The notes beneath the pieces are model-generated. The model was not told the DNA's origin. It saw only the letters and a program-made list of their open reading frames with translations, and ran no database searches. Positions 1 through 45,361 of a stretch of 45,361 nucleotides of DNA are shown one piece after another. This DNA is from Buttiauxella warmboldiae (GTDB lineage: Bacteria; Pseudomonadota; Gammaproteobacteria; Enterobacterales; Enterobacteriaceae). Numbering within the stretch: position 1 is the first letter of the stretch; each line of letters begins with the position of its first letter. Where the stretch lies: contig NZ_RPOH01000098.1 in assembly GCF_003818135.1 (NCBI RefSeq), forward strand, positions 1 to 45,361, given 5' to 3'. A program made the translations under genes and the position numbers.

Positions 1-27
1 GCATTAGGGCAATCGACCGGCTTTCTT

Positions 28-915
28 TTATCGTTTAATGCTCGTCAGCAGCGCGTCTTTCTCATGCCATAGCGCATTCAGCCACTGCTGGAAGTATCGC
101 TTAAACCCTTTGTCATTCACATAATCACCATGCAGATCCTCGGTAACAGGCAGCAGTGACACCCTCACCACAATCTTTGTCATCTTCCCGGTTAGCATGT
201 CATAGAACGGCCTTTGAGCATTCTCAGGATAGCAAAGCGTCACATTGAGCAGCTTATCGAACTGTTTTCCCAATACATTGAGCGTCATGGCTATGCCTGC
301 GGCTTTCGGGGGAAGCAGATTCTGAAATGCCGAACGAGTCTGTAATCGTTTCTGGTCAGTGAAGCGCGAACCTTCGACGAAATTCACAATGGTTGTCGGG
401 TGCGTGCGAAATTTCTCGCAGGAGCGGCGGGTTGTTTCAACGTCTTTACCCCGTTGTTCCGGGTGGCGGAGTAAATATCCGCGCGAGTAGCGTTTCATGA
501 ATGGCATATCCAGAGCCCAACATGCCAGCCCCATAAACGGCACCCAGGCGAGCTGCTGCTTTAAAAAGTATTTGTTCATCGGGATATGTTTGCGGAACAG
601 CACGCATAAAATAACGATATCAGCCCAGCTTCGGTGATTACAGATCAGCAAATACCAGTTCTTTTTGCTGAGTTCATCAAGCCCTTCTACATCCCATTTT
701 AAATGTGGATTAAGCCTGAGCAGCCATGCCAGGCCCTCACACCAGCAGTACATCATCAAATCGGCAAATACTGAGATGGAACGCCAGATAAAAGGAACAG
801 GTAACAGGAGTTTAATGATACCAGCAATAATAATGGGTATTGAGCAGGCAACGGTCACCAGAATGGTGAGCACGACGCTAAAAACCAACGTTATTGCGGC
901 GAATATTTTCGACAT
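28..915 (-). CDS. yihG: YihG, inner-membrane lysophosphatidic acid acyltransferase family protein
   Basis: Member of the PlsC-like acyltransferase family, which transfers acyl chains to lysophospholipids at the inner membrane. The protein is 295 aa from the ATG at 915. It has a hydrophobic N-terminus (about residues 5-45), the H(x4)D catalytic motif in NHRSWAD (His94, Asp99) and the acceptor-binding motif EGSRF. It matches E. coli YihG closely along its whole length. The frame stays open upstream to 1050, but the extra residues have no counterpart in the family; the E. coli protein begins about ten residues before this ATG, so the start could lie slightly upstream. No strong ribosome binding site precedes 915. 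The gene diverges from polA, as in E. coli. Family assignment is firm; the preferred substrate is not visible. Confidence 0.9.
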
Positions 916-1209
916 AAATATATTTTTCAGATAGTTAGGTAGCGTCAGCGGTTGAGGAGATGAATAATAAAGCGAGAATTTTACCAGAAATCTATGGGGA
1001 ATGATGAAACTAAAGCGGTTGATTAAAAAACCCAGCAGGTGGGCTGGCAATATTATTGGTCTATAACAAAATTAATTTTTATATCCACATTTATCACGTA
1101 GGCAAAAAATAATTCTTTATTGAATAGCTTAACTTCAAGTAATTGATATATATAGAAACTTACCATCAAGGAGATTTCATTTTATCGCAATAATCAATTG
1201 CTTAAAGAA

Positions 1210-1230
1210 TTATGCACAAACTTATCCACA
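1210..1230. promoter_or_regulatory. Two tandem DnaA boxes upstream of polA
   Basis: TTATGCACA (1210-1218) and the consensus DnaA box TTATCCACA (1222-1230) lie in the same orientation 12 bp apart start to start. They sit in the 446-bp AT-rich gap between yihG and polA, about 130 bp before the polA start. A DnaA role in polA or yihG transcription is inferred from the motif only. Nothing else is recognised in this gap. Confidence 0.5.
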
Positions 1231-1361
1231 ATATTGATCCAGAGTGCGATCCTGAAGATCAACAAAACTTTTCACCTTATCTCGCTCAAAAGTTCATGTT
1301 TTCAGCCAGGCTATGGCATCCTTTAGCGATAAACTAAAAACCAGTCACGGAACGGAACATT

Positions 1362-4154
1362 ATGGTTCAGATCGCGCAAAACCCACTTATCCTCGTTGAT
1401 GGCTCATCCTACCTTTATCGTGCCTATCATGCCTTTCCACCGCTGACCAATAGCAAAGGTGAACCGACCGGGGCGATGTATGGCGTGCTGAACATGCTGC
1501 GTAGCCTGCTGTTGCAGTACCAGCCGACTCATGCCGCCGTGGTTTTTGATGCCAAAGGCAAAACCTTCCGTGACGAACTGTTTGAGCATTATAAATCTCA
1601 CCGTCCACCTATGCCTGACGATCTACGGGCGCAAATCGAGCCGCTTCATGCGATGGTGAAAGCGATGGGGCTGCCTCTGCTTGCCGTTTCTGGCGTAGAA
1701 GCCGACGATGTGATTGGCACGCTGGCGCTTGAGGCTGAGCGCGTTGGCCGCCCGGTGCTTATCAGTACCGGTGACAAAGATATGGCACAGCTGGTGACGC
1801 CTGGCGTGACGCTTATCAACACCATGACCAATACCATTCTGGGGCCGGATGAGGTCCGTGCGAAATATGGCGTACCGCCCGAGCTTATCATCGACTTCCT
1901 GGCCTTAATGGGTGATTCATCGGATAACATCCCTGGCGTGCCGGGAGTGGGTGAAAAAACGGCGCAGGCATTGCTACAGGGGTTGGGCAGCCTCGATACG
2001 CTATACGCCAACCCTGAAAAAATTGCCGGATTGACATTCCGTGGTGCCAAAACCATGGCGGCGAAGCTTGAGCAAAGCAAAGAGCTTGCCTACCTCTCTT
2101 ATAAACTGGCGACGATCAAAACGGATGTGGAGCTTGAGCTAGGCTGTGAACAACTAGAAGTCCAGCTGCCGGCAGATGAAGAACTGCTTGGCCTGTTCAA
2201 ACAGTACGAATTTAAACGCTGGATTACCGACGTTGAAGCCGGTAAATGGTTGCAGGCGAAAGGTGCCAAACCGGCGGCGCCAGCTAAAAAAACCATCGAG
2301 ATTGACGCTGAGGTTGCACCAGAAGAAGCGGCAAGCGCGCTCTCTTATGACAACTACGTCACTATCTTTGAGGAAAGCGTGCTTGAGGAGTGGATTAGCC
2401 GCCTGAAGAAAGCCCCGGTTATTGCCTTTGATACTGAAACCGATAGCCTGGATAACATCACTGCGAACCTGGTGGGGCTCTCGTTTGCCACTGAACCCGG
2501 CGTTGCCTGTTATATCCCCGTTGCACATGACTATATTGGCGCACCGGTTCAGATCCCACGCGAGCGGGTACTCGAACTGCTAAAGCCGCTGCTTGAGGAC
2601 GAAAAGGTTCTTAAAGTTGGGCAGAACCTCAAGTATGACCGCGGCATTATGCAGAACTATGATATTGAACTGCGCGGTATTGCCTTCGACACCATGCTTG
2701 AGTCCTACATTCTTGATAGCGTTGCGGGCCGCCATGATATGGACAGCCTCTCTTCACGCTGGTTGAAGCACACCACCATTACTTTCGAAGAGATCGCGGG
2801 TAAAGGCAAAAAGCAGCTGACCTTTAACCAGATAGACCTGGAGCAAGCCGGGCGTTACGCCGCAGAAGATGCAGACGTGACCCTGCAGCTGCATCTGAAA
2901 ATGTGGCCGCTGCTTGAAAAGCGTGAAGGGCCGCTCAGCGTCTTTAAGAATATCGACATGCCGCTGGTGCCCGTGCTGTCACGTATTGAACGCAATGGTG
3001 TCAAAATTGACCCGGCTATTCTGCGGGCCCATTCAGAGCAGCTGACCAAACGGCTAGCCGAGCTTGAGATAAAAGCGCATGAACTGGCGGGTGAACCGTT
3101 TAACCTCTCGTCACCGAAACAGCTCCAGACGATTCTTTTTGAAAAGCAGGGTATTAAACCGCTGAAAAAAACCCCTGGCGGCGCGCCTTCGACTTCTGAG
3201 GAGGTGCTTGAAGAGCTGGCTTTGGATCACCCGCTGCCGAAAGTGATCCTTGAAAACCGCGGCCTGGCGAAGCTCAAGTCTACCTATACAGATAAGCTGC
3301 CGCTGATGATCAACCCGAAAACCGGGCGTGTACATACTTCTTATCATCAGGCCGTTGCGGCCACCGGGCGCTTATCGTCTACCGAGCCGAATCTGCAAAA
3401 TATTCCGGTGCGCAACGAAGAAGGGCGTCGTATTCGCCAGGCTTTTATTGCCCCTGAAGATTACCTGATTGTTTCTGCTGACTACTCGCAAATCGAACTG
3501 CGTATCATGGCGCATTTATCCCGTGACAAAGGGCTGCTCACCGCATTTGCAGAAGGCAAAGATATCCACCGGGCGACGGCTGCTGAAGTTTTTGGCATTC
3601 CTCTGGATAGCGTGTCGGGCGAGCAGCGCCGCAGCGCTAAAGCGATCAACTTTGGCCTGATTTACGGCATGAGCGCATTTGGTCTGTCACGCCAGCTCAA
3701 TATTCCGCGTAAAGAGTCGCAGAAGTATATGGATCTCTACTTCGAGCGTTATCCTGGCGTGCTGGAGTATATGGAGCGCACCCGCAAGCAGGCGAAAGAG
3801 CAGGGCTATGTCGAAACGCTGGATGGCCGCCGTCTCTATCTGCCGGACATCAATTCCAGTAATGCGGCGCGTCGTGCCGGCGCTGAGCGTGCGGCTATCA
3901 ATGCGCCGATGCAGGGAACGGCGGCGGATATTATTAAACGCGCAATGATTGCGGTGGATGCCTGGCTGGAAGCTGAAAAACCACGCGTGAAAATGATCAT
4001 GCAGGTACACGATGAACTGGTGTTTGAAGTTCATCAGGACGACCTGGAAGCGGTATCGCAGAAAATCCATGAACTGATGGAAGGCAGCATGAAGCTTGAT
4101 GTGCCCTTGCTGGTGGAAGTGGGGAGCGGGGCAAACTGGGATGAAGCTCACTAA
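1362..4154 (+). CDS. polA: DNA polymerase I
   Basis: Repairs DNA and removes RNA primers from Okazaki fragments. The protein is 930 aa (928 in E. coli) with three domains in order. The 5' nuclease domain covers about residues 1-320 and has the acidic residues of VEADDVIG and GDSSDNIPG. The proofreading exonuclease domain has FDTETDSL at about residue 355. The polymerase domain has motif A DYSQIELR with Asp707, motif [15 protein letters not shown], and motif C VHDELV with Asp884. All metal-binding aspartates are present, so all three activities should be intact. The gene is followed by spf, as in E. coli. Confidence 0.99.
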
Positions 4155-4161
4155 TTAAAGG

Positions 4162-4198
4162 GATTTATGTAACTAAGCAACATAAATCATAGCTTTTT
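4162..4198 (+). terminator. Probable polA terminator
   Basis: A 9-bp inverted repeat (4162-4170 and 4180-4188) starts 8 bases after the polA stop and is followed by a short T-run at 4194-4198. The stem is AT-rich and the T-run is offset by five bases, so termination may be weak. Confidence 0.4.
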
Positions 4199-4289
4199 GT
4201 GATGACGCTTCAATATCCGTGTGGAAAGGCTGAAAAAAAACTACAAAAAAGGCTTTTTCAACCGAATAAAAAGGAGTAGAGTTATTTGC

Positions 4290-4398
4290 GTAGGGTACAG
4301 AGGTAAGATGTTCTATCTTTCAGACCTTTTACTTCACGTAATCGGATTTGGCTGAATATTTTAGCCGCCCCAGTCAGTAATGACTGGGGCGTTTTTTA
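4290..4398 (+). ncRNA. spf: Spot 42 small RNA
   Basis: A 109-nt Hfq-dependent RNA that base-pairs with mRNAs for galactose and other secondary carbon metabolism when glucose is present. The sequence from GTAGGGTACAGAGG to the terminal hairpin (CGCCCCAGTCA/TGACTGGGGCG followed by a T-run) is essentially the E. coli RNA as remembered. It lies just downstream of polA, its usual place. In E. coli, CRP-cAMP represses this gene; a TGTGA half-site lies at 4198-4202, but the full operator is not clear here. Confidence 0.97.
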
Positions 4399-4440
4399 TT
4401 GGGCGCAGCTCAGAAAAAGCACGGGCGAACCCATGCGTTA

Positions 4441-5097
4441 TTACTCTCCGGACGTTGCGTCGTCTTCTTCAACGCCATCTTCTTCAGTCGCTGGTGCGAT
4501 ATCGTTATACCAACCATCAAGCTTATGACGCAGGATATCGACCCCGATCTTTTTCAGTGACGAAAATGCTTCTACCTGAATATCACCGTTAAACTCTACA
4601 ACCGCTTCGCGCACCATATTCAGTTGTGCTTTACGCGCACCAGAGGCCAGTTTATCGGCTTTAGTTAGCAGCAGCATCACGGGAATGCCGCTGGCAACAG
4701 CCCAGTGAATCATTTGCCGATCGAGGTCTTTCAGCGGATGACGAATATCCATCAGCACCACTAAACCTTTCAGGCTGTTACGCTTTTGCAGATACTCGCC
4801 AAGCGCGCGCTGCCATTTCAGTTTTACTTCTTCAGGTACTTCGGCGTAGCCATAGCCCGGTAAATCCACCACACGTAAGCCTTCAGCCACTTCAAACAGG
4901 TTGATGAGCTGCGTACGGCCAGGCGTTTTACTGGTTCGCGCCAGGGCTTTCTGGTTGGTCAGCGTATTTAACGCGCTGGATTTCCCTGCGTTAGAGCGGC
5001 CTGCGAAAGCAACCTCAATACCGGTATCAGAAGGTAAATGGCGAATATCCGGTGCGCTAAGCACGAAGTGAGTCAGTTGGTAGTTCCAGTTTTTCAA
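4441..5097 (-). CDS. engB: Ribosome-biogenesis GTP-binding protein EngB (YihA/YsxC)
   Basis: Essential GTPase for assembly of the 50S ribosomal subunit. G1 is GRSNAGKSS, followed by the G2-region TPGRTQ, G3 DLPGYGY and G4 TKAD. The start is set at the TTG at 5097: the residues from there ([12 protein letters not shown]) align one to one with the E. coli N-terminus (MTNLNYQQTHFV), and an AGGGAG ribosome binding site lies just upstream. The ATG at 5124 in the same frame adds nine residues that overlap that site and is less likely. The product is 218 aa, with an acidic C-terminal tail (EEDGVEEDD). The gene is convergent with spf. Confidence 0.95.
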
Positions 5098-5371
5098 AAC
5101 GGTTGTCTCCCTCAGGATGAGCATTGTGGGGGATTATACCTGAACATGGGGAAAACGCCGTGTTTCTCGGCGCGGCTGACAGGCTTACAGAAATCCGCCC
5201 GCGGTTTGTAAGACATTGACCATTCAGAATGGCAGATAACGCAGCGTTGTGAGATGCAGACATTATTTAAAATACTTATTTAACATATGGTTATTGTGTA
5301 AGAGGGGGATTACGGCAATCGCTTAACGCAAATACACATCTTGTAGAATCAAGGGGTAAGAGTAAAGTAAG

Positions 5372-5616
5372 CGGCACAGGCAAAGGAGAGCCACAAAGGA
5401 TAGCAACTCAGGATGAGGGTTCAGGAGCGTCATGATGACGAAGAACCAGGGAAATGCCAGGAGGCAACGTCAGGAGACGTTTAAAAAGGACAAGGAACTA
5501 CACGGAAGTTGTTTGCAAGGGAAAGACAGGGCGTCGAGTGCAAACAGGGATTGTGTGACCAGATAACGGTCCAGAGACAAGAAAAAGGCGACAGGTTAAC
5601 CTGCCGCCTTTTTTCT
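5372..5616 (+). ncRNA. csrC: CsrC, CsrA-sequestering RNA
   Basis: Non-coding RNA that binds and titrates the translational regulator CsrA. It sits between engB and yihI, where csrC lies in E. coli. The segment CAGGATGAGGG and the terminal hairpin (GGCGACAGG/CCTGCCGCC with T-run, 5586-5616) match that RNA; the middle is divergent. About twelve GGA motifs occur between 5385 and 5550, many as AGGA or GGGA, the expected CsrA sites. The 5' end is an estimate from the E. coli length and could be 20-30 nt off. No coding frame of note occurs in this 586-bp gap. Confidence 0.85.
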
Positions 5617-5683
5617 TTGCTTGCTTTCTGCTAGATTCCGCCGCAATTCTATACTGAATAAAAATGGCTCAAGATAACCTATT

Positions 5684-6199
5684 ATGAAGCAACAAAACTC
5701 AGCAGCACCTGGTTCCAGACCTTCAAAAGCACGTCGTAAAACCCGTGAAGAACTCGATCGCGAAGCGCGTGACCGTAAACGCGATAAAAAACACAGCGGA
5801 CACGCTGCGGGTAGCCGTGCAACTGGCGGCACTGCGGCAAAAAGTGGATCCGCTAGCGCTCAGGCTAAAGATCCGCGTATCGGCAGTAAAAAACCCGTTG
5901 CTCTGGGCGTTACTGAAGTCCAGGTCAAGAAACCAAAACAGCACAAACCTAAAGTTGAGAAACCTATGCTTACACCACAGGCTGAACTGGATTTGCTGGA
6001 AAATGATGAGCGCCTGGACGCGCTGCTGGAACGTCTTGAAGAAGGCGAAAAACTTAATGCAGAAGAGCAGGCGTGGGTTAACGCTAAGCTCGATCGCATC
6101 GATGCCCTGATGGAAGAGCTCGGCATCGCTTACGATGATGACGAAGATGAAGAAGAGAAGGGAGATGATTTGATGCGCCTGCTCAAAGGCACTGACTAA
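5684..6199 (+). CDS. yihI: YihI, activator of the GTPase Der
   Basis: In E. coli, YihI stimulates GTP hydrolysis by Der (EngA) and so modulates late 50S subunit assembly. The protein is 171 aa with the family's two-part layout. The N-terminal half is very basic and low-complexity (residues 1-100, rich in Lys, Arg, Ala and Ser). The C-terminal half is acidic and helical, ending in a DDDEDEEE run. The ATG at 5684 gives a start matching the family. The position after csrC and before hemN is the usual one. Confidence 0.93.
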
Positions 6200-6211
6200 C
6201 GGTCTGGCTCA

Positions 6212-6346
6212 ATGGGATTGCCTGTTCTTTGCGTGGTTATTCCGCTGGTGTGTTATCTGCTGTGGTTATTCGTTAAACTACGGCGGCTGTCGCGATTACA
6301 AAAGTCGTTGCGCCGTCAACGAATGCGGCATCACCGGAGGGAGTAA
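6212..6346 (+). CDS. Putative 44-aa single-pass membrane protein
   Basis: A small frame starts 12 bases after yihI and stops 2 bases before the hemN ATG. The product begins MGLPVLCVVIPLVCYLLWLF: one strongly hydrophobic segment (about residues 3-20) followed by a very basic tail ending RMRHHRRE, a positive-inside topology. The hemN ribosome binding site (GGAGGG) lies within its last codons, which suggests translational coupling. Only a weak ribosome binding site precedes its own ATG. I do not recognise a family. It could also be a chance frame in a conserved spacer; the tight packing and membrane-like composition argue for a real gene. Confidence 0.55.
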   Translation: MGLPVLCVVIPLVCYLLWLFVKLRRLSRLQKSLRRQRMRHHRRE

Positions 6347-6348
6347 GC

Positions 6349-7722
6349 ATGTCTGAGCAGTTAATCGATTGGGATTTGGCCCTGATCCAGAAATATAATT
6401 ATTCAGGGCCGCGTTATACCTCTTATCCCACCGCGCTGGAGTTTTCAGAAAGCTTCGGCGAGGCGGCGTTTCTTGACGCGGTTGCTCGTTACCCTGAGCG
6501 CCCGCTGTCGCTGTATGTCCATATCCCGTTTTGCCACAAACTTTGCTATTTCTGCGGCTGCAATAAAATCGTTACCCGCCAGACGCACAAGGCCGATCAA
6601 TATTTAGATGCTCTGGAGCAAGAGATTGCCCACCGTGCGCCGCTTTTTAAAGGCCGTCACGTGAGTCAACTGCATTGGGGTGGCGGTACGCCTACTTATC
6701 TGAGTAAAGTGCAGATAAGCCGTCTGATGGGGCTGCTACGTGGTCATTTCAATTTCACCGAAGACGCAGAGCTGTCTATCGAGATTGATCCGCGTGAAAT
6801 CGAACTCGATGTACTCGACCATTTGCGCCAGCAAGGATTTACCCGCCTGAGCATGGGAGTGCAGGATTTCAACAAAGAAGTGCAGCGCCTGGTTAACCGT
6901 GAACAGGACGAAGAGTTTATCTTCGCGCTCATTCAACGTGCGCGTGAGCTCGGTTTTACCTCGACCAATATCGATTTGATCTATGGGCTGCCAAAGCAAA
7001 CGCCTGAAAGTTTTGCCTTCACGCTTAAACGTGTCGCTGAACTTAGCCCGCACCGTCTGAGTGTTTTCAACTACGCACATTTGCCGACGCTGTTCGCGGC
7101 GCAGCGCAAAATTAAAGATGCCGATTTACCCAGCGCCCAGCAAAAACTCGATATCCTGCAAGAAACCATTGGGTCATTGACCCGCGCGGGATACCAGTTT
7201 ATCGGCATGGACCACTTCGCGCGCCCGGATGATGAACTGGCGATTGCGCAGCGCGAAGGGAAATTGCACCGCAACTTCCAGGGCTATACCACGCAGGGCG
7301 ATACCGATCTGCTGGGGATGGGGGTTTCCGCCATCAGCATGATTGGCGATTGCTACGCGCAGAATCAGAAAGAGCTAAAGAGCTATTATCAGCAGGTTGA
7401 TAGCCAGGGCGATGCGCTGTGGCGTGGCCTGGCATTAACCCGCGATGACTGCATTCGACGTGATGTTATCAAAGCGCTGATCTGTAATTTCCAGCTCAAG
7501 TTTGCGCAAATCGAGTCGCTTTGGGAGCTGAATTTTGCTGAGTATTTTGCCGAAGATCTGAAATTGCTGGCGCCGCTGGCGAAAGATGGGCTGGTGGATC
7601 TCAACGGCAAACACATTCAGGTGACGGCAAAAGGTCGCCTGCTAATCCGTAATATCTGCATGTGTTTTGATAGTTACTTACGTCAGAAAGCGCGGCTGCA
7701 ACAGTTCTCGCGCGTGATATAA
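6349..7722 (+). CDS. hemN: Oxygen-independent coproporphyrinogen III dehydrogenase
   Basis: Radical-SAM enzyme that decarboxylates coproporphyrinogen III to protoporphyrinogen IX for haem synthesis without oxygen. The protein is 457 aa, the family length. The CxxxCxxC cluster motif is Cys62, Cys66 and Cys69, followed by Cys71, which is also conserved in HemN. GGGTPTYL, the usual SAM-contact glycine motif, follows. The characteristic N-terminal YNYSGPRYTSYPTA is present. A GGAGGG ribosome binding site precedes the ATG. The gene is convergent with glnG and shares a bidirectional terminator with it. Confidence 0.98.
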   Translation: MSEQLIDWDLALIQKYNYSGPRYTSYPTALEFSESFGEAAFLDAVARYPERPLSLYVHIPFCHKLCYFCGCNKIVTRQTHKADQYLDALEQEIAHRAPLFKGRHVSQLHWGGGTPTYLSKVQISRLMGLLRGHFNFTEDAELSIEIDPREIELDVLDHLRQQGFTRLSMGVQDFNKEVQRLVNREQDEEFIFALIQRARELGFTSTNIDLIYGLPKQTPESFAFTLKRVAELSPHRLSVFNYAHLPTLFAAQRKIKDADLPSAQQKLDILQETIGSLTRAGYQFIGMDHFARPDDELAIAQREGKLHRNFQGYTTQGDTDLLGMGVSAISMIGDCYAQNQKELKSYYQQVDSQGDALWRGLALTRDDCIRRDVIKALICNFQLKFAQIESLWELNFAEYFAEDLKLLAPLAKDGLVDLNGKHIQVTAKGRLLIRNICMCFDSYLRQKARLQQFSRVI

Positions 7723-7730
7723 ATAAAAAA

Positions 7731-7753
7731 GGGCCGTATTCACGGCCCGTTTC
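7731..7753. terminator. Bidirectional terminator between hemN and glnG
   Basis: A GGGCCGT/ACGGCCC stem with a 4-nt loop (7731-7748), with an A-run on its left side and a T-rich stretch on its right. It can terminate hemN rightward and glnG leftward. Confidence 0.8.
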
Positions 7754-7777
7754 TTCACACGTTACTGCAAATGAACG

Positions 7778-9187
7778 CTATTCCATCCCCAGCTCTTTAA
7801 GCTTACGGGTCAGGGTGTTTCTTCCCCAACCGAGTAATCTCGCCGCTTCCTGCTTATGGCCCTGGGTATGGCGTAGCGCAGTGGTTAACAAGGTGCGCTC
7901 CATCTCTGGCTGAGCTTCGGAAAGGAGATTCTGATGGCCGGAGCGTAATGCGCGGTCTGCCCACTGTGCCAGCAGCGTGGCCCAGCTATCGGACTGAGAA
8001 TGCGTTGGGCTATCGGGGATGGTGGTTTCAAACAGCTCCGCAGGCAAATCCTGAATCAGTACTTCCTGACCGGCCGCCATCACGGTTAGCCAGCGGCAGG
8101 TATTCTCTAACTGGCGCACGTTTCCAGGCCAGCTGAGACGCGTTAAGGCATTTTCCGTTTCCGGATGCAGCAGCTTTGCCTCCACGCCCAGCTCCTGAGC
8201 GGCAATCTGCAGGAAATGGCGGGCGAGGCGTGGGATATCTTCACGACGTTCGCGCAGCGGCGGTAGATGGACGCGAATCACGTTCAGGCGATGGAATAAA
8301 TCCTCGCGGAATTTCCCTTCCTGCACGCGCAGCTCAAGGTTCTGGTGCGTCGCGGCAATAATCCGCACATCGACTTTCACCGGCGCGTAGCCACCCACGC
8401 GGTAAAACTGCCCGTCGGCTAACACGCGCAGTAAGCGAGTTTGTACATCCAGCGGCATATCACCGATCTCATCGAGGAACAGCGTGCCGCCGTCAGCCTG
8501 CTCAAAACGGCCCTGGCGGATTTGATTGGCACCGGTAAACGCGCCTTTCTCATGGCCAAACAGCTCAGACTCAATCAAATCTTTTGGGATTGCGGCCATA
8601 TTCAGCGCAATAAAAGGAGATTTAGCGCGTGGGCTGTGGCGATGCAATGCGTGGGCAACCAGCTCTTTACCCGTACCGGATTCGCCGTTAATCAGCACGC
8701 TTATTGATGAACGGGACAAGCGGCCAATAATGCGAAACACATCCTGCATTGCCGGTGCTTCACCGATAATATCGGTGGTCGGCCCATTCACCTGAACATT
8801 GCGCGGCTGCTGCTGTTCCTGATAGTGGCTGATGGCGCGCTCAACAAGCGCTACGGCCTCATCAATATCAAAAGGTTTTGGCAGGTAATCAAAAGCACCT
8901 TGTTGATAGGCGCTTACCGCGGCTTCAAGGTCTGAATGAGCCGTCATTATGATGACCGGCAACATCGGGTGGCGTTGTTTAATCTGTTTTAGCAGGGCTA
9001 AACCGTCCATGCCGGGCATGCGGATATCAGATAACAAAACGTCCGGGGTCTTGGTGGTCAGAGCGTTCAGGACTTCGCTGCCGTTCTCAAAGGCGGTGCA
9101 GCTTAAACCCGCCCCGGCCAGCGCGCGTTCCAGCACCCAGCGAATGGAGCTATCGTCATCAACGATCCAGACTATCCCTCGTTGCAT
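7778..9187 (-). CDS. glnG: Nitrogen regulator NtrC (NRI), sigma-54 activator
   Basis: Response regulator that activates sigma-54 promoters under nitrogen limitation. The protein is 469 aa in three parts. The receiver domain has the phospho-accepting Asp54 in LLSDIRMPG. The AAA+ domain has Walker A GESGTGKE, the sigma-54 contact loop GAFTGA and Walker [11 protein letters not shown]. The C-terminal Fis-type helix-turn-helix ends [13 protein letters not shown]. All key residues are intact. It is the last gene of glnA-glnL-glnG and starts 8 bases after glnL. Its partner kinase gene appears frameshifted, so phosphorylation of this protein may depend on acetyl phosphate or another kinase. Confidence 0.98.
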
Positions 9188-9195
9188 AAAGACCT

Positions 9196-10244
9196 CTACT
9201 TACGAATAGGCAGGTAAACCGAAAATTCGGTATGCCCTGGCCAACTGTTAAATTCGATTTTTCCCGAATGCTGATCGATAAGGTTGCGCGCAATAGAAAG
9301 GCCTAAACCGGTTCCTCCCTCACGTCCGCTCACCATCGGGTAGAATAGCGTGTCCTGCAGATGGGCCGGAATGCCCGGACCGTTGTCTTCAACATCAATA
9401 CGTGCAGCCAGACGGTAGCGTGTGCCATGCAGCGTCAGCTGAAAGGCGGTGCGCGTACGCAACACAATTTCTCCACCCTCGCAGCCCAGCGCCTGAAGGG
9501 CATTGCGTACAATATTTAATAAAATCTGTTCAATCTGGTCGGGATCGTGCGCCAATTCCGGCAAACTTGGGTCATAATCTCTGACCAGCGTTACGTTTGC
9601 GGGTAACTCCATCGACACCAGCGTCATCACACGTTCGGTCACTTTATGGATACTTTCAGTGATGTGCATCCCTGGCTGCTGTGGCCCTAACAGGCGATCC
9701 ACCAAATTACGCAAGCGGTCTGCCTGCTCAATAATCACTTTGGTGTATTCAGTCAGCGACGGGTCTGGCAAGCTTTCGCCAGCAGTTGCGCGGCACCGCG
9801 TAAGCCACCAAGCGGATTTTTAATCTCATGCGCCAGGCCACGCACTAAATCGCGGGCGGCAATTTGCTGGGCATGCTGTAACTGTTCCTGACTTAAACGG
9901 CGCTGGTTATCCATCGGGGCCATTTCCATCAGGATGTAGCCTTCTGGTAAACGCTGGGCTGTCAGGGAAAGAATATGGGAGCGGCTATCAATAACCAGCG
10001 TGACTTCGTTATCGGTAAAACCCTGGCCTGCGATCAGGCTTTCCTGCATTAAGCCAATATTTAACGAAAAGTAACTCAACAGCTCTGGAAGCGGCGTGCC
10101 GTACAGCTTGCGCGAACTCTGCGCCAAAAGTTGCTGCGCCGCCGGATTGGCGTAATGCACCGCCAGCTCGTCATCCACCAGTAAAATACTGTTGATTAGA
10201 GAATTCAGGATCTGCCCAGCATCGGGCAGCGTGCCGGTTGCCAT
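9196..10244 (-). pseudogene. glnL: glnL (ntrB) nitrogen sensor kinase, split by a frameshift
   Basis: NtrB phosphorylates or dephosphorylates NtrC in response to the PII protein. The sequence encodes the whole protein but in two frames. From the ATG at 10244 the first frame gives 163 residues: the PAS domain and the dimerisation helix with the phospho-accepting His139 in GLAHEIKNP. It then ends CQTRR and stops at 9753. The second frame picks up at [12 protein letters not shown] and runs to 9196 with the complete ATPase domain ([27 protein letters not shown]). E. coli reads SKALPDPSLLEY across the break, so one T is missing at about 9770-9771 (GCTTGCC for GCTTTGCC). The truncated product would lack the ATP-binding domain. 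This is a true mutation or a sequencing error; no programmed-frameshift signal is seen. Confidence 0.9.
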
Positions 10245-10263
10245 ATAGCAGTCTCCGATAAAT

Positions 10264-10280
10264 TGCACTGTGATGGTGCA
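10264..10280. promoter_or_regulatory. NtrC binding site at the glnL promoter
   Basis: TGCACT-N5-GGTGCA, one base from the dyad consensus TGCACC-N5-GGTGCA. It lies 20 bp upstream of the glnL ATG, where NtrC is known to repress glnLp in enteric bacteria. Confidence 0.85.
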
Positions 10281-10330
10281 TTATAGTGTTCTGCCGGCAA
10301 AATTTGCTGTGGCAGCAGGTTATTTGTGGA

Positions 10331-10356
10331 GAAAAAAGCCCATCTGAAGATGGGCT
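10331..10356 (-). terminator. Terminator between glnA and glnL
   Basis: Read on the minus strand: an 8-bp stem AGCCCATC/GATGGGCT with a 4-nt loop, then six T residues. It begins just after the glnA stop and should make glnA mRNA more abundant than glnLG mRNA, as is known for this operon. Confidence 0.85.
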
Positions 10357-10389
10357 GAAAGTTTCCACGGCAACAAAAAACGACGCTGA

Positions 10390-11799
10390 TTAAACGCTGT
10401 AGTACAACTCAAACTCTACCGGGTGTGGCGTCATGCGCACGCGGTCGTTTTCTTCAATGCGCAGCGCGATGTAAGCATCGATGGCATCGTCAGTGAACAC
10501 GCCGCCCGCGGTCAGGAACTCGCGGTCTTGATCCAGTGCGCTCAGTGCTTCTTCCAGAGAGCCTGCAACCTGTGGGATCTCTTTTGCTTCTTCTGGCGGC
10601 AGGTCATACAGGTTTTTGTCCATTGCTTCACCCGGATGGATTTTGTTCTTGATACCATCAAGGCCAGCCATCAGCAGCGCTGCGAAGCACAGGTACGGGT
10701 TAGCCGCTGGGTCCGGGAAGCGCACTTCGATACGACGTGCCTTCGGAGACGCAACCACTGGGATACGAATGGAAGCAGAACGGTTACGGGCAGAGTAAGC
10801 CAGCATAACTGGAGCTTCATAACCCGGGACCAGGCGCTTGTAAGAGTTGGTGGTTGGGTTAGACAGGGCATTGATGGCTTTAGCGTGTTTGATAACACCG
10901 CCGATGTAGTACAGCGCTTGCTCAGACAGGCCTGCGTATTTGTCGCCAGAGAACAGGTTTACGCCGTTCTTAGACAGAGACATGTGGCAGTGCATACCGG
11001 AACCGTTATCGCCAAACATTGGTTTTGGCATAAAGGTCGCAGTTTTGCCGTAGGCGTGAGCAACGTTGTGAACCACATACTTGTAGATCTGAATTTCATC
11101 TGCTTTTTTGGTCATGGTGTTGAAGCGGGTAGCCACTTCGTTCTGACCAGCCGTTGCCACTTCGTGGTGGTGAGCTTCAACAACCAGGCCCATTTGCTCC
11201 ATCGTCAGACACATTGCAGAGCGCAGGTCTTGTGCGGAATCAACCGGTGGAACCGGGAAGTAACCGCCTTTAACCGCAGGACGGTGGCCTTTGTTGCCGC
11301 CTTCGTATTTGGTGCCGGTGTTCCATGCGCCTTCGATATCATCGATAGCAACGTGAGAGCCGGAGATGGAACTGCCGAAACGAATGTCATCGAACAGGAA
11401 GAATTCTGGCTCTGGCCCGAACAGCACGGTGTCGGCGATGCCGGTAGAGCGCAGGTAGTCTTCTGCACGTTTAGCGATGGAGCGCGGGTCGCGGTCATAG
11501 CCCTGCAGGGTGCCTGGCTCAAGAATGTCGCAACGGATGATCAGCGTAGAATCAGCGAAGAACGGATCGATAACCGCGGTAGACGCATCTGGCATCAGCA
11601 CCATGTCGGATTCGTTGATGCCTTTCCAGCCACCAATCGAGGAGCCATCAAACATTTTGCCTTCTTCGAAGAATTCGGCATTTACCTGGTGAGCAGGGAT
11701 TGTGACGTGCTGTTCTTTACCTTTGGTGTCAGTGAAGCGCAAATCAACAAATTTCACTTCATGCTCATTCAGCATCGTCAATACGTGTTCAGCGGACAT
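10390..11799 (-). CDS. glnA: Glutamine synthetase type I
   Basis: Makes glutamine from glutamate, ammonia and ATP as a cytoplasmic dodecamer. The protein is 469 aa, the length of the E. coli enzyme. The beta-grasp N-terminus is followed by the catalytic barrel motifs [16 protein letters not shown] and GSGMHCHMS. The adenylylation loop NLYDLPPEE carries the tyrosine (Tyr397 region) modified by GlnE, so the enzyme is a regulated GSI-beta form. The gene leads glnA-glnL-glnG and diverges from typA. Upstream lie a sigma-54 promoter and NtrC enhancer sites. Confidence 0.99.
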
Positions 11800-11886
11800 A
11801 CTTAACTCTCCCGGATTGGTGATTGTCGTCGTGGTAACGAGGTGTTCAATACTTTCTCAATTGGCTTTTCGCCCTGAAATGATTAA

Positions 11887-11903
11887 AGCGAAATCTGTGC
11901 CAA
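11887..11903 (-). promoter_or_regulatory. Sigma-54 promoter glnAp2
   Basis: Minus strand reads TTGGCAC-N4-TTCGCT, with the -24 GG and -12 GC of sigma-54 promoters in correct spacing. As far as remembered it is identical to glnAp2 of E. coli. It lies about 90 bp before the glnA ATG. Confidence 0.92.
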
Positions 11904-11975
11904 CTTTTAAATTACCCCCAAAAGGCGCTATCATGCGCGCTATAGTGCAAAAGGGCTGCACCATGATGGATAGTT

Positions 11976-12024
11976 TGCACCAATGTAGTGCTTCAGTCTG
12001 AGATTTGAGCACCATATTGGTGCA
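11976..12024. promoter_or_regulatory. Two NtrC enhancer sites for glnA
   Basis: Site A (11976-11992) is TGCACC-N5-AGTGCT. Site B (12008-12024) is AGCACC-N5-GGTGCA. Their centres are 32 bp apart, about three helical turns, which lets two NtrC dimers bind cooperatively upstream of glnAp2. A weaker TGCACC half-site lies at 11958. Confidence 0.88.
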
Positions 12025-12052
12025 ATTTTCGTTAAGGTGCCCTTTTTTGCTC

Positions 12053-12068
12053 CGTGAAAGCGATCACA
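12053..12068. promoter_or_regulatory. Probable CRP site in the glnA-typA spacer
   Basis: CGTGA-N6-TCACA, one base off the TGTGA-N6-TCACA consensus. In E. coli, CRP acts at the sigma-70 promoter glnAp1, so this is likely the same element. It could also affect typA. Confidence 0.6.
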
Positions 12069-12174
12069 AACCCTTACTTTCAACATTGTTTGTAAAGGTT
12101 CTTTGTGATCCTGTTTAGTCCTTCGATTAATACGTGTACAATAACGCGCTATTTCTAATGCCTGAGGCAAAGTT

Positions 12175-14001
12175 GTGATCGAAAATCTGCGTAATATCGC
12201 CATCATCGCGCACGTTGACCATGGTAAAACTACCCTGGTTGATAAGCTGCTGCAGCAATCTGGTACTTTCAGTAACGAACGTGCTGAAGCTACCGAACGC
12301 GTGATGGACTCCAACGATTTGGAGAAAGAGCGTGGGATTACCATCCTCGCTAAAAACACCGCTATCAAATGGAATGACTACCGTATCAACATCGTTGATA
12401 CCCCTGGGCACGCCGACTTCGGTGGTGAAGTTGAACGTGTAATGTCCATGGTAGACTCCGTTCTGCTGGTCGTTGACGCAATGGATGGCCCAATGCCGCA
12501 GACGCGCTTCGTAACCAAGAAGGCCTTTGCCCACGGTTTGAAGCCAATTGTTGTTATCAACAAAGTTGACCGTCCTGGCGCGCGTCCTGACTGGGTTGTT
12601 GATCAGGTCTTCGATCTGTTCGTTAACCTTGACGCCACCGACGAGCAGCTTGATTTCCCAATCATCTATGCATCTGCATTGATGGGGATCGCGGGTAACG
12701 ATCATGCTGATATGGCGGAAGATATGACTCCGTTGTACCAGGCGATTGTTGACCACGTTAAAGCACCAAGCGTTGACCTTGATGGTCCGTTCCAGATGCA
12801 AATCTCCCAGCTTGATTACAACAACTACGTTGGCGTTATCGGCATCGGTCGCATCAAGCGCGGTAAAGTGAAGCCTAACCAGCAGATCACTATCATCGAT
12901 AGCGAAGGTAAAACGCGTAACGGTAAAGTCGGTAAAGTACTGACCCACCTCGGCCTGGAGCGTATTGAGTCCACCGAAGCGGAAGCTGGTGACATCATCG
13001 CGATTACCGGCCTGGGCGAGCTGAACATCTCCGACACCCTTTGCGATACGCAAAATGTTGAAGCGCTGCCAGCACTGTCTGTTGATGAACCAACGGTTAC
13101 CATGTTCTTCAACGTCAACACCTCTCCGTTCTGTGGCAAAGAGGGTAAATTCGTTACCTCTCGTCAGATCCTTGACCGCCTGAACAAAGAGCTGGTGCAC
13201 AACGTGGCACTGCGTGTTGAAGAAACCGAAGATGCGGATGCATTCCGTGTATCCGGCCGTGGCGAACTGCACCTGTCTGTACTGATCGAAAACATGCGTC
13301 GTGAAGGCTTCGAACTGGCTGTGTCCCGTCCGAAAGTTATCAACCGTATGATCGACGGTCGTATGCAAGAGCCGTTCGAAAACGTGACTCTGGATATCGA
13401 AGAGCAGCACCAGGGTTCTGTGATGCAGGCGATGGGCGAACGTAAGGGCGATGTCAAAGACATGATCCCTGACGGCAAAGGTCGTATCCGTCTGGATTAC
13501 CTGATCCCGGCACGTGGCCTGATCGGCTTCCGTACCGAGTTCATGACCATGACTTCTGGTACCGGTCTGCTGTACTCCACATTCAGCCACTACGACGACG
13601 TGAAGCCAGGTGAAATCGGCCAGCGCCAGAACGGCGTGCTGATCTCTAACGGCCAGGGTAAAGCGGTTGCGTTTGCGCTGTTCGGCCTGCAGGATCGCGG
13701 CAAGTTGTTCCTGGGCCACGGTGCTGAAGTTTATGAAGGTCAGATCATCGGTATTCACAGTCGTTCTAACGACCTGACTGTAAACTGCCTGACCGGTAAG
13801 AAACTGACTAACATGCGTGCGTCCGGTACTGACGAAGCCACCACTCTGGTTCCGGCACAGAAGATGTCTCTGGAGCAAGCTCTGGAATTCATCGATGATG
13901 ACGAACTGGTAGAAGTGACGCCGACTTCCGTCCGTATTCGTAAACGTCACCTGACTGAAAACGACCGCAAACGCGCGGGCCGTGGCGGCAAAGAAGCGTA
14001 A
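12175..14001 (+). CDS. typA: Ribosome-associated GTPase BipA/TypA
   Basis: Translational GTPase of the EF-G family that helps 50S assembly at low temperature and under stress. The protein is 608 aa (607 in E. coli). It starts at a GTG; the first residues [19 protein letters not shown] match the family and set this start. G-domain motifs are [16 protein letters not shown] and NKVD. Domains related to EF-G III and V and the TypA-specific C-terminal domain follow, ending in a basic tail. A candidate -10 TACAAT lies at 12137. A terminator follows. In E. coli K-12 the next genes are the yih sulfoquinovose cluster; here yihX follows at once. Confidence 0.98.
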
Positions 14002-14023
14002 GTTTCTTTCCTGCAAAGCATTA

Positions 14024-14056
14024 AAGCCCTGCCTGTTTAGGCGGGGCTTTTTTTTG
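14024..14056 (+). terminator. typA terminator
   Basis: A 10-bp stem AAGCCCTGCC/GGCGGGGCTT (one G-T pair) with a 6-nt loop, then an eight-base T-run, starting 22 bases after the typA stop. Confidence 0.93.
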
Positions 14057-14153
14057 CTTAATACCTTGCAGAACCTGCATACCGTTATTCCAGCAATAGT
14101 CAAAGTCCCGCTTTACCGCTACAGTTATTTGTCCATGCGCAAAGGAGAGGCTT

Positions 14154-14750
14154 ATGCTGTATATCTTTGATTTAGGTAACGTCATTGTGGATATCGACTT
14201 TAACCGCGTGATGGGGGTCTGGAGCGATTACAGCCGGGTACCGCTGGCGAATCTGCAAAAAAGTTTTGTGATGGGTGAGGCGTTCGAGCGCCACGAACGC
14301 GGGCAAATTAGCGATGAAGAGTTTGCGGCGGCTGTGTGTGAAGAAATGGGTATGGCGCTAAGCTTTGAGCAGTTTTCCACGGGCTGGCAGGCTATTTTTG
14401 TTGGCCTGCGTCCGGAAGTTATCGCGGTGATGCACAGGCTGCGTGAACTGGGCCATCGTGTGGTTGTGCTTTCCAATACCAACCGCTTACACACTTATTT
14501 CTGGCCCGGTGAATACCCGCAAATTGCCGAGGCGGCGGATAAAATCTATCTGTCGCAGGAAATGGGGATGCGTAAACCTGATGTCGGGATCTATCAAAAA
14601 GTTCTCGAAATGGAAGGTTTTTCGCCACATGAGACGGTCTTTTTTGACGACAACGCCGATAATATTAAAGGCGCTCAACGGTTGGGTATCACCAGCATTC
14701 TGGTGACCGGAAAAGAGACGGTACCTGACTATTTCGCAAAAAATCTATGA
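14154..14750 (+). CDS. yihX: HAD-family alpha-D-glucose-1-phosphate phosphatase
   Basis: Cytoplasmic phosphatase shown in E. coli to hydrolyse alpha-D-glucose 1-phosphate. The protein is 198 aa (199 in E. coli). HAD motif I is [11 protein letters not shown] at residues 4-14, with Gly in place of the usual second-acid-plus-two residue, as in YihX. Motif II is VVLSNTN, motif III MRKPD and motif [10 protein letters not shown]. An AAAGGAGAGG ribosome binding site precedes the ATG. Its stop overlaps the yihY start by 4 bp (ATGA), so the genes are translationally coupled. Confidence 0.95.
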
Positions 14751-15619
14751 TAAAAAACCTGCGCCGCAAAACGAGTCAACATTTCAGCCCATTGATTGCG
14801 TGGGCTAAATTACTCTGGCATCGCATCGACCAGGATAATATGACCACGCTTGCAGGCAATCTTGCTTACGTCTCCCTGCTCTCGCTGGTGCCTTTGGTGG
14901 CAGTGGTGTTTGCTTTGTTTGCGGCTTTTCCAATGTTTGCCGACGTTAGCCTCCAGCTTCGTCATTTTGTCTTCTCAAATTTCCTGCCGGCAACCGGCGA
15001 TATCATTCAGCGCTATATCGAACAGTTTGTGGCTAACTCCAGTAAGATGACGGCGGTGGGGGCCTGTGGCCTTATCGTTACCGCATTATTACTGATGTAT
15101 GCCGTGGACAGCGCGCTCAACACCATCTGGCGCAGCGCGCGCGCAAGGCCAAAAATTTACTCATTTGCTGTCTACTGGATGATTTTAACGCTTGGGCCGC
15201 TGCTTGCCGGGGCGAGCCTGGCGATCAGTTCATATCTGCTGTCGATGCGCTGGGTGACGGGTTTTAACAGCACAATTGATATCGGATTGCGTATTTTCCC
15301 GTTGCTGCTCTCCTGGCTGTCATTCTGGATGTTATACAGCATCGTTCCAACCACCCGGGTGCCGGTGCGTGATGCACTGATTGGCTCGCTGGTGGCGGCG
15401 CTTTTGTTTGAGCTGGGCAAGAAGGGGTTTGCCCTCTACATCACTATGTTCCCCTCTTATCAATTGATTTACGGCGTGTTAGCCGTGATCCCTATTTTGT
15501 TTGTCTGGGTCTACTGGACCTGGTGTATCGTGTTGCTCGGTGCCGAAATTACTGTCACTCTCGGCGATTACCGCAGGCTTCGCATTGAAGCACAGCAGGA
15601 AGAATTGGAAGAACCATGA
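14747..15619 (+). CDS. yihY: YihY/UPF0761 family inner-membrane protein
   Basis: Polytopic membrane protein of 290 aa, the same length as E. coli YihY. It was once named Rbn in error as ribonuclease BN; its true function is unknown. About six hydrophobic segments follow a short basic N-terminus (residues 1-30), and a charged tail ends [10 protein letters not shown]. Its neighbours overlap on both sides by 4 bp (yihX before, dtd after), so yihX-yihY-dtd is one translationally coupled operon. Confidence 0.95.
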
Positions 15620-16053
15620 TTGCATTAATTCAGCGTGTCACCCACGCTCGCGTTACCGTGGATGGTGAAGTGACGGGTGAAATTGGCCCGGGACTTTTAG
15701 TGTTATTGGGTGTCGAAAAAGAAGATAACGAACAGAAAGCGAATCGCCTTTGCGAACGTGTTTTGGGTTACCGCATTTTTGGCGATGAAAATGACAAGAT
15801 GAATCTGAACGTTCAGCAAGCCGGTGGCAGCGTGCTGGTGGTGTCGCAGTTTACCCTCGCCGCCGATACCGAACGGGGTATGCGTCCGAGTTTTTCTGGC
15901 GGTGCCGAACCAAAGCTTGCTGAAGAGTTGTATGAATATTTTGTTGAACGCTGTCGAAACCAGGGCATTGTTGCCGAAACAGGGCGCTTTGCCGCCGATA
16001 TGAAAGTCAGCCTGACCAATGATGGCCCGGTGACGTTTTGGTTACAGGTCTGA
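15616..16053 (+). CDS. dtd: D-aminoacyl-tRNA deacylase
   Basis: Removes D-tyrosine and other D-amino acids, and glycine mischarged on tRNA-Ala, from tRNA. The protein is 145 aa, the family length. The two active-site signatures are SQFTL (about residues 77-81) and the Gly-cisPro motif in NDGPVTF near the C-terminus. It acts as a homodimer in the cytoplasm. Its ATG overlaps the yihY stop. Confidence 0.97.
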
Positions 16054-16097
16054 ATTCGCAGTCTTTACGGTCCCGCGTAACAAGAGAGAGTACATGT

Positions 16098-17039
16098 ATG
16101 TATCACCTTCGCGTACCGCAAACCGAAGAAGAGCTTGAGCTCTATTACCAGTTTCGCTGGGAGATGTTGCGCAAGCCGCTGCATCAACCTAAAGGCTCCG
16201 AGCGCGATGCGTGGGATGCCATGGCCCATCACCAGATGGTGGTGGACGAAGAGGGCAACCCGGTTGCCATTGGGCGCTTGTATATCAATGCCGATAACGA
16301 AGCGGCCATTCGCTTTATGGCGGTTCACCCGTCGGTGCAAGATAAGGGGCTGGGTACGCTGGTGGCGATGACGCTTGAGTCCGTCGCGCGCCAGGAAGGG
16401 GTGAAACGTGTGGTGTGTAGCGCACGCGAAGATGCTGTCGAGTTCTTTGCCAAATTGGGCTTTGAGAATCAGGGCGAAATTACCACGCCGTCGACCACCC
16501 CGATCCGTCACTATTTGATGATCAAACCCGTCGCGTCGCTGGATGACATTCTCCATCGCGCCGACTGGTGCGGCCAGCTGCAGCAGGCCTGGTATGAGCA
16601 CATTCCATTAAGTGAAAAAATGGGCGTGCGCATTCTGCAATATACCGGGCAGAAATTCATTACCACCATGCCGGAAGCAGGCAACCAGAACCCACACCAG
16701 ACCTTGTTCGCCGGTAGCCTGTTTTCATTAGCCACGCTGACCGGCTGGGGGCTGATTTGGCTGATGCTGCGTGAGCGCCATCTTGGCGGCACAATTATTC
16801 TGGCGGATGCGCATATCCGCTATAGCAGCCCGATCGCTGGAAGACCGGGGGCGATTGCTGACCTGGGGTCGTTGAGCGGCGATCTTGACCGCCTGGCGCG
16901 TGGCCGCAAAGCTCGCGTTGCACTGCAAGTTGAGCTTTACGGTGATGAGAAACAGGGCGCTGTTTTTGAAGGCGTCTATCTGGTTCTGCCCGCTAAACCG
17001 TTCGGGCCGCTTGAAGAAGGCGGCAACGAAGAAGAGTAA
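16098..17039 (+). CDS. yiiD: YiiD (FabY/MadA-like), GNAT plus hotdog-fold protein
   Basis: Two-domain protein. The N-terminal GNAT fold (residues 1-150) has the acetyl-CoA loop VQDKGLGTL. The C-terminal hotdog thioesterase-like domain contains [21 protein letters not shown]. coli YiiD has been linked to an alternative route for starting fatty-acid synthesis, forming acetyl-ACP independently of FabH; this role comes from the literature. The ATG at 16098 begins [12 protein letters not shown] after AGAGAG. The frame is open upstream, and the preceding residues (SRVTREST) resemble the E. coli N-terminal extension, so a non-ATG start about 16-20 codons earlier is possible. This is the last gene of the polA-side block. 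Confidence 0.9.
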
Positions 17040-17042
17040 CAG

Positions 17043-17062
17043 CCCGGCGCTTACGCGCCGGG
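17043..17062. terminator. GC-rich hairpin between convergent yiiD and yicH
   Basis: A perfect 8-bp stem CCCGGCGC/GCGCCGGG with loop TTAC, overlapping the last codons of yicH. No T-run follows on either strand, so it may be a processed 3' end or a weak terminator. It lies at the junction of the two rearranged chromosome blocks. Confidence 0.45.
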
Positions 17063-18733
17063 AACCTCTCCGTGCTGCATGGTTTGCTGCACTTGTTTCC
17101 CGTCGCCGCTGGTGGCCTGCAATGTACCGTTCACCGTTGGCTTCAGAGGGGTTTGTGCCGCAAGGCTTCCCGTGACGGAAAGCTGCAAGTTACCTTTTCC
17201 TTCCAGCGGTACGGCTGGCCATCCCCACTGTTGCAGCACGTTAACTGGCACCGAGCGACCGCGCAGATTAATTGCCGTGTTGCGCTGAGCCGCCTGTGAA
17301 ATGGCACCAGTGGCTTCCAGCATTCCTTCTCCCGTAAACGCACTCCATTCGGCGATCGTGATTTGGTTCTCTGTGGCATTTAATGAGATAGACGGGCGAC
17401 GAAGGTCCACGCGGTTAAACGTGGCGGCGGCGGCATTCAGGGTCACATTACCGCTCCAGATCCCCCACTGATGGTTGCGCACCACTTCGATATTGTTCGC
17501 CGTGCCGTCTAACGCGGTGAGCTGAAACGGGAAGGCTGGATCGATATCAATAACCAGGTTTCTGTTCGCCGAGAGCTTCTTAATCGATACCGAGTTTAGC
17601 CATTCCGGTAAAGGCTCCATCCAGAGGGCTTTCCAGTTGGCGGGTAGCGTATATTCCAGCCCGGCAAAAACCAGCTCGTCGAGTGCGAGTTTTTTCTCAC
17701 GGCGTTGCCATTCGCCGGAAGCGCGAACCATGCCTCTTTCCCAGCGGGAGGTGAACTGCCGTAGCGTGGCCGTTTGCGGATTAAAATCGATGTTTACGAT
17801 GGGGTCGTTCAAATGCAGCGCGCCGATGATGACATCGCTGGCGTTCATTGACAGCCGCCCGTCATCGCTCTGCCAGCTGCCTTTTGCCAGCGTCAGGTTG
17901 CGCAAACTCAGGTCTAAATCGGTTATCGCCCAGTCTTTACCTTCCAGCCGTGCGTCGGTCACTTCGAGGTTGCTGATGCTAAGTGAAGGAACGGTGGTCA
18001 GAGGGGCGAGGAAATCGGTAATCGATTTTTCTGTTTGCAGACGAATATCGTTTAAGCGCAGGCTACCAATTTGCCATGAACCGTCAGCAAGACGCCTGGC
18101 GTTACCTGTAAGCGAGCCGCGAGCCATATCTGCCCCGATGGTAGCAAGCGTCACCTGTTCGTTATTAATTTCGCCCTGCAACAACACATTGGCCGCAGGC
18201 ACGCCGTTGAGCGTCATGGAACCGGCGCTGAACTGAATGTTTGCCTTCTCTCCCAGCACCTTACCCTGCTTTGGCCGCCAGGGCATCACGCCGCCGTTAA
18301 CGCGCTGGGCGCGTAAATCCCACTCGGTATTCGGGCTGTTAAGCGCCATATCGCTCAATTGCAGCCTGTCTGCCTGGAACGGCAGCGGGGCGGCATCGGG
18401 GCTGATATTCAGCGTGCCGTTGTGCAACAGAATCTTATCAACGTGCATAGGTTGTGAAAACTGGCGTGAACTGAGCCCAATATCAATATTCTGTGCCACC
18501 AGCGTTGCCGGTTGGCCTTTGCGCCCGAAAGTGACATTCGTCAGCGTAATGTGCGTGGGCGATGCCCAGCGGTGATCCATCTGTGCAAAAGAGAAATGGT
18601 AATCGCTTTTCTCGTTGACCCAACGGCTTACCTGGGCTGCTCCCCAGCGGGTTTGCAGCAAAATATAAACAGCAAGGAGCAGTGCAAAGATGACGACCAA
18701 TAACGCAATGAATAGCTTTCCGAGAAATTTCAT
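17051..18733 (-). CDS. yicH: AsmA-family protein YicH
   Basis: Large AsmA-like protein anchored in the inner membrane with its bulk in the periplasm. The family is linked to lipid transport or outer-membrane homeostasis; the role of YicH itself is not established. The start is the ATG at 18733 (MKFLGKLFIALLV), a signal anchor of about 25 residues; the ATG five codons earlier lacks support. The product is 560 aa. The AsmA N-terminal region (LQTRWGAAQVSRWVNEKSDYHFSF when read across two segments) and the C-terminal AsmA repeat region are present. It is downstream of xanP and has the same orientation. Confidence 0.92.
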   Translation of the reverse strand: MKFLGKLFIALLVVIFALLLAVYILLQTRWGAAQVSRWVNEKSDYHFSFAQMDHRWASPTHITLTNVTFGRKGQPATLVAQNIDIGLSSRQFSQPMHVDKILLHNGTLNISPDAAPLPFQADRLQLSDMALNSPNTEWDLRAQRVNGGVMPWRPKQGKVLGEKANIQFSAGSMTLNGVPAANVLLQGEINNEQVTLATIGADMARGSLTGNARRLADGSWQIGSLRLNDIRLQTEKSITDFLAPLTTVPSLSISNLEVTDARLEGKDWAITDLDLSLRNLTLAKGSWQSDDGRLSMNASDVIIGALHLNDPIVNIDFNPQTATLRQFTSRWERGMVRASGEWQRREKKLALDELVFAGLEYTLPANWKALWMEPLPEWLNSVSIKKLSANRNLVIDIDPAFPFQLTALDGTANNIEVVRNHQWGIWSGNVTLNAAAATFNRVDLRRPSISLNATENQITIAEWSAFTGEGMLEATGAISQAAQRNTAINLRGRSVPVNVLQQWGWPAVPLEGKGNLQLSVTGSLAAQTPLKPTVNGTLQATSGDGKQVQQTMQHGEVPGA

Positions 18734-18858
18734 TGTCTTCCATCCCATGAAGTTTCGGTAAGGGTGTTATGCCCCATTTACCGTTATAGCTCAAGGATGG
18801 GATTGTCAGGAGGGGTAACACGCGCGGATGAGAACAAATCACCCGCGCGTGAGGGACA

Positions 18859-20250
18859 TCAATTTTTCTCAGGCGGGAAAATCAGGTTTAACACGATGGC
18901 GGTAATACCACCGGCGGCGATACCGGATGAGAGCAGCGTTTTCAGCCAGTCAGGAGCAAACTGCAAAATCAGCGGCTGCTGAGAAACGCCCATACCCACC
19001 GCCAGCGACAGCGCAATAATCATAATGGCGCGGCGGTTGAGAGGTTCGCGAGAAACAATTCGCACACCGGATGCGGCGATAGTACCGAACATCACGATAG
19101 TTGCGCCGCCTAACACGGGCTCCGGAATATGCTGCACAAACCCGCTGACTGCCGGGAACAGGCCCAGTACGATCAGCATTAGTGCGACGACAAAACCGAC
19201 ATAGCGGCTGGCAACACCGGTCAGCTGAATCACGCCGTTGTTCTGGCCAAAGCAAGAGTTAGGGAAGGTGTTAAACACGGCAGAAACACACGAATTCAGG
19301 CCATTTGCCAGCACGCCACCTTTCAGGCGTTTCATATACAGCGGGCCGGAAACAGGCTGTTCGGAAACGTCAGAGGTGGCGGTGATATCACCAATGGTTT
19401 CCAGTGAGGTCACCATAAACACCAGCATCAGCGGGATAAGCAGATTCCAGTCGATGCCCAGGCCATAGTAAAGCGGAGTGGGCACCATAATCAGGTCGGA
19501 ATGGGTGGCTGGCGCAACATCCGGCAGCATGCCCATCGCCCAGGCCAGCGCATAACCTACCGCCATGGCGATAACCAGCGAAGCCACGCGTAAGTACGGG
19601 TTACGCTGGCGGTTAAGCAAGATAATAACCAGCAGTACCGCGCCTGCCAGCAGCAGGTTTTTCGGCGCGCCAAAGGTATGGTCGCTCATCGCGCCGTAGC
19701 CACCGCCGATGGAAGTCAGGCCAACCTGAATCAGTGACAGGCCGATTATCATCACCACGACGCCGGAAACCAGCGGGGTGATAATACGACGAGCCAGATG
19801 CAGAAAGCGCGACAGCAGCATTTCTGTGCAGCTGGCGAGCATCAAGGTGCCAAATAACGCCGCCATCATGGTGGGGACATCAGCTCCGCCATTTTTCAAT
19901 GCCATGCCGCCCATAATCAGCGGCGCAACAAAGTTAAAGCTGGTGCCCTGAATAGAGAGAAGCCCGGAACCAACCGGCCCCCAGGCTTTAATCTGGATAA
20001 TGGATGCCACGCCTGATGCAAACAGGGACATGCTAATAATGTGGCGGGTATCTTCAGCCGGAAGCCCCAGAGCCTGGCAAATCAACATCGCAGGCGTGAT
20101 CACCGCAACAAACATCGCTAATAAATGCTGACCGGCAGCAAAAAGCGTTTGTGGGAGAGGCGGTCTGTCCTCAAGACGGTAAATCAACTCACTGGTATGC
20201 GCCTGGGCAATCGGTTGCGCATCTTCAGACTCTACGGCATTAACAGACAT
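18859..20250 (-). CDS. xanP: Xanthine:proton symporter XanP
   Basis: High-affinity xanthine permease of the NCS2/NAT family in the inner membrane. The protein is 463 aa, the length of E. coli XanP (YicE). About 14 membrane segments are evident. The NAT signature region reads [20 protein letters not shown], where the substrate-binding Gln and Asn lie, and family-specific [12 protein letters not shown] precedes it. A PurR box lies 54 bp upstream, which fits control by purine supply. A GC-rich inverted repeat (18819-18827 and 18843-18851) follows the gene without a T-run. Confidence 0.96.
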
Positions 20251-20303
20251 CAGAAATTATCCACCCTGCGAAAAAACGGTGATTTTAGCGGAGTGCCAGC
20301 CAA

Positions 20304-20319
20304 AAGCAAACGTTTGCCA
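20304..20319. promoter_or_regulatory. PurR box upstream of xanP
   Basis: AAGCAAACGTTTGCCA contains the 12-base palindrome core GCAAACGTTTGC of the PurR operator (ACGCAAACGTTTGCGT). It lies 54 bp before the xanP ATG on the promoter side. PurR control of xanP has been predicted in gamma-proteobacteria. Confidence 0.85.
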
Positions 20320-20484
20320 GGCGTGTTTCCTAAGATAAAAAGTATATATGCCGAGCTTTTTATATAACTTTCGCCTGTTTTTTGGTTAAAATCCAGCAGC
20401 TGACTTTTCTAGAACCTGAAATTCCAGTGAAGGATAAATTCAAAGCGTCTGTGAGAAATATGCGCAAACAGGAGCACTTCTTTT

Positions 20485-21687
20485 ATGTTTTATCTCGACA
20501 CTCTTTCCACCCTTGTTGCTGCGACTCTCGTCTTATTACTGGGCCGAAAAATGGTCCACACCATACCGCTGTTAAAAAAATACACTATCCCTGAACCTGT
20601 TGCGGGTGGACTGTTAATCGCTCTGGCCCTGCTGGTGCTCAAAAAAAGCATCGGCTGGGAATTTGAATTTGATATGAGCCTCAAAGATCCGCTGATGCTC
20701 GCTTTTTTTGCCACTATCGGCCTGAATGCCAATCTTTCCAGCCTGCGTACCGGCGGAAAAGTTGTCGGTGTGTTCCTGATTGTGGTGGTGGGCTTGCTGG
20801 TTATGCAAAACGCCATCGGTATTGGAATGGCGAGCCTGTTGGGTCTTGATCCGTTAATGGGATTGCTGGCGGGTTCTATTACGTTATCCGGCGGCCACGG
20901 CACGGGGGCTGCCTGGAGCAAGCTGTTTACCGAACGCTATGGCTTCCAGAATGCCACCGAAGTTGCGATGGCTTGCGCAACCTTTGGCCTGGTGCTGGGT
21001 GGGCTGATTGGCGGGCCGGTGGCGCGTTATCTGGTTAAGCACTCCTCAACGCCCGATGGCACACCGGATGATAGCGCAGACCCAACGGCCTTCGAAAAAC
21101 CTGCGGTAGGGCGCATGATCACCTCTATGGTGATGATTGAAACCATTGCGATGATCGCTATCTGTCTGACCGCCGGTAAGTTTGCTGCGCATTTCATTCA
21201 GGGCACCAGCTTCGAATTACCGACCTTTGTCTGCGTGCTGTTTGTTGGGGTTATCCTCAGCAACACGCTTTCACTGCTCGGCTTTTATCGGGTATTCGAA
21301 CGTGCGGTTTCCGTGTTGGGGAACGTCTGTTTATCACTGTTCCTCGCCATGGCGCTGATGAGTCTGAAGCTGTGGGAACTGGCGTCTCTGGCGCTGCCGA
21401 TGCTGGCGATCCTGACGGTACAGACCATCTTTATGGCGCTGTATGCCATCTTTGTGACTTATCGTTTGATGGGAAAAAACTACGATGCGGCGGTTCTCGC
21501 GGCAGGCCATTGTGGTTTTGGCCTCGGTGCCACACCAACGGCAATCGCCAATATGCAGGCGATTACCGAGCGTTTTGGACCGTCGCATATGGCATTCCTG
21601 GTGGTGCCGATGGTCGGCGCGTTCTTTATTGATATCGTCAACGCGCTGGTGATCAAGCTGTACCTGATGTTGCCCATGTTTGGCTAA
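20485..21687 (+). CDS. gltS: Sodium/glutamate symporter GltS
   Basis: Sodium-dependent glutamate uptake carrier of the inner membrane (ESS family). The protein is 400 aa (401 in E. coli) with two inverted halves and two conserved glycine-rich re-entrant loops: GSITLSGGHGTGAA in the N-half and AGHCGFGLGATPTAIANM in the C-half. It begins MFYLDTLSTLVAA after GGAG. An in-frame ATG at 20460 lies further upstream, but family N-termini match 20485. It is convergent with recG, with only 3 bases between stops. Confidence 0.97.
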   Translation: MFYLDTLSTLVAATLVLLLGRKMVHTIPLLKKYTIPEPVAGGLLIALALLVLKKSIGWEFEFDMSLKDPLMLAFFATIGLNANLSSLRTGGKVVGVFLIVVVGLLVMQNAIGIGMASLLGLDPLMGLLAGSITLSGGHGTGAAWSKLFTERYGFQNATEVAMACATFGLVLGGLIGGPVARYLVKHSSTPDGTPDDSADPTAFEKPAVGRMITSMVMIETIAMIAICLTAGKFAAHFIQGTSFELPTFVCVLFVGVILSNTLSLLGFYRVFERAVSVLGNVCLSLFLAMALMSLKLWELASLALPMLAILTVQTIFMALYAIFVTYRLMGKNYDAAVLAAGHCGFGLGATPTAIANMQAITERFGPSHMAFLVVPMVGAFFIDIVNALVIKLYLMLPMFG

Positions 21688-21690
21688 CTA

Positions 21691-23772
21691 TCAGGCGTTT
21701 GAATAGCGTTCCGTTTCAGGCATCCAGCGTTCAATGAGCGCTGTTGCCTGTTCGGGGTAGCGTTCATGGATATGGCGCGCAAGGCGCTGTACTTCCGGGA
21801 TCATCGCCTGGTCGCGCAGTAAATCTGCCACTTTAAACTCGGCATTCCCCGTCTGACGCGTGCCGAGTAATTCCCCCGGCCCGCGAATTTCCAAATCTTT
21901 TTGCGCAATCACAAAGCCATCGTTGCTATCACGCAGCACCTGTAAGCGCAGCTGTGCGGTTTTTGACAGCGGCGACTTATAAAGCAATACGCAGTGAGAG
22001 GCGACTGCGCCACGGCCTACACGGCCACGTAGCTGGTGGAGCTGCGCAAGACCGAGGCGTTCCGGGTTTTCGATGATCATCAGACTGGCATTCGGCACGT
22101 CAACGCCAACTTCAATGACGGTCGTTGCCACCAGCAGATGAATTGACCCTGCTTTGAAAGCCTGCATAACTGCCTGCTTTTCCTGCGGCTTCATGCGGCC
22201 ATGAACCAGGCCGACGTTGAGATTCGGCAGCGCTATCTTTAACTCTTCCCAGGTCACTTCTGCGGCCTGGGCCTCCAGTAATTCAGACTCTTCAATCAGG
22301 GTACAAACCCAGTACGCCTGGCGGCCTTCATTGCTACAGGCTTCCCGTACCCGCTCGATAATATCGCTGCGGCGCGAATCCGGGATCGCGACGGTAGTCA
22401 CCGGCGTGCGGCCTGGCGGGAGTTCATCAATTGTTGAGGTATCCAGATCGGCATAGGCTGTCATCGCCAGCGTGCGTGGGATCGGCGTTGCGGTCATGAT
22501 GAGCTGGTGCGGATGGAAGCCCTGAATCTGGCCCTTTTCCCACAGAGCCAGACGCTGGTGAACGCCAAAGCGGTGTTGTTCATCAATGATGACCAGCGCA
22601 AGCTGCGAAAACTGCACCTGTTCCTGGAAGATGGCGTGCGTTCCCACCACCATCGCTACCTGGCCGCTGGCAATCGCATCCTGTTGGGCGATACGCGCTT
22701 TGCCTTTTTGCTTGCCTGCAAGCCAGCCTACTTCGATACCCAGTGGCGCAAACCACTGGCGGAAGTTATTGGCGTGCTGTTCTGCGAGCAATTCTGTCGG
22801 TGCCATCAACCCTACCTGCTTGCCATGAGCAATCGCACGTAATGCGGCGAGAGCGGCAACCAGCGTTTTCCCTGAACCCACGTCACCCTGTACGAGGCGC
22901 ATCATTGGTATATCCAGAGCCATATCGTGTTCGATTTCTGCAACGACTCGTGCTTGTGCGCCCGTTGGTTTAAACGGTAGCGCGGCTAACAGGCGGTTTT
23001 TTAATTCATCATGATTATGCAACGGCAGCGCGTGATAACGTTGCGCACCCGCGCGCAACGCAAGCATGCTCAGATTATGGGCCAGTAATTCTTCAAGAAT
23101 TAAGCGCCGCTGCGCCGGGTGTTTACCGGTTTCGAGATCGGCTAATTGCATGGACGGTGGCGGGCGATGCAAAGTGCGCAACGCTTCGGGCAGGCTCATC
23201 ATCGCTTTGCTTAAATCCGCAGGCAGCAATTCGGCAATGGCGCAGGTATCAAGCAGCTCCAGCGCCTGGTCGGTCAGCTTACGCAACGTTGCCTGACGAA
23301 TGCCTTCCGTCGTGGGGTAAACCGGCGTCAGCGTTTCCTGCAATTCAGGCGTACTTAAATCGCCCTGAACACGGTACTCCGGGTGAATCATCTCGGGGCC
23401 GTGCGTGCCGCGTTTTGCTTCACCATAAGCGAGTACACGCTTTCCGGCCGTAAGGCTGTTTTTCATTGCGGCGTTGAAGTTGAAAAACCGCATGGTCAGA
23501 ATTCCGCTGCCATCAGAAATCTGGCAGGTCATCATGCGGCGGCGGCCAAAACTGATATTGCAGTTCAGCACTTCACCTTCTACGGTAGCGTAAATGCCCG
23601 GTAGCAGATCGTTAATGGGGTAGAGTTGGGTGCGGTCTTCGTAGCGCAAAGGCAGATGAAGGAGAAGATCCTGAATGGTGTGCAGGCCAATTTTCGCCAG
23701 CTTGCCGCTCTGGCTGGCGCCCACTCCGGCAAGCGTACTTAACGGTATGGCATCCAGCAAACGGCCTTTCAT
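21691..23772 (-). CDS. recG: ATP-dependent DNA helicase RecG
   Basis: Branch-migrating helicase that remodels stalled forks and Holliday junctions. The protein is 693 aa from the ATG at 23772 (MKGRLLDAIPLSTL), exactly the E. coli length; an earlier in-frame start adds 14 unrelated residues. The N-terminal wedge domain (OB fold, about residues 50-150) is followed by two helicase domains with Walker A GDVGSGKT, DEQH, TATPIPRT and the motif VI region QLRGRVGRG. It starts 4 bases after trmH, in the spoT operon. Confidence 0.97.
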   Translation of the reverse strand: MKGRLLDAIPLSTLAGVGASQSGKLAKIGLHTIQDLLLHLPLRYEDRTQLYPINDLLPGIYATVEGEVLNCNISFGRRRMMTCQISDGSGILTMRFFNFNAAMKNSLTAGKRVLAYGEAKRGTHGPEMIHPEYRVQGDLSTPELQETLTPVYPTTEGIRQATLRKLTDQALELLDTCAIAELLPADLSKAMMSLPEALRTLHRPPPSMQLADLETGKHPAQRRLILEELLAHNLSMLALRAGAQRYHALPLHNHDELKNRLLAALPFKPTGAQARVVAEIEHDMALDIPMMRLVQGDVGSGKTLVAALAALRAIAHGKQVGLMAPTELLAEQHANNFRQWFAPLGIEVGWLAGKQKGKARIAQQDAIASGQVAMVVGTHAIFQEQVQFSQLALVIIDEQHRFGVHQRLALWEKGQIQGFHPHQLIMTATPIPRTLAMTAYADLDTSTIDELPPGRTPVTTVAIPDSRRSDIIERVREACSNEGRQAYWVCTLIEESELLEAQAAEVTWEELKIALPNLNVGLVHGRMKPQEKQAVMQAFKAGSIHLLVATTVIEVGVDVPNASLMIIENPERLGLAQLHQLRGRVGRGAVASHCVLLYKSPLSKTAQLRLQVLRDSNDGFVIAQKDLEIRGPGELLGTRQTGNAEFKVADLLRDQAMIPEVQRLARHIHERYPEQATALIERWMPETERYSNA

Positions 23773-23776
23773 CCGA

Positions 23777-24466
23777 CTACTCCGCAGATTGCATTGTGGC
23801 CCACCATGCGGCATCAGCTGTTATCTCACCTTGCTGATTCACATGCGGGTAGGGTAAGCCTTTGCGACGGGAAACGCGTGCCAGTACCGGGTAGCCCCCT
23901 TCGAACAGCAGGCGCTGTTGTTCGGATTCTGGCAGGGTGCTGTTTTCACGCTGGTACATTCCGGCGTTCTGACGCTGGCGCTGTGCTTCATACAATATTA
24001 GCGCGGAGGCGACGGAAACGTTTAGAGATTGCACCATACCAACCATTGGAATAATGATGTCCTGGTCAGCCAGCGCCAGCGCTTCCTGAGTAATACCGGT
24101 TTTTTCCTGACCCATCAGAATGCAGGTCGGGCGCGTGTAATCAATCTCGCGAAAATCGACGGCTTTATCAGAAAGGTTGGTGGCGAGGATTTGCATCCCG
24201 TTGTTTTTCAGATGGCTAACGGCATCGCCAATACTGCGGTGCGTTTTCACTTCAACCCAGGAGTTACTTCCCGCAGCACTCGATGCCATGGTGCGCATTC
24301 TGTTACCCGGCCAAACTGCGTGAACTTCATGCACGCCCACGGCATCAGCGGTGCGAATAATCGCCGAGACGTTATGAGGTTTATGGACTTGTTCCATGCA
24401 GACGGTCAGATCAGGCTGACGCCTGGCGAGCATCTCGCAAATACGCGCATAACGTTGAGGATTCAT
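23777..24466 (-). CDS. trmH: tRNA (guanosine-18-2'-O)-methyltransferase TrmH (SpoU)
   Basis: SPOUT-class methyltransferase that makes Gm18 in the tRNA D-loop. The protein is 229 aa from the ATG at 24466 (MNPQRYARICEM), the E. coli length. The three SPOUT motifs are present: NVSAIIRTADAVG, ILMGQEKTGIT and the knot motif MVQSLNVSVASALILYEA. It starts 4 bp after the spoT stop, so it is probably translationally coupled within rpoZ-spoT-trmH-recG. Confidence 0.97.
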   Translation of the reverse strand: MNPQRYARICEMLARRQPDLTVCMEQVHKPHNVSAIIRTADAVGVHEVHAVWPGNRMRTMASSAAGSNSWVEVKTHRSIGDAVSHLKNNGMQILATNLSDKAVDFREIDYTRPTCILMGQEKTGITQEALALADQDIIIPMVGMVQSLNVSVASALILYEAQRQRQNAGMYQRENSTLPESEQQRLLFEGGYPVLARVSRRKGLPYPHVNQQGEITADAAWWATMQSAE

Positions 24467-24470
24467 CACA

Positions 24471-26582
24471 CTAATTTCGGTTGCGGGTGACTTTGATAAC
24501 ATCCGGCATTACGCGGATTTTACGCATAATATTGGCCAGATGAACGCGATCGCGGGCAGACATACGGATAAACGCGCTGTAAACACGACCATCTTTTTCT
24601 TCCGTATTCAGGCTATGGATATTCGAACCCGCGGTGTTGATTGCCGCAGTCAGGTTTGCCAGCGCACCCTGATGATTGAACATATCCACTTTAATTTCAG
24701 TAAGGAATTCCTGCTCGGTCTCTTTATCCCACTCTACCGCCATAAACTTCTCGGCTTCTTTCTGATAGCCACGAATATTACGGCAGGACTCATGATGGAT
24801 AACTAACCCTTTGCCCGGGCTGACGTGAGCAACAATTGGGTCGCCTGGGATCGGGCGGCAACACTTAGCGAAGGTAATCAGCACGCCATCAGCGCCTTTG
24901 ATAGGCAGGTGGCCGTGTGCCGGAGTATTGGCCTGCGCAATGACCGACGCTTCACCCTGCAGGTTCTTCGCCACCACCACGCTCATGGCATTGCCTAAAC
25001 CAATTTCTGCCAGCAAATCATCAAGCGTGGCGAGCTTCATACGCTCAAGCTCACGTTGAATATTCTCTGGCGGAACTTCGGCCAGTTTCCGGCTGCCCCC
25101 TAACGCATGGTTAAGCAGACGGCGGCCCAGGCTTACGGAATCGTCGCGCTTGAGGTTTTTCAGCATCTGGCGGATTTTGGCGCGCGCTTTCGAGCTGACA
25201 ACAAAGTTCAGCCAGGCCGCGTTCGGGCGAGCGCCTGGTGCGGTGATAATTTCGATGGTCTGGCCGCTGCTGAGCGACTGAGACAGCGGATAGGGCTGCC
25301 TGTCGACGCGTGCGCCCACACAGGCGTGGCCGATATCGGTATGCACGGCATAGGCGAAATCGACCGGTGTTGCGCCAGCCGGCAATTCGACAATGCGCCC
25401 TTCCGGGGTGAAAACGTAAATCTCATCCGGGAAGAGGTCGGATTTTACGCTTTCGATAAATTCAAATGAGCTACCGGCGCTTTGCTGCAGTTCCAGCAGG
25501 CTTTGCATCCAGCGCTGGGCGCGGATTTGCGCGGTAGTACCACTTTCACCCTGCTCTTTATAAGCCCAGTGAGCGGCAACACCCATTTCTGCCATCTGAT
25601 CCATGTCTTCGGTACGGATTTGCACTTCAACCGGCACGCCGTGTGGGCCAATCATTGAAGTATGCAGGGATTGATATCCGTTCGCTTTTGGAATGGCGAT
25701 ATAGTCCTTTACCCGCCCGGGACGGGGCTTGTAGAGGCTATGCATCTGCCCAAGAACGCGGTAACAGGTATCCATATCGTGAACAATTACGCGGAAGGCG
25801 TAGATATCCATAATCGAGTGGAAACGCTGCTCTTTGAGCGTCATTTTGCAGTAGATGGAGTAAAGATGTTTTTCGCGACCGCTGACGCGGCAGGGAATAT
25901 TGGCTTCCTGCAAACGCCCGTCGATTTCCGAGAGGATTTTTTGAATCATCTCTTTGCGGTTACCACGTGCTGCTTTCACGACTTCTTTAATGACGCGATA
26001 GCGATTCGGGTAAAGCGCTTCAAAGCCCAGTTCTTCCAGCTCAGTTTTCAGATGATGAATACCAAGACGGTGTGCCAGGGGGCTATAAATTTCGAGGGTT
26101 TCGCGCGCAATGCGGCGACGTTTATCAGGGCGCAATGCCCCAAGCGTGCGCATATTGTGCGTGCGGTCGGCGAGTTTGATCAGAATGACGCGGATATCCT
26201 GCACCATCGCCATGATCATTTTGCGGAAGTTTTCAGCCTGAGCTTCTTTCTTATCGCGGAATTTCAGTTTGTCGAGCTTAGAGACCCCTTCCACCAGTTC
26301 GGCAACGCTTTTGCCAAACAGCTGTTCCATATCCTGGTAGGTGGCAGGGGTGTCTTCAATCACATCATGCAGAAGGGCTGCCATCAGCGTTTCATAGTCG
26401 AGTTTCATCTCGGCCAGAATGCAGGCCACCGCTACCGGATGGGTGATATAGGGCTCGCCGCTTGAACGTGCTTGTCCCTCGTGAGCATCACGCGCAACAA
26501 GGTATGCCTGCCGAAGGCGCTTGATCTGCTCCTCGGACAAGTATTGTTGAATCAGTTGATTCAGGCTTTCAAACAGATACAA
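24471..26582 (-). CDS. spoT: Bifunctional (p)ppGpp hydrolase/synthetase SpoT
   Basis: Degrades and, more weakly, makes ppGpp, setting the stringent response to carbon, fatty-acid and iron stress. The protein is 703 aa (702 in E. coli). Domains in order are the HD hydrolase with HDVIEDT, the synthetase, TGS (about residues 385-445; begins EIYVFTPEGRIVELPAGATP), a helical and zinc-finger region (FAKCCRPIPGD), and a C-terminal ACT domain ending VIKVTRNRN. Hydrolase residues are intact. It lies between rpoZ and trmH. Confidence 0.98.
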   Translation of the reverse strand: MYLFESLNQLIQQYLSEEQIKRLRQAYLVARDAHEGQARSSGEPYITHPVAVACILAEMKLDYETLMAALLHDVIEDTPATYQDMEQLFGKSVAELVEGVSKLDKLKFRDKKEAQAENFRKMIMAMVQDIRVILIKLADRTHNMRTLGALRPDKRRRIARETLEIYSPLAHRLGIHHLKTELEELGFEALYPNRYRVIKEVVKAARGNRKEMIQKILSEIDGRLQEANIPCRVSGREKHLYSIYCKMTLKEQRFHSIMDIYAFRVIVHDMDTCYRVLGQMHSLYKPRPGRVKDYIAIPKANGYQSLHTSMIGPHGVPVEVQIRTEDMDQMAEMGVAAHWAYKEQGESGTTAQIRAQRWMQSLLELQQSAGSSFEFIESVKSDLFPDEIYVFTPEGRIVELPAGATPVDFAYAVHTDIGHACVGARVDRQPYPLSQSLSSGQTIEIITAPGARPNAAWLNFVVSSKARAKIRQMLKNLKRDDSVSLGRRLLNHALGGSRKLAEVPPENIQRELERMKLATLDDLLAEIGLGNAMSVVVAKNLQGEASVIAQANTPAHGHLPIKGADGVLITFAKCCRPIPGDPIVAHVSPGKGLVIHHESCRNIRGYQKEAEKFMAVEWDKETEQEFLTEIKVDMFNHQGALANLTAAINTAGSNIHSLNTEEKDGRVYSAFIRMSARDRVHLANIMRKIRVMPDVIKVTRNRN

Positions 26583-26600
26583 GGGCTACCCGCAGGCTAA

Positions 26601-26876
26601 TTAACGACGACCTTCAGCAATAGCGGTAACGGCCTGCAGTTCTGCGGCTTCCTGCTCTTGCTGCTCCTGACGATCGCGAACATCAAGAATCTGGTTGGTA
26701 ATCAACCCTTCTTCGATTTCGCGCAGTGCGATGACCGTCGTTTTGTCGTTTTCTTCAGCAACGAGTGGATCTTTACCACCGGTTTGCATCTGACGAGCGC
26801 GACGTGCGGCGACCAGAACCAGGTCAAAACGGTTACCAATTTTCTCAACAGCGTCCTGAACAGTTACGCGTGCCAT
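26601..26876 (-). CDS. rpoZ: RNA polymerase omega subunit
   Basis: Small subunit that helps assemble RNA polymerase and forms part of the ppGpp-binding site with beta-prime. The protein is 91 aa, the E. coli length, with [20 protein letters not shown] at the N-terminus and a Gln/Glu-rich tail. It lies between gmk and spoT, 18 bases from spoT, in the conserved order. Confidence 0.98.
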
Positions 26877-26930
26877 AATTAAAATGCTCCACAGATGAAG
26901 AAATGACTGGGCATGATACTGAAACTGGGC

Positions 26931-27623
<693 letters not shown>

Positions 27624-27724
27624 TCACGGAGAATTTGTCACGTCCATCAGCAATATTTCTGCCATTTTGCGTAATGTTTTCTAAAAAATACCTCGTATTA
27701 CTGCAATAAATTAAACGTCTCTGA

Positions 27725-30111
<2,387 letters not shown>

Positions 30112-30305
30112 TGATACCCCCGTTAGAAACATGCAGAGGGTAACGTTTTGTGAACCATATCACGATTGAGATTTTCTAAATCGAACTATTTTGGATTAGT
30201 TATTTTAATGGATTATTTTCCATAATCGCATATTTAATGGTTTTCTGTGAATGTATTTATCTTTGTAAGGATAAGTTTTTCTATTGATAAATGAATAGGG
30301 TCACG

Positions 30306-30698
30306 ATGATGAACACTTCAATGATACTGAGAGCATTGGCAAACGGTGTTAACCCGGATACCGGCGAGTTATTGAGCCGTTCATCTGTTGCTCAGACACC
30401 TGAAATGATCCGTATGTTATTCACACTAGCGGAAGAGCTGGTTGATGTTTCTGCAAAAATCAAAAAAACTAAGCTTTCCCTGCACGAACGTCAGCAAAAG
30501 AATATCGCAGAAGGGAAACCTGCTAAATCCTATTTTCCCTGGAGTAATGAAGAAAAACTCCAGTTAGCAGAGGGTTATACGGCTGGAAAAACCGTTGAGG
30601 CATTAAGTCTTGAGCTGGGGCGTTCCGGGCGCGCTGTTGCCATTCAGCTTGAAAAGCTAGGGTTAATCACGGCGGAGCAACTGATGAATTATCAGTAG
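30306..30698 (+). CDS. Hypothetical protein with C-terminal SANT/Myb-like helix-turn-helix
   Basis: A 130-aa protein with no family name I can give. The N-terminus reads ILRALANGVNPDTGELL, a motif seen in several small proteobacterial proteins. The C-terminal 45 residues (FPWSNEEKLQLAEGYTAGKT, then SLELGRSGRAVAIQLEKLGL) look like a SANT/Myb-type three-helix DNA- or protein-binding domain. The middle is Lys-rich. Start choice: two adjacent ATG codons at 30306 and 30309 follow AGGG; an ATG at 30291 is also possible. It stands where dinD lies in E. coli K-12 but does not resemble DinD. Confidence 0.75.
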   Translation: MMNTSMILRALANGVNPDTGELLSRSSVAQTPEMIRMLFTLAEELVDVSAKIKKTKLSLHERQQKNIAEGKPAKSYFPWSNEEKLQLAEGYTAGKTVEALSLELGRSGRAVAIQLEKLGLITAEQLMNYQ

Positions 30699-30799
30699 AT
30701 GTGGTTCAGCCGACCAGGCTGCCGGTACATAGATCTATTCATCAAGCTCAAATGGAGGTAATGTTATTACATAGCGTTAATTCATCCGGGGATCTCTTC

Positions 30800-31054
30800 A
30801 TGAAAGTGCATAGCATTCTGGCTCTGTCACTGGCTGCCACGTCATTCAGTTGCCTGGCGTTTAAATCGCAGGTCGATATCACCCATGACGCAGCAGCAGT
30901 TAACGCCAGCACCCTTGAGAGCAAAATTTTGGCTAACTTCTATAGCCAGCATGGCACGAATCCACAGAATACTCTCCTTAGCACCTGTGACGCCTTACCT
31001 GTAGCGGGGTGTTCCTGCCCGTTCTGCATAATGCTACGCAGTCGTATAAGCTAA
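30800..31054 (+). CDS. Small exported cysteine-containing protein, unknown family
   Basis: An 84-aa product with a typical signal peptide (MKVHSILALSLAATSFSCLA, cleavage near residue 20). The mature part is short and ends CSCPFCIMLRSRIS after CDALPVAGC, so five cysteines cluster near the C-terminus. They may bind metal or form disulfides in the periplasm. The start at 30800 is chosen for the signal peptide; the frame is open further upstream. No family recognised. Confidence 0.6.
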   Translation: MKVHSILALSLAATSFSCLAFKSQVDITHDAAAVNASTLESKILANFYSQHGTNPQNTLLSTCDALPVAGCSCPFCIMLRSRIS

Positions 31055-31234
31055 TAACGTTATGTTGCTGGCTACGGTTTGCGCTCTGAGGCTGTGTTTC
31101 CGGTGCGGGTTTTAGAGTCAATTTAAGGTATGCGGGCTATTTCGGGGACGGGGAGTTACCGAATTTAATGAAATCTGGTGGCCCGTTCTTCATGTAATTT
31201 CATTACGCAACTACTCTGTCAGGGAGCATACATC

Positions 31235-31432
31235 ATGAGATTACCTACACGTCGCATTGTATGGATTGTTGTCGCCATTGCGGGGGTTGTGTCACTTAGC
31301 GTGGCGGACTCGACCATTGATGCCAATAACATCGTTCACGATTCCGCTTTGATGCCATTGGGTGCCATTTTGTTGTTGCTGGCATTCGTTATCTTCGTCT
31401 TTGACGCTATCAAAACGGTTTTAAGGCGCTAA
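31235..31432 (+). CDS. Small two-pass membrane protein, unknown family
   Basis: A 65-aa product with two hydrophobic segments (IVWIVVAIAGVVSLSVA, about residues 9-25, and LMPLGAILLLLAFVIFVF, about residues 41-58), basic residues at both ends (RLPTRR and KTVLRR) and a polar linker. The ATG follows AGGGAG. The termini are probably cytoplasmic. No family recognised. The 164 bases from here to the left att repeat show no gene. Confidence 0.65.
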   Translation: MRLPTRRIVWIVVAIAGVVSLSVADSTIDANNIVHDSALMPLGAILLLLAFVIFVFDAIKTVLRR

Positions 31433-31596
31433 GCATCAAAGCTCTTTGCCGCTTAGATAGCCATATCATCAGCTAAATGAGCGGTGAACTTATCATTCAC
31501 GGTACGCGGCCAGAATGATTGTTTGCGCTGCGTGCCGGTTTCGACAGGCCAATCCCGATGTTGTGATCCACTACACTTATTGCCGTGTACAGATAA

Positions 31597-31724
31597 AACA
31601 CGCGCTGTAGTGATACGATATGAGACTATATAAAACAAAAAAAGGCCATGATTTACAATGGCCTTTTTATCCTGACGAGACTTAGTGAGACTACGCGATA
31701 TCGCGTGAAACGTTACTCGATGTT
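31597..31724. repeat. attL: left direct repeat (128 bp) with displaced yicC terminus
   Basis: Matches 42714-42840 with eight mismatches and one single-base indel. Read on the minus strand it starts with the last codons of yicC (AAC ATC GAG TAA) and contains the yicC terminator hairpin (AGGCCAT/ATGGCCT, 31643-31664), now cut off from yicC. The divergence implies that the element brought its own yicC tail from another strain or species. Confidence 0.92.
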
Positions 31725-31761
31725 GAATCTGAATGTTGAGTGTCAGTATATGTGCTTTGAT

Positions 31762-32844
31762 TTACAAGTGTTTTCTATAATCGTCTTTTCGATTAGCTAC
31801 ACCCTTAAGTACACCGTAAGCAGATGCTATGTTGTATATGCTGCTTAATTGCTCAACGCAGCGTGGCCACAGACTCCAGATCTCACGTTCATCGAAAAGC
31901 ACTGTTTTATGTCTAGCAAGTAAGGCAGTCAAGCATGAACGCCCTAGATGTTGTCTGAGACTGGCTTTCAGCGCTATTACGCTGGGTTCTTTTGGGAGGG
32001 TAGTAAGACACCCTCTAGTAAGTAACTCCTCTCCTAAGCTGTTAGAGTAGACTTGAAGTCGCTTGAACGGGTTCTTCATCTCCAGGAGTTGGGCCAGCAT
32101 CAAGGCATTCTTTTTCTTACTGGTTGGTTTAGCGCCAGGCTTGTATCGACCTTCGATACGCAAGAAGCGCTTATGCTCATCCAGATTGATATTAATAAGT
32201 TTGGCACGATCCTTCAAAATGAGTTTTCTGTCGCGGTGTGCATTAACTTTTTCATAACAATGAATATGTAGAAGAGAGCGATTGCTGCCTATTCTAAACC
32301 CAGGTAATCCATTTTCAGTATCGTAATAAGTGCTCTTCCCTGCATTTTTTAATCCCCATAGGTAATCATCTAGCTTGCAGTTATATACATCAAGAGCTAC
32401 GTCAATTCTTGTAACCCAAGCTCGAACAAGTAGCCGATAAAATATCTCACCTAAATTGCCATTTATCCATGATACTAAATCATCTATTTTGGCTTTCGTC
32501 ATATGTTGAGGATTAAAATCCAAACGTAGCCCTCCTGTATTAGGATGCTTTGGAACATAATCGATGTGCAATAGAACTGGGGAGTTCTTCTTTCTATCGT
32601 ATATATTTAGTGATTTGCGATAAGGTTTTTCCTTTTTGTTTTTAATGTATTCAGCTCGATATATCCTTTCACTCCGTTGATTCATTTTTTCCAGTTTACT
32701 ATACACTTCCTTTTTTTCCTCTTCAGAAAGAAAACTACTAACTACAGTTAACTTATCAATTCTTATTTTTAGATTGTGCCCGTCATTATCTCTACCGATC
32801 TTTAAAGATTGGCATATATCTATATTGCTTCTGTGTAATAACAT
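31762..32844 (-). CDS. Rolling-circle replication initiator (Rep_trans/phage initiation factor type)
   Basis: A 360-aa protein with features of the replication initiation factor family that includes RstA of CTX phage and pII-like proteins. These nick the origin and start rolling-circle replication. RLLVRAWVTRIDVALDVYNC (about residues 137-156) matches the family's conserved RiDlavD strand. LLHIHCYEK (about residues 191-199) resembles the H-x-H plus Tyr region. FLRIEGRYKP (about residues 227-236) is the family R-x-E-x-R segment. AAGGAA precedes the ATG. It follows alpA in the same direction, with an inverted repeat between them that may be its origin. The assignment is by motif; the catalytic tyrosine is inferred. 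Confidence 0.75.
   Translation of the reverse strand: MLLHRSNIDICQSLKIGRDNDGHNLKIRIDKLTVVSSFLSEEEKKEVYSKLEKMNQRSERIYRAEYIKNKKEKPYRKSLNIYDRKKNSPVLLHIDYVPKHPNTGGLRLDFNPQHMTKAKIDDLVSWINGNLGEIFYRLLVRAWVTRIDVALDVYNCKLDDYLWGLKNAGKSTYYDTENGLPGFRIGSNRSLLHIHCYEKVNAHRDRKLILKDRAKLININLDEHKRFLRIEGRYKPGAKPTSKKKNALMLAQLLEMKNPFKRLQVYSNSLGEELLTRGCLTTLPKEPSVIALKASLRQHLGRSCLTALLARHKTVLFDEREIWSLWPRCVEQLSSIYNIASAYGVLKGVANRKDDYRKHL
31805..31814. repeat. Possible integrase arm site, left end
   Basis: TTAAGTACAC, identical to a motif repeated next to the int gene at 42658-42709. Here it lies inside the last codons of rep, about 80 bp from attL, a spacing usual for arm-type sites. Confidence 0.4.
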
Positions 32845-32859
32845 AACTATTCCTTCTCA

Positions 32860-32934
32860 GAATAGTGAGAGTTACAGCCCATATGAGGCCATAATCAGCA
32901 TATGAATCAATATCAGTTATTACTCTCACTATTC
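32860..32934. repeat. Long inverted repeat between alpA and rep, candidate replication origin
   Basis: GAATAGTGAGAGT (32860-32872) and its exact complement ACTCTCACTATTC (32922-32934) are separated by 49 bases that contain two CATATG palindromes (32880 and 32899). The structure starts 16 bases upstream of the rep ATG. It could be the double-strand origin nicked by Rep or an operator for rep. Confidence 0.5.
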
Positions 32935-32994
32935 ATATCTATGTGCATATAACGTGCTATTAGAGGGATGGGATTTTCTGATCCATAAACGTCA

Positions 32995-33225
32995 TCAAAT
33001 TTTGGTTTCTGCTAACGACACTTTTTGACGATTGGCAATCCATTGCAGTATTTCCTCTTCTCGCCATGCAACAGCACGCGAGGATTCGTTATTGCTGGCG
33101 ATTCCACCAGTCAAACGAACTGGCTCAGGAAAGTGACCTGCCTTGATCTGGCGATATAGCGTTGCTTTTGAAAAAGCGCAGTATTCAAGGACGGTTTTTA
33201 GTTTGATCAGACGTGAGGTGTGCAT
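32995..33225 (-). CDS. alpA: AlpA-family DNA-binding regulator
   Basis: A 76-aa excisionase-like winged helix-turn-helix protein of the AlpA family; in P4-like satellites and related islands AlpA activates int or excision genes. The HTH reads VLEYCAFSKATLYRQIKAGH (residues 13-32), followed by FPEPVRL and the typical WREEEILQWIANR. It is transcribed leftward toward rep, divergent from the ribbon-helix-helix gene, with four palindromes between them. The ribosome binding site is weak. Family call is firm; the gene it controls is inferred. Confidence 0.88.
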   Translation of the reverse strand: MHTSRLIKLKTVLEYCAFSKATLYRQIKAGHFPEPVRLTGGIASNNESSRAVAWREEEILQWIANRQKVSLAETKI

Positions 33226-33310
33226 CGTAAAAGCCCGTTTGGTTTACGCATCCAATTGATGCGACATGCCTTTACAGATTTTTAAAACCGCTAAATTTCA
33301 GCGGTAAGCG

Positions 33311-33467
33311 GGTGAATCTGACGATCAGATTCACCTAAAAGTCGTTTGAAAGGGCTTTTGAGCAAAACCTATAAGGATCTGATGATCAGATTGTGATTGA
33401 GTATGGATCTGATCATCAGACTGTAATGTTGACAGCTACTAACCACAGGGTAATCTGATCGTCAGAT
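33311..33467. promoter_or_regulatory. Four palindromic operators (ATCTGA-N3-TCAGAT)
   Basis: Four 15-bp near-perfect palindromes: 33316-33330, 33377-33391, 33407-33421 (one mismatch) and 33453-33467. The first extends to an 11-bp arm (GGTGAATCTGA) spanning 33311-33335. Centres lie 61, 30 and 46 bp apart. They fill the spacer between divergent alpA and the ribbon-helix-helix gene, and the last overlaps the candidate -10 of the latter. They are probably operators of that ribbon-helix-helix protein or of AlpA. Confidence 0.85.
33429..33456 (+). promoter_or_regulatory. Candidate promoter of the ribbon-helix-helix gene
   Basis: A consensus -35 TTGACA (33429-33434), a 16-bp spacer and a -10-like TAATCT (33451-33456). 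The fourth palindrome covers the -10, which suggests repression. Confidence 0.55.
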
Positions 33468-33488
33468 TTAGAGGCGAGGTCTGGCGTT

Positions 33489-34007
33489 ATGGCAAAAATG
33501 GAAAAGCGTTTGGAAGATGATGAAGTGGCAGCCCGAAAACAGAGAGACAAAGATTATCAAAATAGACGTCAGGAACGACTGAAAGAATTAGGCGAGAAAA
33601 AAATATCAATTAGGATTGATAATGATTCCTATGAAAAATTGGCAGACTTATGTGAAAGTTTGGGGCATAAAAGACCAGTGCCGGGAATGCATAACCTTAT
33701 AGAAAGTTATTCTGCTGCCTTAGTTTATTTGCTTCGTCTTGAAAAGATGCAGCAGTTGTATCAGCCTCAATCACAGGCATCAAAAGAATTATACGATTTA
33801 TATAAGACAGTTGATCATTTTAAAAATGATCTAGGACTTTCTGATTCTCAAATAATCAGTAGCATGAAGGAAAGAAAAATTCGACATCCACGTGCAGTAT
33901 TTAATGGTGAGGACACATATAACTGGAAGGAAATACATATTAAGAAATTGTTGAATAAGAAGCTTCTTCTTAAACGGCTATCTATATTAGATGAAGAAGA
34001 TAAATAA
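33489..34007 (+). CDS. Ribbon-helix-helix protein, probable autoregulator of the element
   Basis: A 172-aa protein. A highly charged N-terminal helix (residues 1-35) is followed by KKISIRIDNDSYEKLADLCE (residues 37-56), the strand plus first helix of a CopG/Arc-type ribbon-helix-helix fold; the second helix lies around residues 68-84. The C-terminal half is a separate helical region of unknown type. GAGGCGAGG precedes the ATG. The four palindromes just upstream suit a dimeric RHH repressor of its own gene and perhaps of alpA. A role in copy control or partition is also possible. The DNA-binding call is fairly sure; the function is inferred. Confidence 0.7.
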   Translation: MAKMEKRLEDDEVAARKQRDKDYQNRRQERLKELGEKKISIRIDNDSYEKLADLCESLGHKRPVPGMHNLIESYSAALVYLLRLEKMQQLYQPQSQASKELYDLYKTVDHFKNDLGLSDSQIISSMKERKIRHPRAVFNGEDTYNWKEIHIKKLLNKKLLLKRLSILDEEDK

Positions 34008-34052
34008 AACATCTTTCTTTAAGTTTTTGGATAAAATAGCCATTGTTTATCA

Positions 34053-34433
34053 TTATTGTTTGGTGTATTTATCAAGAAACATAATCAATATGCGCCTCTG
34101 CTCATGTGTTAAGCGAGGCCATATGTTATCAAGTCGACTCCTCAAGTCTGCATCTTTTACAGGTGCGAAATCCTGTTGTTTTTGGGCGTCATTTTCAAAC
34201 GTCGAGAAACAATCAATGAAAAACCAGCTAATCGGTGTGTTGAGCTTAACCGCGATGTTCACGAGATGGGCTACGTTGATCTTGTTTGTTCCACGTTCAT
34301 AACGCGAAAGCTGTTGGTGGGATATATCCACAAGCTCCGCTAAGTGCTGGGCTGTCATCCCCAGCTCTTTACGACGCATTTGAATGCGTTGGCCTACCTG
34401 TTTGTCTGCACTATCTGAGGGTAACTGGGCCAT
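34053..34433 (-). CDS. XRE-family transcriptional regulator
   Basis: A 126-aa Cro/CI-type regulator. The helix-turn-helix occupies about residues 14-70 (IQMRRKELGMTAQHLAELVD, then ISHQQLSRYERGTNKI). The C-terminal part ends LTHEQRRILIMFLDKYTKQ, as in chromosomal and phage XRE proteins of this size. It diverges from the CHAT/caspase-like gene; three copies of a 9-bp motif in the shared spacer suggest that it controls itself and perhaps that gene. It is convergent with the RHH gene. Confidence 0.88.
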   Translation of the reverse strand: MAQLPSDSADKQVGQRIQMRRKELGMTAQHLAELVDISHQQLSRYERGTNKINVAHLVNIAVKLNTPISWFFIDCFSTFENDAQKQQDFAPVKDADLRSRLDNIWPRLTHEQRRILIMFLDKYTKQ

Positions 34434-34459
34434 ATACTGCTCTTCACTTCCGTAAAATG

Positions 34460-34540
34460 TCTATAGATGGAAGTTTGTGGCCTTTTTTCTCTTGTATGAA
34501 CATCATCTATGGATTATAAATGAATTTTGCGCATCTATAG
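34460..34540. promoter_or_regulatory. Three CATCTATAG motifs upstream of the XRE gene
   Basis: CTATAGATG (34461-34469), CATCTATGG (34504-34512) and CATCTATAG (34532-34540) lie 27-107 bp before the XRE ATG, the first inverted relative to the others. They are probably XRE operator half-sites. The rest of the 257-bp spacer shows no other gene. Confidence 0.55.
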
Positions 34541-34690
34541 TTGTTATGGTGAAGGGAGGAGAAGGGAGCAAGACAGTGGATACCTCGTAATCTAACGCTT
34601 TTGCGGTAACCAACTCCTTGAACTGAAGATGGGATCTTTTTGGTATGTCTATAACAAACTCATAAACGAATATCTTGTTTGGCGTGGCTG

Positions 34691-35254
34691 ATGAAAAAAC
34701 AGGAAGTATTGATTATTGAATCACGTAGCGATCAGGATATTTATGATGGTAGAGGTGAAGGAGAAACATTAAAGCGTATACTTCAATTACAAGGTGTCAA
34801 TGCCAAAAGCATTGAGGCTATTAATGAGAAAATGCTCATTAAAGCGTTAAAAGTCGCTCAAAGAGAAAATATAAAATATGTCCACATTAGTGCTCATGGA
34901 TATGATAGAGGCTTTGCTCTAACAGATGATGCTATTATTACATGGCGAGATTTAGATCGACTTGCCTGGCCGATATTAAGAGGGAAATGCATTTGTTTCT
35001 CAAGTTGCTCTGTTGGTAATGGCGCAGAAGAGTTATTTATCCTACACAAATCATTCTGTAATGCGATTATTGCCCCAACAAGAGATATTAGCTGGGGGGA
35101 AGGCTTGGTGGCATATTCTGCGTTTTACCATCGAGCACAATTACGTGAAAAATCATCTATCCAGAATGTAAAAGTAATGAACCATATTGTTGGTGCGGGG
35201 ACGTTCAGGGTTATTGAGTCTCCCTATGTTTCTCATACATATACGATTGGTTGA
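34691..35254 (+). CDS. CHAT/caspase-like cysteine protease domain protein
   Basis: A 187-aa protein that appears to be a bare caspase-fold (clan CD) domain. The catalytic dyad is His69 in YVHISAHGYDRGFAL and Cys106 in CICFSSCSVGNG, the order and spacing of CHAT domains. APTRDISWGEGLVAYSAFYH (residues 128-147) matches the CHAT C-terminal region where the chain returns to the core. The N-terminus LIIESRSDQDIYDGRGEG is also family-like. No TPR, NTPase or sensor domain is attached, which is unusual. The start at 34691 replaces a TTG four codons earlier. A two-TM zinc-ribbon gene follows in the same direction and may encode its target or sensor. A defence role is inferred from context. Confidence 0.72.
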   Translation: MKKQEVLIIESRSDQDIYDGRGEGETLKRILQLQGVNAKSIEAINEKMLIKALKVAQRENIKYVHISAHGYDRGFALTDDAIITWRDLDRLAWPILRGKCICFSSCSVGNGAEELFILHKSFCNAIIAPTRDISWGEGLVAYSAFYHRAQLREKSSIQNVKVMNHIVGAGTFRVIESPYVSHTYTIG

Positions 35255-35324
35255 TTAAAGAAGAGGAAATGAGGTAGGTCATGTTACTCGACATAGACAA
35301 TATGAGTTAATTTTGGAGGGCAGT

Positions 35325-35813
35325 ATGAATAAAGAACAAGATGAAATTAAACGTGATGCGAACGTTCATTCATGGCTATATGGAGTAGGGTTGACGGGAG
35401 TTATTTCAGGCATAGGTTATATCTTCACGCCTCTGGAAATACCGATCCGTTTAATTGTCAGTGCATTAATATTCTTACTGCTTTTATTCCCTATTGTTAA
35501 ATTGGTTTTTTATTTTATTTCAAGTGGTCTTAGATGTAAGGTTTGCAATGCTTCATATAGTATTCAACTAATAGATACTAAAAGAGAATTTTTATCAGCC
35601 ATACCCAGGAGTAAAACTCAAAACCAAGCCGTTGTTGGTGGAGATACACGAGGCCCTCATTATGGAAAGCAGATAATTATAAAGTCAACTTGGACAGAAG
35701 AACGATACAAAATTACTAATGTTTATTCGTGTGTTAATTGCGGAAACACCTATGATACTCAACGTATGGAAACACGAAAACAAGGATATTCCAGTACAAA
35801 ATTATATCGGTGA
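35325..35813 (+). CDS. Two-pass membrane protein with C-terminal zinc ribbon
   Basis: A 162-aa protein, family not recognised. Transmembrane segments are at about residues 17-34 and 41-66. They are followed by a soluble part with two Cys pairs, CKVC (71/74) and CVNC (136/139), probably one zinc ribbon split by a 60-residue insert. The N-terminus and zinc ribbon should be cytoplasmic. The ATG follows GGAGG. It lies 70 bp after the caspase-like gene and is probably co-transcribed with it. It could be the membrane effector or substrate of that protease; this is inference only. Confidence 0.65.
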   Translation: MNKEQDEIKRDANVHSWLYGVGLTGVISGIGYIFTPLEIPIRLIVSALIFLLLLFPIVKLVFYFISSGLRCKVCNASYSIQLIDTKREFLSAIPRSKTQNQAVVGGDTRGPHYGKQIIIKSTWTEERYKITNVYSCVNCGNTYDTQRMETRKQGYSSTKLYR

Positions 35814-35866
35814 TGATTTTTTGGTACAGACGTTTTTAATATTTAACAGTATATAAAGGAGTAATA

Positions 35867-36226
35867 ATGAAAAAGATAGTTCTAACTTTGCTATTGGCCA
35901 GTAGCTTTACTATGGCACATGCAGCTGAATACGTTAAGCAAAATGGCGCTTTGTCTTTATCGACGGGGAGTGGCACTGCTGAATTTAATATTAATGCATC
36001 TCACGGTAATGCTTCTGGTGTTTGTAATATGGAGGGCATTGCCGAATCTGTTGGTGCAGGCGCAGGGCAGCGAAATCGCTGGGTTTACAGCGACTCATCG
36101 AGTGCATGTGTGGCAGTGATTAGTGAATTGAAAGATGGTTCTGTCTATGTTATGACCCGTAACTGCGAGAACTATTGTGGTGTTTCAGCTGTGGGTTCAA
36201 TGGACGGGAATTATAGGGAGCAATAA
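35867..36226 (+). CDS. Small exported protein with four cysteines, unknown family
   Basis: A 119-aa product with a clear signal peptide (MKKIVLTLLLASSFTMAHA, cleavage after AHA at about residue 19). The mature part is Gly/Ser/Ala-rich with cysteines in CNMEG, CVAVISE and CENYC, consistent with two periplasmic disulfides. A good AAGGAG ribosome binding site lies upstream and a terminator follows. It is 53 bp after the zinc-ribbon gene and may belong to that operon. No family recognised; it is not a defence protein I know. Confidence 0.65.
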   Translation: MKKIVLTLLLASSFTMAHAAEYVKQNGALSLSTGSGTAEFNINASHGNASGVCNMEGIAESVGAGAGQRNRWVYSDSSSACVAVISELKDGSVYVMTRNCENYCGVSAVGSMDGNYREQ

Positions 36227-36230
36227 TTTT

Positions 36231-36271
36231 ATAGGCAGGCATCATTTTGGTTCATGACGCCTGCCTATTTT
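36231..36271 (+). terminator. Terminator after the exported-protein gene
   Basis: A long stem ATAGGCAGGC/GCCTGCCTAT, extended inward by TCAT/ATGA past one mismatch, followed by TTTT. It closes the rightward unit before the convergent Shedu gene. Confidence 0.8.
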
Positions 36272-36310
36272 AGCTATGACAACATTTATGAATATTATTA
36301 TATATTCAAA

Positions 36311-36916
36311 TTATAGAGATTTTTTAATATAGGAGCGACTGGAATAATGTAAAGTCGATAAATAACTAGCTAACCCGTCGTGAGGTGGTATGGTATTATT
36401 CATTTCACGAGCCCATCCATCATAAGTTCGTACCTGAATAAATGGATTTGATAGCCCTTTTTGACTCCAGCGTTCCTGTCTCCTACTATTATTTAATTCA
36501 GAATCCCTTCCGTAAATCAGTATTCCTCTTACAGCAAAAAAAGGTGGCAAGTCATTATGAGACTTTAGTGGGACGAGTGTATCTCGAAACGTACCTTGGT
36601 TCCTAGCGCACCAGCCCAACCAATCTTCCACTTGCCCGTATGCGTGATTAAAACTTTGAGTAAATGAACTGTCTTGATTAAATATCAATTTCGAAGGTTT
36701 TTCAATCTCAATAAGATACACATATGTGGGGCCGGAACGAGGATTTACCCATGTAAAATCTGTGATAAAATCGACGCCTAATGGAAACTTAGATATTAAT
36801 GCATTCGATAATGCATAAGCAGCCCCTATAATTGATGCAGGGTGTTTTTCAAAAAAATCTTGTATCTTGGATTCTTCAGGATCAGTATTAATCAACTTTA
36901 TTAATTCGTTCATCAT
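36311..36916 (-). CDS. sduA: Shedu-type (DUF4263) nuclease, minimal form
   Basis: A 201-aa protein matching the Shedu anti-phage nuclease domain. KIQDFFEKHPASIIG (about residues 17-31) is the helix that precedes it. FITDFTWVN with its Asp is then followed by YVYLIEIEKPSKLIF, the E-x-K strand of the PD-(D/E)xK core. SFNHAYGQVEDWLGW carries the conserved Gln. It is short for the family: only the nuclease domain, no N-terminal sensor. It is convergent with the exported-protein gene and separated from the upstream five-gene operon by a terminator, so it is probably an independent unit. Family call is good; activity is inferred. Confidence 0.82.
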   Translation of the reverse strand: MMNELIKLINTDPEESKIQDFFEKHPASIIGAAYALSNALISKFPLGVDFITDFTWVNPRSGPTYVYLIEIEKPSKLIFNQDSSFTQSFNHAYGQVEDWLGWCARNQGTFRDTLVPLKSHNDLPPFFAVRGILIYGRDSELNNSRRQERWSQKGLSNPFIQVRTYDGWAREMNNTIPPHDGLASYLSTLHYSSRSYIKKSL

Positions 36917-37048
36917 ATAGATTCGCTATTAGAGTCGGCACTAAATATTTAATATATCTACATATAAAAAGTTGCATAATGGTATAATTGTTCTTTTAGA
37001 TATAATTACTATTTATCTTAATTATTAATTCTCTGATCCAAACTTCTT

Positions 37049-37079
37049 AAAAAACATGCCTGTTTTAAACAGGCATGTT
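37049..37079 (-). terminator. Terminator of the five-gene leftward operon
   Basis: A 13-bp perfect inverted repeat (37053-37065 and 37067-37079, AACATGCCTGTTT arms), followed on the minus strand by a run of T residues. It lies 30 bp after the stop of the HNH-like gene. Confidence 0.88.
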
Positions 37080-37108
37080 ATATTTCAATATCCGTTATTA
37101 ATAGAAAA

Positions 37109-37837
37109 TCAATCAGCCCAATCAAGAAAATAACCATGTTCTTCACAATATGAATAAGTTTCTTCGTAAGTGTTTATACCTCTGCGCGTCATGTCAGCAT
37201 GAATATCTCGGAATATTATTACGCCATTGTTAATATCAAGTGCTGTGCTCGGGTTATAAACGACACTATCTATATGCGCAAATTGCATTAAAGAAGAGTC
37301 ACCAAATGAACGTCCTGTAAATTCACACTGAGTAATATTATAGGTTCGGATACGTTCATTTTTCAGAGTCGAGCGTTTTTGTTCTATTTCTTCTAAAAAC
37401 ATCTCTTTCAAATCTCTCACTGCTCCAGAGTTAAGAATCCTGAAGTAAAGATTAAGAGCTATTTTTAAGTATTGCTTTGTTTTCCCACTTCTGCAACCTA
37501 TTCTAGAATCCAGAATAGCACATAATGAATGTCCAGAAATATGATCAAACCCATCTATGGATACTATTTCTGAACGAGGTAGAAATCCAGGTATGCCTTG
37601 ATATATAAGAGCCCTCTCCAGCCCGGAATTACCTGTACGTATTATATCGGCAATCCCTTTTACTTTAATGAAAGGAACTCCATTTACGCATATTTTTGTA
37701 TTAGTGTATAAAGCTTTTGCTATTGATTCAACATTACCTCTATCTAGCTGGTCTAATGTTGCATTTGATATTTCATTAATAGAAAATGGATCTGTTAGTT
37801 CGGAGAGATCGTAATATCTAAGAGTTGGATAGTTCAT
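37109..37837 (-). CDS. HNH-like nuclease domain protein
   Basis: A 242-aa protein of unrecognised family. The C-terminal 75 residues read as an HNH/treble-clef nuclease: CEFTG (Cys171), MQFAHIDSV (His188), LDINNGVIIFRDIHADMTRR (Asn203/204, His213), then a Tyr/Cys-rich helix. This is the H-N-H order of McrA-like enzymes, without a full set of zinc cysteines. The N-terminal 160 residues are unassigned. Its ATG overlaps the stop of the J-domain gene by 4 bp, so the two are translationally coupled. It is the last gene of the operon. Confidence 0.65.
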   Translation of the reverse strand: MNYPTLRYYDLSELTDPFSINEISNATLDQLDRGNVESIAKALYTNTKICVNGVPFIKVKGIADIIRTGNSGLERALIYQGIPGFLPRSEIVSIDGFDHISGHSLCAILDSRIGCRSGKTKQYLKIALNLYFRILNSGAVRDLKEMFLEEIEQKRSTLKNERIRTYNITQCEFTGRSFGDSSLMQFAHIDSVVYNPSTALDINNGVIIFRDIHADMTRRGINTYEETYSYCEEHGYFLDWAD

Positions 37838-38250
37838 TTCTTACCCACCATCTCACCATAAGCTCGATTTATTCCTTCGCTTACTTTTGTAAAATCAATA
37901 TCTTTCTTGATGTTCTTATTTTTATCAGGATGAAATTCTTTTTGCATTTTAACTAGCCATGCTTTTGCAAGCGTTGAATCAACAAAGTGCCGTCTTGTTA
38001 TACCTAACTCTTCATTAAAAGCACCACTTTCGTATTTTGATAAAAGGTATGCTAGTTTATGACGTTGTGATTTGAAGCACCCTTCTATAAGACACTGGTT
38101 AAAGTACTCTCTTAATGCTATTAAATCATTAGGAGATTTTATCGATAGAAAAGTTAAATCCTTAAATTCATACTTAATTTTTTCAAATTGAAGATTAAGT
38201 TCCTCTTCATTTAAATAAATCCAACCTTCAACTTTGTTTTTAGTTTCCAT
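37834..38250 (-). CDS. Protein with C-terminal J-domain (DnaJ-like)
   Basis: A 138-aa protein. The C-terminal 45 residues carry the J-domain core: the helix AKAWLVKMQKEF, the invariant His-Pro-Asp (107-109), then DFTKVSEGINRAYGEMVG. The N-terminal 90 residues are helical and charged with no recognised domain. A J-domain at the C-terminus is unusual for a classical DnaJ and suggests recruitment of DnaK to a specific partner, probably the HNH-like protein encoded by the overlapping next gene. GAGG lies 7 bases before the ATG. Confidence 0.75.
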   Translation of the reverse strand: METKNKVEGWIYLNEEELNLQFEKIKYEFKDLTFLSIKSPNDLIALREYFNQCLIEGCFKSQRHKLAYLLSKYESGAFNEELGITRRHFVDSTLAKAWLVKMQKEFHPDKNKNIKKDIDFTKVSEGINRAYGEMVGKK

Positions 38251-38291
38251 ATTAATTCCTCACAAATTAAACGATCTCGTAATATATAAAA

Positions 38292-38993
38292 TCAACCTTC
38301 GCTTTCCAATAACTGTTGTATTACTAAATCCGTATAAAATGGTATTTGATCATCAAGTGCTAAAAGACTTCCAGCCTTGGATATTTCGAAATCAGATGGT
38401 CTCCCATCTATAAGACAGTTTATTTTCATTTTATCTATTGTAAACTTCCTTTCCCCAGTTAATTCATATAGATCATTAATAGCATTTTTACGTGATAATA
38501 CTTCAATTGACGACTTTGCATTGTCGTTAATTACCATACTGCTTACTTTTATTTTTCTAATTTTTAAGAGTGAAATTTCGTCCATTCTTTTTAAAACGGA
38601 ATGAAATTTATTCAGATCAATATTTATTGAACTTAATCCAATTTTATAGTTTAATTCCGAACAAAGTTTGTCTATGAAATTTTTGATAGATTTTGGTGGA
38701 TTATAGATACATAACAGATAAAGTTTTGTAGATAATGGAATTAATGAAAATTTCACAGAGATATACTCGGTGATTATTTGAACGTGTTCATTACCCAATG
38801 GGTCAACAATTATATTCTCTATAATATTTCTTTCAGTGTGAATTGCTCTAATGATGTTTCCATCTAATTCGAAAGCAGAATAGCCATAGCCTTTATCGTC
38901 TGAGTATGTGTTTTGGCTAAAATAGTCAACCAACTCAGATAATGATAATGATGTTCTAAGGCGATTCCACTTCACTCTTTCTTGAACACTCAT
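38292..38993 (-). CDS. Unknown protein in the defence-like operon
   Basis: A 233-aa, Ile/Lys/Asn-rich soluble protein; no family recognised. No signal peptide, membrane segment or cysteine cluster is seen. The N-terminus has LSLSELVDYFSQ and a Gly/Tyr-rich GYGYSAFELDGN; the C-terminus is acidic (QQLLESEG). It starts 8 bases after the upstream gene, behind a GAGG ribosome binding site, so it is in the same transcript. It could be an accessory or regulatory subunit of the two proteins encoded before it. Confidence 0.7.
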   Translation of the reverse strand: MSVQERVKWNRLRTSLSLSELVDYFSQNTYSDDKGYGYSAFELDGNIIRAIHTERNIIENIIVDPLGNEHVQIITEYISVKFSLIPLSTKLYLLCIYNPPKSIKNFIDKLCSELNYKIGLSSINIDLNKFHSVLKRMDEISLLKIRKIKVSSMVINDNAKSSIEVLSRKNAINDLYELTGERKFTIDKMKINCLIDGRPSDFEISKAGSLLALDDQIPFYTDLVIQQLLESEG

Positions 38994-39001
38994 ATATTAC
39001 C

Positions 39002-40078
39002 TCATTCATATTCTTCATTAATATTATCTATGATTGAACGGGCTGTTGATTCAATTAACCGCTTGAAATATAGCTCTCTATTGTCACTTAAAGGAGATGC
39101 ATTTTTATTATATTCACCTGCTCCTTTATACTTCTTATAACCTCTAGATATGTACGAAAATCCTGTGAAATCTAATGGGTCGCTAAATTGAGCTTCAAAC
39201 TCATACATATCTGGATCACCGTTTTGTTCTAATACTTTCCAGCGGATTTTCCAGATATAAAAACCACGTTGATATAATGAAGTTAGCTCTTCTGATTTTA
39301 GAACACCTTCACCTTTTAATGAGGCTTTACTTATATGTACACCCGAATCAGTATCACCATCTTCTTCTTCAATAACTTTTGGCTTTGGATGATAAACATA
39401 GGCATCGGTAACATCATGCAGGGTAAAACCTTCCAATCCATTAATTAATCTGGTAAAAAATTCCGTTCTTTTCTCTGCATCATCTATGTTACTCAAGCTA
39501 ATTTCATCGAGGTTCAAATCGAAATTATTCTCAGATTCTACTTCGTTACATAGTTTCTCGACATGCTTTAAGAGATTTGACTCATACACTTTAGCTTGAT
39601 CGTTATCGGGTCGTCGGATTGAATAACCTAAGTCTTGTTTTTCGATTTCGAAAACTGCTGTTTTTTTCTCAACTTGGCAGAAGTCACTTTTTCCATAATT
39701 TGTACTTAAATAAGTAATATGTATTCTGATTATATTCTTATCAGCTATTACATGGCAAAGATCATCTTGGCTTTCTAACTCCTTCTTTAATTGGTCAGCA
39801 GCTTCTAACATTACATCTCGTGATATTTCATTTTTGACAAGAACTGATGTATTTTTTTCTCTTCGAAGGAAACCACCAAAAATAGCAGCAATTTTTTGGT
39901 GTAAATGAAAATCATGTGAGAATTTAGAAAAATTCTTAGCAAGTTCTTTCTTATCTGTTGCCTTAGATACTAAAATACCGCGTTCAAGGTATAAGTCTCG
40001 TAATTCATTAGTTGTGACTCTTGGTTGACTTAGTGCGTCAAAAAGAGCCTTATCAGTCACACTATGAATATTATTCAT
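39002..40078 (-). CDS. Unknown protein, possible SAP/HeH-like N-terminus
   Basis: A 358-aa protein. VTTNELRDLYLERGILVSKA, then TDKKELAKNFSKF (residues 21-53) resembles a SAP- or HeH-like helix-extended-helix DNA-binding fold. The middle is beta-rich and the centre has a short acidic linker (EEEDGDTDSG, about residue 240). No catalytic motif is obvious. Its ATG overlaps the stop of the PD-(D/E)xK-like gene (ATGA), indicating a coupled pair that probably forms a complex. Candidate role: DNA-recognition partner of that nuclease. Not otherwise recognised. Confidence 0.7.
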   Translation of the reverse strand: MNNIHSVTDKALFDALSQPRVTTNELRDLYLERGILVSKATDKKELAKNFSKFSHDFHLHQKIAAIFGGFLRREKNTSVLVKNEISRDVMLEAADQLKKELESQDDLCHVIADKNIIRIHITYLSTNYGKSDFCQVEKKTAVFEIEKQDLGYSIRRPDNDQAKVYESNLLKHVEKLCNEVESENNFDLNLDEISLSNIDDAEKRTEFFTRLINGLEGFTLHDVTDAYVYHPKPKVIEEEDGDTDSGVHISKASLKGEGVLKSEELTSLYQRGFYIWKIRWKVLEQNGDPDMYEFEAQFSDPLDFTGFSYISRGYKKYKGAGEYNKNASPLSDNRELYFKRLIESTARSIIDNINEEYE

Positions 40079-41142
40079 TTCTCAAGCCCCCATGATCTTT
40101 CTTCGGATGAGTAGAATTCTTTTTGAATCGGTACTGAGTAGATCTCAATTGAATCAAGATATTTTTTCATATCTTCATCATATCCCCAATCCATTGCAAA
40201 TTTTTGTCGCGCGCGAAAGAAATGTGAGACTAAAGAATCATCTTTATCCAGAGACGCTACTCTAATACGTATTTTATTTTTTGCATTTAAAATCTGGTAG
40301 TTGCTCAGTAAATCTAGAAGATAATAAAATTCTAGGTCACTATTTGCTTTTTCATTATAATAAATAATGTAACCTTCAGGATAAACCTCTTTATCTTCCT
40401 GTTTTTTTCTATCCCATTCGAAAACAGCTCCATGTTTAACAATCATGAATGGGGACGTAAGTGTTTCTATTGTAGCTGGCAAATACTCATCTGCATTAAG
40501 GACTTTATGAAATGTTAGTTGAGGGTAAAAGAAGCCATATTCTTCTTTTGGAAATTTCGATTCTGCTATAAGTTCATTCATATCCCCAACGATGGACATA
40601 AGGTAAGTAATTGTTCTCGGTTCAATAATATGAATCTGCTGTCCTGTAGTCAGTTTTATCTTATCAAGATTGACCGCAGTGGGCCTTCTGCCTTTGGCTG
40701 GCTTAGGAGGATAAAAAAAGTCGTAGAAGTTATGTTTGAAATCATTATCATGATTATAAACAAACAACAATCCTCTAATTTCACTTTTTTCAGGTTGAGT
40801 GCAATATCGTTCAGACCATACTCCACTACGTTTTGCGCAATTAATAGTTTTCCCCAATGAATTTAGAGAATTTTCAATCATTTTCGGATTCAGCGATCCT
40901 GCTGAATAACTTTTTAGATCAGTATTCAAATAAATTATTTTATTTAAATATGGATCTTTATAATGAAATACTACATCCACCGGATGAGTATGCGACTGTT
41001 TTTTATCCTCTGGTTTATGCTCTTCTTCATTGATGCATGGGAAATCCTGATCTGTTGGACCATGCTGTTGCCATTTGAAACGAGCCAGTAATTTTGAGGA
41101 GACCAGCTTGGCTAAATCCTCGCGCGGGCCATTTTCTGACAT
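40075..41142 (-). CDS. PD-(D/E)xK-like nuclease protein, first gene of the operon
   Basis: A 355-aa protein. HPVDVVFHYKDPYLNKIIYL (Asp56) followed by NTDLKSYSAG (Asp75-x-Lys77) has the D-(x)n-(D/E)-x-K layout of the PD-(D/E)xK nuclease core; Glu8 in REDLAKLV may be the preceding helix residue. The remaining 250 residues are unassigned. The ATG follows GATGGAG. It opens a five-gene leftward operon that runs to 37109. A comparison with two-gene PD-(D/E)xK defence systems such as GAPS4 is warranted; I could not make it. The nuclease call rests on one motif. Confidence 0.6.
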   Translation of the reverse strand: MSENGPREDLAKLVSSKLLARFKWQQHGPTDQDFPCINEEEHKPEDKKQSHTHPVDVVFHYKDPYLNKIIYLNTDLKSYSAGSLNPKMIENSLNSLGKTINCAKRSGVWSERYCTQPEKSEIRGLLFVYNHDNDFKHNFYDFFYPPKPAKGRRPTAVNLDKIKLTTGQQIHIIEPRTITYLMSIVGDMNELIAESKFPKEEYGFFYPQLTFHKVLNADEYLPATIETLTSPFMIVKHGAVFEWDRKKQEDKEVYPEGYIIYYNEKANSDLEFYYLLDLLSNYQILNAKNKIRIRVASLDKDDSLVSHFFRARQKFAMDWGYDEDMKKYLDSIEIYSVPIQKEFYSSEERSWGLEK

Positions 41143-41176
41143 AAAAACTCCATCTTTTCACTTAGTTAGCCATATG

Positions 41177-41206
41177 AATATAGTGGGTATAAAGCCTCCA
41201 TTGCAA
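41177..41206 (-). promoter_or_regulatory. Candidate promoter of the five-gene operon
   Basis: On the minus strand: -35 TTGCAA (41206-41201), an 18-bp spacer, -10 TATATT (41182-41177), 35 bp before the start of the first gene. The 230-bp spacer to int is AT-rich and has no gene. Confidence 0.45.
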
Positions 41207-41372
41207 GAACTTAATCGTCTTATTCAGGCGGTATCCAGATGTGTCTTGAAGTAGTTAATGTCAAATATGCTCTCTCAATTCCTTTAGCTGTTATGAGCTA
41301 ATCTTATGTAAAATAAAGGAATACATTTGCTGTGTACTGACTACAAGTAATACTCACATATGTAAGTACGTT

Positions 41373-42635
41373 TTATGCTATAACTTTTCTTAACGGCGTC
41401 ACGTTATAGCCCTCACCTCTTTCTAAAGAAACAAGCAAGTCAGCCCACAATTCCAACGCTTGCTTCCTCTCATCAAAATACTGATAACGATTATAAATCC
41501 CTTCTACGCCTTTGATTCTGTGGTTCAAACAACGCTCTGCAACTACCGGATCAACCCCTAATGCTGCCAGATGCGAGCGAGCAGTACGCCGAAAATCATG
41601 AATAGTAAAATTAGGTACATCAGGTAGATTGCCCTTTACCTTGCTCAAGGCCACAGGCAATGTGCTTTCCTGAATGTGGGGGATCATCCGGTGCTGCATC
41701 TTTCTTGCTGGAAGCACCCACTGGCTATTGCAGGACATCTGATGCAGTTCTTTTAACCATCCAAGCGCTGGTGCAGGGATAGGGATATCGATCGCATCTC
41801 CATTCTTAACTCGTTCTGCGGGTAAGTGCCAAACCGCATCATCAAGATCGAACTCTTCCCAACGTGCACCGCAAAGCTCCATCTTACGGCAGCAGAACAC
41901 CAGCAGAAGTTTCATTGTCAGCTCGTTTTGACGTGAGAAACCTTTTGTCATGGGCATAGCCTGGAAAAACTTCATCAACTCTTCACGACTGAGCCAGCGT
42001 TCTCTGCTTTGCTCCTGTCCGCCAGCATCTGAGATTTCAAAAGCACTGGTAGGATTGCTTTCAAGCATATGTCGTTTGATACCGTAATCAAAAATACGGC
42101 GAGTCCAGCGAAGAACATCATTAGCAACTGTAGGCGCTCCGCGTTGGACGATTTTTTGCAGCATATCGTCGATATGCCAGGGTTTGACATCTTCGATTCT
42201 GTGATGCCCGATTGTTGGATTGATGTCTTTGTCTATGCGGCGGCGCAGAATGTCGGGGTGCTTCCACCGATTGAGGATCTGACGTTCAAAGTATTCTGCC
42301 GCCAGTTCTGAAACGCGGAGTGCATGTTTCTCCTCCTCCATCTTCTTCAGCGCTTCAGCCTTACGTTCCTGCTTCTCTCCCGCTACGTCATGTCCCAGAG
42401 CGACACGGGCAGAAAGTTCTTTAGCAATTTCCCGCGCTTTCGCGAGCGAAATACTGGAGTAATAGCCAATCAGCATAACTCTGGCTTTGCCCGCCATTTT
42501 GTAGCGAAATCGCCAGAATGGGGCGCTATAAGTCTCTGGAAAACAGATATATAGCCCATTCCCGTCAGAGCGACCCGCAAAGTGCTCATTGTTTCTAATC
42601 CATGTACGGATTTGTATGTCTGTCAGTTTTCCCAT
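41373..42635 (-). CDS. int: Tyrosine integrase (P4-like) of the yicC element
   Basis: Site-specific recombinase of 420 aa. It has an N-terminal DUF4102-type arm-binding domain (residues 1-90), a core-binding domain, and a C-terminal catalytic domain. The catalytic residues appear as Arg in LVFCCRKMEL, the HDFRR box, His in CLNHRI and Tyr in YNRYQY. The gene lies just inside attR and is transcribed away from it, a common arrangement for integrases that use the 3' end of a target gene. The arm-site-like repeats upstream (42658-42709) overlap its promoter region. Confidence 0.93.
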   Translation of the reverse strand: MGKLTDIQIRTWIRNNEHFAGRSDGNGLYICFPETYSAPFWRFRYKMAGKARVMLIGYYSSISLAKAREIAKELSARVALGHDVAGEKQERKAEALKKMEEEKHALRVSELAAEYFERQILNRWKHPDILRRRIDKDINPTIGHHRIEDVKPWHIDDMLQKIVQRGAPTVANDVLRWTRRIFDYGIKRHMLESNPTSAFEISDAGGQEQSRERWLSREELMKFFQAMPMTKGFSRQNELTMKLLLVFCCRKMELCGARWEEFDLDDAVWHLPAERVKNGDAIDIPIPAPALGWLKELHQMSCNSQWVLPARKMQHRMIPHIQESTLPVALSKVKGNLPDVPNFTIHDFRRTARSHLAALGVDPVVAERCLNHRIKGVEGIYNRYQYFDERKQALELWADLLVSLERGEGYNVTPLRKVIA

Positions 42636-42657
42636 ATATCTCTCATCATCAGAAGGG

Positions 42658-42709
42658 GTGTACTTAAACGTGTGTACTTAAATCTTAATAAGTACACCTT
42701 TAAGTACAC
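42658..42709. repeat. Four arm-type sites next to int
   Basis: GTGTACTTAA at 42658-42667 and 42672-42681, and the inverted form (TTAAGTACAC) at 42688-42697 (one mismatch) and 42700-42709. Two direct and two inverted copies between int and attR are typical of integrase arm sites and could also let Int regulate its own promoter. Confidence 0.65.
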
Positions 42710-42713
42710 GCAG

Positions 42714-42840
42714 AACACGCGCTGTAGTGATACTTCATGAGACTATATAAAACAAAAAAGGCCATGATTTACAATGGCCTTTTTGTCCTGATGCGACTTA
42801 GTGAGACTACGCGAGATCGCGTGAAACATTACTCGATGTT
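42714..42840. repeat. attR: right direct repeat overlapping the yicC 3' end
   Basis: The 127-bp partner of 31597-31724. It contains the last four codons of yicC, including the stop, and the terminator beyond it. Insertion therefore keeps yicC intact. Confidence 0.92.
42752..42785 (-). terminator. yicC terminator inside attR
   Basis: AGGCCAT/ATGGCCT stem with an 8-nt loop and T-runs on both strands. It can stop yicC leftward before int. Confidence 0.85.
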
Positions 42841-43692
42841 CTGGATCTGCTCGCGCATCTGTTCAATCAGCACCTTCAACTCAATAGCGGAGTTGGTGAC
42901 ATCTGAATTGATAGATTTTGATGCCAGCGTGTTCGACTCGCGGTTGAACTCCTGCATCATAAAATCTAGACGACGGCCAACGGCTTCTTTTTTCTTCAGA
43001 ATGTTGTAGGTCTCTTTGACATGCGCTTCCAGGCGATCCAGCTCTTCGGCAACATCGACACGCTGCGCCATCAGCACCAATTCTTGCTCGAGGCGGTTAT
43101 TTTCAAGCTGAACCTGGGCATCTTCCAGTTTTGCCACCAGGCGCTCACGCTGCCATTTCAGCACTTCTGGCATCTGTGCACGGACTTTAATGACCTCGCC
43201 GCTCACGCCTGCCAGGCGCTGCTCAATCATAGCTTTCAGCGCTTCACCTTCGGTTTCACGGGCGACAATGAAGTCGTCCAGAGCGCCATCAAGGGCGGCA
43301 AGAATTTCAGCGGCGATGGCGTCAAGATCCTGCTCCTGGGCGGACATCACGCCCGGCCAGCGCAGAATATCAACCGGATTGATTTCACCTTCGTCACTTT
43401 GCATTTTCACCCAGTTCGCCGCTTCCACCAGCTGTTTAGCCAGTTTTTCATTAAGCAGCAAAGAGCTTTGAGCGCGAGCATCAGGTTCGAAACGCAGGTT
43501 ACATTCGATTTTTCCGCGGGTTAAACGGGTGCGAATACGCTCGCGGGCCACGGGCTCGAGGCTGCGGAACTGCTCTGGCATACGGATGTAAGTTTCGAGG
43601 TAGCGTTGGTTTACCGAACGTAACTCCCAGGAGGCGCTGCCCCATTCGCCTTTGACTTCACGTCGGGCATAAGCGGTCATACTGCGGATCAT
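42829..43692 (-). CDS. yicC: YicC, endoribonuclease family protein
   Basis: A 287-aa protein, the E. coli length, starting MIRSMTAYARRE at 43692; the frame is open upstream but those residues are not conserved. The YicC family contains RNases implicated in sRNA turnover; in E. coli it affects RyhB decay. The N-terminal YicC-like domain and the C-terminal DUF1732 region (LKKKEAVGRRLDFMMQEFNR) are both present. The last codons lie in the att repeat, and the protein ends QIQNIE as in E. coli, so integration has not damaged it. It diverges from rph. Confidence 0.96.
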   Translation of the reverse strand: MIRSMTAYARREVKGEWGSASWELRSVNQRYLETYIRMPEQFRSLEPVARERIRTRLTRGKIECNLRFEPDARAQSSLLLNEKLAKQLVEAANWVKMQSDEGEINPVDILRWPGVMSAQEQDLDAIAAEILAALDGALDDFIVARETEGEALKAMIEQRLAGVSGEVIKVRAQMPEVLKWQRERLVAKLEDAQVQLENNRLEQELVLMAQRVDVAEELDRLEAHVKETYNILKKKEAVGRRLDFMMQEFNRESNTLASKSINSDVTNSAIELKVLIEQMREQIQNIE

Positions 43693-43815
43693 ATTTCGTA
43701 ACCGTATTCTGTAATAGATGTGGGGATTATAGCCATGCCAGGACTTGCAGGATAGGAATAAGCGAGGGAAGTCCGTATAATGCGCAGCCACATTCGTTTT
43801 AGCGGAGATAACCCC

Positions 43816-44532
43816 ATGCGTCCATCAGGTCGTAGCGCCGAACAAGTGCGCCCAGTCACCCTGACCCGTAATTACACCAAACACGCAGAAGGCTCCGTGC
43901 TGGTCGAGTTCGGCGATACCAAAGTGCTTTGCACCGCTACCGTTGAAGAAGGCGTGCCACGCTTTCTGAAAGGCCAGGGTCAGGGCTGGATCACCGCAGA
44001 ATACGGCATGCTGCCTCGTGCAACGCATACTCGTAACTTCCGTGAAGCAGCAAAAGGTAAGCAGGGCGGCCGCACTCTTGAAATTCAGCGTCTGATTGCT
44101 CGCTCGCTTCGTGCAGCAGTCGATTTGAAAGTGCTCGGTGAATACACCATTACGCTGGACTGTGATGTTCTGCAGGCTGACGGCGGTACTCGCACAGCTT
44201 CAATCACCGGCGCTTGTGTTGCTCTGGCTGATGCGCTGAACAAGCTGGTGGCCGCAGGTAAGCTGAAAACCAACCCGATGAAAGGGATGGTTGCTGCAGT
44301 CTCCGTTGGTATCGTTAATGGTGCGGCTGTTTGCGATCTGGAATATGTTGAAGATTCTGCTGCAGAAACCGACATGAACGTCGTGATGATGGAAGATGGC
44401 CGCATGATTGAGGTTCAGGGCACCGCTGAAGGCGAGCCGTTCACCCATGAAGAGTTGCTGGCGTTACTGGCGCTGGCACGAGGGGGAATTGAATCCATCG
44501 TAACGTCGCAGAAGGCGGCGTTAGAAAATTGA
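43816..44532 (+). CDS. rph: Ribonuclease PH
   Basis: Phosphorolytic 3'-5' exoribonuclease that trims tRNA precursors. The protein is 238 aa, the full length of the active enzyme; the E. coli K-12 frameshift is not present. It starts [14 protein letters not shown] at 43816. Typical RNase PH segments are [20 protein letters not shown] (read in two parts) and [15 protein letters not shown]. It is the leader gene of rph-pyrE; its translation reaches close to the pyrE attenuator, which is how UTP level controls pyrE. Confidence 0.98.
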
Positions 44533-44538
44533 TTTTTC

Positions 44539-44564
44539 AGGCGACTCAAGTAGTCGCCTTTTTT
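44539..44564 (+). terminator. pyrE attenuator
   Basis: AGGCGACT/AGTCGCCT stem with a 5-nt loop and a T-run, starting 7 bases after the rph stop. In E. coli the coupled ribosome at the end of rph blocks this hairpin when UTP is low. Confidence 0.9.
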
Positions 44565-44644
44565 CTACCTGTCATATTCCAGGCGGTAATGCCTCTTGAA
44601 TTATTGCGGGTAAATATCGACATGAAATGCAAAGGAGCAAATCC

Positions 44645-45286
44645 ATGAAACCGTATCAGCGCCAGTTTATTGAATTTGCGCTTAACAAGCAGGTACTGAA
44701 GTTTGGCGAGTTTACGCTGAAATCCGGGCGCACCAGCCCTTATTTCTTCAACGCCGGGCTGTTTAATACCGGGCGTGATTTGGCGCTGTTAGGCCGTTTT
44801 TATGCCGCCGCGTTAGTGGATTCGGGTATTGATTTTGATTTGCTGTTTGGCCCGGCTTACAAAGGCATCCCCATCGCGACAACCACCGCTGTGGCACTGG
44901 CGGAGCATCATGAACGTGATGTGCCGTATTGCTTCAACCGTAAAGAAGCAAAAGATCATGGCGAAGGCGGCAGCCTGGTGGGCAGCGCACTTCAGGGACG
45001 CGTGATGCTGGTGGATGATGTGATAACGGCGGGGACCGCCATCCGTGAATCAATGGAAATCATCGCGGCGAATAATGCATCACTGGCGGGCGTGCTAATT
45101 TCTCTGGATCGCCAGGAACGTGGTCGTGGCGAAATTTCTGCGATTCAGGAAGTGGAACGGGATTACCAGTGCCAGGTGATTTCAATCATTACCCTGAAAG
45201 ATCTGATTGATTATCTGCAAGAAAAGCCTGAAATGGCTGAACATTTGGCTGCCGTTCAGGAATACCGTACGCAGTACGGCGTGTGA
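44645..45286 (+). CDS. pyrE: Orotate phosphoribosyltransferase
   Basis: Joins orotate and PRPP to make orotidine monophosphate, the fifth step of pyrimidine synthesis. The protein is 213 aa, the E. coli length, starting [15 protein letters not shown] at 44645 after AAGGAG. The PRPP-binding motif is [13 protein letters not shown], and the flexible catalytic loop is in the [12 protein letters not shown] region. Transcription depends on the attenuator upstream. Confidence 0.99.
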
Positions 45287-45290
45287 AAAA

Positions 45291-45309
45291 AGGGCCTTGC
45301 ACAGGCCCT
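45291..45309. terminator. Terminator downstream of pyrE
   Basis: A 7-bp stem AGGGCCT/AGGCCCT with a 5-nt loop. An A-run lies on the pyrE side, so the T-run is on the minus strand and it should mainly stop a leftward gene beyond the window (slmA in E. coli). It may also stabilise the pyrE 3' end. Confidence 0.7.
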
Positions 45310-45314
45310 CAGAC

Positions 45315-45359
45315 TGATGGCAAACCCCATGTTGTTCGCAAAACGAACAGAGGCCATCA
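45315..45359. other. Nested inverted repeats at the window edge
   Basis: An outer TGATGGC/GCCATCA stem (45315-45321 and 45353-45359) encloses a TGTTCG/CGAACA hairpin (45333-45338 and 45344-45349). It lies beyond pyrE and may continue outside the window. No coding frame seen. Confidence 0.4.
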
Positions 45360-45361
45360 AT

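Follow-up and report, generated by a model that had tools for sequence, protein, structure and literature searches.

Does a closely packed five-gene operon of Buttiauxella warmboldiae encode one new defence system or an assembly of separate ones? The question is raised by five minus-strand open reading frames located at 37109–41142 of the window, the 45,361-nt stretch of DNA analysed here. A preliminary description of this DNA, which had allowed for either one system or a 2+1+2 assembly, suspected a composite rightly but placed the divisions wrongly. As judged from homology and co-occurrence, the operon consists of two adjacent modules, divided 3+2, and is not a single new system. We consider it likely that these are two stacked defence-type modules, Rst_3HP and a pair (J/HNH) combining a J-domain-like protein with an HNH-like nuclease, carried as cargo of an ∼11-kb element together with Shedu.

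Operon structure and genomic context

The open reading frame coordinates agree with the close packing reported previously, 4-bp overlaps or gaps of 8–41 bp, with the junctions from gene 1 to gene 5 being a 4-bp overlap, an 8-bp gap, a 41-bp gap and a 4-bp overlap. The 41-bp gap between genes 3 and 4, the largest in the operon, coincides exactly with the 3/2 module boundary and contains no terminator-like fold (z −0.24 versus shuffles). The operon's intrinsic terminator on the minus strand at 37049–37079, also predicted earlier, consists of a 12-bp stem leading into a U-run with a fold z of −4.49 versus 200 shuffles, and is not listed by a consensus scan. Only its position speaks for the previously proposed promoter at 41177–41206, a 9/12 consensus match in a region having 25 matches versus 30.9 expected. 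Concern that the genes might belong to housekeeping families was not borne out, as none of the five proteins has an above-cut-off match in Pfam or NCBIfam. Complete E. coli genomes gave no megablast match to the operon, in a search detecting near-identical DNA only.

The evidence supports the operon being cargo of an ∼11-kb integrative element which also carries Shedu. The mobile element of the preliminary description is recognised by a tyrosine integrase (41373–42635, minus strand; PF00589 and Arm-DNA-bind_3), an AlpA-type excisionase/regulator (32995–33225, minus strand; PF05930, 1.7e-12) and direct repeats of families D1 and D2 at 31587–31724 and 42704–42840, the putative left and right attachment sites. 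The 138-bp repeat is absent from the 11 other congeners, and no empty site of the element was therefore seen there. The Shedu neighbour was also correctly identified, the SduA C-terminal nuclease at 36311–36916 on the minus strand (PF14082, 1.9e-20; PADLOC SduA, 1.5e-28) residing in the same element as the operon but, unlike the operon genes, being a separate gene past the operon terminator.

Genes 1 to 3 match Rst_3HP

On the basis of profile matches, genes 1–3 are Rst_3HP, an already known phage-defence trio (Hp1, Hp2 and Hp3 in PADLOC). This overturns the earlier statement that the operon matches no named defence system, the PADLOC run suggested at that time naming genes 1–3 as Rst_3HP and leaving genes 4 and 5 without a model. 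Gene 1 (40075–41142, minus strand, 355 aa), Hp1, matches PDLC03004 and phrog_7059 with E values of 1.9e-62 and 3.2e-131, respectively; gene 2 (39002–40078, minus strand, 358 aa), Hp2, matches PDLC03005 (1.1e-38) and phrog_6531 (4.1e-127); and gene 3 (38292–38993, minus strand, 233 aa), Hp3, matches PDLC03006 (1.3e-10) and phrog_5850 (1.2e-47). The three genes are thus adjacent, in order, each with a profile match, and in a mobile setting. Hp2 and Hp3 have no assigned domain. The motif pointed out previously in gene 1, Asp56 with Asp75-x-Lys77, is invariant in 5/5 aligned homologues. Hp1, a putative PD-(D/E)xK protein, is probably a DNA nuclease acting with Hp2 and Hp3. The N-terminal part of GapS4a (NCBIfam NF047933) matches Hp1 residues 15–212 (E 4.7e-11), and the two proteins likely have a nuclease-type region in common; GAPS4 membership was rejected, with Hp1 scoring 42.5 bits versus a curated cut-off of 270. 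Hp1 has no match in the PDB.

Gene order is conserved, as all three genes occur in order in 73 of the 83 Hp1 loci, the remainder having Hp1 and Hp2 (8) or Hp1 only (2), some of these incomplete sets being truncated by the locus ends. A homologous trio in a public Vibrio phage record is annotated with the note Rst_3HP, and the majority of Rst_3HP systems are reported to be encoded on prophages (PMC9090908). The PADLOC Hp1 model detects only the window's own copy among 369 genomes of the class, while an alignment search matches 5/375 genomes of the order, including its own and one weak match. phrog_17986 matches 5/274 genomes, its own included and the other four weakly, together with Lactococcus lactis among 14 controls. 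The trio described by Rousset et al. 2022, another Rst_3HP copy rather than the window's trio, is reported to protect E. coli against phage P1 (PMC9122126). The name Rst_3HP is tied to this protective trio through PADLOC/DefenseFinder usage because the string 3HP was not found in the main text of PMC9122126.

Co-occurrence of the five genes

Conservation of the five genes together, on which a single system would depend, is not observed. Profile searches detected J or HNH in 0/83 Hp1 loci and 0/4 phage loci, with at least 1.2 kb of downstream DNA present in 69 of the 73 complete trios. Conversely, Hp1, Hp2 and Hp3 are absent from 7/7 J/HNH loci tested (L002, L007, L008 and L248–L251), and the 21 Hp1 plasmids and 12 HNH plasmids have no accession in common. 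The five genes are modular in their distribution and the single five-gene system was rejected on these counts. The window's trio resembles other Rst_3HP systems in gene order, profile matches and mobile setting, and differs in being followed in the same operon by J/HNH, an arrangement which none of the 83 other Hp1 loci shows.

The HNH-like and J-domain-like proteins

Genes 4 and 5 are an independent two-gene module which is uncatalogued. Gene 5 (37109–37837, minus strand, 242 aa) encodes the HNH-like nuclease, with the signature His188/Asn204/His213. Both histidines of the signature proposed earlier stand, being invariant in 7/7 lineages, but Asn203 does not, as the conserved residue is Asn204, with Asn aligned in only 5/7 lineages. 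Two catalytic/metal His residues with the right spacing, aligned to HNH_2 (PF13391), point to the HNH superfamily, and gene 5 and HNH_2 share a C-terminal Cys-x2-Thr-Gly ... His ... Asn ... His pattern. The seven-row family profile scores 36.9 against HNH_2, compared with 16.0 for the best of 100 shuffles. In both of two profile tests, the score exceeds every one of the 100 shuffles. The Pfam model itself fails to match gene 5 and the L007 and Vibrio members, and the N-terminal half of gene 5, with an RTGxSGxE motif, is uncharacterised and has no assigned domain. A three-row HNH profile has no PDB match and the seven-row profile gives chance matches only, none to an HNH structure. With regard to the beta-beta-alpha metal fold of the superfamily, a two-row AlphaFold model is too poor to use (pLDDT 46, and 26–38 over residues 151–200).

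Gene 4 (37834–38250, minus strand, 138 aa) encodes a J-domain-like protein, the likely partner of the HNH protein, with HPD at residues 107–109. Its previous assignment holds with the qualification that the domain is divergent, matching Pfam DnaJ with an E value of 0.012 and 16.1 bits, under the cut-off of 27.8. J-domain identity is supported by family profile comparisons, in which the six-row profile scores 37.0 against DnaJ with hhalign (best of 100 shuffles, 15.7) and each of the seven PDB matches with E≤0.1 is a J domain, among them the T-antigen J domain (9.6e-5) and those of DnaJ homologues. Taken singly, 3/6 J proteins (window, G1017 and Acetoanaerobium) are clearly above shuffles against DnaJ; those of L007, in which HPD is intact, and Klebsiella are not, and the Vibrio protein is barely above shuffles, in the wrong region. 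Gene 4 appears to have the helix-HPD-helix region in common with DnaJ (PF00226) and T-antigen J domains, helices II and III on either side of HPD being seen only in a poor three-row AlphaFold model (pLDDT 44, too poor to use). It differs from these domains in that the J-like region is C-terminal, following an unassigned N-terminus, and in that HPD, while intact in 4/6 family members, is lost in 2/6, Vibrio having HES and Klebsiella RED. DnaK recruitment is therefore not essential to the whole family.

Distribution and neighbours of the pair

Seven HNH lineages were found, in Pseudomonadota and Bacillota and on plasmids and a phage contig, with a J-like gene directly upstream in 6/7. The two genes are separated by 2 bp at most and overlap by up to 14 bp, with overlapping frames in 5/6, whereas the 10.4-kb Cupriavidus locus has HNH and no J gene. 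Homology within each family is clear, the halves of the HNH family finding each other with a score of 102 (best of 100 shuffles, 19.6) and those of the J family with 74 (21.3). The HNH gene is rare, the only copy detected being the window's own, both in a set of 99 genomes that includes its own and in 369 genomes of the class. At E≤0.01, 4/398 phylum genomes match. These are the window and G1017, whose match is near full length, and two with short, weak matches, dropped because the family profiles gave no match at L246 or L247, their loci. No further HNH copy occurs in 20 genomes around G1017. The nine Vibrio/Photobacterium plasmids give identical scores and were counted once. Pattern scans with HNH or J queries, which require short conserved stretches and so miss distant relatives, detected only the L007 contig or nothing in viral contigs and only the Vibrio sinensis copy in genome contigs. 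Phage records match neither HNH nor J. A J tblastn search of plasmids gave no match and is insensitive, as plasmid J genes exist. None of the 13 J/HNH members (7 HNH, 6 J) matches any PADLOC model, NCBIfam gave nothing above cut-off for the window's J and HNH proteins, and no named J/HNH defence system was found in the literature searched.

Genes of defence or toxin type, known or candidate, are found close by in four lineages. The window pair neighbours Shedu and Rst_3HP; the Vibrio plasmid pair, a SIR2 protein matching PDC-S25; the Klebsiella plasmid pair, an FRG protein matching PDC-S15 together with a helicase of UvrD type that matches GajB-type models; and the Cupriavidus HNH gene, a gene annotated in the record as RES-family, with no PADLOC model matched by the RES, neighbouring or NACHT proteins. 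A convincing defence neighbour is lacking in G1017, where two neighbours match nothing, and in Acetoanaerobium, where one has a partial mad1 match (1.6e-6). The L007 pair, a fifth case, occupies a phage cargo site flanked by genes for a tail-chaperone-type protein and a tape measure, a site which holds defence/toxin-type genes in relatives. A survey retaining 80/341 relatives, 16 of the 80 not measurable, found the site to be at least 547 bp in 60/64 measurable loci (L007's contig included) and near-empty in 4; two of the filled sites, L111 and L112, contain no ORF of 60 aa. In a hand-picked list omitting near-duplicate loci and short overlapping ORFs, the cargo is highly diverse, 64 proteins forming 52 clusters. 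It matches defence families (43 PADLOC models matched, 25 of the 43 listed), and plain accessory genes are also accepted.

Discussion

Could the five proteins nevertheless act as one system, with J/HNH an accessory widening or regulating Rst_3HP? A single end terminator, with none seen at the 41-bp junction, makes a shared transcript of all five genes possible, and systems in P2/P4 defence hotspots are described as having accessory genes (PMC9122126), but J/HNH in 0/83 Hp1 loci and Hp1, Hp2 or Hp3 in 0/7 other J/HNH loci render this very unlikely. For the pair itself, a toxin-antitoxin or plasmid-maintenance module, in which a DNA-cutting toxin is preceded by its antitoxin and defence is a side effect, is possible if rather doubtful. 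The small gene coming first, the overlapping frames in 5/6, the plasmid locations and the RES-family annotation in Cupriavidus are consistent with it, whereas the Cupriavidus HNH would have no antitoxin and J-type antitoxins are not known. The interval between tail-chaperone and tape-measure genes is the kind of place where homing endonucleases occur, and the L007 copy could suggest a free-standing homing HNH with J as a hitch-hiker; this is improbable, given that cargo at the site varies widely in relatives (60/64 filled, 52 clusters) and that the J partner is kept in four more settings besides the phage and the window.

With two stacked modules as the preferred reading, the Hp1 nuclease would work together with Hp2 and Hp3, and the J-like protein and HNH nuclease would most likely form a complex because the J reading frame overlaps the start of the HNH gene. 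We infer that the pair forms such a complex, targets DNA and has an antiphage role, in which the HNH nuclease would be the effector, cutting DNA when a phage infects, and would be held, folded or triggered by the J-like protein. With HPD intact, as in the window, recruitment of host DnaK by the J-like protein is also possible. Control of HNH through DnaK is speculative because two lineages are without HPD, and is the weakest step of the proposal. Its fullest form, an undescribed antiphage system in which J couples the state of DnaK, which phages disturb or recruit as they replicate, to HNH release or loading, with the J fold of the HPD-less plasmid lineages turned into a DnaK-independent switch, appears unlikely.

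Thus, for all its striking appearance, the five-gene operon is not a single unknown machine; its uncatalogued part is isolated as a compact J/HNH pair. If it restricts phage, J/HNH would be a small nuclease defence with a co-chaperone-like partner, and DnaK's role could be tested directly by comparing the HPD-plus and HPD-minus versions that occur naturally.

Operon and host element

The five leftward genes, all on the minus strand, encode Hp1 (40075-41142), Hp2 (39002-40078), Hp3 (38292-38993), a J-like protein (37834-38250) and an HNH-like nuclease (37109-37837), ORF coordinates bearing out the lengths and packing given in the preliminary description. The terminator proposed after gene 5 is also confirmed, with a 12-bp stem folding far above shuffled controls (z -4.49); the candidate promoter is a consensus match at chance level only. 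The mobile-element setting is upheld: a repeat search located direct repeats (31587-31724 and 42704-42840) that bound an element encoding a tyrosine integrase and AlpA, and the expected Shedu neighbour is present in the same element as an SduA-type gene (36311-36916, minus strand). Next to the element lie yicC, rph and pyrE at one end and ligB at the opposite end. The operon is AT-rich, with a GC content of 29–34%, compared with 47–57% for the window's first 30 kb.

Other genes are carried by the element. A 191-aa protein (34679-35254, plus strand) gives a weak CHAT (caspase-like) match below the cut-off (E 0.0057), with His-Gly and Ser-Cys motifs spotted by eye; the next gene (35313-35813, plus strand) has, again by eye, likely membrane segments and CxxC pairs, and the two are possibly a further small system. 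The 360-aa product of 31762-32844 (minus strand) gave no Pfam, NCBIfam or PADLOC match within the thresholds applied and may, as a guess, be a replication initiator.

Genes 1-3 correspond to Rst_3HP

The PADLOC models Hp1, Hp2 and Hp3 match genes 1-3 in the same order, PHROGs E-values are 3.2e-131, 4.1e-127 and 1.2e-47, respectively, and a homologous trio in a public Vibrio phage record is annotated with the note Rst_3HP. On these matches genes 1-3 are assigned to Rst_3HP, a trio that is already known. Rousset et al. 2022 reported a three-gene P2-hotspot system with no clear predicted domain and protection against P1 (PMC9122126); as a text search finds the term 3HP absent from the main text of that paper, the system is linked to Rst_3HP via naming. 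Asp56 and Asp75-x-Lys77 of Hp1 are invariant in all five aligned proteins, suggesting that Hp1 is likely a PD-(D/E)xK nuclease, and GapS4a matches Hp1 weakly over the same part. Rst_3HP-type trios also lie near one genome end in the filamentous Pseudomonas phages 99-2 and 54-4.

Hp1 loci were collected from 80 of 89 IMG/VR relatives and three genome loci, a weak match (L244) being excluded. Hp1-Hp2-Hp3 occur in order in 73 of these 83 loci, all except L166 without a gap >500 bp, while eight retain Hp1 and Hp2 and two Hp1 only. Profile searches detected neither J nor HNH in any of the 83 loci, nor in four phage loci from eight matching phage records; for 69 of the 73 complete trios the sequence continues 1.2 kb or more downstream. 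No accession is common to the 21 Hp1 plasmid records and the 12 HNH-gene plasmid records. The Rst_3HP trio travels without J/HNH.

The J/HNH pair is a distinct unit

With the HNH protein as query, tblastn detected nine Vibrio/Photobacterium conjugative plasmids, all with identical scores (one of the nine records was inspected), and a phage contig, L007, whose host we judge to be Bacillota-type. Alignment of these proteins led to a divergent J/HNH pair in a proteobacterium (G1017), whose HNH protein in turn detected one plasmid each from Klebsiella and Cupriavidus, together with an Acetoanaerobium record. In six of the seven lineages HNH is immediately preceded by a J-like gene, Cupriavidus having none. 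The six junctions comprise three 4-bp overlaps, one 2-bp gap, and overlaps of 14 and 11 bp that rest on mechanical start calls. Profile comparison between the two halves of each family gave scores well clear of shuffled controls, 102 for HNH (best shuffle 19.6) and 74 for J (best shuffle 21.3). Hp1, Hp2, Hp3 and the window's Shedu were found by tblastn in none of seven J/HNH loci. Genes 4-5 are a unit distinct from genes 1-3, and the operon is modular. In Vibrio sinensis (L008, 6439-8474) the pair's HNH gene is interrupted by an insert with transposase-like ORFs, IS3-type in our judgement.

Compared with HNH_2 domains drawn from related genomes, the HNH C-terminus scored 30.9 with three rows (100 shuffles, ≤19.6) and 36.9 with seven (best shuffle, 16.0). 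Of the proposed His188/Asn203/His213 signature both histidines are invariant (7/7); the Asn position required correction to Asn204, aligned in 5/7. The J-like family profile scored 37.0 against DnaJ J domains (best shuffle, 15.7), and each of the seven PDB entries it matches with E≤0.1 is a J domain, T antigen ranking first (9.6e-5); the best PDB match of the three-row profile was 0.13. Single J proteins from the window, G1017 and Acetoanaerobium exceed their own shuffles, those of L007 and Klebsiella do not, and that of Vibrio does so barely and in another region. Four of the six J proteins (window, L007, G1017, Acetoanaerobium) retain an intact HPD motif, while the Vibrio and Klebsiella proteins have lost it. 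The N-terminal halves of J and HNH have no domain assignment. The window's J-like protein (3.9e-6) and that of L007 (4.5e-4) match phrog_17986, a small phage family with no assigned function that may itself be J-like.

Genomic neighbours of the pair

In the window the pair sits after Rst_3HP and before Shedu. It adjoins a SIR2 protein in the Vibrio plasmid (PADLOC match to PDC-S25, 3.4e-81) and lies near an FRG protein in the Klebsiella plasmid (match to PDC-S15, 2.2e-100), along with a UvrD-type helicase best matching RTasHel and GajB-type models, weak evidence because the helicase family is broad. In Cupriavidus the gene upstream of HNH carries a RES-family annotation, and further away there is a NACHT protein, neither with a PADLOC match. 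PADLOC likewise gave no match for two neighbours in G1017, one of them recombinase-like, and one Acetoanaerobium neighbour gives a partial mad1 match.

In L007 the pair lies between a tail-chaperone-type gene, a label we assigned, and the tape-measure gene. Eighty IMG/VR relatives of the chaperone (L078-L157) were kept from 341, of which 64 were measurable; chaperone-to-tape-measure spacing is 547–2783 bp in 60 and 170–189 bp, near-empty, in four. Cargo is highly varied (52 clusters), including AbiJ, RES, PemK/MazF, Mom and YhcG families and numerous PADLOC candidates alongside plain accessory genes such as acetyltransferases. This gap is a cargo hotspot in these phages, with defence-type families among its contents.

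Proposed function

The analysis establishes homology, modularity, conserved gene order and conserved catalytic residues. None of 13 J/HNH members matches any PADLOC model, and searches of open-licence papers brought up no J/HNH-type system, although it may be described elsewhere. The HNH protein would likely be the effector, cutting DNA, and the J protein likely its complex partner, given their linkage and overlapping frames. DnaK-dependent gating appears unlikely, since two lineages do without HPD. The pair could possibly be a toxin-antitoxin module, a reading that overlaps with a defence role. An antiphage role for J/HNH is, in our assessment, fairly probable.
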